A stretch of DNA of 64,000 nt from contig NZ_JAQSDC010000040.1 in assembly GCF_029945705.1 (NCBI RefSeq), forward strand, positions 1 to 64,000, given 5' to 3'. This DNA is from Methylotenera sp. (GTDB lineage Bacteria; Pseudomonadota; Gammaproteobacteria; Burkholderiales; Methylophilaceae). Below the pieces are notes generated by a model. That model was given only the letters and a program-made list of their open reading frames with translations. It was not told the origin of the DNA and ran no database searches. The translations under genes and the position numbers were made by a program. This document shows positions 1 through 64,000 of this stretch, in pieces (positions within the stretch are counted from its first letter, which is position 1; each line of letters begins with the position of its first letter).

Positions 1-51
1 CAGGAAGAGCTTGTCTGAAGTGGTAGTGTCCACTTTATTCAACAGGGGTCA
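1..51. mobile_element. Possible terminal segment of an insertion sequence (reverse strand begins TGACCCCTGTTGAATAAAGTGGACACTACCACTTCAG)
   Basis: Terminal TG..-like sequence abutting a truncated reading frame; resembles IS3-family-like ends but no transposase is visible in the window. Confidence 0.25.
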
Positions 52-479
52 TTAACAATAAGCTAGTAGAAAGTGCAGTATCACCATTTGAACAAAGCAA
101 TGTTAAGACCACTTATCGAAACAACGCTGGTACGTTATCACTTTTACATAGACTGTTTCAGAAAGTTCAGAAAGGCGAGCTGACGGCAGAACAAGCAATG
201 ATAGAAGCAGAACGTATTCTTGGGAGTGAGGCGGACTCTTCTCCAGAGTTCATGAAAACACTAAATGAAGCACTTAAAAATTCACCTAAGTATCCAAAAC
301 AGGAGCCTCTGTTTAAAGTTGAAGAAAACGAATTAAATGGCAGCAACGATGATAGAAAGAAGAACGACCCTACACGCGCACCTAATCCTAAGCAAGATAT
401 TCCAACTAATCAATTTCGCGTTGAAATCTGGCGAGATTCAAAACGGGATAAGAAGAACATAAAAATCAGTAAGCTATGA
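27..479 (+). pseudogene. Hypothetical protein fragment; frame is open from about nt 27 with no obvious start upstream, possibly 5'-truncated
   Basis: ORF 198..479 extends open in frame back to a TAG at 24-26; no family recognised. Confidence 0.35.
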
Positions 480-556
480 ATCGATTCTGTCACTTTGACG
501 CCCTTGCATAGACACTAGACGAGGCGAGCTAAAACACGCCCCGCCTTTGTGATATG

Positions 557-2701
557 CTAAACCAACGCTAACTCCACCAAATTATCACTAAACGTAGTCG
601 AATGCCCCATATCCCCAAACTCCGCTGAACTAATACAATTCACCGTACCATTATTCAACTGGCGCCAATAGCCAAGCGTTGCCACAATAATCCCCGCATT
701 CACATCATCTGAAATTTTAGCCAAACCCTCAAACGCACCTCGGTCATTAAACACCTTCACCACATCACCTGCTTTAATATTACGTGCTGTGGCATCAAGC
801 TGATTAATCATCACGAACTGCTCGCCCTGCCCTTTAATTTTCTCCGCCACATTGGCATAGCATGAGTTTAAAAAGCCATGGCTTTTGGGCGAAATAATAT
901 TCAAAGGATATTTAGCCGCCAATGCTGGGTTGCTGGCTGGCGTTTCGCGCGAGGCCACATAATCAGGTAGTGGGTCTATATCCTCGCCTGGTTGAAAGCC
1001 TTCGTACATTTGGCGGAAAGGTCCTGCCACAAAGTTTTTAGCGCCTTCTGCCATAAAGTGACACTTACCCGTTGGCGTAGGGAACTCACCTTTGGCATGT
1101 CGAGCGCGGGTATCTTTATCGCCAAAGGCTTTTAATCGTGCGAAGCCGTGTTGACGTAGATAATCCAAATCAATACCTTCGCAGGTGGGTGATGCCCAGT
1201 CTACGTAGTTTTCTAGGCATTCGGTGTCGTTCCATTTGAAGTTATCATCTTCGTAACCCATACGTTTAGCAAGCTGCCTGAAGATTTCATTATTAGGCAG
1301 CGCCTCGCCCGGCGGGTCTATACATTTCTCATTGTAAGTTAAGTATAGATGCCCCCATGACAGCACCATATCCTCCATCTCCGCACCCATGGCGGCTGGC
1401 AGCACAATATCGGCATAGGCTGCGGTGTCAGACATAAAATGCTCGGCGACCACGGTGAATAAATCTTCACGTTCTAAACCTTTAATGATTTTATCGGTTT
1501 CGGGTGCTTGGGTAATGGGGTTGGTGTTCCACACCATCATTGATTTAATCGGCGTATCAAGCTTGGTTTCACCAGTGAGTACGCGGCCTAACTGTAAATT
1601 ATTCACCACTGGCGTGCCTTCTGGGATTAAATCTGGGCGGGAGATTACATCAAACTTATAGGGATGTTCCCATACTGGAAACTGTAAAGCGCCACCGCCT
1701 ACGTAACGCCATGCGCCTATCAGCGCAGGTAAGCATGTGACCGCCCGAATGGCTTGACTGCCGCCGTAACTTCTTTCAAGTGCTACGCCCAAACGAATTG
1801 CCGCTGGTGGCGTGGTAGCGTATTCACGTGCAAATTTACGAATGTCATCAGCAGAAATACCTGTAATTTCTGCCGCCCACTCTGGCGTTCTTGTTTTAGC
1901 GCGTTCGGCTAACTCTTTGTAACCAACTGTGTAGTTATCCACGTAGTCTTGATCAACCAAGCCTTCTGCAATAATCACATTCATCATCGCCATGGCGAGT
2001 GCGCCATCTGTGCCTGGTTTTGGCGCAATATGCCAATCAGCTTCTTTTGCAGTTTTAGAGGCATAAGAATCAATCACCACGACTTTGGCACCACGTTTCT
2101 GTGCTTCGTGAATGATATGCCAGTGATGTAAGTTAGTACTTACTGAGTTACATGCCCAAATAACAATGTATTTAGAATGGCTAAAACTTTCAGGGTCAAC
2201 GCCAGCAGTTGGACCAACGGTTAATAACCATGCAGTACAGGAACCCTCGCCACAAAAAGTGCGTTCGCACACAGTTGCACCCATGCGGTTAAAAAAAGCA
2301 TCGCCTCCATTGAGACCATGTACCAAGCCTTGATTGCCCAGATAGCTGTTGGGCATAATGGCATGCGGACCATCGCTGGCGATAATAGCTTTCCATTTAC
2401 TGGTGATTTCAGTCAGCGCTTCATCCCACGTAATGCGCTTGAACTGTTTGCTACCTTTAGCGCCAGTGCGCTTGAGTGGATATAGAAGTCTATCAGGATG
2501 ATAATGACGCTTTTCGTAATCTTTGAGTTTGACGCATAAGCCGCCGCGTGTCATGGGGTGGTCTTTATTGCCAGTGACTGAAATAAGCTTATTATCTTTC
2601 ACGGTATACACCATGCTACACGTATCTGGGCAATCATGCGGACAGCCACCGTGAAACGTTTTGATGCTTTGATCTCCATCCATGCTAGTCTTCTCCACCA
2701 A
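557..2701 (-). CDS. Molybdopterin-dependent oxidoreductase with N-terminal 4Fe-4S domain
   Basis: CPHDCPDTC...GGLCVK Mop4Fe4S motif; molybdopterin oxidoreductase and C-terminal dinucleotide-binding-like regions. Confidence 0.9.
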   Translation of the reverse strand: MVEKTSMDGDQSIKTFHGGCPHDCPDTCSMVYTVKDNKLISVTGNKDHPMTRGGLCVKLKDYEKRHYHPDRLLYPLKRTGAKGSKQFKRITWDEALTEITSKWKAIIASDGPHAIMPNSYLGNQGLVHGLNGGDAFFNRMGATVCERTFCGEGSCTAWLLTVGPTAGVDPESFSHSKYIVIWACNSVSTNLHHWHIIHEAQKRGAKVVVIDSYASKTAKEADWHIAPKPGTDGALAMAMMNVIIAEGLVDQDYVDNYTVGYKELAERAKTRTPEWAAEITGISADDIRKFAREYATTPPAAIRLGVALERSYGGSQAIRAVTCLPALIGAWRYVGGGALQFPVWEHPYKFDVISRPDLIPEGTPVVNNLQLGRVLTGETKLDTPIKSMMVWNTNPITQAPETDKIIKGLEREDLFTVVAEHFMSDTAAYADIVLPAAMGAEMEDMVLSWGHLYLTYNEKCIDPPGEALPNNEIFRQLAKRMGYEDDNFKWNDTECLENYVDWASPTCEGIDLDYLRQHGFARLKAFGDKDTRARHAKGEFPTPTGKCHFMAEGAKNFVAGPFRQMYEGFQPGEDIDPLPDYVASRETPASNPALAAKYPLNIISPKSHGFLNSCYANVAEKIKGQGEQFVMINQLDATARNIKAGDVVKVFNDRGAFEGLAKISDDVNAGIIVATLGYWRQLNNGTVNCISSAEFGDMGHSTTFSDNLVELALV

Positions 2702-2898
2702 ATAATATTGAGTTGTAAACTGCTTTTTTAGTTAATATATACTCATCAGTATAGCAATGCAATATGTGCCTTTTTCGCTCAGATTTGTGCATACAACTCA
2801 AAAGTAGATTTGTAAATTAATCGTGGCAGTTGGTGTAGAATCTACTAAAATTTTAATAACTAGCGTTTGTAAATCAACCCTTTAATATAGGAAAAGCT

Positions 2899-3711
2899 AT
2901 GTTTATATATCGCCACAAACTGCCTACTCGCATCATGCATTGGATTAATGTGACCTGCTTTATTGTGTTGTTTATGACAGGGCTTAATATATTTAACGCG
3001 CACTCGGCGCTCAATATCGGCAAATCTTCTTATAACGGTCTAGCACCAGTCTTTGAAATAAAATCACGACAAAATAGCAAAGGTGAGCTAATCGGTGTGA
3101 CAAATATTTTGGGCTACGAATTTAATACAACAGGCGTCCTTGGCGCCTCAACAGGGCCAAACGGCAACATGATTAAGCGCGGATTTCCCTCTTGGCTGAC
3201 CATTCCTGGTCCAAAATGGCTAGCGATGGCGAGACATTGGCACTTTTTCTTTGCTTGGTTGTTCGTGATTAATGGCGCTAGCTATTTAACGCACTCCTTC
3301 TTAAGTAAGCACGTTCAACGCGACTTACTGGTCAACAAGAAAGACCGCGCTTCTTTTTGGCAATCTGTTAAAGATCATGCCAGATTTAAACACCCAACAG
3401 GCGAGGATGCGATTCCCTATAACGTACTACAAAAAATAGCGTACTTGAGTGTGATTTTTATTTTGCTGCCACTCATCATTTTAATGGGCATGGCAATGTC
3501 ACCTTTTTTAAACTCACTCATCCCTGGTTGGGTTGACTTATTTGGTGGCCGACAAACAGCGCGCACCATTCATTTTATTGTCGCGTGGTTGTTGGTTGGC
3601 TTTGTGTTTATTCATGTGTTTGAAGTGATTATCACAGGGCTTTGGAACAATATTCGCTCGATGATTACTGGTCAATATTACATCGACACCTCTCATAAAA
3701 AGGGTCAATAA
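2899..3711 (+). CDS. Cytochrome b561/thiosulfate reductase-type cytochrome b subunit
   Basis: Multi-TM protein with HKLPTRIMHWIN, ARHWHFFFAW and TARTIHFIVAWLLVGFVFIHVFEV haem-ligand helices. Confidence 0.85.
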   Translation: MFIYRHKLPTRIMHWINVTCFIVLFMTGLNIFNAHSALNIGKSSYNGLAPVFEIKSRQNSKGELIGVTNILGYEFNTTGVLGASTGPNGNMIKRGFPSWLTIPGPKWLAMARHWHFFFAWLFVINGASYLTHSFLSKHVQRDLLVNKKDRASFWQSVKDHARFKHPTGEDAIPYNVLQKIAYLSVIFILLPLIILMGMAMSPFLNSLIPGWVDLFGGRQTARTIHFIVAWLLVGFVFIHVFEVIITGLWNNIRSMITGQYYIDTSHKKGQ

Positions 3712-3713
3712 TC

Positions 3714-4484
3714 ATGCACCAATATGACAGAAGGCGCTTCTTTAAACGTATGATGTTAGGCGCAAGTGCAGTAGTACTTGCCGGCTGCGATAAACTTTCA
3801 AACTCGCAAACATTTACTGGATTACTCAAAACTGGCGAAAGCTTTAGCAAAAATGCACGAGGACTGTTGAATAATCCTAAATCAATGGCGCAAGAATTTA
3901 GCGAGGCTGATTTATCTCCTAGCTTTAGAAGCAATGGTACGTCTATGCCCAACAGCGCAGAATATATTGCATTGGAGAAAAATAACTTCGTAGACTGGTC
4001 TTTAGAGGTGAATGGTTTAGTGGAAAAGCCGCTTAAGTTAACACTGGCCGACATTCAAGCATTACCAAGCCGCACACAAATTACTAGACATGATTGTGTA
4101 GAGGGCTGGAGCGCCATTGGCAAATGGACAGGTACGCCTTTGCATGAAATTTTAGACTTGGCTAAGCCATTAACCAAGGCGCAATATGTTGTGTTTTATT
4201 GTGCTGACCCAATGAATGATGATGGCACAGATAAATATTATGAAAGCATTGATATGGTCGATGCTTTGCATGCGCAAACCATACTTGCCTACAAACTCAA
4301 TGGTGAAACTTTACCCGTTAAAAATGGCGCCCCTATTCGCTTACGCGTTGAACGCCAGCTTGGCTATAAGCAAGCTAAGTACATTATGCGCATTGAGCTC
4401 GTTGAAAAGCTTGATCATATCGCGCAAGGAAAAGGCGGCTATTGGGAAGACTCCGCTGGCTATGAGTGGTATGCAGGCATCTAA
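3714..4484 (+). CDS. Sulfite oxidase-like molybdopterin-dependent oxidoreductase, Tat signal plus lipobox
   Basis: RRRFFKRMMLGASAVVLAGC signal; RHDCVEGWSAIGKWTG Mo-cofactor Cys motif. Confidence 0.88.
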   Translation: MHQYDRRRFFKRMMLGASAVVLAGCDKLSNSQTFTGLLKTGESFSKNARGLLNNPKSMAQEFSEADLSPSFRSNGTSMPNSAEYIALEKNNFVDWSLEVNGLVEKPLKLTLADIQALPSRTQITRHDCVEGWSAIGKWTGTPLHEILDLAKPLTKAQYVVFYCADPMNDDGTDKYYESIDMVDALHAQTILAYKLNGETLPVKNGAPIRLRVERQLGYKQAKYIMRIELVEKLDHIAQGKGGYWEDSAGYEWYAGI

Positions 4485-4499
4485 ATCAACTTAAATATT

Positions 4500-5678
4500 A
4501 TGCAAAAGAAAAAAAATAACTCATTACAACTATTAGGCGGTTTAGCCCCAGAGACATTTCTAGCAGACTATTGGCAAAAAAAACCTTTGTTAATTAAAAA
4601 TGCTATCTCTGATTTTGCAGGCTTATTGACTCCCGATGAACTCGCAGGCTTAGCTTGCGAAGATGCGGTGCAGTCTCGCATTGTTAAATATAAAAAAGGT
4701 CAATGGTATGCAGACCAGGGGCCTTTTGATGAAGATGATTTTGCAAACTTACCTGAGAAGCCAACGGTAGATAATAATTGGACCTTACTCGTACAAAGTG
4801 TGAACCATCACTTACCTGAGGGCGCTGCATTACTACAGCAATTCGACTTTATTCCACACGCTAGGCTTGATGACTTAATGGTGAGCTACGCCCCCAATGG
4901 CGGTGGCGTAGGCCCGCATTTTGATAGTTATGATGTATTTCTATTGCAAGGACAAGGCAAGCGCTTATGGCGCATTAGCGAGCAAACGGATTTAAGCTTA
5001 GTTGACGGCGCACCGCTACGTATTTTGCAGCATTTTGACACCTCGCAAGAGTGGTTGCTAGAAGCGGGTGATATGCTCTATTTGCCACCTCATCTTGCAC
5101 ATTGGGGCATTGCGGTGTCGGATGGAGATGATGACTGCATGACATATTCAATTGGCTTTAGGGCGCCTAAAAACCAAGAGCTTGCCACGGAGTTTTTAGG
5201 ATTTATGCAGGATCAGCTGAATCAAGACAAACTTGTACTGAACGGAATATATCAAGATGCCGATTTGCAATTACAAGACCATGCTGCCGAAATCGGCAAA
5301 GAAATGATTGCCAAAGTCAGTGCGAATTTACAAAAAATTAAATGGTCAAACGAAGCAATTGCCGAGTTTCTAGGGACCTATCTTTCTGAACCTAAAGCTG
5401 ATGTGGTGTTTGAGCCCAACAAAAAAATGGCTATGCGTAACTTTACTGAGAAACTAGCAAAAATCGGCATCGCGCTAGATTTAAAAAGCCAAATGCTATT
5501 TTCCACAGATAACTTTTACCTCAATGGCGAAGTCACCACGTGGGTTGGCGAGCCTGCAAATATTCTTACTAAGCTTGCAGACCAACGTTATATTGAGGCT
5601 CGCAACATTCAAGATGCACCATTATTGCAGCAGCTTTATGATTGGTATATTGCTGGTTACCTGAGTTTTGATTCTTGA
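4500..5678 (+). CDS. Cupin/JmjC-type ribosomal oxygenase (50S L16 arginine hydroxylase-like, YcfD/RoxA family)
   Basis: PHFDSYDVFLLQGQGKRLWRI 2OG-Fe(II) motif typical of the YcfD family. Confidence 0.85.
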   Translation: MQKKKNNSLQLLGGLAPETFLADYWQKKPLLIKNAISDFAGLLTPDELAGLACEDAVQSRIVKYKKGQWYADQGPFDEDDFANLPEKPTVDNNWTLLVQSVNHHLPEGAALLQQFDFIPHARLDDLMVSYAPNGGGVGPHFDSYDVFLLQGQGKRLWRISEQTDLSLVDGAPLRILQHFDTSQEWLLEAGDMLYLPPHLAHWGIAVSDGDDDCMTYSIGFRAPKNQELATEFLGFMQDQLNQDKLVLNGIYQDADLQLQDHAAEIGKEMIAKVSANLQKIKWSNEAIAEFLGTYLSEPKADVVFEPNKKMAMRNFTEKLAKIGIALDLKSQMLFSTDNFYLNGEVTTWVGEPANILTKLADQRYIEARNIQDAPLLQQLYDWYIAGYLSFDS

Positions 5679-5722
5679 TAAGACATTCAAAATAATTCAG
5701 TCAAATTTAGAGATTTAAACCT

Positions 5723-6229
5723 ATGACGACTAACGAGATTAATAGTGAGCTAATTCCAGATCAGATTATGGTCGGCGAGCATCTCTACGCCGAGGCCATT
5801 AATCTTATTTTAACCAGTGCTGAGCGCGAATTATTGATTTTTGACCAAGATCTAAGTCATGGTGATTTTGCCAGTAAGCAAAGATATGAGCTGTTTCAAC
5901 AGTTCTTAAATAAAAGTCCAAGTAATCAATTAACGATAGTTTTACAAGATAGTGGATTTTTTCAAGGCAAATGCCCACGCCTGTTAGATTTACTCACCAT
6001 TTACGGACACAAAATGACCGTGTACGAAACCAATCAATCGGCAAAACATGCAAAAGACTGTTTCATATTGGCAGATGACAGACATTACGTTAAACGTATA
6101 CACATCGACCAAGCGCGCTTTAGGTATGGCTTGGATGACCTTGCAACCGCAGGCTTACTCAATACTAGATTCAAAGAATTGCTTGAAGCGACACAAGATG
6201 TTGTGACTATTTCAAGGCTAGGTTTATGA
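5723..6229 (+). CDS. Conserved hypothetical protein (DUF7931-like)
   Basis: Complete ORF; overlaps the next gene by 4 nt. Confidence 0.6.
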   Translation: MTTNEINSELIPDQIMVGEHLYAEAINLILTSAERELLIFDQDLSHGDFASKQRYELFQQFLNKSPSNQLTIVLQDSGFFQGKCPRLLDLLTIYGHKMTVYETNQSAKHAKDCFILADDRHYVKRIHIDQARFRYGLDDLATAGLLNTRFKELLEATQDVVTISRLGL

Positions 6230-7080
6230 AGCTAAACGACTTTACAACAGTTAGATGGACGCGATTATTTGCCTTTGCAGGCTATTTACTAACGCTCTCA
6301 GTCTTTTCACCCAATGCGTTAGCGGCCACTGAGTTTAAGATTATTGACTTACAACATCATTTTGCTGAAGATATTCTGCCTATCATTCAGCCTTTAGTTG
6401 GCAGCGACGGGACTGCAACTGGCATGCAAAACCACTTAATCATTCGGGCTAGCCCAGAAAAAATGATCGAAATAGAGCAAATCATTTCGACATTAGATGT
6501 TGAACGTCAAAACCTGAAAATTACCGTCAGCCATCAAAATAACTCACAAACTAACGATGATAACCTTGTAGTAAGTGGTCGAAAACGCATAGGCAACGTC
6601 ACAATAGGGACAAATAAATATCCAAGAAGTGCGGCTGATGGCGTACAGCTTGATATTGAAAGCAATCAAAGTAGCGTACGCAGCAATGGTAACCAATTCA
6701 TTAATGTGATGGATGGTGAGCGCGCGTTTATTCGCGTTGGGCAATCTGTACCCTATACCCAAGAATGGGTCACACTGACGCGTCGCTATGCCAGCATTCA
6801 GCACACTACCGAGTTTGTGGATATTAGCACTGGATTCTCCGTGCGACCTCGCAGCATTGGCAATCAAATCGAACTAGAAATCACACCAAGAATTGCGCAG
6901 CTAAAGCAAAATAGAGTCATAGACTTTGAAGAGCTCAGTACGATTGTTAGAGTGAATCGTGGTGAATGGCTTGATTTAGGTGGAACCATGCAGCAAAAAG
7001 ATGAGGTCAGCCGCACCATTTTAAGTAAGCAAAATGGCCAACAGTCTCAAGGCAATGGACTGTCTATTCGCGTGGAATAG
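6226..7080 (+). CDS. Secretin-domain protein (short, secretin N1-like plus partial secretin-core-like region)
   Basis: Signal peptide; secretin N-type repeat (IIDLQHHFAEDILPIIQPLVG...NHLIIRASPEKMIEIEQIISTLD) and GFSVRPRSIGNQIELEITPRIA. Confidence 0.7.
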   Translation: MKLNDFTTVRWTRLFAFAGYLLTLSVFSPNALAATEFKIIDLQHHFAEDILPIIQPLVGSDGTATGMQNHLIIRASPEKMIEIEQIISTLDVERQNLKITVSHQNNSQTNDDNLVVSGRKRIGNVTIGTNKYPRSAADGVQLDIESNQSSVRSNGNQFINVMDGERAFIRVGQSVPYTQEWVTLTRRYASIQHTTEFVDISTGFSVRPRSIGNQIELEITPRIAQLKQNRVIDFEELSTIVRVNRGEWLDLGGTMQQKDEVSRTILSKQNGQQSQGNGLSIRVE

Positions 7081-7283
7081 GATGAAATTGATACAGAATT
7101 GTTAATTGTTGTGAAAATAATACATTTTGTTGGAAATTTTGTCACTTTCTTCTTGAAAGACACTAGTTTTTTAAAAAAAAACTGGTAAAATTTGCGTCAC
7201 TCGGTATAGCTAATTAGGTAAAACTTTTAAGCGGTTATCGAAAAAGTTTTTTTAACTAGTTATAAACCTTAAGGAATAAAAAA

Positions 7284-7523
7284 ATGACACGTTCTATTTT
7301 ACTTGCTGCATTATTAGCTCTTGCTTTAACTGCTTGTGGTGAAAAAGCTGCTGAAGCTCCAGCTGCTGAAGCTGCTCCTGCTGCTGAAATGGCTCCTGCT
7401 GCTGAAGCTGCTCCTGCTGCTGAAGCTGCTCCTGCTGCTGAAGCTGCACCTGCTGCTGAAGCTGCACCTGCTGCTGAAATGGCTCCTGCTGCTGAAGCTG
7501 CTCCTGCTGAAGCTGCTAAGTAA
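7284..7523 (+). CDS. Ala/Pro/Glu-repeat small lipoprotein
   Basis: Lipobox LALTAC; (AAPAAE/M)n repeat; RBS aaggaa upstream. Confidence 0.75.
   Translation: MTRSILLAALLALALTACGEKAAEAPAAEAAPAAEMAPAAEAAPAAEAAPAAEAAPAAEAAPAAEMAPAAEAAPAEAAK
7354..7519 (+). repeat. Tandem repeat of approximately 18-bp unit GCTGCTCCTGCTGCTGAA (with ATG/GCA variants)
   Basis: Direct reading of sequence. Confidence 0.9.
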
Positions 7524-7545
7524 TTAGCCTTTAGTCAGAAGTGAC

Positions 7546-7572
7546 AAAAGCCGACTTTTAGTCGGCTTTTTT
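7546..7572 (+). terminator. Rho-independent terminator, bidirectional between convergent genes
   Basis: AAAAGCCGAC-TTTTA-GTCGGCTTTT-TT perfect stem. Confidence 0.9.
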
Positions 7573-7605
7573 ACGTCTATTGCTTTTAAACACATGAGAG
7601 TAAGT

Positions 7606-8379
7606 CTAAGTAATCACTCGCCAATCAAAGCCTTCTAGCTGATCAGCAATTCCAATCCAATCGTCTTGGCAACTTAGTACCTTTGCTAAGCTAGCCTTAG
7701 CAAGCGCTGGTGTATTGTTTTTTGCACTTAGGTGCGCAGCCAAAATATGTTGCAACTGACTGTTATCTAACTTAGATAATAAATTTGCCGAATCTTGATT
7801 CTCAAGATGCCCTAAATCACCACCGACGCGCTTTTTAAGCGCCCAACTATACGGCCCAGCTTGCAACATACTGGCGTCATGATTACATTCCAACACCAAT
7901 GCCTTACAACCACTTAACGTTTCAGCAATATGCGGTGTTGTGCGTCCAACATCCGTGAGCACACCCAACTTGTGGTTACCATCCGAAAAAACACATTGCA
8001 TCGGCTCGCGCGCATCATGCGGCACGGGATATGGCTGAACATGAATATCACCTACAGAAAACTCACTATGGCTATCCACAACATTTAATTGAAGATCATG
8101 CTGTGTGGGAATATATCTGCTAGACATTTTGAATGTGCCATAGGTGAGCCACACGGGGATTTTGTACTTAGCGGCAAATTTAAACGCACCGCCAGCATGG
8201 TCATCATGCTCATGCGTAATGACGATGCCAGCCAATTCATCTGGCTGTAGATTTAAGCGTGCCATTCTAGCGAGCGTTTCTTTAATACTAAACCCACAAT
8301 CCAGCATGAGTCTAGTTTGATTAACTTCTACGACTAGCGCATTGCCAGCACTGCCGCTACCCAGCGAAGCAAAGCGCAT
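7606..8379 (-). CDS. MBL-fold metallo-hydrolase (YycJ/WalJ-like)
   Basis: THEHDDHAGG motif; small metallo-beta-lactamase fold. Confidence 0.88.
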   Translation of the reverse strand: MRFASLGSGSAGNALVVEVNQTRLMLDCGFSIKETLARMARLNLQPDELAGIVITHEHDDHAGGAFKFAAKYKIPVWLTYGTFKMSSRYIPTQHDLQLNVVDSHSEFSVGDIHVQPYPVPHDAREPMQCVFSDGNHKLGVLTDVGRTTPHIAETLSGCKALVLECNHDASMLQAGPYSWALKKRVGGDLGHLENQDSANLLSKLDNSQLQHILAAHLSAKNNTPALAKASLAKVLSCQDDWIGIADQLEGFDWRVIT

Positions 8380-8423
8380 CGTATACTTGTCAGGTCTTTA
8401 CCTAGGTCAATTCCCAGGTAACC

Positions 8424-9689
8424 TTATTTTAGCTGCTCGTACATGAGTGCGATGATACGATTAGCTGTAGTCGTTTTAACACGGCCACCATCTTTATCAA
8501 CCACGGTCACTGCCGTCCCACCTGCATTACCTTCAGCAACTTTGATGCGATATTGTTTTTCTGGATTAGTTTTTTGCTTATCGTCACTACCCCAGAATTT
8601 TAGTTTTTCAACCATGCTTTTTTCTTCTTTGGCCTCTTTATTAGCGCCAGAAGCCTCTTTTTTGTCATCATTACCCCAGAACTTCAGGGTTTCGAATAAG
8701 CCTTTCTTTTTCTGTGGCGTATCGTCAATATCCACATCGGCATAGCGCACAAAGAACAAACCATTCGAACGGTCTTTATCTTCAATCACAAAGCCAACTC
8801 TGTCTAAAGCTAAGCCCACTCGGCGCCATGCGCGGTCAAAAGCATCATTTAACATTAATGTTGCGCTACCATCTGGCTCCTTCACAACATCAGCACGTTT
8901 TGGCGTGGTCGCTTGCGCCAAAATGGTTTTAGATTTTTGCTCTTCAACACCAAGTTTTACCATTAAGCGTCGTAATAACTCTGCGTCTAGCTCAGCATCT
9001 CTGGCGTCTGCAGTAGGTGCAGACTTTGCATCGGCTTTATAGCCAGTATCAATTTCACCTAGTTGCGTTTGCACACGATTTTTACCATCATCTGGCGCAC
9101 CGCTCACTGAGCGATGTGTCATGTAGATTTCAGTCGTATTTGCTTCGTCACCACGATCTAAACGCGTACGGAATTTTTTCTTATCCGCAAAACCAGATAG
9201 TTTATCTAGCCATTTATCAAACTTCTCGCCAACATTGCCTGAGTCATCTTTTTTAATAGCTTCAGCATCGATCCATTCGGTTTCCATTACACCGATTTGC
9301 GCATCCTCTGAACGCACAGCAAAACCTTGGTCTGTCCAGAATTCGCGTATCACTGGCCATATTTTTTCAGCTGGAGCATTAACCACCAACCAGCGCTGCG
9401 CACCAGCTCTTTCTAATCTAACGCCGTCAGGATTCGTCAGTACCTTTTCAACACCAGCGTCTTGGCTATCTTGCGCTTGGCTATAAGTTGAATAACTAGT
9501 ATTGCCAGGAATAGAGTATGCATCGCTCACTGGACTAGCAGTTAAATCTGGCGGCACTTCTAATGGTTTAGATCTACTAGCGCCTTTATAGTCTGACTCG
9601 TTATTAATGAACGGAATAGAGTCACAGCCAGCTAAAGTGGCAGTGAGCAGCATGTAAATGACGGTGCGCTGGATATGCATTTGTTTCAT
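8424..9689 (-). CDS. bamC: Outer membrane protein assembly factor BamC (NlpB/DapX)
   Basis: Lipobox LAGC; BamC domain; adjacent to dapA as in other proteobacteria. Confidence 0.88.
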   Translation of the reverse strand: MKQMHIQRTVIYMLLTATLAGCDSIPFINNESDYKGASRSKPLEVPPDLTASPVSDAYSIPGNTSYSTYSQAQDSQDAGVEKVLTNPDGVRLERAGAQRWLVVNAPAEKIWPVIREFWTDQGFAVRSEDAQIGVMETEWIDAEAIKKDDSGNVGEKFDKWLDKLSGFADKKKFRTRLDRGDEANTTEIYMTHRSVSGAPDDGKNRVQTQLGEIDTGYKADAKSAPTADARDAELDAELLRRLMVKLGVEEQKSKTILAQATTPKRADVVKEPDGSATLMLNDAFDRAWRRVGLALDRVGFVIEDKDRSNGLFFVRYADVDIDDTPQKKKGLFETLKFWGNDDKKEASGANKEAKEEKSMVEKLKFWGSDDKQKTNPEKQYRIKVAEGNAGGTAVTVVDKDGGRVKTTTANRIIALMYEQLK

Positions 9690-9735
9690 TCAGACCTCTT
9701 TAGAAAACGATTTTGCTTTATATAAAAAATATTGC

Positions 9736-10629
9736 TTATAAAATATCGGCTGGTTTGCAGGCATCGCGTAATACATCATGATATTGCGCAGACAAATGCA
9801 CCATAGGCAAACGAATACCCATTTTAATTAAGCCCATCTGCGCTAACACCCATTTAACGGGCATTGGGTTAGCTTCAACAAATAGTTTTTGATGTAACTG
9901 AAACAACTTAGCATTAATTTCACGTGCTTTAATCGCATCACCCGCAACGGCTGCAACGCACATTTCGTGCATTAATTTTGGCGCTACGTTACCAGTCACA
10001 GTAATCACGCCTTTACCACCAAGCAGCATTAAAGACATTGCGGTCGCATCATCGCCACTTAATACAGCAAAGTCTTTTGGCGCACGTAAAATCAAATCTG
10101 TTCCACGCTCAATGCCGCCAGTAGCATCTTTAATACCGATGATATTTTTATGGGCAGCTAAACGTAGCGTAGTATCATTGGTCAGGTCACAACCCGTGCG
10201 ACCTGGTACGTTATACAAAATTTGTGGAATATCTACAGCATTGGCAATGGCCATAAAATGCTGATACAAACCTTCTTGTGTAGGCTTATTGTAATAAGGT
10301 GCGACTAGTAAACAAGCATCTACACCAAGGTCCTTGGCTTTCTGCGTGAGTTCAATGGCCTCTTTTGTTGAATTTGCGCCAGTTCCCGCAATGACTGGCA
10401 CTCGACCATTCACTTGGCTCACTGCCGTTTTTATCAACAAACAATGTTCATCAAAATCGACAGTAGGTGACTCACCTGTCGTGCCTACGATGACAATACC
10501 ATCGGACCCTTGATCAATATGATAATCAATCAGCGTATTCAATGAGGGTATATCTAAACGCCCATCGTCAAACATTGGCGTAACGATAGCAACTAGACTA
10601 CCTTGAGCGACAGAACTACCTTGCAGCAT
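9736..10629 (-). CDS. dapA: 4-hydroxy-tetrahydrodipicolinate synthase
   Basis: GSLVAIVTPM, GTTGESPTV, YNVPGRTGCD motifs. Confidence 0.97.
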   Translation of the reverse strand: MLQGSSVAQGSLVAIVTPMFDDGRLDIPSLNTLIDYHIDQGSDGIVIVGTTGESPTVDFDEHCLLIKTAVSQVNGRVPVIAGTGANSTKEAIELTQKAKDLGVDACLLVAPYYNKPTQEGLYQHFMAIANAVDIPQILYNVPGRTGCDLTNDTTLRLAAHKNIIGIKDATGGIERGTDLILRAPKDFAVLSGDDATAMSLMLLGGKGVITVTGNVAPKLMHEMCVAAVAGDAIKAREINAKLFQLHQKLFVEANPMPVKWVLAQMGLIKMGIRLPMVHLSAQYHDVLRDACKPADIL

Positions 10630-10931
10630 AGCAAACCTAAACTATTTGTAATTCAGCATTTTAACTTAAAAATTCAGTAAATAAACAGCTTCTATGTGCA
10701 AACTTATTTGCCTGCTAATTTGCTGATTGCTAATGAATATTCAATATCGTTATATCTGTATAATTATAGATACTTTGTTAAGTGCAAAACTTAGCGCTAG
10801 ATTAGGCGTCACAATGCTATCAGCACTATTTTTGAATAGTCTTTTAGGATTCGCGACCAAGCATAAACGCGGTATAATTCGCACTGAATTTTTACATACA
10901 TTTACTTAATCAGTATTGCCCAGAAGCGCAT

Positions 10932-11525
10932 ATGACTATTGATTTCCACCATTACATTATGATTTTAATTGGCACAGTGCTTGTAAACAACATTGTGCTG
11001 GTCAAAATCTTAGGGCTTTGCCCGTTTATGGGCGTTTCTAAGAAACTAGAAGCGTCCATTGGCATGGCGGGTGCGACCGCATTCGTATTGAGTATAGGCT
11101 CAATGACAAGCTGGGGCGTTAATCAGTATCTGCTTGAGCCGAATAACTTGCAGTACCTGCGCACGCTTTCGTTCATTGTCATTATTGCCAGCGTAGTGCA
11201 ATTGACAGAAATGATTATGGAAAAGAATTTCCCTCCGCTTTATCAAGGCTTAGGCATATTTTTACCTTTAATTACCACCAACTGCGCGGTGCTTGGCATT
11301 CCACTACTGAATGCTCAAGCCAGCCATAGCTTTCTCGAGTCTTTACTGTTTGGCATGGGTGGCGCAATTGGATTTTCACTTGTACTTATATTATTCGCCT
11401 CCATGCGTGAAAGACTAGAAGCGGCTGATGTACCAGTGGTTCTTCGAGGTTCCGCAATTGCCATGGTGACTGCTGCGCTGATGAGTTTAGCTTTTATGGG
11501 TTTTGCTGGCCTAGATAAATATTAG
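10932..11525 (+). CDS. rnfA: Rnf/Rsx electron transport complex subunit A
   Basis: Six-TM RnfA sequence, first gene of rnfABCDGE. Confidence 0.96.
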
Positions 11526-11579
11526 ACCAAGCATTAAGCTAAATATCAGGTTAAATATTAAGTATTCAAGAACATCTAC

Positions 11580-12152
11580 ATGCTAATTTCACTTTACATT
11601 ATGCTTGGCCTTGCTTTGGTGCTAGGCACTTTATTAGGCATAGCCGCTTTACTCTTCAAGGTAGAGGGCGACCCGTTAGTAGCGCGTATCGACGCAATTT
11701 TGCCACAAACTCAATGCGGACAGTGCGGCTACCCTGGTTGCAAACCTTATGCAACAGCCATTGCCGCTGGCGAGGCGGACATTAACCAATGCCCACCTGG
11801 GGGTGATGCTGGTGCACACGCATTAGCCGATTTAATGGGTGTGGAATATAAGCCTATCAATGCAGCTAATGGCGTAGAAAAACCCAAAGCAGTGGCTTTT
11901 ATTGACGAGGCCACCTGTATTGGCTGCACTTTATGCATACAAGCTTGTCCAGTAGACGCGATTTTAGGTGCAGCTAAACACATGCACACTATCATTAGCT
12001 CTGAGTGTACGGGTTGCGAGCTGTGTTTAGCGCCCTGTCCCGTAGACTGCATTACCATGGTACCAGTCGCGGAGAATCCAGATAATTGGAAATGGAAATA
12101 TCCTGTAATACCCATTACAGCTGTGCCTTTTGAGGTTACGAATGCTAGCTAA
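11580..12152 (+). CDS. rnfB: Rnf/Rsx electron transport complex subunit B (ferredoxin-type)
   Basis: [15 protein letters not shown] and two 4Fe-4S CxxCxxCxxxC motifs. Confidence 0.96.
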
Positions 12153-12222
12153 TAATAAAAGTTAAACTTTAGACAAAATAAATAAAACCAAAAAATAAAT
12201 CCAAGATAAATAAAACTTAAGC

Positions 12223-14148
12223 ATGAATGCAATTATCAACTTTGCTAGCAATTTAATTCACGGCGTCTCTAGTAATAAAGATGTCTTTAAATTCAATGGT
12301 GGCGTACATCCGCATGATCACAAGGCGGAGTCAACCACGCTGCCTATCGCCCAGCTTGCTATGCCAGAAAAACTCATATTGCCATTGCGCCAACATGTTG
12401 GTCACATTCCTAAAATTTTAGTTCAAGTGGGCGACTTTGTACTAAAAGGTCAAATGCTTGCAGAGCCTGAGGGCGCATTGTCTGCCGCAATCCATGCGCC
12501 AACTTCTGGCACGATTACCGCCATTAGCGAGCAAGTTATTCCTCATCCATCTGGTCTGCCAGATATGTGCATCATGCTAGCACCAGATGGCAAAGATACT
12601 TGGGCGCAATTACAACCATTAGACTGGCGAAATACCGATAAAAAAGTGCTAGTAGATAGCCTACGTTCATCAGGCATTGTGGGCTTGGGTGGAGCAACGT
12701 TCCCTACACACATTAAATTGCGCACAAACGGCAAGTCTAACGTACATACCTTAGTGATCAATGCAGCCGAGTGCGAGCCTTATATCACTTGCGATGACAT
12801 GCTGATGCGCGAACGTGCAGAGCAAATTATCAAAGGCATAGAAATCGTACAATCTTTGCTAGGAGCAGAAAAATGTATGATTGGCATTGAGGATAATAAA
12901 CCTCAAGCCGCCAGTGCAATGTCAGTTGCTTGCGCCAATAAAGCGATGCAAGTAAAAGTCGTCCCTACACTTTATCCGAGTGGTGATGCGCGGCGCTTGA
13001 TTCATCTGCTACTTGATGTTGAAATTCCTAATGACAAACGCTCGACTGACGTTGGCATACAAGTATTTAACATTGCCACTTTGCTGGCGGTTTATCGTTA
13101 TTTTGAATTCGGCGAACCTTCCATCAACCGCATAGTGACGATGACTGGCAATGTTGTTAAGCCGCAAAATTTTGAAGTGTTGTTTGGCACGCCCCTGCAA
13201 TCGTTAATAGCCGCAGCTGGCGGTGCCAAAGTTGATACCACACATTACATCATGGGCGGCCCAATGATGGGCTTTGATTTACCTAACGAGCAAGTGCCGA
13301 TTACAAAAGCGGCAAACTGTATTATTGCTGCAGCACCCAATTTATTTGCAGCGCCGCCACCTGCCATGCCCTGCATACGTTGTGCGCGTTGCGCGGACGC
13401 TTGCCCAGTTAACTTACAACCGCAAGAGTTGTATTGGTTTTCAAAGGCAGATAATTTTGAAAAAGCGCGCGACTATAATTTATTTGATTGCATAGAGTGT
13501 GGTTGCTGCACTTATGTATGCCCAAGTGATATTCCATTAGTGCAATATTATCGCTATGCAAAAAGTGAAATTATCGCCTTGGATAAAGCCAAAGAAGCCG
13601 CTGACTTAGCACGCGAGCGCAATGATTTTAGATTAGCGCGAATTGAACGTGAAAAACTAGAACGCGCGCAAAAACATGCTGAGCGTGCGCAAGCTGGCAA
13701 GGCAGAAGCTAAATCGACTGAAACCTCATCAGCAGAAACTACGAAAGAGAAACCTTCAGAAAATCAGGAAGCTATGCCCAATACTGAAGCGAATACCACT
13801 GCAGCCACTGACAAACAAGCCGCCATTGCTGCAGCGATTGCTCGTGCTAAAGCGCAGAAATTAGCCTCGGCGAATGCAGCAGAATCGCCAAAAGAAAATG
13901 TTGCAGCTACTGAAACCACTAAAACGCCAGAGGCAGAAGCCGCAGAACTGAAAGCCAAACAGGACAAACAAGCACTTATCGCCGCCGCGATTGAACGCGC
14001 AAAAGCGCAAAAGTTAGCCGCGGCACAAGCAGGCGTAGCACCTAAAAATGTTGAAAACGTAAGTGCGGCTGTTCAGGCCGAAATTAATCAAACTGAGGCA
14101 ATACGCGAAAAAGTAAACTTGGCTACAGAAACTAAAAAGCCGGAATAA
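12223..14148 (+). CDS. rnfC: Rnf/Rsx electron transport complex subunit C with Ala/Lys-rich repeat tail
   Basis: GGATFPTHIKL, CIRCARCADACPVNLQP, CIECGCCTYVCPSDIPLV; repeats of DKQAxIAAAIxRAKAQKLA. Confidence 0.96.
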   Translation: MNAIINFASNLIHGVSSNKDVFKFNGGVHPHDHKAESTTLPIAQLAMPEKLILPLRQHVGHIPKILVQVGDFVLKGQMLAEPEGALSAAIHAPTSGTITAISEQVIPHPSGLPDMCIMLAPDGKDTWAQLQPLDWRNTDKKVLVDSLRSSGIVGLGGATFPTHIKLRTNGKSNVHTLVINAAECEPYITCDDMLMRERAEQIIKGIEIVQSLLGAEKCMIGIEDNKPQAASAMSVACANKAMQVKVVPTLYPSGDARRLIHLLLDVEIPNDKRSTDVGIQVFNIATLLAVYRYFEFGEPSINRIVTMTGNVVKPQNFEVLFGTPLQSLIAAAGGAKVDTTHYIMGGPMMGFDLPNEQVPITKAANCIIAAAPNLFAAPPPAMPCIRCARCADACPVNLQPQELYWFSKADNFEKARDYNLFDCIECGCCTYVCPSDIPLVQYYRYAKSEIIALDKAKEAADLARERNDFRLARIEREKLERAQKHAERAQAGKAEAKSTETSSAETTKEKPSENQEAMPNTEANTTAATDKQAAIAAAIARAKAQKLASANAAESPKENVAATETTKTPEAEAAELKAKQDKQALIAAAIERAKAQKLAAAQAGVAPKNVENVSAAVQAEINQTEAIREKVNLATETKKPE

Positions 14149-14177
14149 CAAAAAGCCAGAATGAATAGGAAAATCAT

Positions 14178-15197
14178 TTGAACCGCTCACCGTACATCAC
14201 CGACGCACCATCCGTCAGCATTATTATGCTCAAAGTGCTGCTGGCGTTGGTGCCGGGCATTATCGCTTACACATGGATTTATGGCGGCGGCATTTTAGTG
14301 TCTCTTACCATCGCGACTACAACGGCTTTAGTGGCAGAAGCCATGTTACTTAAAATCCGCCAGCGTCCAATTAAGCCTTATTTAATGGACATGAGTGCCG
14401 TAGTAACTGCATGGTTACTAGCTTTGGCATTGCCACCATTAGCGCCTTGGTGGTTAGTCGTTGTAGGGACATTTTTTGCCATTGTCATTGCTAAACAACT
14501 ATACGGTGGCTTAGGTTATAACCCGTTTAACCCTGCAATGGTCGGCTATGCGGTATTGTTGATTTCTTTTCCATTGATAATGACTAAGTGGCCAGCACCC
14601 TTATTATTGGCTGATCACCCGTTAAGTTTTATGGAACAATTAAACTTTATTTTTAGCCATGTGCTGCCAAATGATATTAAAGTAGATGCGATTACTTCCG
14701 CTACACCACTCGACTACCTAAAAACACAATTGATGCTTAAACATGAAGTGGCCAGCATTACAGAGGCGCCTATATTTGGACAGTTTGGCGCAAAAGGTGG
14801 CGAAGTCGTGACTGGCGCCTACTTACTTGGTGGTTTGTACTTAATCCAACAGCGCATTATTAGCTGGCATTTACCAACCGCATTTCTAGCAGCTTTAGCG
14901 ACAATCTCACTTGTGTTTTATGCCATCAGCCCTGCTCATTACGCTAACCCGCTATTTCACTTAATGAGCGGCGCATCAATGTTGTGTGCATTTTTTATTA
15001 TTACCGATCCAGTCAGTGGGCCAACCACACCCCGCGGCAAACTTTACTTTGCGGCAGGTGTTGGCATACTCACTTATTTAATACGTGTATATGGTGGCTA
15101 CCCAGATGGCGTGGCATTTGCGGTGTTATTAATGAATATGTGTGTGCCATTGATTGATGCTCATACACAACCTCGCGTCTTTGGTCATAAAAAATAG
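14178..15197 (+). CDS. rnfD: Rnf/Rsx electron transport complex subunit D
   Basis: RnfD family; ITSATPLDYLK flavinylation motif; TTG start. Confidence 0.95.
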   Translation: MNRSPYITDAPSVSIIMLKVLLALVPGIIAYTWIYGGGILVSLTIATTTALVAEAMLLKIRQRPIKPYLMDMSAVVTAWLLALALPPLAPWWLVVVGTFFAIVIAKQLYGGLGYNPFNPAMVGYAVLLISFPLIMTKWPAPLLLADHPLSFMEQLNFIFSHVLPNDIKVDAITSATPLDYLKTQLMLKHEVASITEAPIFGQFGAKGGEVVTGAYLLGGLYLIQQRIISWHLPTAFLAALATISLVFYAISPAHYANPLFHLMSGASMLCAFFIITDPVSGPTTPRGKLYFAAGVGILTYLIRVYGGYPDGVAFAVLLMNMCVPLIDAHTQPRVFGHKK

Positions 15198-15214
15198 TCT
15201 GGGCATAAAACAGT

Positions 15215-15862
15215 ATGCAAGAAACCATATTTAAACATGCAGTAAAAACGGCCATCACGCTGGTAGCCTTTGCTTTTGTTGGTACGGCAATGCTTGCTTA
15301 CGTATTCGACATTACGCGTGCGCCTATCGAAGCTAGCGAAAAAGAAGCGCGCTTGGCACTGTTCAAACAAATATTGCCTGAAAGCACCTACGATAACGAT
15401 TTGTTAAAAGATAGTGTTGAAATTGCACCGAATGAACAACTGGGCAATCACCAACCCACAGTTGCCAACATCGCAAAACTCAACAACAAAACTGCGGGTG
15501 TAATACTAGAAGCCATTGCACATGATGGTTACAGCGGCGACATTAAATTACTGATTGCGATTCGTGCAGATGGCTCAATCAGTGGCGTCCGCGTACTCAC
15601 GCATAAAGAAACCCCTGGACTAGGCGATTATATTGATATTGCACGTGGTAACTGGATAAAACTATTCAATGATGAATCTGTCAATAAAACACCAACTGAG
15701 CAATGGCATGTAAAAAAAGATGGTGGTAAATTTGATTATATGGTCGGCGCAACCATCACACCGCGCGCAGTTGTGAAAGCTGTTTATAAAGCGTTGCAAT
15801 TTTATGATGTGAATAAAACAACACTTTTTGCAGTTGCTGCAATTGAGTCAAAAAATCAATAG
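15215..15862 (+). CDS. rnfG: Rnf/Rsx electron transport complex subunit G
   Basis: FMN-binding domain with VGATITPRAV flavinylation motif. Confidence 0.95.
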   Translation: MQETIFKHAVKTAITLVAFAFVGTAMLAYVFDITRAPIEASEKEARLALFKQILPESTYDNDLLKDSVEIAPNEQLGNHQPTVANIAKLNNKTAGVILEAIAHDGYSGDIKLLIAIRADGSISGVRVLTHKETPGLGDYIDIARGNWIKLFNDESVNKTPTEQWHVKKDGGKFDYMVGATITPRAVVKAVYKALQFYDVNKTTLFAVAAIESKNQ

Positions 15863-15871
15863 GAATTAGCC

Positions 15872-16552
15872 ATGAGCAACCTTTATAAAGAAATTAGCAT
15901 CAATGGTCTGTGGAAACAAAATCCTGGCGTAGTTCAGTTGCTGGGCTTGTGCCCAACCTTAGCCGTAACTACTAGCGCAGTGAATGGATTAAGTTTAGGC
16001 TTTGCCACCGCATTAGTCATGGCCGCTGCCAACGGCTCTGTTTCACCAGTGCGTAGATTTGTACCTAACGAAATCCGCGTGCCTGTTTTTATTTTGGTCA
16101 TTGCGGCACTCGTAACAGTGATTGACTTATCGATCAACGGCTTCGCTCACTCATTGCACAAAGTATTAGGCATCTTTATTCCACTCATTGTGGTGAACTG
16201 TATTGTACTGGCACGTGTAGAGTCATTTGCCGCGAAGAATGCACCTGTACCATCGATGTTGGATGGTTTTATGATGGGCTTGGGCTTAACGTTGGTGCTA
16301 GGTTTGCTAGGTGCTATGCGTGAGCTTATAGGTAAAGGCACGGTATTATCAGGCTTAGATTTAGTATTTAGCAACATGCCTAAACAGCTTTACATCATTC
16401 CTGACTATCATGGCTTCTTATTAGCCGTATTACCACCTGGCGCATTTTTAGGTTTAGGTACACTCATCGCGGTGCGTAATTGGATAGAAATTAGAAAAAC
16501 CGCTAAAATTAATACGCCTGCGCCTAATCTCAAACCAGCACTTAGTCATTAA
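15872..16552 (+). CDS. rnfE: Rnf/Rsx electron transport complex subunit E
   Basis: RnfE multi-TM sequence LLGLCPTLAVTTSAVNGL. Confidence 0.95.
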   Translation: MSNLYKEISINGLWKQNPGVVQLLGLCPTLAVTTSAVNGLSLGFATALVMAAANGSVSPVRRFVPNEIRVPVFILVIAALVTVIDLSINGFAHSLHKVLGIFIPLIVVNCIVLARVESFAAKNAPVPSMLDGFMMGLGLTLVLGLLGAMRELIGKGTVLSGLDLVFSNMPKQLYIIPDYHGFLLAVLPPGAFLGLGTLIAVRNWIEIRKTAKINTPAPNLKPALSH

Positions 16553-16557
16553 TATTC

Positions 16558-17217
16558 ATGAATGAGCAAAAACGCTTTGAAATCTTTAAGCGCTTAAGCG
16601 TAGCTATCCCGAATCCATCGACAGAGCTCAAGCATAGCAGTACGTTTGAGCTATTAATTGCGGTGATTTTATCCGCTCAGGCGACTGATAAGGGTGTGAA
16701 CCTTGCCACCGATAAACTATTTGCTATCGCCAATACACCAGAAAGCATTCTGGCCTTAGGTGTAGATGGTTTAGAGTTTTACATTAAAACGATAGGCTTA
16801 TATCACGCAAAGGCAAAGAACGTGCTTGCCACCTGCCAAATGCTGATTACACAGCATGATTCGCAAGTACCTAATAATCGAAAAAGCTTAGAGGCTTTAC
16901 CTGGTGTTGGTCGCAAAACTGCCAACGTGATTTTAAACACTGCGTTTGGTGAACCCACGATTGCAGTAGATACGCATTTATTCAGACTAGGCAATCGCAT
17001 TAAACTGGCAACAGGCAAAACTGTTTTAGAAGTTGAAATGAAGTATCTAAAAACGATACCCAAAGAATTTATGCAAGATGCGCATCATTTACTCATCTTG
17101 CATGGGCGTTATGTTTGCACCGCGCGTAAACCAAAATGTGCCGAATGTTGTATTCAAGACTTATGCGAGTACGGCGCAAAAGAATACGCTACTTATCCAA
17201 CTTCAAGTCAGTCATGA
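16558..17217 (+). CDS. nth: Endonuclease III
   Basis: HhH LPGVGRKTANVILN, C-terminal 4Fe-4S CxxxxxxCxxCxxxxxC. Confidence 0.96.
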   Translation: MNEQKRFEIFKRLSVAIPNPSTELKHSSTFELLIAVILSAQATDKGVNLATDKLFAIANTPESILALGVDGLEFYIKTIGLYHAKAKNVLATCQMLITQHDSQVPNNRKSLEALPGVGRKTANVILNTAFGEPTIAVDTHLFRLGNRIKLATGKTVLEVEMKYLKTIPKEFMQDAHHLLILHGRYVCTARKPKCAECCIQDLCEYGAKEYATYPTSSQS

Positions 17218-18305
17218 AAGTCGCGACCGCCCTAGTACTCGGCAATAAAGCCAGCCCTGCCTTGGTGGCTGAAGCCGTATCTATCGCCATGTTAAAGGCG
17301 GACATTACCGTTGCATCAAGTGTGTTACTACTCCTTACCTCCGAATTTGCAGATGACCCGCAACCCGCGATTACTGCCGCAGCAAAAGCCGCAAACTGCA
17401 CACAAGTGTTTGGCTGCTCAGCGACGGGTATATTTACAGAGGAAGACTGGGTTTTAGATTCTCCCGCTGCCGCTGTGATGGTGTTTGAGGGCGATGTGAG
17501 TATACAAACTGCAAAGCATCATCAGCCTGAACAAGTGCTACTCACCATTAGCGCCCCCAATGCGATTAATAGTACTTGGCTGAATGACGGCAATGCTCGT
17601 TACGGTGGTATATCTGGTGATGTTGTGGGCCAAGGACCCTTCTCGGTCTGGCAAAATGCTAAAGGTGGAAATAAAGGAAAAGTAGATGCATACATTTCTG
17701 GCGTGAAGTTGGCAACCAAAGCGTCCCATGGCTTTAAAATGCTCACCAAACCCAAACAAATTCAACAAACCAATGACTTTGACATTACGCAATTAGACAA
17801 TAAACCACCGTTAACTACCTTACAAAAGGCTTGGAAGACGCATGGCAAGATTAATGCCCCAGCCCCGCTACACTTAATGATGGCCATCTATTCCGATAGT
17901 GCGGAAGCGATTAACCAGGGCGAATTTAATCAAACCAACTTAATCAGTATTGATGAAAATACCGGCAGCATTACCTTAGCGCAGCCACTTAGAGTGGGAC
18001 AGTTTTTAAGTTGGGGCTTACGCGACCAAGTTGTTGCTGAAGCAGATTTGGTATTAACAACGCAACAATTAACTGATGAGCTAGGCGCGACGCCAGCATT
18101 TGGGCTATTGTTCTCTTGTTTAGGTCGCGGACCCTTTTATGACGGCATTGATCATGATTTAAAAGTCATTGCCCAACAACTACCCAATATGCCATTGTTA
18201 GGGTTTTATGGAAACGGTGAGATTTCGAATATTGCAGGTAAAAACCAGCTGCTGCCTTACTCGGCTGTACTCAGTTTATTTGCAGAAGACAGTGACTTAA
18301 TTTAA
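17214..18305 (+). CDS. FIST domain (FIST_N/FIST_C) sensory protein
   Basis: FIST-type architecture; start chosen at ATG 17214 (ATGA overlap with nth) rather than the longer ORF. Confidence 0.85.
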   Translation: MKVATALVLGNKASPALVAEAVSIAMLKADITVASSVLLLLTSEFADDPQPAITAAAKAANCTQVFGCSATGIFTEEDWVLDSPAAAVMVFEGDVSIQTAKHHQPEQVLLTISAPNAINSTWLNDGNARYGGISGDVVGQGPFSVWQNAKGGNKGKVDAYISGVKLATKASHGFKMLTKPKQIQQTNDFDITQLDNKPPLTTLQKAWKTHGKINAPAPLHLMMAIYSDSAEAINQGEFNQTNLISIDENTGSITLAQPLRVGQFLSWGLRDQVVAEADLVLTTQQLTDELGATPAFGLLFSCLGRGPFYDGIDHDLKVIAQQLPNMPLLGFYGNGEISNIAGKNQLLPYSAVLSLFAEDSDLI

Positions 18306-18371
18306 GAGTCTATCCATTTAAAATACAATCTATTTAAAAACAGCCTATTTCAAAGTCCTATTTATAATTTT

Positions 18372-18815
18372 ATGAGTTTATACAATCCTACTCGCGATCA
18401 AGCCCGTCAATTTTTGTTTGATGCTTGGTCTAAATTCAAACAGCAATTAAGTCTGACTGATTTAGAGAAAATAGCGGTAGAAGTCATACAAATGCATCCT
18501 GAATATCATGTGATATTGGATTCGCCAGAGCGTTTTATGCACCAACAGTATTTTCCTGAAATGGGCGAAACTAATCCATTCCTGCATATCACCCTGCATT
18601 TATCAGTGATAGAGCAAATCAGCATTAACCAGCCAATTGGCATCGCGCAGATTTATGATAAATTACGCCTGCAGCACAACGATACGCATCTTGCGTATCA
18701 CGATTTAATCGATTGCCTAGCAGAAACCATCTGGCAATCGCAGCGTAATAGTCAAGCTTTAGATTCTGAACATTATTTGAACTTACTAAAACAAAGGTCA
18801 GGACTAATGACATGA
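18372..18815 (+). CDS. DUF1841 family protein
   Basis: Sequence YNPTRDQARQFLFDAW...HPEYH characteristic of the family. Confidence 0.8.
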   Translation: MSLYNPTRDQARQFLFDAWSKFKQQLSLTDLEKIAVEVIQMHPEYHVILDSPERFMHQQYFPEMGETNPFLHITLHLSVIEQISINQPIGIAQIYDKLRLQHNDTHLAYHDLIDCLAETIWQSQRNSQALDSEHYLNLLKQRSGLMT

Positions 18816-19384
18816 TTGAAAATCGAATGAATAAAAATGTCAATGACTGGCTAAATGACCATGGCGACTATCTATATCGCTTTGCCTTAGCAAGGCTACG
18901 TGATCCTCATCAGGCTGAAGACGCTGTACAGGAAACCATGCTGGCCGCGATTAAGAGTGATAGCTTTGAAGGCAACTCTTCTGCCAGAACTTGGTTAACT
19001 GGCATACTCAAACACAAAATTATCGATTTGCAACGTAAAAAAATTCGTGAACAACCGCTTTCTGATCTAATAGATTTAGATGCATCAGACAGCAGTATGG
19101 ATGACTTTTTTGATAAGAGCGGTCATTGGCTGGATAAACCACAAACACTGGACATGCCAGAAAACGCACTTGAACAAAAACAATTTCTTAGTATTCTAAG
19201 TGGCTGTATGGACAAGCTGCCAGCTAAATTAGCGGCTATTTTCATGATGCGGGATGTCCATGAAGTTGATAATGAAAATATTTGTAAGGAACTTGATATT
19301 ACCGCGACCAATGCTTGGGTGATGTTGTATAGAGCTCGAATGGGATTAAGAAAATGTCTGGAAATAAACTGGATTACAGGTTAG
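18812..19384 (+). CDS. ECF-type RNA polymerase sigma-70 factor
   Basis: Region 2 (YLYRFALARLRDPHQAEDAVQETMLAAI) and region 4 (LPAKLAAIFMMRDVHEV...ATNAWVMLYRARMGLRKCL). Confidence 0.93.
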   Translation: MIENRMNKNVNDWLNDHGDYLYRFALARLRDPHQAEDAVQETMLAAIKSDSFEGNSSARTWLTGILKHKIIDLQRKKIREQPLSDLIDLDASDSSMDDFFDKSGHWLDKPQTLDMPENALEQKQFLSILSGCMDKLPAKLAAIFMMRDVHEVDNENICKELDITATNAWVMLYRARMGLRKCLEINWITG

Positions 19385-19388
19385 TAAT

Positions 19389-19664
19389 ATGGAAACTCAT
19401 AAAATGAAATTAATGCTTACGTGTAAACAAGCCAGCCAGATTATCTCGCAGTCATTAGATAATCCTTTGTCACGGTCTGACCGCATGAAATTAAAGTTTC
19501 ATTTGTTTATTTGTAATGCTTGCACACGTTTCAATCAGCAATTACATTTAATTAAAACTGTAGTTCAGCGCATGAAACATGACACTGAAAATGACGACAC
19601 TATACAACTTACTGTAGACGCGAAAGCCAGAATTAGTCAGGCAATTGATTCTAATCATCATTAA
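19389..19664 (+). CDS. Small soluble zinc-finger anti-sigma factor-like protein
   Basis: MLTCKQASQIISQSLD...HLFICNAC (HxxxCxxC) directly after ECF sigma; no TM segment visible. Confidence 0.8.
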   Translation: METHKMKLMLTCKQASQIISQSLDNPLSRSDRMKLKFHLFICNACTRFNQQLHLIKTVVQRMKHDTENDDTIQLTVDAKARISQAIDSNHH

Positions 19665-19709
19665 ACGCATATTTTAAGTTTTATCATTTAATTTTTTAAA
19701 GGATTTATC

Positions 19710-20090
19710 ATGAACAACACGCAAAAAACTATCGCTCTTGCTCTTAGCGGCGCATTCGCTTTATCAATCGCAACGACTTCAATGGCTGCAGCGCAAAATC
19801 CATTTGCGGCAAAATCATTATCATCTGGCTATCAAGTGGCTGATGCCGATACCAAAATGAAAGATGGCAAATGCAGCACTGGCAAATGTGGTGCAAACAA
19901 AAAAGCTGCGATGAAAAAAGCAGAAGCTGAAAAAACAAAAGAAGGCTCATGCAGCGCTGAGAAGATGAAGGACGGTTCTTGTAGTGCAGAAATGAAAGCT
20001 TCTGCAGAAAAAGCGCATGAAGGCTCTTGCAGTGCCGAAAAAATGAAAGATGGTAATTGCAGTGCTGAGATGAAAAACAAAGCAAAATAA
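19710..20090 (+). CDS. HvfA/bufferin-like RiPP precursor: signal peptide plus Cys-repeat core
   Basis: Sec signal (ALALSGAFALSIATTSMAAA); six core Cys in [DE]G[KSN]CS/GKCG contexts; followed by DUF692 and DUF2063 genes. Confidence 0.85.
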   Translation: MNNTQKTIALALSGAFALSIATTSMAAAQNPFAAKSLSSGYQVADADTKMKDGKCSTGKCGANKKAAMKKAEAEKTKEGSCSAEKMKDGSCSAEMKASAEKAHEGSCSAEKMKDGNCSAEMKNKAK

Positions 20091-20104
20091 TATTGATGTG
20101 TTAT

Positions 20105-20153
20105 CTGATGAAACATCACTGTTTTAGCCGTTAATATGGTGATGTTTAATCAG
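20105..20153 (+). promoter_or_regulatory. Intercistronic inverted repeat (15-bp arms, one mismatch, 19-nt loop) overlapping the maturase start codon
   Basis: CTGATGAAACATCAC (20105-20119) versus GTGATGTTTAATCAG (20139-20153), 14/15 complementary. Confidence 0.75.
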
Positions 20154-21002
20154 ACAATCAGCAGAATTAACGGCGTGGGCTTGGGGCTAAAGCGTGAGCT
20201 TATTCCTCAAATCCAAGCCGTTTTTGGCGATAACTCTATTGCCAATCTTAATTTCGTTGAAATCGCACCAGAAAACTGGATAGATATTGGCGGCAAAGCA
20301 GCAAAGCAACTTGATTGGTTTGCTGAGCGCTATCCCATAGCTTGCCATGGTTTATGTCTTTCACTTGGCGGCCTAGCGCCACTCGACATAAACTTCTTGC
20401 ACCAAGTGAAGCAGTTTCTACAGCAATACAATATTCCGCTCTATACCGAACACTTAAGCTACTCAACTGATGGATATAAAGGTCAACAAGGTTATCTATA
20501 TGACTTGCTACCGATTCCATTCACTGAAGAGGCTGTGCATTATGTTGCTAAACGTATACGCCAAACTCAGGACATTCTTGGGCAACGCATCGCGATAGAA
20601 AATGCGTCTTTTTATGTGCAAGCACCCATCTCCAGTATGGATGAATTGAGCTTTCTAAATGCTGTGTTGACTGAGGCTGATTGCTTACTGCACTTAGATA
20701 TCAACAATATTTACGTGAATAGTGTTAATTTCGGCTTTGATGCGCATGAGTTTTTACGAGGTATTCCTGGTGAACGTATTGTTTATGCGCACATGGCTGG
20801 ACATTATCAGCAAGCGCCAGACTTACTGATTGATACCCATGGTGCCGATGTAATAGACCCCGTATGGGCGTTGCTGGAAGAGGCTTACCAATTATTTGGC
20901 GCATTCCCCACCTGTTTGGAGCGTGACAATAACATACCGCTTTTGCCATTGCTGATGCGTGAAGTGAACAAAATTGCTGACTATCAACGACATGTCAAAT
21001 GA
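20136..21002 (+). CDS. DUF692 / MNIO-family RiPP-modifying oxidase (HvfB/BufB-like)
   Basis: HGLCLSLGG, YTEHLSYS, IENASFY, LHLDINNIYVNS, HMAGH, CLERDNNIP motifs typical of DUF692. Confidence 0.92.
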   Translation: MVMFNQTISRINGVGLGLKRELIPQIQAVFGDNSIANLNFVEIAPENWIDIGGKAAKQLDWFAERYPIACHGLCLSLGGLAPLDINFLHQVKQFLQQYNIPLYTEHLSYSTDGYKGQQGYLYDLLPIPFTEEAVHYVAKRIRQTQDILGQRIAIENASFYVQAPISSMDELSFLNAVLTEADCLLHLDINNIYVNSVNFGFDAHEFLRGIPGERIVYAHMAGHYQQAPDLLIDTHGADVIDPVWALLEEAYQLFGAFPTCLERDNNIPLLPLLMREVNKIADYQRHVK

Positions 21003-21760
21003 TGACTAAGGACTTGCTTAGCTTTCAGAAGTACCAACTGGCATTCACTTCGCATATCCGCGACCCACTCAATCAACCTAGGCCAAAAAATGTAAAAAAC
21101 AAGGGCATGGATGTTTACAAAGAGATTGTATTCAATAACCTCTTTGAATCAGTTTCAGCTTGTTTTCCTGTCGTGCAAAAGGTCATCGGCAAGCGTGCAT
21201 GGCATAAGTTAATCCGCGGCTTCTTTAGTGAACACTCTTCATCAACGCCTATTTTTAGAAAGATTCCTGAAGAGTTTCTTGCATACCTGTCAAACATTCA
21301 TGCACTTACGCCAGAGAATTTCCCACCTTATCTAACAAGCCTTTGTCACTACGAGTGGGTTGAATTGCTAGTTTCAACTATGAAGGATGAAACAGATAAA
21401 CGTAATATCAATGCAATAGGTAATTTACGTATGAATCAGCCTGCATTTGAACCCGCAATGCAGCTACTCAATTACGAATATGCCGTGCAAAAAATATCTC
21501 CTCGTTATAAACCTAGCGTGAAAGAAAATACACAGCTTTTAGTCTTCCGAAATACAGAGCTTGAAGTAAAGTTTATAGAACTCAATAGCATTACTTATAG
21601 ATTAATTGAAATACTGAAGCAAAATAAAGTAAATTGTGAGCAAGCACTTACCATGCTTGCAATCGAGATAAATCAGGTCGAAACTGAAAGCATTATCCAG
21701 TTTGGCTTAGATATATTGGAAGACTTAAGAAGCCAAGGTGTGATTCTTGGGGTGTATTGA
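20999..21760 (+). CDS. DUF2063-domain protein (HvfC/BufC-like RiPP maturation partner)
   Basis: LLSFQKYQLAFTSHIRDP...YKEIVFNNLFESVSACFPVVQKVIG; ATGA overlap with DUF692 gene. Confidence 0.88.
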   Translation: MMTKDLLSFQKYQLAFTSHIRDPLNQPRPKNVKNKGMDVYKEIVFNNLFESVSACFPVVQKVIGKRAWHKLIRGFFSEHSSSTPIFRKIPEEFLAYLSNIHALTPENFPPYLTSLCHYEWVELLVSTMKDETDKRNINAIGNLRMNQPAFEPAMQLLNYEYAVQKISPRYKPSVKENTQLLVFRNTELEVKFIELNSITYRLIEILKQNKVNCEQALTMLAIEINQVETESIIQFGLDILEDLRSQGVILGVY

Positions 21761-21800
21761 AGTTGTTGCTTAACCTTGTAAGTTAGAACTTAAAGCCTGA

Positions 21801-21998
21801 TTAATCAAAGCTCACTTGCTGCAACTGCCGTTCTTCAAGCGTGACTAGCAACTCCTTTTGCGCGTCTCGCCCCATATCCCACCAAGCTTTAATTTCATCA
21901 ATAGTGCGATAGCAACCATGGCACAAACCACTCTCATCATCCATTGCACAAACGCCTATGCAAGGTGACTTAACTTCTGCTTGTATATTGTCAGACAT
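21801..21998 (-). CDS. DUF1289 domain-containing protein
   Basis: SPCIGVCAMDDESGLCHGCYRTIDEI. Confidence 0.88.
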   Translation of the reverse strand: MSDNIQAEVKSPCIGVCAMDDESGLCHGCYRTIDEIKAWWDMGRDAQKELLVTLEERQLQQVSFD

Positions 21999-22065
21999 AA
22001 AATTAACGCTTTTCAGAATTTAGTGTGGGTGTAATTAACTTGACTTTAATTAGCTTAATTTTTAA

Positions 22066-24792
22066 TTAACTCAATACGCCATGACATTGTTTATATTTTT
22101 TGCCAGAACCGCATGGGCATGGATCATTACGGCCGACCTTTACTCCATCACGTATAACTGGCTGACCGTTGGCTAATAGTGCTGCTTCAGTATCCTCTGG
22201 ATTGGCTAAAGCTTCATCATAGTCAGCATGCTGATAATGCACATTTTCTAATTCCACTGGCTTTTCAACCACTTCAACATCTGCCTCAGTTTTCACTTGA
22301 ACGAGCATCGTCACTTTAGTCACTTCGCTTTTCACGGTATTGAGTAAACCTTCAAACAATTCAAATGCTTCACGTTTATATTCTTGCTTAGGATTTTTTT
22401 GTGCATATGAGCGCAAATGAATACCTTGACGTAAATGATCTAGTGCAGCCAAGTGTTCACGCCAATGGTTGTCTAAACTTTGCAACATCACAGAACGCTC
22501 AAACTGGCGCATCACATCAGGGCTAGCTTGTTGCTCTTTCTCAACATAAAGGCTATTCGCCGTATCAATCACGCGCTCACGTAAGGTTTCTTCATGCAGA
22601 TCTGGATTATCTTCCAGCATTTTTTGCAACGGAATATCTAAATTTGCCTCAGCTTTCAGCTCACGCTCTAGACTTGGTATATCCCATTGCTCCTCAACAC
22701 TGTTCGGTGGAATGTGGGTTGCAATCATGCTCGTCAGCACATCTTCACGCATCGCTTTAATAGTGTCAGCAACATCAGCCGCTTCTAATAACTCATTGCG
22801 TTGCTCGTAAATCACTTTACGCTGATCATTTGCTACGTCATCGTATTCAAGCAATTGTTTACGAATATCAAAGTTACGACCTTCAACTTTACGTTGCGCA
22901 TTTTCAATTGCACGCGTGACCCATGGATGCTCAATAGCCTCACCATCAGGCATATTTAGCTTTTCCATAATCGCTGAAACACGATCAGAGGCAAAAATAC
23001 GCAGTAGTTGATCTTCTAATGAAAGGTAAAAGCGACTTGAACCCGCATCACCCTGACGACCAGAGCGACCACGTAACTGATTATCCACACGACGTGACTC
23101 ATGGCGCTCAGTACCTGCAATATGCAAGCCGCCAGCGGCCAATACAGCTTCGTGACGTTGTTGCCACTCTGCTTTAAGTTGCGCTACTCGAGTTTCTTTT
23201 TCAGAATCGCTAATTGCTGCATCATGTCTAACGGCTTCTATATCAGTCTCAGGATTACCACCTAAAACAATATCGGTACCGCGACCTGCCATATTAGTAG
23301 CAATAGTAATGACACCAGCACGGCCTGCTTGGGCAATAATATGCGCTTCGCGCTCATGTTGTTTCGCGTTTAACACTTGATGTTCTAATTTTTCAGCGTT
23401 CAATAACTTAGAAATCAGCTCTGAATTTTCAATAGAAGTAGTACCGACCAATACTGGCTGACCGCGACTTTGGCAGTCTTTAATATCTAAAATAACCGCA
23501 GCATATTTTTCTTGCGCTGTACGGTACACTTTATCCATATTGTCTTTACGCAGCATAGGGCGATGCGTTGGAATTACCACTGTTTCTAACGCATAAATCT
23601 GATTAAACTCATACGCTTCGGTATCTGCAGTACCCGTCATACCAGAAAGTTTGGTATACATACGGAAGTAGTTTTGGAATGTGATAGAAGCCAGCGTTTG
23701 ATTTTCTTTTTGAATCTCAACGCCTTCTTTAGCTTCAACCGCTTGATGCAAACCATCGGACCAGCGACGGCCTGGCATCATACGGCCATTGATTTCATCC
23801 ACAATCGTAACTTCACCATCACGAACAACATAATGCTGATCTCTGTGATAAAGATTACGCGCACGCAATGATGCGTATAAGTGATGCACTAAAGTAATGT
23901 TAGAAGCTTCATATAAACTTGAACCTTCTGCAAGCAAACCAGCTTCTGTCAGTAAATTTTCAGCGTGCTCATGGCCTTCTTCAGACATGACAACATTTTG
24001 GCCTTTTTCATCAACCCAGAAATCGCCAGAGCCTTCCTCTTCAGTTTGTGCAACCAACTTAGCCGCAACCACATTAATTTGATTATAGAGCGCAATACTG
24101 TCATCCGCTTGGCCAGAAATAATCAACGGCGTACGTGCTTCATCGATAAGAATTGAGTCAACCTCATCAATCAAAGCATAACTTAAACCGCGCTGAACGC
24201 GATCTTCACTTCTGTGCACCATGTTATCGCGCAGATAATCGAAGCCGTATTCATTATTAGTACCGTAAGTAATATCCGCCGCATAAGCTTGGCGCTTTAA
24301 GTCCGTTGGCATTTGCGATAAATTGATACCGATTGAGAGACCTAAAAAATTATAAAGCTTGCCCATCCACTCAGCATCACGTTTAGCCAGATAGTCATTC
24401 ACTGTCACGACATGAACGCCCTTACCCGCTAACGCATTGAGGTAAACTGGCAATGTCGCACATAAAGTTTTACCTTCACCAGTACGCATCTCGCCGATTT
24501 TTCCAGCATTGAGCACCATGCCACCTATCATTTGCACATCAAAATGACGCATACCGAGCGCACGTTTACCACCCTCACGCACCACAGCAAAGGCTTCTGG
24601 CATTAATTGGTCTAAGGTCTCACCTTTGGCATAACGCTGCTTGAACTCTTCAGTCTTAGCTCTTAAAGCTTCATCTGATAAAGCTTGCATGGCAGGCTCT
24701 AGCGCATTAATTTGCTGTACTTTTTGCGCATATTGCTTAACTAACCTGTCGTTACGGCTACCAAATAATTTTTTGAACAACGTAGATATCAT
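22066..24792 (-). CDS. secA: Preprotein translocase ATPase SecA
   Basis: Full-length SecA with C-terminal zinc-binding [19 protein letters not shown]. Confidence 0.99.
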
Positions 24793-24946
24793 GAAATGAG
24801 TGACTTTCGACTTGAGAGGATAAATGCTTTTTTAATGAAGGATAGTTTTTATAAGCTGCACCGCAAAGTGCAAAATTCTTTACTTTATATTTTAGGATGC
24901 TTCTTAACGTTTAGTTGCCTCATATATTGGGCTTATTCTTATAAAT

Positions 24947-25894
24947 TCAATTGCTAGCTTTAAGATATTTTCTAGGGTCTAATGCATTACCATTTAACCT
25001 AATTTCATAATGCAAATGTGCGCCTGTCGAGCGCCCTGTACTACCAACCAATGCCACCACTTGGCCTTTTTCTACACGATCACCAACTTTAACCATTAGT
25101 TTTGAAGCATGAGCATAGCGTGTTTCTAAACCAGACCCGTGATCAACTTTTACAATGTTACCATAATCTGGTGTACGTTCTGCGGTTGTGACTATACCGC
25201 CAGCCGCTGCATAGATTGGTGTACCTTCAGACGCAGAAAAATCCAAGCCTTCATGAAACGCCTTATTGCCATTAAATGGATCAATACGCCAGCCATAGCT
25301 AGATGAATTAAACGCAGCATTGATCGGGCTACTGTTAGGTAACATGCCCTTCAATACACCTTGTTGCAACAACTTTGCTTCTATATCACTTAGATAGTCA
25401 GTATCAAAATCAATTTTAGCCATGGTTTCAGTGATTTTTTGCTGTAAATCTAACTCGGTAATTGGAGCATTAAGCACCAACGGGCCGCCACGACTAGCGG
25501 GGTCAGCCTTACCAGCATTAGTGCCTAGATTAGGGCTTATTGGCGCAATTTTGTCTGCTACAGGTTTTTTTTCACCAGCCAACTTAGCAAGACGCTCGCT
25601 TTGCGCATCAAGGCGCATAATGCGTGCCTGCAACTCACCCAACTGTAGCGCGTAAGCATCTAAATGTTTTTGTGGATTATTAATACCGAATGCAAGTTTA
25701 AGTTTTGAGGGAATCAGTGATTTATCCCCTTGTTGCGTTGCAGACTCCTGTGGCACAATCAGAAATAGAATGATGACTACTGGTAACAATATTAGTATTA
25801 GCGCTATCAAACCTACTTGTAGCGTTGATAGCGTTTTTGCTTTCGCCATGTTATTTGAGACAAAAATGATATTCATAGCAGCCCTAATTACCAC
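24947..25894 (-). CDS. M23 family metallopeptidase (LytM-type), N-terminal TM
   Basis: FHEGLDFSASEGTPIYAAAGG...GRSTGAHLHYEIRLNG. Confidence 0.92.
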   Translation of the reverse strand: MVIRAAMNIIFVSNNMAKAKTLSTLQVGLIALILILLPVVIILFLIVPQESATQQGDKSLIPSKLKLAFGINNPQKHLDAYALQLGELQARIMRLDAQSERLAKLAGEKKPVADKIAPISPNLGTNAGKADPASRGGPLVLNAPITELDLQQKITETMAKIDFDTDYLSDIEAKLLQQGVLKGMLPNSSPINAAFNSSSYGWRIDPFNGNKAFHEGLDFSASEGTPIYAAAGGIVTTAERTPDYGNIVKVDHGSGLETRYAHASKLMVKVGDRVEKGQVVALVGSTGRSTGAHLHYEIRLNGNALDPRKYLKASN

Positions 25895-25920
25895 TCCAGT
25901 TATTCATACCGGCCTTTATC

Positions 25921-26337
25921 ATGCGCCAGTTTAACTCGCTACTTAAACAACCCGAGCTAATTGCATTAAATGCGCGCAACTTAGAGGCTCAAGCTGCACA
26001 AGAAATCTGGAAAGCGGTTGCGCCTGATAGTTTGGCAAAATTTAGCCATGCAAGCAGCATTAAAAATAAACAATTTAATTTATTTGCTGACAACAATGCT
26101 GTCGCCGCAAAAATTAAACTTTTTATACCTAGCTTATTGATTAAGCTAGAAAACCAAGGGTGTGAAGTTACTTCAATTCAGGTGAAAGTGCAAGTAAAAT
26201 CTACCCCACCACCTAAAGCAAAACGCATTAAAATGCTGAGTTTGCATGCTGCAACCGAACTAAATCAACTCTCCGAAAAACTCTCTGGCACGCCGCTTGG
26301 TGAGGCGCTGGCTCGATTAGCTACAAAAGCGAAGTGA
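25921..26337 (+). CDS. DUF721/DciA-like protein
   Basis: Position divergent from M23/secA and DUF721-like sequence. Confidence 0.7.
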   Translation: MRQFNSLLKQPELIALNARNLEAQAAQEIWKAVAPDSLAKFSHASSIKNKQFNLFADNNAVAAKIKLFIPSLLIKLENQGCEVTSIQVKVQVKSTPPPKAKRIKMLSLHAATELNQLSEKLSGTPLGEALARLATKAK

Positions 26338-26635
26338 AATATAAATCATACTGTTTCTAGAACTCCTCCCACCTCTTTTCTATCGTCAAATATCCAAAAA
26401 CCATCCATTAATCTATAGGTTGTTAGCCGCGCTTAATAGTGCAATAATGAACCGTTGTTACAAATTATTTACATTATTAAAGTCACTTGATTGAAGTAAA
26501 TTGCAGCATCAGATTTGGTAAGGTTTTTGGCACTTAGTCTTAAATTTGTATTTGTTTTATTTTTAACATTTTAAATTTAGTTTTTAAATATTGTTTTAAG
26601 TTAGCGATTTATAAAAATTTAGATAGGGAGAAGTC

Positions 26636-28669
26636 ATGTCAGCACCAATAATGATTGCCGTCGGTGCCGCTATTCTAGCGGTGTTATACGGTGTAGTAAT
26701 GAGTAAATGGATTAGCAATTTACCAGCAGGCAATGCGCGCATGCAAGAAATCGCCAGCGCAATTCAACAGGGGGCAGCGGCATATTTAGCTCGCCAATAT
26801 AAAACCATCACCATCGTCGGTATTATTCTAGCCATTTTAATTGGCGTGTTTCTTAATATCACCACTGCTATTGGCTTTGTTATCGGCGCTGTTTTATCTG
26901 GTGCTTGCGGCTTCATCGGCATGAATGTGTCAGTCAAAGCTAACGTACGAACGGCACAAGCCGCAACTGGCGGTATTGCTCCTGCATTAGATGTAGCATT
27001 TAAAGGTGGCGCAATCACAGGTATGCTGGTGGTTGGTTTAGGGCTTTTAGGCGTGGCAGGCTTCTACTGGTATTTGGGTGGCGAAGCTGCAACAGACTTG
27101 AATCCGCTTATTGGCTTAGCTTTTGGCTCATCACTTATCTCCATATTTGCACGTCTAGGTGGCGGGATATTTACCAAGGGAGCTGATGTTGGCGCAGACT
27201 TAGTAGGCAAAGTTGAAGCAGGTATTCCTGAAGATGACCCCCGTAACCCTGCCGTAATTGCCGATAACGTAGGCGATAACGTGGGTGATTGCGCCGGCAT
27301 GGCAGCCGACTTGTTTGAAACTTACGCCGTGACTTTAATTGCGACCATGGTGTTAGGCAGCCTGTTACTCACTAATGCTGGTGCCAATGGCACACTCTAC
27401 CCGTTGATGCTGGCTGCTGTTTCTATTGTAGCCTCTATCATTGGCTGCTTCTTTGTCAAAGCATCACCTGGCATGAGAAATGTGATGCCCGCTTTATATA
27501 AAGGCTTAGCTGTAGCGGGTACTTTATCTTTGGCTGCATTTTACTTTGTCACCATGAAAATGTTCCCTGAAGGTTTGATTGCTGGTGATTTGACTATCTC
27601 TGCAAATCAATTATTTGGCGCTTGCGCAGTTGGTTTAGTCCTCACAGCGGCATTAGTGTGGATTACCGAGTACTACACAGGTACGGATTACGCGCCTGTG
27701 AAGCACATTGCACAAGCTTCCACAACAGGTCACGCAACTAATATCATTGCGGGTATTGGAATTTCAATGAAATCGACTGCTTGGCCAGTACTTTCAGTGT
27801 GCGTGGCGATTTTCGTGTCACACCATTTAGGCGGCTTATACGGCATCGCAATTGCGGCAACCTCTATGCTCAGCATGGCGGGTATCGTAGTGGCTTTAGA
27901 TGCTTATGGCCCTATCACTGACAATGCGGGCGGTATTGCTGAAATGGCAGGCTTACCCGCAGAAGTACGCGATGTGACTGACCCGTTAGATGCGGTTGGC
28001 AACACCACCAAAGCTGTAACTAAAGGCTATGCGATTGGCTCTGCTGGCTTAGCGGCATTGGTGTTGTTTGCCGATTACACACACAAGCTACAAGGTGCGG
28101 GTATCGACGTTAAGTTTGACCTAAGCGACCCAATGGTGATTATTGGCTTGTTTATTGGTGGCTTAATTCCGTTCTTGTTCGCTGCGATGGCGATGGAGGC
28201 CGTTGGCCGCGCAGCTGGTGCTGTGGTTGAAGAAGTACGCCGCCAATTCCGCGACATCAAAGGCATTATGGAAGGCACAGCTAAACCAGAATACGGCAAA
28301 GCAGTAGATATGCTTACCACTGCCGCGATTAAAGAAATGATGATTCCTTCACTTTTACCAGTGGCTGTACCTGTTGCAGTAGGTTTATTACTTGGCCCTG
28401 TGGCACTAGGTGGCTTATTGATGGGTACGATTGTGACAGGTTTATTTGTTGCAATTTCTATGTGTACAGGCGGCGGTGCTTGGGACAATGCGAAAAAATA
28501 TATCGAAGATGGCAACCATGGTGGTAAAGGTTCAGAAGCGCACAAAGCCGCTGTCACTGGCGACACTGTTGGTGACCCGTACAAAGATACGGCAGGCCCT
28601 GCGGTAAATCCGTTGATTAAAATCATCAACATTGTGGCTTTACTGATTGTGCCATTGCTGCATATGTAA
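26636..28669 (+). CDS. hppA: Pyrophosphate-energised proton pump (membrane H+-PPase)
   Basis: [56 protein letters not shown]. Confidence 0.98.
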
Positions 28670-28695
28670 GGTACTTGATAAACAAAGTTAAAATA

Positions 28696-28726
28696 AAAAG
28701 GGTGGCTTCGGTCGCCTTTTTTATGG
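28696..28726 (+). terminator. Rho-independent terminator after hppA
   Basis: AAAAAG-GGTGGC-TTCG-GTCGCC-TTTTTT (UUCG tetraloop). Confidence 0.85.
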
Positions 28727-28810
28727 GCTAGGATAAAATAGCAATCTAATAGATAGCACTGTATGAAGATGATGCAACTATCGTCATCTCCGTTAAATTA
28801 GGGAAACCAC

Positions 28811-29503
28811 TTGAGACATTCTGAATTTCATCGCTCACACCACATTGGATGGCTACGAGCGGCAGTTTTAGGCGCAAATGATGGCATCATTTCAACTTCC
28901 AGCTTGATTATTGGCATTGCGACCGCGCATGCCACCCATCAAAATATTTTACTGACTGGTATGGCTGGCTTGGTTTCTGGCGCCATGGCGATGGCTGCTG
29001 GTGAATATGTTTCAGTGAGCTCACAGGCGGATACCGAGACAGCAGATTTAGTCCGCGAGCAAGATGAGCTCTCGACCCAACCTGAGCATGAGCTAGAAGA
29101 ACTCACGGGTATATACATGCAGCGCGGTTTAACGCATGAGCTTGCCAAACAAGTGGCGACTCAGCTCACAGCACATGATGCACTTGCGGCGCATGCGAGA
29201 GATGAACTTGGAATTATAGATGCCATGAATGCACGCCCTATACAAGCCGCATTGGCTTCTGCAGGCACATTTGCGATTGGTGCTGCATTACCTTTACTCA
29301 TCGCATTTTTTGCATCCGCAGCTAATATTGTGCCTTTTGTCGCAGTGACATCACTAGCATTTCTAGCTTTACTTGGCGGTTTAGCGGCTAAAGTGGGAGG
29401 CGCTAACATTTGGATAGGCACTGGACGGGTTGCATTTTGGGGAGCATTGGCAATGGCCGCTACGGCTGGCGTTGGTAGCCTGTTTGGTGTTGCTATAGCC
29501 TAA
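28811..29503 (+). CDS. VIT1/CCC1 family Fe2+/Mn2+ transporter
   Basis: HHIGWLRAAVLGANDGIISTSSLIIGI...AAGEYVSVSSQADTE; TTG start. Confidence 0.93.
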   Translation: MRHSEFHRSHHIGWLRAAVLGANDGIISTSSLIIGIATAHATHQNILLTGMAGLVSGAMAMAAGEYVSVSSQADTETADLVREQDELSTQPEHELEELTGIYMQRGLTHELAKQVATQLTAHDALAAHARDELGIIDAMNARPIQAALASAGTFAIGAALPLLIAFFASAANIVPFVAVTSLAFLALLGGLAAKVGGANIWIGTGRVAFWGALAMAATAGVGSLFGVAIA

Positions 29504-29525
29504 TCAACTACGAAACGAAGTAAAT

Positions 29526-29552
29526 AAAAAGGCAGCTAAAGCTGCCTTTTTA
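29526..29552 (+). terminator. Bidirectional terminator between convergent VIT and ppa genes
   Basis: AAAAAGGCAGC-TAAA-GCTGCCTTTTT. Confidence 0.9.
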
Positions 29553-29579
29553 TTGATAACTTAAAGTCTAACTCAAACT

Positions 29580-30128
29580 TTAAAACGCTGGTTTTACCAT
29601 AGCGTTATTATAATTTTCTACACCTTCTAGAATCTCTTTTTTCGCTTGGTCAATATCACCCCAACCATTGATTTTTACCCATTTGCCTTTGTCTAAATCT
29701 TTGTAGTGCTCAAAAAAGTGTGAAATCATATTCAAGCGCCAGTCAGAAACATCTGTGTGCGCTTTCAAATGGCCATACAAACCACATACTTTTTCAACTG
29801 GCACAGCTAACACTTTAGCATCTAGACCTGCTTCATCTTCCATTAACAACACACCTAATGGACGGCAACGCACAACTACGCCAGGAATCAAAGGCACTGG
29901 CGTCATCACCAATACGTCTACAGGATCGCCATCATCAGCAAGCGTATGCGGCACGTAGCCGTAATTAGTGGGATATTGCATGGCAGTACCCATAAAACGG
30001 TCTACAAAAATCGCGCCGCTTTCTTTATCAACTTCATACTTAACTGGATCACCTTGCATCGGGATTTCAATGATGACATTGAAGTCATTTGGTACGTCTT
30101 TGCCGGTTGGCACATCATTTAACGACAT
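29580..30128 (-). CDS. ppa: Inorganic pyrophosphatase
   Basis: [29 protein letters not shown]...[19 protein letters not shown]. Confidence 0.97.
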
Positions 30129-30230
30129 TGCTTTTTCCTAGAGAATAAAATGTATTGGTTAATTTTCTGAGATCTAATTTTGAGCCGCAATTATAGCAAG
30201 CAGATTGACCATCGTATCAAAGGCTTGTAA

Positions 30231-30512
30231 CTAAATTATGACTTTAACCTGCTCTCGGCAGCTTTGTATGATTTCTTTGGGAATGAAGAATAACGCGATA
30301 TACAGCAAAAGTGGAATGATGATGACATCATCTAGCTGACCTAATACTGGAATAAAATCTGGAATCAAATCAAACGGCAACAACAAATAACCTATTGCTA
30401 GCCATAAACATATCTTTGCAGGCAGAGGCGTTCGGGGGTGTTTAAGCACCAAGCGATAAACCTCAAACTCCTGTTTAAGGTGTTTAGTTAACGACTTTAG
30501 TTTTTCAAACAT
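30231..30512 (-). CDS. YkvA/DUF1232 family membrane protein
   Basis: YLLLPFDLIPDFIPVLGQLDDVIIIPLLLY. Confidence 0.88.
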   Translation of the reverse strand: MFEKLKSLTKHLKQEFEVYRLVLKHPRTPLPAKICLWLAIGYLLLPFDLIPDFIPVLGQLDDVIIIPLLLYIALFFIPKEIIQSCREQVKVII

Positions 30513-30530
30513 ATTTCATTACTAAACAAC

Positions 30531-31433
30531 TCAATCAGCAACAAGCGGGTGGCCAGTTAAACGCTCAAACGCTTCCATGTATTTTTCACTGGTTTTTTGT
30601 GCGACATCTGCAGGTAAGGCCGGTGCTGGAGCCACTTTATTCCAGCCTGTACTTTCCAGCCAGTCACGTACAAATTGCTTATCGTAACTTGGTGGGTTGC
30701 TACCGACAGCATAACTATCCGCTGGCCAAAAACGTGATGAATCTGGCGTGAGCACTTCATCCATCACATGTAATACACCATCTGCATCTAAACCGAACTC
30801 AAACTTAGTATCGGCAATGATAATGCCGCGAGTCAGCGCATATTCCGCGGCTTGTTGATAGAGCGCAATAGCAACTTTTGCGACCTGCTCAGCCATGTCT
30901 TGACCAATCAAATCGGCACATTGCTGCAAGCTAATATTTTCGTCATGCTCACCCACGGCCGCTTTGCTGGATGGCGTAAAAATTGGCTTAGGCAATTGAG
31001 AGGCTTCTTGCAGTCCAGCTGGTAATGTAATACCACACACTGTGCCTTTGGCTTTGTACTCTTTCCAGCCGCTACCTACTAAATAACCACGCACAATCGC
31101 TTCGATAGGCAAAGCTTTTAACTTTTTTACGACTACCGCACGCGAGCCAAGCTGAGCCTGTTCTGCAGGACTGCTCACCACAGACTTTGGGTCAATTCCA
31201 GTTAAATGATTTGGCACAACATTTTTAAGCTTTTCAAACCAGAAGTTAGCCATCTGCGTCAGCATAGCGCCTTTATTAGCAATGCCCGTCGGCAGTATCA
31301 CATCAAAAGCAGACAGGCGGTCTGTGCTGACCAACAACATGGTATTAGCATCAATATCATAAATATCACGCACTTTACCTTGATGGATGCGTTTAAGACT
31401 TTGGATGGAAGTTTCTAATAAAGGTTTGTTCAT
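30531..31433 (-). CDS. purC: Phosphoribosylaminoimidazolesuccinocarboxamide synthase
   Basis: HQGKVRDIYDI, EAIVRGYLVGSGWKEYKAKG, DTKFEFGLD. Confidence 0.97.
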   Translation of the reverse strand: MNKPLLETSIQSLKRIHQGKVRDIYDIDANTMLLVSTDRLSAFDVILPTGIANKGAMLTQMANFWFEKLKNVVPNHLTGIDPKSVVSSPAEQAQLGSRAVVVKKLKALPIEAIVRGYLVGSGWKEYKAKGTVCGITLPAGLQEASQLPKPIFTPSSKAAVGEHDENISLQQCADLIGQDMAEQVAKVAIALYQQAAEYALTRGIIIADTKFEFGLDADGVLHVMDEVLTPDSSRFWPADSYAVGSNPPSYDKQFVRDWLESTGWNKVAPAPALPADVAQKTSEKYMEAFERLTGHPLVAD

Positions 31434-31591
31434 ATTAATTTTTTTGCTTTGTTTATACAGTTTATTTATAAGGTGAGTTAAGTAATGCAGATAAAAACAC
31501 AGTTATCTTATTATAAACTTTATCTATATAAACTTGAGCGACGAATTGACGAATTCAGCTGATTCGTTTTGGTTGAGGCGCCAGATACTCA

Positions 31592-33046
31592 TCAAGCTAA
31601 TGAATCTAACTGGGCTTGTTTATTCTCACCAATTTTCACTATTTTGAGTGTATTTGTCCCGCCTGGGCTACCAATCGGCTCGCCAAATGTGAGTAAAACT
31701 ATATCGCCCAACTCAACCGCCTTTTGTTGCAATAAGACTTGCTCCATTTCTCGTAGAATTTCATCTCTATTTTTTGTGCCTTGCTCAATAGGAAACGGAT
31801 AAACGCCGCGATGCAGGGTAAGCTTCCTTCGCGCATATTTATCTGGTGAGAGTGCATAAATCGGCATTTCTGAATCTGCTCGAGATAGCCATTGTGCAGC
31901 ATTTCCAGACTGCGTAAGTGCCGCAATCGCCTTCACTTTTAAGTGCTGCGCGGTATAAATTGCAGCTGCGGCTATCGCTTCATCAGTCTTAAGGAATACT
32001 TGCTCTACTCTTCGCACATGCGGTTGAATGTAATATTCTTTTTCGGCTTCCATTACCACGCGATGGACTGCCTGCACACTTTCTAAGGGATATTGTCCTG
32101 CCGCTGTTTCAGCCGATAACATGATCGCATCCGTACCATCTAATACTGCATTAGCCACATCAGAGACCTCAGCCCGCGTTGGAATTGGACTGGTAATCAT
32201 AGACTCCATCATTTGCGTAGCCGTAATCACTAATTTGTTTTGCTCACGCGCCATGCGTATCATACGTTTCTGCAAGCCTGGAATAGCGGCATCACCGACT
32301 TCCACCCCTAAGTCGCCTCGCGCAACCATAATCGCATCGGAGGCATCAATAATAGACTCTAAATTATCAATTGCCTCCGCACGCTCAATTTTGGCAACAA
32401 TACTGGCTTTACCACCAGCCTGTTGCACTAACACGCGAGCAAGCTCCACATCTAATGCTGTTCTAGGAAATGACAAGGCAACATAATCCGCTTCTAGTGC
32501 AACTGCCGTTAGAATATCTTCACGGTCTTTTTCCGTAAGCGCTTCAGCCGACAAACCACCGCCAAGGCGATTAATACCCTTATTATTGCTTAATACGCCA
32601 CCATTCATCACCAAGCAATGAATCTGATTGCCTTTTACTCTATCCACTTGCATGGTAATGCGGCCATCATCTAGCAGCAGAATAACGCCCTCTACAACTT
32701 CTTGCGGTAATGTTTTGTAATCCAAACCCACATGATCTTGATTACCTAACTGACAATCAGAATCTAGGATAAAAATGTCACCTGTTTTTAAAGTGATTTT
32801 GCCTAACTCAAACTTACCAATACGTATTTTCGGCCCCTGCAAATCACACAGTACGCCAATCGGGCGGTTCAATTTCAAGGCAATGGCACGCACCATTTCT
32901 GCCCGATTAATATGTTCCTCTGCGCTTCCATGCGAGAAGTTTAATCTCACTACGTTTACACCAGCCATAATCATGCGTGCCAGCATTTCCTCACTATTAG
33001 AGGATGGGCCTAGTGTTGCAACAATTTTTGTTTTACGTAATGTCAA
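31592..33046 (-). CDS. pyk: Pyruvate kinase
   Basis: RKTKIVATLGPSS, RLNFSHG, MVARGDLGVEV, MMESMI. Confidence 0.98.
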   Translation of the reverse strand: MTLRKTKIVATLGPSSNSEEMLARMIMAGVNVVRLNFSHGSAEEHINRAEMVRAIALKLNRPIGVLCDLQGPKIRIGKFELGKITLKTGDIFILDSDCQLGNQDHVGLDYKTLPQEVVEGVILLLDDGRITMQVDRVKGNQIHCLVMNGGVLSNNKGINRLGGGLSAEALTEKDREDILTAVALEADYVALSFPRTALDVELARVLVQQAGGKASIVAKIERAEAIDNLESIIDASDAIMVARGDLGVEVGDAAIPGLQKRMIRMAREQNKLVITATQMMESMITSPIPTRAEVSDVANAVLDGTDAIMLSAETAAGQYPLESVQAVHRVVMEAEKEYYIQPHVRRVEQVFLKTDEAIAAAAIYTAQHLKVKAIAALTQSGNAAQWLSRADSEMPIYALSPDKYARRKLTLHRGVYPFPIEQGTKNRDEILREMEQVLLQQKAVELGDIVLLTFGEPIGSPGGTNTLKIVKIGENKQAQLDSLA

Positions 33047-33098
33047 TGCAATGCCTTTTCAACTCTTTATTACTATAAGTATAAGCTTAAAATTCAAA

Positions 33099-33128
33099 TA
33101 AAAATGGGGCTTATCGCCCCATTTTTTG
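33099..33128 (-). terminator. Rho-independent terminator downstream of pgk
   Basis: AAAAATGGGGC-TTAT-CGCCCCATTTTTT. Confidence 0.85.
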
Positions 33129-33148
33129 TATTGCTAATTTGAGAAAAG

Positions 33149-34348
33149 TTAAGCTGAGGCTCTTTGCTCAAGTATCTCAACGGCTGGCAATTTTTTGCCT
33201 TCTAAAAACTCTAAAAATGCACCACCTGCTGTGGAGATATAATCGACCTTATCTTCGATACCATATTTTTGTATCGCGGCAATCGTGTCACCACCGCCTG
33301 CCAATGTGAAAGCTTTTGTGTTTGCAATGGCGTGAGCAATTGTTTTTGTACCTTCGCCAAATTGGTCAAATTCAAAAACACCTACTGGACCATTCCAAAC
33401 CACAGTACCTGCATTTTTAATGATCTCTGCTATTTCATTAGCAGATTTCGCGCCAATATCAAAAATCATATCATCGGCAGCCACATCAGCTGCATCTTTC
33501 TTGATTGCAGGCTCATTCGCATCAAATTTCTTACCGCAAACGACATCTACTGCAATAGGCACCGCCGCTCCTCTTTGGTTCATTTTGTCCATTAAGGTGC
33601 GAGCCACTGGCACTAAATCATCTTCACACAGTGATTTACCCACTTCATTTCCTACAGCTTTCAAAAAAGTATTGGCAATACCACCACCCACCACCATTTG
33701 ATCGACTTTTTCTGACAAGCTCTCAAGCACGGTCAGTTTAGTGGAAACTTTACTACCACCAACAATTGCCACCATCGGACGTGCTGGGCTTAGCAGCGCC
33801 TTTGTTAAGGCATCTAACTCATTCACCAATAAAATACCTGCGGCGGCAACAGGCGCGAACTTAGCCACACCATGCGTTGAAGCTTCTGCACGATGCGCTG
33901 TGCCGAATGCATCCATGACAAATATGTCACAAAGTTTGGCATATTTTTGTGACAATTCGTCGTTGCTTTTTTTCTCACCTTTATTAAATCTGCAGTTTTC
34001 TAATACAACCAACTCACCAGCAGCGACTTCAAAACCACCATCTACCCAATCTTTAACTAAACGTACAGGTTTTACTGAAGTATAAAAGTCACCTAGTTTG
34101 GCAGAAATTACATCAACCACAGGTTTTAATGAGTTTTCTTCTGAATAAACACCTTCTTCAGGACGACCTAAATGCGATGTTACCATCACCTTTGCACCAG
34201 CTTTAAGCGCATATTCAATCGTTGCCATCGATGCCGTAATACGTGCGTCAGAGGTAACTTTGCCATCGGCGACTGGTACATTTAAATCTGCGCGTATTAA
34301 AACGCGCTTTCCACTCAAATCTAAATCCGTCATTTTAATTACATTCAT
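33149..34348 (-). CDS. pgk: Phosphoglycerate kinase
   Basis: [38 protein letters not shown]. Confidence 0.98.
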
Positions 34349-34424
34349 ACCCTGAAACTCCCCAAAGTCTATCTATTACACACGGCTATCTATGGCTATA
34401 CACAGCTATTATTTACTGTACTTT

Positions 34425-34661
34425 TTATGATTTTATCCAGTAAAACTCAACTTCATCTTTATCGCCCATCGCTTTTTCTATAATCGCGGCTAAATCCAAA
34501 TCAGCACCACGCGCTTTTAGTGTTTCCAAAGCATCACGATTTACCCAATATTCTTGGTCATCTTTATGTTCTTCGGCTAACTCATCATTCAAAAACTTTA
34601 ATTGGGCGTAGCTAATCTGGCCTAACCAACGATTATTGCTTTTATCTTTCAGCGTAATCAT
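34425..34661 (-). CDS. Small conserved-looking hypothetical protein between gap and pgk
   Basis: 78-aa acidic ORF in operon orientation; no family confidently recognised. Confidence 0.6.
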   Translation of the reverse strand: MITLKDKSNNRWLGQISYAQLKFLNDELAEEHKDDQEYWVNRDALETLKARGADLDLAAIIEKAMGDKDEVEFYWIKS

Positions 34662-34697
34662 CTATTTCCTTACCTTTAAAATTTGGAATCAAATCGA

Positions 34698-34719
34698 AAT
34701 AGGCTGAAATCAGCCTATT
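34698..34719 (-). terminator. Stem-loop downstream of gap
   Basis: AATAGGCTG-AAAT-CAGCCTATT perfect 9-bp stem. Confidence 0.65.
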
Positions 34720-34741
34720 CTATTGACACAACTTGCAACAA

Positions 34742-35761
<1,020 letters not shown>

Positions 35762-35829
35762 TCAATAATCGCCATGTAAACGAAAAAAATGATTAAATGA
35801 CGTAAAGAAATACTAATCTCATAAACAAA

Positions 35830-35860
35830 TAGGGCACCTCACAAGTGAGATGCCCTATTA
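35830..35860 (-). terminator. Stem-loop/terminator downstream of tkt
   Basis: TAGGGCAcCTCAC-aagt-G(T)GAGaTGCCCTA inverted repeat. Confidence 0.7.
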
Positions 35861-35909
35861 AACTTAGCTGCTAATTAAACTGCAGCGCTTAAAATTAAAG
35901 CACCTTAAA

Positions 35910-37892
35910 TTACAGCACCGATTTAACAGTTGCAACTACATTTTCAACTGTGAAACCGAAGTGTTTCAACAACACGCCGCCAGGCGCTGATTCACCGAAT
36001 GTATCGATACCTACAACAGCGCCTTCTAAACCTACATATTTACGCCAGAAGTCAGTTACACCAGCTTCAACAGCCACGCGTTTAACGCCTGGAGTTAATA
36101 CGCTGTCTTTGTAAGCTTTGTCTTGACGATCAAATACGTTAGTTGATGGCATTGAAACTACGCGTACTTTAGTACCCGCAGCATTTAACTCAGCAGCCGC
36201 TTTAACCGCTAATTCAAGTTCAGAACCGTTAGCGATAATGATAACTTGTGCGCCAGCAACATCAGACAATACATAACCACCCTTACGCATTAACGCAAAT
36301 TGTGCAGCATCATGTTTCATACCTGCAACGTTTTGACGGCTTAATACCAAGCTCGAAGGACCATCTTTACGCTCAACCGCAGCTACCCAAGACACAGCAG
36401 TTTCTGTTGAGTTACCTGGACGCCATACGTCCATATTTGGAATCAAACGTAAGCCCGCAGTATTTTCGATTGGTTGGTGTGTTGGACCATCTTCACCTTG
36501 ACCGATAGAGTCATGAGTCAACACCGCAATAACACGTTGTTTCATTAATGCAGCCATGCGCAATGCGCTCTTCGCGTAGTCAGAGAACATATGGAATGTA
36601 CCGCCGAATGGAATCAAACCACCGTGCAATGCCATACCGTTCATGATGGCGAACATACCGAATTCACGTACGCCGTATGAAATGTAGTTACCTGGTTTTT
36701 TAGCATCAACGTGCACAAAGCTGCCTGTTGAAGTTAAGTTTGAACCAGTTAAGTCAGCTGAACCGCCTAAGAACTCTGGTAACAATGGCGCTAATGCACC
36801 GATAACATTTTGCGAAGCTTTACGTGTTGCAACGCCTTCAGCTTTTTCGTTTGTCGCTGCGATGATTGCATCAGTAGCTTCTTTCCAGTTAGCTGGTAAG
36901 TCACCTGCCATGCGACGTGTGTATTCAGCAGCTTCAGCTGGGAATGCTTTTGCATACGCTACAAATTTATCATTCCATGAAGACTCATCAGCAGCGCCTT
37001 TAGCCGTTGCATCCCAACCAGCATATACATCTGCTGGAATGACAAATGGCTCGTGGTTCCAACCAATGTTTGCACGTGTTGCAGCAACTTCTTCTAAACC
37101 TAGTGCAGAACCGTGGCAGTCATGTGAACCAGATTTGTTTGGTGAACCCATACCAATAACTGTTTTACAGCAGATTAATGATGGTTTGTCTGTCACTTTT
37201 TTAGCCGCTTCAATTGCCGCACCAATAGCAGCTACGTCATGACCATCTACTGATTGAACGTGCCAACCATATGATTCAAAGCGTTTAGCAGTATCGTCTG
37301 TGTACCAGCCTTCGATATGACCATCGATAGAAATACCGTTGTCATCCCAGAATGCTGTTAACTTGCCTAAGCCCCAAGTACCAGCTAAAGCACAAGCTTC
37401 GTGAGAAACGCCTTCCATCATACAACCATCACCTAAGAACACGTATGTGCTATGGTCAACGATTTCATGGCCTGGTTTGTTGAATTGGTTAGCTAATAAT
37501 TTTTCAGCCATTGCGAAACCAACACCGTTTGCAATACCTTGGCCTAGTGGACCAGTCGTTGTTTCAACGCCAGGAGCATAGCCATATTCTGGGTGACCAG
37601 CACATTTTGAATGCAATTGACGGAATGTTTTGATTTCGTCCATTGGCAATGCATAACCAGTTAGGTGTAGCAATGAGTAGATCAACATTGAACCGTGGCC
37701 ATTTGAAAGCACGAAACGATCGCGATTTGACCAGTTTGGATTTTTTGGGTTATGACTTAGATGGTGATTCCAAAGCTCTTCAGCAATTTCTGCCATGCCC
37801 ATAGGTGCGCCTGGGTGACCAGAGTTAGCCTTCTGTACCGCATCCATAGATAACGCACGGATGGCGTTGGCTAGGTCTTTACGTGTTGCCAT
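35910..37892 (-). CDS. tkt: Transketolase
   Basis: [45 protein letters not shown]. Confidence 0.98.
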
Positions 37893-38172
37893 AGATTTCT
37901 CCCTAATAATTAACTTGTAGTTTTACGATTCGAATCTGACTAACTAATTACTTGAACATCACTGCAAGTCTTATAGAAAATCGAATAAAACCTTGATTGA
38001 ATTCTTTAAAAAGTCAGCGTTATGCACTGCTTTTTGGTAAAAGTGAAATTATTGCTTAATTACCCTTTTTCGGCAAGGGCTTAGGCTGTATTTGGCGCGT
38101 AGATAATAATATTTATTTAGCATTTCACTAAATTGAATATTTATTGATTGCGTAAATTGCAGCCATAAAAAA

Positions 38173-38199
38173 TAAAGCCAGCAAATAAGCTGGCTTTAT
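38173..38199 (-). terminator. Terminator downstream of EF-hand gene
   Basis: ATAAAGCCAGC-AAATA-AGCTGGCTTTAT. Confidence 0.75.
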
Positions 38200-38265
38200 A
38201 AATTACAACTAGTTTTAAGAAATCAAGCCATCACTTTGATGACTCATCTTTTACACCAAGCTTAA

Positions 38266-38742
38266 CTACAAAAGTTTAGCTGCCCACTCTTGTGCACTAA
38301 TCTCTTTGTCACCTGAAGTATCTTTATGCGCAAAAATGGTTTGATGGAAAGCTAAAAATTCCGCTCTTGTGACTTTATGATCGCCATCAGCATCCATTGT
38401 TCCCATCATTTTCATTGAGCGTAACTCTCTGCTATAACCGCCAGTTGCAAGATCAAGTTTAGAGTGCTTAGTTGGCCCAGCCCATTCTTTTGCATCAACT
38501 GAGCCATCTTTGTCTTTATCAAGCTCATCGAAAATGCTGTTGTAATAAGAATCAGCTTCGGCAGCCGTTACCATGTGATTGCCATCAGCATCTAACATTT
38601 TCATCATGCCCATTTTGCTAAATTCACGCGCATATCCACCTGTACCTAACATTGCATCTGCAGCAAACGCTGGCGCTGAGAGAACGCCAGCTGAAAGTAA
38701 TGTCACTGCCACTAATACTACGTTTTTAATTTGAATGTTCAT
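38266..38742 (-). CDS. Secreted EF-hand calcium-binding protein
   Basis: DADGNHMVTAAEAD, DKDKDGSVDAKEW, DADGDHKVTRAEF, DTSGDKEISAQEW; signal peptide from ATG at 38742 (ORF track start 38814 looks too long). Confidence 0.88.
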   Translation of the reverse strand: MNIQIKNVVLVAVTLLSAGVLSAPAFAADAMLGTGGYAREFSKMGMMKMLDADGNHMVTAAEADSYYNSIFDELDKDKDGSVDAKEWAGPTKHSKLDLATGGYSRELRSMKMMGTMDADGDHKVTRAEFLAFHQTIFAHKDTSGDKEISAQEWAAKLL

Positions 38743-38905
38743 CTTAATATCTCCTGAATAACCACTATTTGAAAAAGAATTTTGCTTGCAACCCTTAGTC
38801 TTGTAGTACATCAAGTTCCTTACATTTAATTATTAATTTCTTTCAAACGCATCTTGGATCCAACATTAATTTACGCCTTAATTTGGCGTATTACCTTAAA
38901 CTAGC

Positions 38906-39769
38906 TTGATGAAATCTATACGCCATTTATTTTTAATTGTTGTCGCAAGCGCGACTTTCTTCACCTTATTCGCTATGCAGATTAACGCCAAGCAAAGTGA
39001 CGCCAACGTATTGCTGGCGAAAACTTATCAGCTAGGCACGGATGTACAGCAATACTTGGTCAGTGAAAAGTTTGATGGAGTACGTGCAGTATGGGATGGC
39101 GGCACTTTTCATACGCGCACAGATCATGTGATTGCGGCGCCAGCATGGTTCACTAAAGACCTACCTAAAACACCATTGGACGGCGAACTATGGCTTGGGC
39201 ACGGCAAATTCGAGGCGCTTTCGGGTGCAGTGAGAAAAGATGTGCCGATTGACGAAGAATGGCGAGGCATTTCCTACATGGTGTTTGAATTGCCAAATGC
39301 AAAAGGCACTTTCGCCGAGCGTGCAAAAGCGATTGTCAATATCGTCAAACTGGCAAATAGTCCGCACTTAAAAGCTGTGAAGCAATTTAGAGTGAGTGAC
39401 GAAGTAGCGCTACACAAACTACTCAATCAAATAGTGGCACAAGGTGGCGAGGGGCTAATGCTACATCGCGCCAACGCGCTTTACTTGACAGGCCGCAGTG
39501 ATGTGCTACTTAAATTAAAATTGTTATACGATGCCGAAGCTATCGTAGTAGCGCATACCGCGGGACAAGGAAAATACAAAGGCAAGCTTGGGGCGCTAGA
39601 GGTAGAAACGCCAGAAGGCATACGCTTTAAGTTAGGCACAGGCTTCACCGATGCGCAACGGGAAAACCCACCAAAAATTGGCAGCACTGTTACCTACACA
39701 TATCGCGATAAAACTAAAGCTGGCAAGCCAAAGTTTGCCAGCTTCTTACGAGTACGCAATGAGCAATGA
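38906..39769 (+). CDS. ATP-dependent DNA ligase, LigE-like (signal peptide)
   Basis: Motif I SEKFDGVRAVWDG; DGELW; GGEGLMLH; LKLK; N-terminal hydrophobic signal. Confidence 0.88.
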   Translation: MMKSIRHLFLIVVASATFFTLFAMQINAKQSDANVLLAKTYQLGTDVQQYLVSEKFDGVRAVWDGGTFHTRTDHVIAAPAWFTKDLPKTPLDGELWLGHGKFEALSGAVRKDVPIDEEWRGISYMVFELPNAKGTFAERAKAIVNIVKLANSPHLKAVKQFRVSDEVALHKLLNQIVAQGGEGLMLHRANALYLTGRSDVLLKLKLLYDAEAIVVAHTAGQGKYKGKLGALEVETPEGIRFKLGTGFTDAQRENPPKIGSTVTYTYRDKTKAGKPKFASFLRVRNEQ

Positions 39770-39771
39770 AA

Positions 39772-40404
39772 CTACAGCCCAAGTAACGCCTTTTTTAAAT
39801 TAGTATCAACTGCATGATCGCCCAGCCAAACGCGCAATAAAGCTTGATTAAACAACTCGCCGTCAATGTTACCTAGCAACTTGCCATTCAAACTCACCTT
39901 CGTACCTGCTGAAGTACAATCTAACAAAATAACATCACCCTCATTCACTTCTTTTGCAGAGGTCATCATTTTCTGAAATGACTTCATTTGTGTGTCAATT
40001 GAAGACATTTCTGCCTGAGTGTTATTGTCGGCAAAACCTTCGTTCATCCCTTGCAACAACTGCGCTGAACTGACATCACGTAAAAAATGCATCGCTATAC
40101 GTTTATTGCCATGATCATTAATCACGGCATTTGCATCAGTTTGCTTTTGCGTCAAATAAAGCGCACCAGCATAGACCTTAAACATCATTTTAGTACGCAA
40201 ACCAGCGCCGTTTAATAGTAAAGCACTACCGCTAACTTGCGCGGTTTCGTCAATTTTCACGCCTTTGATTTCTAACGCTTGAGCAGACAAAGTAAGCACT
40301 AATAATATTGCAAAAATTGAGCTTCTAACGAGAATTTGCCCAACACTAAGCTGACTAAATCCAAATTTCATAGCAAACCTCATAAAAGCACCTTTATATT
40401 CCAA
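39772..40404 (-). CDS. Chalcone isomerase-like family secreted protein
   Basis: LLLNGAGLRTKMMFKVYAGALYL. Confidence 0.85.
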   Translation of the reverse strand: MEYKGAFMRFAMKFGFSQLSVGQILVRSSIFAILLVLTLSAQALEIKGVKIDETAQVSGSALLLNGAGLRTKMMFKVYAGALYLTQKQTDANAVINDHGNKRIAMHFLRDVSSAQLLQGMNEGFADNNTQAEMSSIDTQMKSFQKMMTSAKEVNEGDVILLDCTSAGTKVSLNGKLLGNIDGELFNQALLRVWLGDHAVDTNLKKALLGL

Positions 40405-40421
40405 CCCGTAATATTTAAAGC

Positions 40422-41441
40422 TTAGGCTAAGCTCACTTGACCACCACTACTCACAGATTGCAACACAGCTTCTATCGTTTTGCAGTTAGCTTTCGCGTCT
40501 GCAAAGGTTAAATGCGGCGTTTTATTATTCAACACGCAATCACTGAAATGCTCAATTTCTAAAGTAAAGTGATTGCTTGGCGCAAAGCGTTCTTCGGCGT
40601 ATTTACCATCTTCCAACGCCCATGAAATAACAGGCACATCATTTTGAAACACCCAAGCTGCGAGACATTTCACCCAACCTTTAGTGCCAATGATTTCATA
40701 TTCTGATTTGCGACTACGTTCAAAGCTAATATCAAAATGACCAAATCGGGCACGGCCTTCTGCATCGCACCCAAAATCTAACACGCCACTGGTGACAATA
40801 TCCGCGCCGACTTCATTCAACTTAGCATGTGCAACCACACTGACCGGCTCTAAACCAAAAGCCCAGCGTAACGAATGGATCGCGTAAGGCCCAATATCCC
40901 ACATCGCCCCGCCACCCTCTTTAACCCCGCTAGCAATGCGATACATACGCGCTGGGCGCATCAAAAACGAGTAAGAAGCTCGGCAGGACAACACATCGCC
41001 AATCAAACCTGACTCAACAATCTCTTTAACACGCGTATGCTGCGGATGAAAGCGATACATAAAACCTTCCATCACCTTCACGTTATTTTTAATTGCAGCC
41101 GCTTCAATCGCATTAATATCTGTAACGGTCAACGCCATCGGTTTCTCTATCAACACATGTTTACCTGCATTGATGGCTTTAAGCGCCCACGCTGCATGCT
41201 CGTTATTCGCCATTGGACAGTAAATAGCATCGACGTTTTTATCTGAGATTAAAGCATCCATATCATCATAACAGCTGACGTTTGGATGGCAAGGCGCGTA
41301 CTTATCCAAAGTAGCTTTTGCCGCGCCATCACGGCGGCTAGCAATTGCGACTAATTCAGAATTTGATGCTTCGATAATTGCGGGGAGTAAGCGCTCGTTT
41401 ACACGTGCTGCGCCTAGAATGCCCCATTTAAGTTTAGTCAT
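40422..41441 (-). CDS. Gfo/Idh/MocA family oxidoreductase
   Basis: KWGILGAARVNERLLPAI; EKPMALT; GGGAMWDIGPYAIHSLRW. Confidence 0.92.
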   Translation of the reverse strand: MTKLKWGILGAARVNERLLPAIIEASNSELVAIASRRDGAAKATLDKYAPCHPNVSCYDDMDALISDKNVDAIYCPMANNEHAAWALKAINAGKHVLIEKPMALTVTDINAIEAAAIKNNVKVMEGFMYRFHPQHTRVKEIVESGLIGDVLSCRASYSFLMRPARMYRIASGVKEGGGAMWDIGPYAIHSLRWAFGLEPVSVVAHAKLNEVGADIVTSGVLDFGCDAEGRARFGHFDISFERSRKSEYEIIGTKGWVKCLAAWVFQNDVPVISWALEDGKYAEERFAPSNHFTLEIEHFSDCVLNNKTPHLTFADAKANCKTIEAVLQSVSSGGQVSLA

Positions 41442-41992
41442 ACATTACTCCATTTAATACTACATCCGATACTGGCAACTTGCTCTTTAGGACCCATTCC
41501 CGTTTCAGCAACCTGCTTCATGGCATGAAATAAATCACGCGTGCTATTAGGCGCAGTTTCTTTGCGGCTTTCATCGAAACGGCCACGATATTGCAACTCG
41601 CCTTCGTTGTTGAATCCAAAGAAATCTGGAGTACAAACCGCGTCATAAGCTTTTGCGATTGCTTGCGTTTTATCCAACAAATATGGAAATGAAAACTCCA
41701 TTTTGTGCGCGACTATTTGCATATTTTCTAAGCTATCTTCTGGATAGTCTGTTGGGTCGTTAGACATAATCGCCACTGTGTTAATACCGAGCATTTTCAG
41801 CTCACGAACGTCACCGACCAACCTTGGAAAAATGGCTTTTACATAGGGGCAGTGATTGCAAATAAACATGACTAACAAGCCATTTTTGCCCATGATGAGG
41901 TCGCGTGAAATCATGCTGCCATCAATATTTTGTAGATTAAAATCTGGCGCTTGCCAGCCAAAATCACACACAGGTGGGTTTAAACTTGCCAT
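41438..41992 (-). CDS. Thioredoxin/AhpC-TSA family protein
   Basis: VMFICNHCPYVKAIFPRLV. Confidence 0.9.
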   Translation of the reverse strand: MASLNPPVCDFGWQAPDFNLQNIDGSMISRDLIMGKNGLLVMFICNHCPYVKAIFPRLVGDVRELKMLGINTVAIMSNDPTDYPEDSLENMQIVAHKMEFSFPYLLDKTQAIAKAYDAVCTPDFFGFNNEGELQYRGRFDESRKETAPNSTRDLFHAMKQVAETGMGPKEQVASIGCSIKWSNV

Positions 41993-42032
41993 ACTTTTTC
42001 CTTATTTCAATTTTTTAGCTAATTACCTTTTC

Positions 42033-42110
42033 TGTCATACTGACGAAGGTCGGTATCTAGTGACATTAAACGCCGCTGGATTCCGTGTCGTAGCACGGAA
42101 TGTCGTTTTT
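42033..42110. repeat. REP-like double-hairpin intergenic element
   Basis: ATACTGAC-GAAG-GTCGGTAT and ATTCCGTG-TCGTAG-CACGGAAT hairpins in tandem. Confidence 0.6.
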
Positions 42111-42150
42111 AAGATACTATCACTTTTATTCAAAATTTAAGCTTTGCAAA

Positions 42151-42885
42151 ATGCCTAACCCTCGTTTTTACAGTGTAGAAAATCTGCGCATTGGCTCTAC
42201 CGTTAAACTGAGCGATAACGCCGCCACTCACGCCACGCGTGCACTGCGCTTAAATGTAGGTGATCATATTCATTTATTTAATGGCGATGGTTTTGATTAC
42301 GCATGCGAGCTGATGGTAGTTAAAAAAAGCGAAGTGATTGCCAAGGTTAATGCTAGCCAAGCTCGTGATACTGAGTCACCACTCAACATTATTTTATTGC
42401 AAGGCATCTCTAGTGGTGACCGCATGGATTACTCCATTCAAAAGGCGGTAGAGTTGGGCGTTAAACAAATACAGCCAATCGCCACTGAACGTAGTGTGGT
42501 TAAGCTTTCTGCCGAGCGTGCCGAAAAACGATTGGAGCATTGGCAAAACGTTGTCATTTCCGCCTGCGAGCAATGCGGTCGCGCGACGATTCCTCAAGTA
42601 TTCGCGCCAAAAACTTTAGCTAATTGGTTATCAACTAATTTAGCATCTAGCGCTACGCGCATTTTGCTTAACCCAATTGGTGCAAAACGCTTAGCAGAGT
42701 TGGATAAACCAAGTAGCGAGATTCAATTACTCATCGGCGCAGAGGGCGGTTTAACCCAAGCGGAAATCAATTTAGCTATTTCGCAGGGTTTTCAATCTGT
42801 CATTCTTGGGCCAAGAATCTTACGCACAGAAACAGCTGGGCCAACTGCGATTGCGGCATTGCAATCACTTTGGGGAGATTTTTAG
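42151..42885 (+). CDS. rsmE: 16S rRNA (uracil-1498-N3)-methyltransferase
   Basis: MPNPRFYSVENL...LLIGAEGGLTQAEI...LGPRILRTETAGPTAIAALQ; start chosen at ATG 42151. Confidence 0.93.
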   Translation: MPNPRFYSVENLRIGSTVKLSDNAATHATRALRLNVGDHIHLFNGDGFDYACELMVVKKSEVIAKVNASQARDTESPLNIILLQGISSGDRMDYSIQKAVELGVKQIQPIATERSVVKLSAERAEKRLEHWQNVVISACEQCGRATIPQVFAPKTLANWLSTNLASSATRILLNPIGAKRLAELDKPSSEIQLLIGAEGGLTQAEINLAISQGFQSVILGPRILRTETAGPTAIAALQSLWGDF

Positions 42886-43013
42886 GTGGCTTAGTTGTGA
42901 AGTTCTTAGCATTAGAGCAAACCTTAGTATAAAATAATTTGCATTAATTACATAAATATTTTATATTATTGTAATAATTACACTTTATGCTTTAGGTTTA
43001 GATTAACATCACC

Positions 43014-44624
43014 ATGTCTATTGGCCACTCTATACGCACTCGGCGCAAGTCGCTGAACATTACGCTGCAAAACCTCGCCAATCAAGTTGGAGCGGATGCA
43101 GGCAATTTGTCGCGTATTGAGCGCGGTGAATTAGGGATTAACGAAAATAGTCTACGCAAGGTCGCCGAGGCGCTCAATTGCACACCAGCTTATTTGTACG
43201 CACAAAGTGATATGCCAAAAACCGCATTATCCGTGCAAGAGCATCGTCAGCCTTATCTCACCACTTTATCGCAAGTGCCTAGCAAAAATAGTACGTCTAA
43301 CATTAAAGACTTCGTGCAGTGGTTTAGGTCTGTTGCGCCTTATATACACGCCTTTGGCGGTCGAACTTTTGTGATTGCATTTGGCGGCGAAGTCGTTAAT
43401 GAAAAGCAATTTATTGCACTTTCACATGACTTAAACTTACTTGCGAGCCTAGAAGTGAGGCTAGTATTAGTGCACGGCAGCCGCCCACAAATTGAAAAGC
43501 GCCTACGCCGCGATAAACTTTCAACCAAATTTGTGAATGGTCTGCGCGTGACCGATGATGCGGCGATGGAAGCCGTAAAAGAAGCCAATGGCGTTATTCG
43601 TGTTGAAATTGAAGCGTTATTGTCTATGGGTTTGGTTAACTCACCGATGGCAGGCTCTGACATTCGCGTAGCGAGTGGCAACTTTGTGACTGCAAAACCC
43701 ATGGGCGTGCGTGATGGCGTCGACTTGCAGCACACAGGCGAAGTACGTCGGGTAGATGCAGTTGGCATACAAAAACGTCTTGATGACAATGAATTAGTTT
43801 TGTTATCGCCATTGGGATACTCACCGACTGGCGAGGCATTCAATTTAAGCTTAGAGGATGTGGCGGTGAGTGCTGCGGTTGCGCTAGATGCTGACAAGCT
43901 GATTTTTTTGATGGACTCTGAAGGTGTACATAATCTACGTGGCGAATTATTGCGTGAAATGACCGCAGGAAAAGCTAAAAATTTACTGCGTAATGTGACA
44001 GGCAATGAGCAAGCGATCAATATTTCTGAAGATATTAACTACTATTTGCCTGCAGCAGTAAGAGCTTGCGAACACGGCGTAGCACGTACTCATCTGATTT
44101 CACGGCACATCGATGGCGCTATCATTCAAGAGCTTTTCACACTTGACGGTATTGGCACTATGGTGACCGAACTTAGCTTAGAAAGTATGCGCCAAGCCAA
44201 TATTGACGATGTAGGCGGCATATTAAAGCTGATTGAGCCACTTGAAGCTGAAGGCTTTTTGGTTCGGCGGGGGCGCGAACATATTGAAATGGAGATCGAA
44301 CATTTTTATGTAATGGAGCACGACAATCGAATTATTGGTTGCGCCGCTTTATACCCATTTAACGCTGAGCGTACAGCTGAATTTGCCTGCTTGGCCATTG
44401 ACCCCGCCTACAGAGGCGGCGGCCGTGGCGATAAATTATTTTATTACTGTGCCAGCCAAGCCAAAGAATTAGGCTTTAAAAGCCTATTCTGCCTCACGAC
44501 ACGCACCGAGCATTGGTTTTTAGAACGCGGATTCACCGAACAAAATGTAGAAAAGCTACCTACTGAAAAACAAAAACTTTACAACTTTCAGCGTAAATCA
44601 AAGGTGTTTAGCAAAACTTTATAA
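43014..44624 (+). CDS. argA: Amino-acid N-acetyltransferase (N-acetylglutamate synthase) with N-terminal XRE-family HTH domain
   Basis: HTH: GHSIRTRRKSLNITLQNLANQVGADAGNLSRIERGELGI; then amino-acid-kinase-like and GNAT domains of classical ArgA in one uninterrupted frame. Confidence 0.9.
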   Translation: MSIGHSIRTRRKSLNITLQNLANQVGADAGNLSRIERGELGINENSLRKVAEALNCTPAYLYAQSDMPKTALSVQEHRQPYLTTLSQVPSKNSTSNIKDFVQWFRSVAPYIHAFGGRTFVIAFGGEVVNEKQFIALSHDLNLLASLEVRLVLVHGSRPQIEKRLRRDKLSTKFVNGLRVTDDAAMEAVKEANGVIRVEIEALLSMGLVNSPMAGSDIRVASGNFVTAKPMGVRDGVDLQHTGEVRRVDAVGIQKRLDDNELVLLSPLGYSPTGEAFNLSLEDVAVSAAVALDADKLIFLMDSEGVHNLRGELLREMTAGKAKNLLRNVTGNEQAINISEDINYYLPAAVRACEHGVARTHLISRHIDGAIIQELFTLDGIGTMVTELSLESMRQANIDDVGGILKLIEPLEAEGFLVRRGREHIEMEIEHFYVMEHDNRIIGCAALYPFNAERTAEFACLAIDPAYRGGGRGDKLFYYCASQAKELGFKSLFCLTTRTEHWFLERGFTEQNVEKLPTEKQKLYNFQRKSKVFSKTL

Positions 44625-44663
44625 GCAATTTTTAGTTACAATGACACAAATTGCATTTACTAA

Positions 44664-45569
<906 letters not shown>

Positions 45570-45570
45570 A

Positions 45571-46215
45571 TTGGCTTTAATCCATAGGTCAAAAGTCTGG
45601 ATTTTTGACCTAGACGACACATTACATAACGCTTCTGCGCATATTTTCCCAGTGATGAACCGCACCATGACGGAATATATCATGGGCCATCTGAATATGG
45701 ACGAAACAGCAGCGCACCAACTACGCCAGCACTATTGGCGTGTCTATGGTGCCACACTCAAAGGCTTGATGCGTCATCACGGTACTAGCCCGCATCATTT
45801 TCTTGAAGAAACGCACAAGTTTCTTGATTTGCCCGAGATGGTGCTTGAGGTAAAACGTTTGCGTCACATGCTGCAAAACCTTCCAGGACGTAAGTTAGTA
45901 TTCACCAACGCGCCTAAAAGTTATGCCATTCGCGTGCTGGATATTCTGGGCATCACTGATTGTTTTGAACTTGTGTTTAGCGTGGAGTCAACAAAATTTC
46001 ATGCAAAACCCTCAATACGGGGCTTTCAGATGTTACTCAAAACGATTAAGGTAAAAGCCAGTGACTGCGTTATGTTAGAAGATAACCTCGCTGCATTAAT
46101 GACGGCAAAACGATTAGGCATGAGAACAATTTGGGTAACAAAAAAACTACAAAAACCAAATTTTGTGGATTATCGATTAAGTGAAGTGTTAGCACTTACT
46201 CACCTTAAGTTATAA
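45571..46215 (+). CDS. HAD-family pyrimidine 5'-nucleotidase
   Basis: WIFDLDDTLHNAS; VFTNAPKSYA; MLEDNLAAL; TTG start. Confidence 0.9.
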   Translation: MALIHRSKVWIFDLDDTLHNASAHIFPVMNRTMTEYIMGHLNMDETAAHQLRQHYWRVYGATLKGLMRHHGTSPHHFLEETHKFLDLPEMVLEVKRLRHMLQNLPGRKLVFTNAPKSYAIRVLDILGITDCFELVFSVESTKFHAKPSIRGFQMLLKTIKVKASDCVMLEDNLAALMTAKRLGMRTIWVTKKLQKPNFVDYRLSEVLALTHLKL

Positions 46216-46291
46216 TTTCGAAAAATAATAAGTAAGACTTCATCACCAAAACTTAATAACAAGCTCAATATAAGTATTTTAGGGGAAAAAG

Positions 46292-46855
46292 ATGGCAGGG
46301 GAACGGAAACAGCAGATTTTAGAAACGCTCGCCAAAATGCTAGAGGCGCCAAAGCGTGAAAAAATTACAACCGCATCACTTGCGGCAAAACTTGAAGTAA
46401 GTGAAGCCGCGCTTTACCGCCACTTTGCCAATAAAGCCCAAATGTTTGAGGGTTTAATTTCCTTTATCGAAGAAACCATTTTTGGTTTAATTAATAAAAT
46501 TGTCTGCGAAGAAACCGACGGCTTAAGACAAATTCAACGCACGATCACCATGCTACTTGCGTTTGCAGAGAAAAATCCGGGCATGACTCGTGTGTTAATT
46601 GGCGATGCTTTAGTCAATGAAGACGAAAAACTTCAGGTACGCATTAACCAACTTTATGACAGAATTGAAGTCACACTCAAACAAAGTTTACGCATTGCTG
46701 AAACGCAAAGTGGTAGCAAGGGCGATGCAGAAGCACAGGCCAACTTAATAGTTTGTTACATCATTGGTCGCTGGCAGCAGTTTGCTAAAAGTGGTTTTAA
46801 ACGCAAACCAACAGAGTATGTACAACAACAAATTACAACACTTATTAATTATTAA
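46292..46855 (+). CDS. slmA: Nucleoid occlusion factor SlmA (TetR family)
   Basis: TASLAAKLEVSEAALYRHFANKAQMFEGLI; argB-HAD-slmA context. Confidence 0.93.
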   Translation: MAGERKQQILETLAKMLEAPKREKITTASLAAKLEVSEAALYRHFANKAQMFEGLISFIEETIFGLINKIVCEETDGLRQIQRTITMLLAFAEKNPGMTRVLIGDALVNEDEKLQVRINQLYDRIEVTLKQSLRIAETQSGSKGDAEAQANLIVCYIIGRWQQFAKSGFKRKPTEYVQQQITTLINY

Positions 46856-46910
46856 GTGCTTGTGACTAATAAATTTGATTAAACGATATAGATAATACTG
46901 GGGACTTAAA

Positions 46911-47132
46911 TTGCAAGGTACGATATTTGGATTTACAGAAGCACAAATTAGCCAATTTGGCATGAATTACGCAGTGACAGGGCTAATGATATTAATGATG
47001 ATTATCGTCGCCAAGCTCGCGTGGGATTCAAAAGCAGGTAAGTTTGGTGGCGTCGCATTATTTATTGGATTAACACTTGGTGTCGCAGGGTTTGTCATCA
47101 AACTCCTCATTGAACACTTTTTGGGAATATAA
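46911..47132 (+). CDS. DUF2788 family small membrane protein
   Basis: Two TM segments, GLMILMMIIVAKLAWDSKAGKFG; TTG start. Confidence 0.8.
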   Translation: MQGTIFGFTEAQISQFGMNYAVTGLMILMMIIVAKLAWDSKAGKFGGVALFIGLTLGVAGFVIKLLIEHFLGI

Positions 47133-47140
47133 GCTTCTAG

Positions 47141-48352
47141 CTATTGCAACGCTTGCTTTACCGCTTTGAGTCTTGCTTCAAATACAGCCGCTTTTATTCT
47201 TTCTGGCTCTGAATATGCACTTGCAATAGCGCCCGCATCTACACTAGCTGAGGCTTCTAGCACTTTAAGCATTAAATCTGCGGCTGGCGTTGTACAGGTT
47301 TCAAAACCAGTTCGCCCACGTGAGTCAGCCTCACAGGCTTTTAAAAAATCTTTAAATCTAGCGGGTTGGCGAATGGCATCCAACTCGACTAGAAACTCTA
47401 ACAAGGTACTTGGCTTCATTTGAGGTGCTTGGTGCAACTTGCCATGGAACTTAGCCACAATATGACCGAGCTCTTTGCAATCATTCGGTACACGTAAACG
47501 CTTACATATATCTTTTAGCAACTTAACACTACGTTCTTCATGGCCGATATGTCGAGGTAATATATCTGCTGGCGTAGTACCTTTACCTAAATCATGCATT
47601 AAGGCGGCAAAGCGCACAGGCAGGCTAAAATTTTCCTTGGCAGCATAATCTACCACCATCATCACATGCACGCCTGTATCGACCTCAGGATGATGCTGTG
47701 GTGGTTGCGGCACACCCCATAGCTTATCTAACTCTGGCAATATTTTTTTGAGTGCACCACAAGCACGCAACACATCAAACATACGGCTTGGTTTGGCTTC
47801 CATCAAGCCTTTAGCAAGTTCTTGCCATACACGCTCCGCAACTAAAGCATCCACTTCGCCTGCGCTTACCATGTCTTGCATTAACTGATTGGTTTCTGGC
47901 GCTACACTAAAGCCTGCGAATCTGGCTGCAAACCTAGCTGTGCGTAATATCCGCACTGGATCTTCAGCAAAGGCAGCACTTACATGGCGCAAGGTTTTAG
48001 ACAGAATATCCGCTAAACCTTTATACGGATCAATTAACTGACCGTCTTCAGATTTTGCCATCGCGTTAATGGTTAAATCGCGTCGTGCTAAATCTTCTTC
48101 TAAGGTAACATCTACTGAAGCATGGACTGCAAAGCCTTTATAACCTTTTGCGGTTTTGCGTTCAGTGCGCGCTAATGCATATTCATCATGCGTTTTAGGA
48201 TGTAAAAAAACAGGAAAGTCTTTGCCTACAGGTTTATAGCCAGCGGCTTCCATCTCCGTTGGCGTGCTGCCAACCACGACATAATCTTTGTCTTTGACAG
48301 GCAAGCCCAGCAACTCATCACGTACTGCGCCACCGACCAAGTAAATCTGCAT
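47141..48352 (-). CDS. cca: Multifunctional CCA tRNA nucleotidyltransferase
   Basis: MQIYLVGGAVRDELLGLPVKDKDYVVVG; DLTINAMA; HDLGKG HD motif. Confidence 0.97.
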   Translation of the reverse strand: MQIYLVGGAVRDELLGLPVKDKDYVVVGSTPTEMEAAGYKPVGKDFPVFLHPKTHDEYALARTERKTAKGYKGFAVHASVDVTLEEDLARRDLTINAMAKSEDGQLIDPYKGLADILSKTLRHVSAAFAEDPVRILRTARFAARFAGFSVAPETNQLMQDMVSAGEVDALVAERVWQELAKGLMEAKPSRMFDVLRACGALKKILPELDKLWGVPQPPQHHPEVDTGVHVMMVVDYAAKENFSLPVRFAALMHDLGKGTTPADILPRHIGHEERSVKLLKDICKRLRVPNDCKELGHIVAKFHGKLHQAPQMKPSTLLEFLVELDAIRQPARFKDFLKACEADSRGRTGFETCTTPAADLMLKVLEASASVDAGAIASAYSEPERIKAAVFEARLKAVKQALQ

Positions 48353-48364
48353 GACGCGACCTAT

Positions 48365-49378
48365 TTACCTAGCGGCGTTGCGACGAAAGCGATCATAAGC
48401 ACCACGAGGTGTTTGATCGATTAGGTATTGTGGAATTACCGTTTCCATCGCGGTAGGGGTGATATTAAAAACAGTTGGAAAAGCTTGTTCACTCACGCTA
48501 TCAATTTCCATGGAGCGCACATTGTCACGTGACATCAGTTTAACTGGCATCAGCTCCATCATAAAAGCTTGCGCATATGAAAGTGTATCGTTAAGGCCGA
48601 TAATTGGTCGCTGTACTTGCAAGGCATTCATCACTGATTTAACCAACTCACGGAACGTATACACTTTTGGTCCTGCTAATTCATAAACTTGACCATAAGT
48701 AGCGTCATTAGCGATGCTCGCAACAAAACAACTAGCGACGTCTTCTACCCAGACGGGTTGAAACTTGGCATCAGGTTTAGCTAACATGACGACTGGTAAA
48801 GTCTTGATAAGCGTTGCGAATAAATTAATAAAACTATCACCACGGCCAAAAATAACAGAAGGCTTAAAGATTGTGATATTTAATTGATTTTGGTACTCAA
48901 GCAAAGCCTCTTCACCTGCGCCTTTAGAACGCAAATACTGACTAGGCGCGCTTTGACCTGCACGCAAACTACTCATGTGAATCAAGCGTTTAATGTTTAA
49001 ATCTACACAGATTTTCGCTAACTGCACTGGCAACTGATGGTGAATGGCATTAAAAGTTGAATGTCGATTTTGATGCAGAATACCCAGCAAATTAATCACG
49101 ACATCGGCACCTCTTAAAGCTGAGTTCAAAGAATGGTAATCGTTAACATTGCATTCTTCTACCTGAACGTTAGGCAACAAAAATAAGTGCTTGGCAGAGT
49201 CTCTACGGCGCGTAAGCACTTTCACTGAATAGCCGGCTGCATCAAGCTTTGCCACAATCGCGCTACCGACAAAACCTGAGCCGCCTAATACGCAAACTTC
49301 TTTTAATTGATCTTTTGTTTTAAACATGGGTGTTCCTAAGCTAATACTTTCAAAAAATTCCGTGCCATCTTGTTTCAT
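48365..49378 (-). CDS. NDUFA9-like NAD(P)-binding epimerase family protein (start may be the internal Met at about 49327)
   Basis: VCVLGGSGFVGSAIVAKL Rossmann motif. Confidence 0.87.
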   Translation of the reverse strand: MKQDGTEFFESISLGTPMFKTKDQLKEVCVLGGSGFVGSAIVAKLDAAGYSVKVLTRRRDSAKHLFLLPNVQVEECNVNDYHSLNSALRGADVVINLLGILHQNRHSTFNAIHHQLPVQLAKICVDLNIKRLIHMSSLRAGQSAPSQYLRSKGAGEEALLEYQNQLNITIFKPSVIFGRGDSFINLFATLIKTLPVVMLAKPDAKFQPVWVEDVASCFVASIANDATYGQVYELAGPKVYTFRELVKSVMNALQVQRPIIGLNDTLSYAQAFMMELMPVKLMSRDNVRSMEIDSVSEQAFPTVFNITPTAMETVIPQYLIDQTPRGAYDRFRRNAAR

Positions 49379-51336
49379 TATTGGTCATCATCTGCGCTAG
49401 TATCCTCTGGTTTTCCAGTTCCAGGAATGATGCCTAAACGTGCTTTCAATGTTTGAATCCTCACACTTTTATTCTCACTAACTAAGCGTGGTGCGTAAAT
49501 CTGCGCATTGGCCATTACTTTTTGCACGTAGTTTCTAGTTTCCGTAAATGGAATGCTCTCTATGTAAATAGCCGCCTCCATTGGCTCAGTAGCCATCCAG
49601 CGTTTCGCACGGCTGGGTCCAGCATTATAGCCAGCAGTCGCCATCACAGCTTGCCCACCCATTAAATCTAAGGTGTAGCGCATATAGTAAGTCCCAAACT
49701 CAATATTAGTACTTAAATCATGAATCATACTATTATTGTAGCCATCTTTACCCATGCGCTTGGCGACCCATTTTGCCGTAGCAGGCATCAGCTGCATTAA
49801 GCCTGCAGCCCCAACACCTGATTTTGCATAGTGCATAAAGCGGCTTTCTTGGCGTGTAATGCCGTATACCCAAGCCTCATCCAAACTCACCTCATTGGCT
49901 GATTTTCGGAACAAATCTCGGTAGGGGGTTGGATAGCGCAAGTTAAAATTATGTGTTTGCTTGGTGTTATCTGCAGTGCTAATCGCAACGTCATACCATT
50001 TCTGACGCATGGCATATTCCGCTGCGGCTAATAACTGTTTATCATCATACTGCCTTGTTGCCCAAAGCCATTCGGCCTTAGCTTCCCAACGCATATCCAA
50101 ACGTTGCAACTCCAGCGCGCGTTTGATTTCTGGCTGGCTGGCAATCGCGGTGACTTCATTGTCGGTTACTTTATACTCGATAGCTTGGCTGCTCATCAAA
50201 CTTTCTAGCTCTTCCGCAGCTAACCAGCCATAGTAATGTCGCTCAGTTGAGAGCTTGCTGAATATTGTATTCGGCTCAACCACATCGCCCGTCTCTCTGA
50301 GCGCTCTCGCTTTCCAATAACGCCAAGCGCTTTCTTCTTGCTGCTTAGCTTGCATAGCAGAAATAGTTTTTAACACCACAGGCCAATCTTGAGCACGCAA
50401 GGCTGCACGTACTTCCCAAGCAAGTTGCTCTTTATCTAAGACGCTATTTTCCGCCAAAGCATAAAACTCAAGCGCTTGCGGGTTATGTCCGCGTGCAGCG
50501 TGATAGGCGATACGTCCCCATCCAAAAGCGCGGTTATCAACATCAAATAGATTTTGCACTTTATTGTAAGTACCAATGGCTGCATCTAACTTACTACGTG
50601 CTAAACGGTCAAGCGCGTATAGATTCACTTCTGCGCCAAAGCGTGTTTTGAAAGAAACGGTTTTTTTATCTAATATAAGCTGTGGCGACTGATGGGCTTT
50701 ATCGAGCAGTTTGAGCGTGGCTAGCTCCACATTGGGCAAACGCGTAATCACGTTTTTAGCTAAGCTTAGTTTGCCATCTTGCAATGCTAGTCTAAATCTT
50801 GCCCAAATATCATCATTACTTAGTGCACCTGATTTTTGTAGTGCATCAAACAATTGATTGCAATTGCTTGGCAAGTCAGTACTTGTCATCCATAAAGTCT
50901 TAGCTTGGCTTGCTACATCAAAATCGGCTAATTGCGTATGACCAAGCATGGCATAGCATTGCACGGCAACATCTTCGCGATGGAAATTGTTTAGCTCTTC
51001 AAAAAAAGGTCCCCAGTTTTCATTTTTAGCTAGCTTTTTGAGCCATTCACCACGAACGCGGTCATTAAAAGGCATATCCACATACTTGGCTAAAAAGTTC
51101 TGAACCTCTTCATCTCTAGCCTGATCCATATTGAGTAGCATGAGCCAGTAATCTGCATAGGGTGCCAATATGTATTGCTGAGTATTGAGTTGCGCGACAT
51201 CTTCAGTGAGCGCGATGGCGTTCTTTGCAGCATAAGAATCACGCGCATGCTGAAACAAGGCGTCATCTGATAAGGCGAATGCTTGACTTGAAAGTGTAAT
51301 GGTTACTAACGCTAGTAAAAGGCGAGTAAATATCAT
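49378..51336 (-). CDS. slt: Soluble lytic murein transglycosylase
   Basis: GITRQESRFMHYAKSGVGAAGLMQLMPATAKWVAKR. Confidence 0.92.
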   Translation of the reverse strand: MIFTRLLLALVTITLSSQAFALSDDALFQHARDSYAAKNAIALTEDVAQLNTQQYILAPYADYWLMLLNMDQARDEEVQNFLAKYVDMPFNDRVRGEWLKKLAKNENWGPFFEELNNFHREDVAVQCYAMLGHTQLADFDVASQAKTLWMTSTDLPSNCNQLFDALQKSGALSNDDIWARFRLALQDGKLSLAKNVITRLPNVELATLKLLDKAHQSPQLILDKKTVSFKTRFGAEVNLYALDRLARSKLDAAIGTYNKVQNLFDVDNRAFGWGRIAYHAARGHNPQALEFYALAENSVLDKEQLAWEVRAALRAQDWPVVLKTISAMQAKQQEESAWRYWKARALRETGDVVEPNTIFSKLSTERHYYGWLAAEELESLMSSQAIEYKVTDNEVTAIASQPEIKRALELQRLDMRWEAKAEWLWATRQYDDKQLLAAAEYAMRQKWYDVAISTADNTKQTHNFNLRYPTPYRDLFRKSANEVSLDEAWVYGITRQESRFMHYAKSGVGAAGLMQLMPATAKWVAKRMGKDGYNNSMIHDLSTNIEFGTYYMRYTLDLMGGQAVMATAGYNAGPSRAKRWMATEPMEAAIYIESIPFTETRNYVQKVMANAQIYAPRLVSENKSVRIQTLKARLGIIPGTGKPEDTSADDDQ

Positions 51337-51408
51337 GGTACGCCCCTTGTTTCATTATAGGTTTGATGATGAATCTGGCTGCAATACCAGAGTTCGATAT
51401 TTCGTATA

Positions 51409-52341
51409 TCAGTAAACTGGCGCAGCGAACAATTGTGGTTCTTGTGCCGAAAAGGTTTCTGGCGCATCTTCTTGTTTTTCAAATGTCGCATATTCCCATG
51501 CGGTTTCATCTTGCATAAGGGCGCGTAACAATTGGTTATTGAGCGCATGACCAGATTTATAGGCGTAAAAAGCACCCAAAATTGGATGCCCTAACATGTA
51601 TAAATCGCCAATGGCATCCAATACTTTATGTTTTGCAAACTCGTCGTCATAGCGCAAGCCATCGGCATTAATCACGCGATACTCATCTAAAACAATGGCG
51701 TTATCTAAACTACCGCCACGCGCCAAACCATTGGAACGCAAATACTCAACTTCGTGCATAAAACCAAAGGTACGCGCACGACTAATTTCATTAATGTAGG
51801 AATCTTCAGCGAAATCAATTTTTACCTGACTGCCTGAGTTCTCAAATACTGGGTGATTAAAATTGATGGTGAAATCGACTTTAAAACCATGATAAGGCTC
51901 AAAACGCACCCATTTATCGCCTTCAATCACTTCTACTGTTTTTTTAACCCGAATAAATTTCTTGGCGGCGGCTTGGTCAACAATGCCAGCTTCTTGTAAT
52001 AAATAGACGAATGGTCCTGAACTACCATCCATAATCGGTATTTCAGAGGCATCTACTTCGATATAAACATTGTCCACACCTAAACCTGCAAGTGCGGACA
52101 TGATATGTTCAACGGTGGCAACGCGCGCGCCATTGGCCTCTAACGCAGAACACAAGCGTGTGTCATGCACTGCGTTAGGAGTCGCTAAGATTTCATTGGG
52201 TTGAGGCAGATCAACCCGTTTGAAAACAATACCAGTATCAGCTGCAGCCGGACGCAGGGTAAGAGTAACCTTTTCGCCGTTATGCAGACCGACGCCAGTG
52301 GCGCTAATCGCTTTTTTTAATGTACGTTGCTTTAACATCAA
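51409..52341 (-). CDS. lpxC: UDP-3-O-acyl-N-acetylglucosamine deacetylase
   Basis: [44 protein letters not shown]. Confidence 0.98.
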
Positions 52342-52549
52342 TATTCCTAATTTCTAAAACTCTAAGTTCAAACTTTTTGCTGCATACTCTATGTCCGCAT
52401 TACTTTACAAAGTAATTTTTACCTTAGCAATCAAGCATATAGTAGCATATTTTATGCAGTTTTTCTAAGGTGCATTAAGCGCCAGAGCGCATAGCACGCA
52501 CTACTTATAGCCTACAACTTATTGTTTTATTAAATAGTAATCTTAACTA

Positions 52550-53722
52550 TTAATCCGCTTGTTTGCGTAAAAATGCAGGAATATCATACTCTTCAACACC
52601 TGACATTTTCATCGCCTCTACTTGCGCACGGCGGTTGTTTGAACTGAACACTTGTGGTGTATCATCTTCATCCACACTACCGCCCACAAACATTGGCTGG
52701 TTAGTTGTACCGTTACGCACTACTTCTTGTGTCATCACGCGTAGTTCTGGTTTTTGTTGACGACGTTGTGCACCAGTTAAACCAGTTGCTACCATCGTTA
52801 CACGCAAGCCATCACCCATCGCTTCATCAAACACGTTACCTACGATTACAGTTGCATCATCGGCTGTAAACGCTTTGATAGTATTCATCACATCATAATA
52901 TTCTTTCATTTTGAAAGAAGCAGAAGTTGTAATATTCACTAAAACGCCGCGAGCATTTGCAAGGTTAACATCTTCAAGCAATGGACTTGCAACCGCTTGT
53001 TCAGCCGCAATTCGCGCACGGTCTGGACCAGACGCAATAGCTGAACCCATCATCGCCATACCCATTTCAGACATTACTGTACGTACATCGGCAAAGTCAA
53101 CGTTCACTAAACCTGGGCAATTGATGATTTCGGCAATACCAGAAACCGCGTTATGCAACACATCATTAGCCGCTTTAAAAGCTTCTAAAAATGGCACATC
53201 TTCGCCCAATACTTCCATCAATTTTTCGTTAGGAATCACAATCAGTGAATCTACGTATTTTGACAACTCTTCTAGACCATCAGTTGCAACTTTAGTGCGT
53301 TTACCTTCAAAGGAGAAAGGTTTAGTCACGACTGCAACAGTCAAGATGCCCATTTCTTTTGCGATTTGCGCAATCACTGGTGCTGCGCCAGTACCAGTAC
53401 CACCACCCATACCCGCTGTGATGAACAGCATGTCTGCGCCGTCGATTAACTCTGCAATGGCATCACGGTCTTCAAAAGCAGCATCGCGGCCGATTTCTGG
53501 TCTTGCCCCAGCACCTAGGCCCTTGGTCATCGCCACGCCCATTTGCAATACTGTTTTTGCTTGGCTCTTTTTCAAAGCTTGCATATCAGTATTGGCGCAA
53601 ATGAACTCAACGCCACCAACGCTTTTTTCTATCATGTGCGCTACTGCATTACCACCACAACCACCCACGCCAATGACCTTAATAACGGCTTCTTGAGCAT
53701 TTTTTTCCATAATTTCAAACAT
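52550..53722 (-). CDS. ftsZ: Cell division protein FtsZ
   Basis: GMGGGTGTGAAPV tubulin signature; conserved C-terminal DIPAFLRKQ. Confidence 0.99.
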   Translation of the reverse strand: MFEIMEKNAQEAVIKVIGVGGCGGNAVAHMIEKSVGGVEFICANTDMQALKKSQAKTVLQMGVAMTKGLGAGARPEIGRDAAFEDRDAIAELIDGADMLFITAGMGGGTGTGAAPVIAQIAKEMGILTVAVVTKPFSFEGKRTKVATDGLEELSKYVDSLIVIPNEKLMEVLGEDVPFLEAFKAANDVLHNAVSGIAEIINCPGLVNVDFADVRTVMSEMGMAMMGSAIASGPDRARIAAEQAVASPLLEDVNLANARGVLVNITTSASFKMKEYYDVMNTIKAFTADDATVIVGNVFDEAMGDGLRVTMVATGLTGAQRRQQKPELRVMTQEVVRNGTTNQPMFVGGSVDEDDTPQVFSSNNRRAQVEAMKMSGVEEYDIPAFLRKQAD

Positions 53723-53813
53723 TTAATATCTCCTCTTTTTAAATTTACATCTGCCTGTTTATTACAGTTAACTACCTACTTCTGCCTGAACTACTCGTAC
53801 AACTTTTTACTAC

Positions 53814-55052
53814 TTAAAAATTTCCTTGAAACCAACTCTTCATTTTCTCTAACATTCTTCCAAATGAACTTGATTCCATTTGCCCACTAATATGTCTTTC
53901 TAACTGCTGCTTACCCATTAACACCAAGCCAACACCTGTAGCATAACGAGGGTTACTGACCACTTCTGATAGACCGCCAACATAGCGTGGAAGCCCCATG
54001 CGCACAGGCATATGGAATATTTCTTCGCCAAGTTCGACCATGCCTTTCATCATTGCGGAACCGCCAGTAATCACGATGCCTGATGCAATCATTTCTTCCA
54101 TGCCGCTACGGCGTAATTCATTAAGTACCAACTCATATAATTCAACGATGCGTGGCTCTAGTACTTCCGCCAATGTTTGTACTGATAATTGGCGTGGCTC
54201 GCGGCCATCAACACCAGGCACTTCAACAATTTCACGTGGGTCAGCTAACTGACGGAGCGCACAGCCATGCTTCACTTTAATATCTTCGGCTGATTGCGTT
54301 GGCGTGCGGAAAGCAACCGCCACATCATTAGTCATTTGATCGCCAGCGATAGGCACCACTGCGGTATGTCGAATAGCGCCTTGTTTGAATACCGCAATAT
54401 CCGTTGTACCGCCGCCAATATCAACTAAACAAACACCTAACTCTTTTTCATCTTCTGTTAATACTGCAAGGCTAGAAGCCAGTGGTTGAAGGATCAAATC
54501 ACTCACTTCAATACCGCAACGCTTGATGCATTTCACAATATTTTGTGCGGCTGCTACGGCGCCAGTGACGATATGCACTTTCACTTCAAGCTTCATACCG
54601 CTCATGCCTAAAGGTTCACGTACGTCCTCTTGACCATCGATGATGAATTCTTGCGTGAGAATATGCAGAATTTGCTGATCTGCCGGTAAAGCAATCGCAC
54701 GGGCTGTTTCAATCACGCGGTCTACATCCATTTGCGTGACTTCAGCATCTTTAATTTTCACCATGCCATGTGAATTCAGGCTCTTGATATGGCTACCTGC
54801 AATGCCCGTATAGACATTGTTGATTTTACAATCAGCCATCAACTCAGCTTCTTCCAAAGCGCGCTGAATGGATTGCATGGTGGATTCAATATTCACCACC
54901 ACGCCTTTTTTCAAGCCGCGTGAAATATGCTGCCCTAGCCCGATGACTTTCACCGTACCTTCTGGTTGCAATTCAGCAACGATGGCAACAATTTTTGATG
55001 TGCCTATATCTAGGCCTACAATCAAATTCTTATCTTCCTTTATTCTACTCAT
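53814..55052 (-). CDS. ftsA: Cell division protein FtsA
   Basis: VGLDIGTSKIVAIV, VDIGGGTTDIAVF. Confidence 0.98.
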   Translation of the reverse strand: MSRIKEDKNLIVGLDIGTSKIVAIVAELQPEGTVKVIGLGQHISRGLKKGVVVNIESTMQSIQRALEEAELMADCKINNVYTGIAGSHIKSLNSHGMVKIKDAEVTQMDVDRVIETARAIALPADQQILHILTQEFIIDGQEDVREPLGMSGMKLEVKVHIVTGAVAAAQNIVKCIKRCGIEVSDLILQPLASSLAVLTEDEKELGVCLVDIGGGTTDIAVFKQGAIRHTAVVPIAGDQMTNDVAVAFRTPTQSAEDIKVKHGCALRQLADPREIVEVPGVDGREPRQLSVQTLAEVLEPRIVELYELVLNELRRSGMEEMIASGIVITGGSAMMKGMVELGEEIFHMPVRMGLPRYVGGLSEVVSNPRYATGVGLVLMGKQQLERHISGQMESSSFGRMLEKMKSWFQGNF

Positions 55053-55081
55053 GGCTTGCTCCCTCCGTGCTTAGCGCACGG

Positions 55082-55921
55082 TTATGTCTGTTGCTTAATA
55101 ATGTCAGTTGGCTTAGTTTTGCCAGGTTTCAAAACACTGGGTTTTGAAATGCTAGGTTTCAAAGTACTTGGTTTTAAAATTGTTGTATCCAAATCCTTAC
55201 TTTCTGCGACGGGCTTCACTTGCACTGGCTTACGCACTGCGAACCCATTGGGGTAGCGCAAATCGGCATAAGTCACTTTCATATTCAGGCCTGCAATTGT
55301 GCGGCTATAGACACTGACAAACTTTTCTAATCTTGGCTGCATTTCTATGCGTCCTAGCTCTACCACCATGCCATTTGTTGTTGTCACTTCCCAAGCACGT
55401 CTTGGCGTAAGGGCTAAATTTGCGATGTCTAAATTAGCCGTTTTCAATATTTTGCTAAACTCACCGTACTGAGATGCCACTTCAATCACGCCGTCACCTG
55501 GCCCGTAAAACATGGGTAAATCACTACCAGAAGCTGCATGAAACAACTCACCATGTGTGTTCACTAATGCAATCGTTCCCCAACGCGCCAACGCTTGATG
55601 CTCTTCGATCATCACTTCTAAAGTATCTGGCCAGCGACGACGCAAACTCACATTGCGTGCCCAAGGTAACTTTTCAAAAGCATTACGCGCTTTTACTAAA
55701 TCCAATGTAAAAAAATTACCTTTTAGGTGCTTAGCGACAATCAGCTTAATTTGCTCACGATTCACGTGGCTAAGCTCGCCATCAACCTTCACTTCACGTA
55801 ATGGAAAAATTGGTAAATGCACCACGGCAAAGAGCGCCGCATAGAGCATCACCACCACGCTCAAAGCAAAGAGTAGGCTCGCAATCCAATTTAGCAATGT
55901 AGGTTTATCCCACATCCGCAA
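55082..55921 (-). CDS. ftsQ: Cell division protein FtsQ with repetitive C-terminal tail
   Basis: POTRA/FtsQ domain; RYPNGFAVR; tail [23 protein letters not shown]. Confidence 0.95.
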
Positions 55922-56843
55922 GCTCCAAAATACGTACCACTAACTGCTCAAAACTAATACCTGTCGCTTTTGCCGCCATCGGCACCAAACTGTGGTCTGT
56001 CATCCCTGGACTTGTATTCACTTCTAAAAAGTAATGATCTCCCGCGTCGTCCATTAAGAAATCCACACGTCCCCAACCACGGCAGCCTATTGCTCTAAAC
56101 GCCTGCAAAGCCTCTTGCTGAATTTGTGCTTCTTTCTCTGCGCTTAATCCGCAAGGGCATAAATACTCAGTGTCGTTACGTAAATATTTCGCTTCAAAAT
56201 CATAAAATTCATTTTTTGGCACAATACGAATAATGGGCAGCGCTTGATAACCACCTTTACCATCACCAATAATGCCCACGGTATATTCACCGCCATTGAT
56301 AAATTTTTCAGCAATCACCAATGGATCCGCTTCTGCGGCAATTTTATAAGCTGCTTCTAAACCACCCGCTTGTTTTACCTTGCTAATGCCGATGCTAGAA
56401 CCTTCATTCGCTGGCTTCACAAACAACGGCAAACCTAATTCTTTCTCGATTACGTCAAAGTCACTCGTAGCTGTCACCAACTCAAAGTCTGGTGTAATAA
56501 CGTTCATCGCGCGCCACAATAATTTTGTGCGCCATTTGTCCATGCCAATGGCTGAGGCCATGACACCACTACCCGTATATGGGATGTGCAACATTTCAAG
56601 TGCGCCTTGTATGCAACCATCCTCACCAAAACGTCCATGCAAATTAATAAATACATGGTCAAATACTTCTAAGTCATGCAGTGGCTTATCGCGTGGGTCA
56701 AAGCCATGTGCATCAATCCCTTGCGCTTGCAATGCTGCTAACACCGCGCCTCCACTTTTTAGCGATACTTCGCGCTCACCTGATTTTCCACCAAGCAATA
56801 CCGCTACTTTTCCAAATTTCTTACTTAAACTGTTGTCATTCAT
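55905..56843 (-). CDS. ddl: D-alanine--D-alanine ligase
   Basis: [32 protein letters not shown]. Confidence 0.97.
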
Positions 56844-56846
56844 ACC

Positions 56847-57740
56847 CTAATATTCCCCAATGACTTTTACTTCTTGTTGCAATGCCACGCCCTGTTTCTC
56901 TAACACGGTTTCGCGCATATGTTTAATCAACAACTCAATATCTAGCGCGTTTGCATCGCCAATATTCACAATAAAATTGGCGTGCTTTTCTGAAACCTGC
57001 GCACCACCAATGATGTAACCTTTCAAACCACTGGCTTCTACCAGCCTTGCGGCATAATCACCTTGTGGGTTTCTAAACGTTGAGCCTGCACTTGGTAAAT
57101 TAAGCGGCTGTGAAGCTAATCTTGTCGCCAATAAATCTTTAATCTTTTTTGCTGACTCATGCGCATCGCCTGCTTTTAATGCTAACCAGGCCGCAATAAA
57201 CCACTCGCCCACCACGGGCATATCGACATGGCGATAACTTGCCATAAACTCTGCCGCAGCACGTTTATTTAACTCACCTTGACGGTTAATCGTAGTCACA
57301 CTATTCACGACATTCCAAGTTTCTGTGCCGTAACAACCAGCATTCATTGCTAGCGCACCGCCCAAAGTACCTGGAATACCGGCAAAGAATTCCGCACCTT
57401 GTTTGGCTTCTTTCGCGCAAAATTTAGCCAACTTGCCGCAGGTCACGCCTGCCTCGGCGTACACCAAGTCGCCATCCATCTTCAAGCCAGTTAAAACGTT
57501 ATGCATGATGATGACCGTGCCGCGTATGCCGCCATCTCGCACTAATAAGTTAGATCCTAAGCCAACAAAGTGGATGGCTTGATTCGTCTCAATATTTCTT
57601 AAAAACGCCTGTAAATCTTCCAAGTCTGCTGGAATGTAGAGTTGATCTGCCTTACCACCCACGCGCCAGCTGGTATAGCGAGCCATAGGCTCGTTTAATA
57701 ACAACTTTCCAGTGTGTTGTTGAGTGGTAGCCATCATCAC
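56847..57740 (-). CDS. murB: UDP-N-acetylmuramate dehydrogenase
   Basis: TSWRVGGKAD; GIPGTLGGALAMNAGCYG. Confidence 0.97.
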   Translation of the reverse strand: MMMATTQQHTGKLLLNEPMARYTSWRVGGKADQLYIPADLEDLQAFLRNIETNQAIHFVGLGSNLLVRDGGIRGTVIIMHNVLTGLKMDGDLVYAEAGVTCGKLAKFCAKEAKQGAEFFAGIPGTLGGALAMNAGCYGTETWNVVNSVTTINRQGELNKRAAAEFMASYRHVDMPVVGEWFIAAWLALKAGDAHESAKKIKDLLATRLASQPLNLPSAGSTFRNPQGDYAARLVEASGLKGYIIGGAQVSEKHANFIVNIGDANALDIELLIKHMRETVLEKQGVALQQEVKVIGEY

Positions 57741-57742
57741 GT

Positions 57743-59161
57743 TTACTGCACTCCCACTTCCAAAACACTTGCGGCTAAGATTCTGGTTTTTTCTGCCACA
57801 TGCCCTATCGAACCAGCGCCCATCACAATCACTACATCGTTGGGTTGCGCCATGTTGAGAATTGCCTCTGGCAACTCATCCGTCGTTTCTACAAATAACG
57901 GCTCAACTTTGCCTGCAATGCGAATTGAGCGAATTAACGAACGCGTGTCTGCTGCCACAATAGGTGCTTCACCTGCTGAGTAAACTTCTGTGAGCAATGC
58001 CACATCAGTACTTGAAAGCACGCGCACGAAATCTTCAAAACAATCACGTGTACGCGTATAACGATGCGGCTGAAATGCCATCACTAATCGGCGGTTTGGA
58101 AAAGCCGCGCGTGCAGCGGCTATGACCGCTTGCATCTCGACTGGATGATGCCCATAATCATCAATCAAGGTAAACGCACCGCCGCCTTTAACTGCAATTT
58201 CGCCGTAGCGCTCAAAACGTCTGCCCACACCTTTAAAGTCTTTTAATGCTTTAATAATTGCCGCGTCAGGTACATTCAACTCGCTGGCAATCGCAATCGC
58301 CGCAAGCGCATTGAGTACATAATGATTGCCTGGCAGATTCAAGGTCACATCAAACTCTGTTACCACGCCATTGATGCGTTGCGCCGTGAAATGCATTTTT
58401 CCGTCATCTGCACGTACGTTGATAGCTCTAACCCGCGCATCTTCACTAAAGCCATAAGTCATCACGGGCTTAGTCACGCGAGGCAGAATCTCGCGAATAT
58501 TGGCATCGTCGATACAAACCACTGCCATACCCCAAAACGGTAATTGCTGTAAAAATTCTACAAACGCGCTTTTTAACTTATCAAAGCTGTGCTCGTAAGT
58601 ATCCATGTGGTCTTGGTCGATATTGGTCACTACCGCCATGACGGGTGTGAGGTGCAAGAACGAAGCATCGGATTCATCTGCTTCTGCCACAATGTATTCA
58701 CCAGTACCTAATTTGGCGTTAGCATTGGCTGCTTCTAATTTGCCGCCAATCACAAAAGTTGGATCCATACCCGCTTCAGCCAAAATACTGGCAATCAAGC
58801 TAGTTGTGGTCGTTTTGCCGTGCGTACCTGCAACTGCGATACCTTGCCTAAAGCGCATTAACTCAGCTAACATCAACGCACGTGGCACTACAGGAATATT
58901 TTTTGCACGCGCCGCTTTGACCTCTGGGTTTTCTTCATTCACAGCGCTTGAAACCACGACAACATCAGCATCACCTAGATTTTCTGCCACATGTCCTTGA
59001 TGCACGATTGCGCCAAAACTTTCTAAACGTTTAGTCGTGCCATTACTGGCTAAATCAGAGCCTGAAACTTTGAAGTCTAGGTTAATCAGCACTTCAGCAA
59101 TGCCGCTCATACCAGAGCCGCCGATACCGACAAAATGTATGTTTTTAACTTTATGTTTCAT
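57743..59161 (-). CDS. murC: UDP-N-acetylmuramate--L-alanine ligase
   Basis: [29 protein letters not shown]. Confidence 0.98.
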
Positions 59162-59170
59162 GTTTTTGCG

Positions 59171-60238
59171 CTAAAGCGCTACCTCCATACAAATTTTCGC
59201 TACACTTGCGGTCGCTTCTGGTTTGCCTAATGCTCGCGCTTTAATCGCCATATCCAAGCATTTTTCGCGGCTTAAATCCTTTAACAAAGCCACTACTTTT
59301 GGTACTGTAAACTGTGGTTGCGGTAGCAAAATCGCCGCACCCGCATCTGATAAATATCTTGCGTTAGAAGTTTGGTGGTCATCCACAGCATGTGGAAATG
59401 GCACTAATACACTCGCCACGCCAACAGCAGAAAGCTCTGCAACAGTCAGGGCTCCTGCACGACAAATCACTACATCAGCCCATGCGTACATATCAGCCAT
59501 GTTATTGATAAAGGCTTTCGCATCGGCACTTACACCAGCGGCTTGATAGTTGGCTTGTAGCGTCGCAATATGCTTTTCGCCCGCTTGATGCACGACTTGC
59601 GGACGATTTTCAAGTGCAATTTCAGCAAGCGCTTTAGGTATCACTTCATTCAAAGCTTGAGCCCCCAAGCTACCGCCTACAACCAACATGCGTAAAGCGC
59701 CTGTATTAAGTCTATTTTCAGGTGCTGCAACTTGAGTAATATCTGCGCGCACTGGGTTACCTACTAGCTGAGCTTTGTTACCGAATGCATTTGGAAATGC
59801 AGCCAACACACGCGTTGCAAACACCGCTAATACTTTATTGGTTAAGCCAGCAATTGAATTCTGCTCATGTATCACCAATGGCTTGCCTAATAATTTAGCC
59901 ATCAAACCACCTGGGAATGCGGCAAAGCCGCCCATACCCAACACTACATTTGGCTGATGTTGACGAATCGCTGAAATACTTTGTGTAAATGCTTTTGCCA
60001 ATTTAACTGGCAGCAACACCCAACCCATTACGCCGTTGCCGCGCACGCCACGCATAGTAATCATGGCTTTTTCATAGCCTTTATTTTCAGTCAGGCGATT
60101 TTCCATACCGCCTTCGGTGCAGAGCCACACAATATTCCAGCCTAGATTTTTCAAATAATCAGCCACAGCCATTGCAGGGTAAACATGACCACCCGTGCCA
60201 CCAGCCATCACCATTAATGTTTTCACTGGCGTACTCAT
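59171..60238 (-). CDS. murG: UDP-N-acetylglucosamine--undecaprenyl-PP-MurNAc-pentapeptide GlcNAc transferase
   Basis: MAGGTGGHVYPAMAVA; HEQNSIAGLTN. Confidence 0.98.
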   Translation of the reverse strand: MSTPVKTLMVMAGGTGGHVYPAMAVADYLKNLGWNIVWLCTEGGMENRLTENKGYEKAMITMRGVRGNGVMGWVLLPVKLAKAFTQSISAIRQHQPNVVLGMGGFAAFPGGLMAKLLGKPLVIHEQNSIAGLTNKVLAVFATRVLAAFPNAFGNKAQLVGNPVRADITQVAAPENRLNTGALRMLVVGGSLGAQALNEVIPKALAEIALENRPQVVHQAGEKHIATLQANYQAAGVSADAKAFINNMADMYAWADVVICRAGALTVAELSAVGVASVLVPFPHAVDDHQTSNARYLSDAGAAILLPQPQFTVPKVVALLKDLSREKCLDMAIKARALGKPEATASVAKICMEVAL

Positions 60239-61398
60239 GCTGGCAGACCTTTTTGCAAGCGACGGTTCTCAAAATCAATTCTGAGCATGATGGCCATCGC
60301 GATACAGTTAGCTAATATGCCGCTGCCGCCAAATGAAAGTAGCGGCAAGGTCAGCCCTTTTGTTGGCAACAGTCCCATATTCACACCCATATTAATGATG
60401 CCTTGCACGCCCATCCAAACACCTATACCTTGCGATAACAGCGCTGCAAAATAACGCTCATTGGCGATAGATTCCTTGGCGATACCAAACGAGCGAATGA
60501 CTATCCATGAGAACAAGGCAATCACGCCTAACACGCCAACAAAACCCAATTCTTCAGCAATCACTGCTAATAAAAAGTCGGTATGCGCTTCTGGCAAGTA
60601 GAGCAATTTTTCTACGCTAGCGCCTAAACCTACGCCAAACCATTCTCCACGCCCAAATGCAATCAGCGCATGTGAAAGTTGGTAGCCTTTTCCATATGGA
60701 TCAGCCCATGGATCCATAAAGCCAATGACGCGTTCTAGGCGATACGGCGAGCTCCAAATCAAGAAGACAAATCCGACTACTAGCAATACCAGCAAGCCCG
60801 CAAAAATACGTCCGTTGATACCGCCTAACCATAAAATGGAAATCGAGATGGCAGCGATTACCGCAAATGCACCGAAGTCTGGCTCGCGTAATAGCAATCC
60901 ACCTACTACCAGCATCACCATTAACATTGGGAAGAAGCCGTGTCTAAAACTATCCATCACCGCAGCTTTGCGCACGGTATAGTCGGCAACGTACATGGCT
61001 GCAAACAGTTTCATAAACTCAGAGGGTTGTGGGTTAATCACAAATAAACGCAACCAGCGCCGACTTCCACCCGCTTTTAAGCCTATGCCTGGAATCAGTA
61101 CCAATATCAGCAATGCCAAACCAATCAAAAACAGATAGGGCGCCATTTTTTGCCACCAAACGATAGGTATGTTAAATGCCACAAATGCTGCGCTTAGCGC
61201 CACCACCATAAATATGGCCTGATGCACTAAGTAGTAACTACTGTTATAACCTACGCCTTTGTCGGCCTCAGCAATGGCAATGGAAGCTGAGTACACCATC
61301 ACTAAACCGATACCTAGCAAGCATAGGACTACCCAAAGTAAACCTTGGTCGTAACTTGGGGAGTTAATACGATCGCGATTGAGCATGGCAGTAATCAT
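60235..61398 (-). CDS. ftsW: Lipid II polymerase/flippase-family division protein FtsW
   Basis: SEDS multi-TM; PLLSFGGSGILANC; EAHTDFLLAVIAEELGF. Confidence 0.98.
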   Translation of the reverse strand: MITAMLNRDRINSPSYDQGLLWVVLCLLGIGLVMVYSASIAIAEADKGVGYNSSYYLVHQAIFMVVALSAAFVAFNIPIVWWQKMAPYLFLIGLALLILVLIPGIGLKAGGSRRWLRLFVINPQPSEFMKLFAAMYVADYTVRKAAVMDSFRHGFFPMLMVMLVVGGLLLREPDFGAFAVIAAISISILWLGGINGRIFAGLLVLLVVGFVFLIWSSPYRLERVIGFMDPWADPYGKGYQLSHALIAFGRGEWFGVGLGASVEKLLYLPEAHTDFLLAVIAEELGFVGVLGVIALFSWIVIRSFGIAKESIANERYFAALLSQGIGVWMGVQGIINMGVNMGLLPTKGLTLPLLSFGGSGILANCIAMAIMLRIDFENRRLQKGLPA

Positions 61399-62777
61399 GC
61401 TAGCTCCTTCAGGCTGGTTTTTAATGCAGTCACCGCTGCCACAAACACCTCTGCACGATGTACGTAATTTTTAAACATATCAAAACTTGCGCAGGCAGGT
61501 GACAGCAACACGGCTTCATCTGCTTTGGCTAACTTTTTGGCAATGTTGACCGCCTCAGGCAAATCAATGGCTTGATAAAGCGGGATATTCGTTGGAATCA
61601 ATACAGCCTCAATTAACGGTGCATCGCGACCAATCAACACTACAGCGCTTGCGTTCTCGGCTACTGCAGCTGCAAGCGGCGTAAAGTCTTGGCCTTTACC
61701 ATCGCCACCAGCGATTAACACTACTTTTTGCGCTAAGCCATTAAGTGCCGCGCAAGTGGCACCGACGTTAGTACCTTTTGAATCATCGTAATAATCTACG
61801 TTATCAATATTGGCAACCCACTCAACGCGATGTGGCAAACCCTTAAAATTATAAAGGGTTTGAATGATGTGGGCATAATCAACGCCTATGCCGCGGCACA
61901 GAGCAACCACCGCCAAAGCATTCGCTGCATTATGTAAGCCAACTATTTTCAAATCTTGCAAGTTGATAAGTTCTTTATCGCCTTCGCAAAGCCATGTATC
62001 GCCATCCACCTGCTTTAAGCCGTATGAATTTTCCTCGCTGTTATTATCATTGCCATCGTCCAAGCCAAATGTCACCTGAGTTAATTTTGGACGCGCCATC
62101 ATCATGCTCCACGCGTCATCGCGATTAAGCACTTGCAGCTTAGCATTGTAGAAAATTCGCGCTTTCGCAATGGCGTAATCTTGAAAGCTTGCGTATCTAT
62201 CCATGTGGTCTTCAGATAAATTCAGCATAGTGGCAGCATCAATCTGCAGGTTACTTGTCGTTTCCAACTGAAAGCTAGAAAGCTCAAGTACGTAAACATC
62301 AGGTATTTCCATCATGAGCGCATCTAGCACTGGCAATCCAATATTGCCCGCTACAATGGTTTTCAAACCCGCTGCTTTACAGATTTCACCGACTAAAGTC
62401 GTGACCGTTGTTTTGCCATTCGCGCCAGTAATGGCAATCACTTTCGCGCTAGCTGGCCGATATTGCGCAAACAATTCAACATCGCCCACAACACTTACGC
62501 CGCGCTGAATAGCCGCTTGAATTTCAGGCTCGCTTAAAGGCACACCAGGGCTGGCAACAATTAAGTCAACATTAGCAAAACTAACTGCTTTAAATGCGCC
62601 AATGTAAATAGTCACTTGTGGCAACTCTGCTTTTAAAACATCCAAACCCGGAGGATTTTCACGCGTATCGGCCACAGACAAAAGTGCGCCCTGCGTGGCA
62701 AGCCAGCGCAAGGAAGATAGACCCGTTTCACCAAGGCCTAGCACTAATACTTTTTTGTCTTTTAGGGCGATTTTCAT
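61395..62777 (-). CDS. murD: UDP-N-acetylmuramoyl-L-alanine--D-glutamate ligase
   Basis: VLGLGETGLSSLRWL; ITGANGKTTVTTLVGEI. Confidence 0.98.
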   Translation of the reverse strand: MKIALKDKKVLVLGLGETGLSSLRWLATQGALLSVADTRENPPGLDVLKAELPQVTIYIGAFKAVSFANVDLIVASPGVPLSEPEIQAAIQRGVSVVGDVELFAQYRPASAKVIAITGANGKTTVTTLVGEICKAAGLKTIVAGNIGLPVLDALMMEIPDVYVLELSSFQLETTSNLQIDAATMLNLSEDHMDRYASFQDYAIAKARIFYNAKLQVLNRDDAWSMMMARPKLTQVTFGLDDGNDNNSEENSYGLKQVDGDTWLCEGDKELINLQDLKIVGLHNAANALAVVALCRGIGVDYAHIIQTLYNFKGLPHRVEWVANIDNVDYYDDSKGTNVGATCAALNGLAQKVVLIAGGDGKGQDFTPLAAAVAENASAVVLIGRDAPLIEAVLIPTNIPLYQAIDLPEAVNIAKKLAKADEAVLLSPACASFDMFKNYVHRAEVFVAAVTALKTSLKELA

Positions 62778-62803
62778 ATTGATGTATTTAATAAGCTGCC
62801 TAT

Positions 62804-63907
62804 TTATCTCAATTTCAAACTAGCTAAACCAATCAACACCAACATCATGCTGATAATCCAAAAGCGCACGACGACTTGTGTTTCTTTCCAACCTTTTTCT
62901 TCGTAGTGGTGATGCAATGGTGCCATTAAGAAAATGCGACGTCCGACGCCATATCTCCTTTTGGTGTACTTGAAATACATCACTTGCACCGCTACCGAGA
63001 AGGTTTCCACCACAAACACGCCACCCATAATGAATAAAATGACTTCTTGACGAACAATGACTGCAACAATACCCAACGCTGCACCTAATGCCAGTGCGCC
63101 CACGTCGCCCATAAACACCTCGGCTGGATAAGCGTTAAACCACAAGAAACCAAGACCAGCACCAGCCATGGCGGCACAAAACACCATTAACTCACCTGCG
63201 CCCGCAACATACGGCACACCTAGGTATTTTGAAAAGTACAAATGCCCAGCTACGTAAGCAAAAATGCCCAATGCTCCCGCCACCATAACGGTTGGCAGAA
63301 TTGCCAAGCCGTCTAAACCATCAGTTAAATTCACAGCATTGCTGCTACCCACCACCACTAAATAGGTCAGCACGATAAAACCTACTGCGCTTAAAGGCAG
63401 TACTAGGTGCTTAAAGAATGGAACGATAAGTGTAGTTTCCACAGACGTGGTAGAGGTTTTGTACAAAAATACCGCTACAGCGATGCCAATCAAGCTTTGC
63501 CAAAAGAACTTCGCTTTTGCAGATAAGCCTTTTGGATTTTTGTAAACCACTTTACGGTAATCATCTACCCAACCCACAGCGCCAAAACCTAGTGTTGTCG
63601 CTAACACAACCCATACAAAACGATTACTTAAATCTGCCCAGAGAATGGTAGAGATTGCAATTGCAACCAGTATCAAGGCTCCGCCCATGGTTGGGGTTCC
63701 AGTTTTAATCAAATGCGTTTGTGGACCGTCATCACGTACCGCTTGACCGACTTTATACTCAGTCAGTTTGCGTATCATGCTTGGACCAACGATAAATGAA
63801 ATCGCTAAAGCAGTTAGTGTGGCTAATACAGCACGCAAAGTGATGTAATTGAATACATGGAATCCACGAATATCGTGTGACAGCCATTGTGCTAATGTAA
63901 GTAACAT
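62804..63907 (-). CDS. mraY: Phospho-N-acetylmuramoyl-pentapeptide transferase
   Basis: [38 protein letters not shown]. Confidence 0.99.
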
Positions 63908-64000
63908 TTAGTGTCCCTCTCCACTTTTTACAGTTGAACTTTTTATTATAATTTCATCCACCACACGCTCCATCGCCATAAAGCGTGAGCCTTTCACCAA
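63908..64000 (-). CDS. murF: C-terminus of UDP-N-acetylmuramoyl-tripeptide--D-alanyl-D-alanine ligase (truncated by window edge)
   Basis: Reverse-strand translation LVKGSRFMAMERVVDEIIIKSSTVKSGEGH* matches the MurF KGSR..ME.. C-terminus and dcw order. Confidence 0.88.
   Translation of the reverse strand: MVKGSRFMAMERVVDEIIIKSSTVKSGEGH

Follow-up and report, generated by a model that had tools for sequence, protein, structure and literature searches.

Captophorins, the thiooxazole-bearing, copper-binding peptides that include fontiphorin, oxazolin and gonophorin, are among the most numerous classes of RiPPs; in the three peptides named, 5-thiooxazoles are present and copper is bound (PMC13097082). 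The processing enzyme FonBC accepts a two-repeat peptide as its minimal substrate and does not process position-5 variants, with the exception of Ala; in a model of FonB, the residue Phe250 contacts Lys3 and Gly5 of the substrate (PMC13097082). In Neisseria, a gene set of the same kind as the one presented below forms a single operon under sigmaE autoregulation, with MseR as the repressor (PMC2893595), and the peptide it encodes, gonophorin, contains 5-thiooxazoles (PMC13097082); a related sigma/anti-sigma pair from Haemophilus, RpoE2/HrsE, responds to oxidants (PMC7907618).

The locus that is the focus of the present analysis lies in a window of 64,000 nucleotides (the whole stretch of DNA analysed, positions 1 to 64,000 of contig NZ_JAQSDC010000040.1 of Methylotenera sp.), and we read it, with considerable confidence, as a captophorin operon switched by a ZAS/ECF pair and carrying a family-specific variant core. 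The five tightly packed, co-directional genes which a sequence-only reading had placed at 18812-21760 were indeed all found as open reading frames on one strand; the coordinates given in that reading hold, except for the MNIO start at 20136, which is more likely to be 20142, because the ATG found there in the window is replaced by ATA in two close relatives, L027 and L028. The features are as follows, cut-offs being the curated ones of each model:

18372..18815, + strand: DUF1841 gene (PF08897, 183 bits), an upstream neighbour that belongs to the context and not to the core
18812..19384, + strand: ECF sigma factor of the TIGR02943 family (208.6 bits, cut-off 162.2), with Sigma70_r2 and Sigma70_r4_2
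19389..19664, + strand: soluble zinc-binding (ZAS) anti-sigma factor (NF052368, 65.9 bits, cut-off 50; zf-HC2 matched)
19710..20090, + strand: open reading frame of the putative RiPP precursor, 126 aa, with a Sec-type signal sequence, a leader and a bipartite Cys core
19863..19892, + strand: canonical-like tandem core pair DGKCSTGKCG (Cys55, Cys60)
19941..20063, + strand: variant core EGSCS, DGSCS, EGSCS, DGNCS (Cys81, Cys91, Cys107, Cys117)
20136..21002, + strand: MNIO (DUF692) of the HvfB family (NF003818, 393.6 bits, cut-off 360; PF05114, 330 bits), start likely at 20142
20999..21760, + strand: HvfC-family partner, DUF2063 with a C-terminal NGO1945 RRE-type domain (NF050145, 246.7 bits, cut-off 142; PF09836 and PF22106 matched)

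The gaps across the five-gene operon measure 4, 45 and 45 nt, and the last two genes overlap by 4 nt; downstream, a small gene on the opposite strand is followed at some distance by one that looks, by eye, like secA, and no DoxX gene adjoins the operon in the window. The start of the MNIO gene lies in a strong RNA hairpin (20105-20153; z -4.3 in the window) that has a mean z of -0.7 over 101 loci; since it is not conserved, it was dropped from the mechanism. The closest relatives of the locus are found in Methylotenera genomes (the MNIO is 92% identical in L003), so the methylotrophic host proposed earlier fits, and an MNIO match is present in 113 of 187 genomes of Methylophilaceae. Among the 97 loci of this family having at least 1.4 kb of upstream sequence, the anti-sigma gene is kept in 86, which argues that the five-gene set is not a chance cluster; in the other 11 the A, B and C biosynthetic genes occur without a (sigma/)anti-sigma gene, an observation which counts against the reading preferred here, whereas the conserved order of the genes speaks for it.

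Both the DUF692 and the DUF2063 proteins, earlier taken for relatives of HvfB and HvfC, match these very families above the cut-offs, in line with captophorins of the Lys-Cys (HvfABC/Buf_EGKCG) type and their DUF2063-RRE partner (PME type 1), and the window partner also matches the 3DEE chain (E 8.7e-10). The precursor is a different case: the window precursor reaches 25.6 bits with the HvfA model NF050188 (cut-off 95) and has no match to NF050137, the cut-off of which is exceeded by a sister precursor from L012 carrying EGKCS/GKCG motifs. Since none of the 399 genomes of the order reaches the NF050188 cut-off, this model is too strict to decide membership, and its score was rejected as the sole test; the label of HvfA equivalog is not earned by the window precursor and is not claimed for it. 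Taken at the level of sequence, the assignment of the locus to the captophorin operons of the HvfABC/fontiphorin/gonophorin type is well supported, and the product of the operon is very probably an exported small peptide that binds copper, a member of this known and widespread class.

The arrangement resembles that of the Neisseria sigmaE operon NMB2140-NMB2145, or gonophorin (ngo) cluster, as an ECF sigma factor and a soluble ZAS anti-sigma factor share one operon with a Cys-repeat precursor, an MNIO and a DUF2063 partner in both (PMC2893595, PMC13097082); the Neisseria operon differs in having an extra DoxX-like gene (NMB2140) and EGKCG repeats, the window departing from it both in the core repeats and in the MNIO Phe site. 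With HvfABC (oxazolin, Haemophilus influenzae) and FonABC (fontiphorin) the window shares HvfB/HvfC membership, a presumably secreted repeat precursor and a conserved active site, whereas Gly at position 5 (P5) is replaced by Ser in five of the six motifs and Lys at P3 by Ser or Asn in four.

The precursor begins with a Sec-type signal sequence (judged by eye), followed by the leader NPFAAKSLSSGYQVAD; the NPF...GYxVAD leader is common to the window precursor and to canonical EGKCG precursors, and the pattern NPFxxxxLSSGYxVAD is shared by 97 of 100 precursors from the family and by 66 of 91 from the class-wide sample. The claim that the core is non-canonical stands for the four motifs EGSCS, DGSCS, EGSCS and DGNCS, which carry Ser after Cys where canonical cores have Gly, and fails for the first pair, DGKCSTGKCG, which is canonical-like. 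In the 100 family precursors this pair shows the 5-residue Cys spacing in 93 cases and GKC at a frequency of 89% in the first motif and 93% in the second; at the later sites, 37% have Lys before Cys and 35% Gly/Ala after it, and the spacing is most often of 10 residues. In the window, Cys81, Cys91, Cys107 and Cys117 are spaced by 10, 16 and 10 residues, and the DNA of the variant core is a 78-nt repeat in two copies (19917-20075). Six Cys are found in 50 of the 100 family precursors, the variant-repeat Cys being kept in most of them; in a few, L036, L051, L103, L113 and others, most repeat Cys are lost, the tandem pair near the leader being all that is kept. The [ED]G at P1-P2 and the Cys are conserved, and the changes at P3 and P5 follow a pattern, with S, H, A or N as the new residues. 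Judged from these motifs, the core change is a family-wide variant, with cores that grade from EGKCG into EGSCS/EGSCH.

The key residues of the MNIO were placed by alignment with 3BWW. Where His, Asp, Glu and Asn are to be expected near the iron sites, the residues, among them H71, H106, E155, D188, H219, D233, H235, E262 and D264, do not vary across some 190 aligned homologues. Asn265, following Asp264, occupies the Asp249-Phe250 site of FonB (ERDN in the window, ERDF in 3BWW); Lys-Arg and Asp-Asn in the window stand against Arg-Arg and Asp-Phe in FonB. Pairs of MNIO and precursor were collected from the family and from class- and order-wide samples, the motif sites being extracted by script; since a motif score served to pick the precursors, the set may contain a few wrong ORFs. 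Outside the family, Phe/Tyr is found at the FonB-Phe250 site in 126 of 134 loci, and in these 126 Cys is followed by Gly/Ala at 756 of 760 [GA]xC sites and by another residue at 4; in the 98 non-Phe Methylophilaceae loci it is followed by Gly/Ala at 278 of 542 sites and by another residue, chiefly Ser and His, at 264. Only one family locus retains Phe, and there Gly follows Cys at 5 of 5 sites. As far as the literature searched shows, such a family-wide variant core co-occurring with an altered selectivity site is new.

Outside the family, a non-Gly/Ala site occurs in 2 of 8 non-Phe loci vs 4 of 126 Phe/Tyr loci (Fisher p = 0.04), and on inspection all but one of those four Phe cases lie outside an [ED]G repeat context; L307, a Phe enzyme with an EGACS core, is a genuine counterexample. 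Independent-pair tests gave about 2-3 concordant and 0 discordant pairs and were not significant, because the association is largely one event, or about one, at the base of Methylophilaceae; with too few independent losses to go by, covariation was not accepted as an effect proven independently of phylogeny. Some family members, such as L067-L070, combine EGKCG-type cores with Ser at the Phe250 site; EGKCG-only cores thus occur with non-Phe enzymes, and the loss of Phe is therefore at most permissive, not sufficient. Loss of the P3 Lys was set aside as the key change, since it is also common with Phe enzymes.

By analogy with the characterised relatives, the HvfC-type partner would bind the precursor via its leader and the HvfB-type MNIO would oxidise Cys to 5-thiooxazole (an expected -4 Da per site, with absorption at about 305 nm); Sec would then carry the modified peptide into the periplasm, and there it may bind and buffer copper or other soft metals. 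The N-terminal DGKCSTGKCG pair would have been kept as a canonical-like substrate, and the C-terminal repeats may have become [ED]G[SN]CS, a change tolerated because the MNIO lost its bulky Phe. That the variant sites are modified at all seems to us slightly better than an even bet. A further step can be proposed tentatively, as a possibility short of probable: the Methylophilaceae enzymes may have acquired a relaxed or altered specificity through the loss of the Phe beside the catalytic Asp, forming thiooxazoles at EG[SNA]C[SH] and so yielding Ser/His-flanked heterocycles, possibly with some free thiols, and a metal preference unlike that of EGKCG products.

The modification could instead be confined to Cys55 and Cys60, the four [ED]G[SN]CS Cys remaining free thiols; the product would then be a hybrid, resembling a metallothionein and combining two thiooxazoles with four thiolates. 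The tandem pair is the best-conserved part of the core, a two-repeat peptide suffices for FonBC and position-5 variants other than Ala are rejected by it (PMC13097082), and three family precursors for which the full upstream sequence is available retain two Cys only, at this pair; the retention of the variant-repeat Cys in most of the 100 precursors and the change of the enzyme's selectivity residue in the same family argue the other way, and we regard this arrangement as rather unlikely.

Relaxed selection might also have let the repeats and the Phe site drift, so that the C-terminal repeats would be in decay and the two changes unrelated effects of lineage, as the near-complete loss of repeat Cys in the four precursors L036, L051, L103 and L113 and the phylogenetic confounding of the Phe/core association would suggest; such decay is improbable in view of the conserved [ED]G and Cys, of the patterned changes to S, H, A or N at P3 and P5 and of the full conservation of the catalytic residues.

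Regulation of the captophorin operon by its own sigma/anti-sigma pair can be approached from the anti-sigma protein, which is the sole zf-HC2 match in the genome. Its zinc motif, C12-x25-H38-x3-C42-x2-C45, fits the ZAS pattern C/H-x23-26-H-x3-C-x2-C, with the same ligand spacing as RsrA (C11/H37/C41/C44) and MseR (C4/H30/C34/C37) (PMC2893595), and the spacing is exact in 83 of 86 Methylophilaceae orthologues. The link between ECF sigma factors and this RiPP class drawn earlier is documented, together with a ZAS anti-sigma factor, in Neisseria (PMC2893595, PMC13097082); autoregulation is plausible in the window because the Neisseria counterpart is sigmaE-autoregulated and MseR-repressed. From adjacency, the ZAS protein would inhibit its cognate sigma factor, on which the operon would depend; oxidative or soft-metal stress would cause it to lose zinc or to form a disulphide, freeing the sigma factor and turning the operon on, and in this way the self-regulated response to metal stress suggested by the earlier reading may come about. 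ECF promoter patterns of the GGAA...CGT/GTC type showed no enrichment in 70 sigma-upstream or 109 precursor-upstream regions, and sigma-70-like sites were fewer in the promoter search than the shuffled mean. Of 70 sigma loci, 56 have DUF1841 next to the sigma gene, and in 22 of these 56, as in the window, the DUF1841 stop overlaps the sigma start; the sigma gene may therefore be co-transcribed and translationally coupled with DUF1841, and the sigma factor may be supplied from a promoter lying upstream.

The stimulus could also be oxidative or hypochlorite stress and not copper, in which case the peptide would serve chiefly as a thiol/redox buffer: there are redox switches among the ZAS anti-sigma factors of this type, and MsrAB is under the control of the Neisseria and Haemophilus counterparts (PMC2893595, PMC7907618). 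We nevertheless think this unlikely, as the captophorins characterised so far are copper binders (PMC13097082) and meningococcal sigmaE expression is unchanged by oxidants (PMC2893595).

Bufferins (Buf1/Buf2) resemble the window in the pairing of an MNIO with a DUF2063 partner and in being a Sec-exported metallophore class, and differ from it in their precursor families and in their BufB-type MNIO. That the operon itself is a bufferin operon, of the Buf1/DUF2282 or the Buf2 kind, is very improbable despite the identical overall layout and the sigma/anti-sigma genes included in Buf1 clusters (PMC12452194), since the window precursor matches neither the DUF2282 nor the BufA2 model, the BufA2 locus of the same genome sits elsewhere and the MNIO, at 261 bits with the BufB model, lies below the cut-off of 310 for BufB, its score with the HvfB model being above the one for HvfB, so that the term bufferin-like gives way to the HvfB (Lys-Cys) branch. 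This separate second cluster (G000 contig C36:21731-22513; L024:4911-7052) comprises a BufA2 precursor (NF050166, 106.3 bits, cut-off 60), a BufB-type MNIO (387 bits, cut-off 310) whose residue at the Phe250 site is Asp, in agreement with what is reported on Cys-Lys MNIOs, and a DUF2063-like partner. The second MNIO of another genus in the family (L131:2987-4648) is a 553-aa ORF followed by a DoxX-like gene, and its C-terminal half resembles, from domains assigned by eye, an in-frame fusion of the DUF2063/RRE partner; about ten genomes have open frames of comparable length.

Read as a ZAS/ECF-switched captophorin operon with a variant core, the locus would extend the Neisseria-type sigma/ZAS control of captophorins to a methylotroph family. 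So far, mutants of a single enzyme have served to probe which MNIO residues set the choice of Cys; Methylophilaceae, in which the proposed selectivity residue and the residue following Cys both depart from the norm, would offer a natural test of how an MNIO chooses its targets, and the gradient from EGKCG to EGSCS/EGSCH would suit the question of whether flanking Ser or His tunes the choice of metal.
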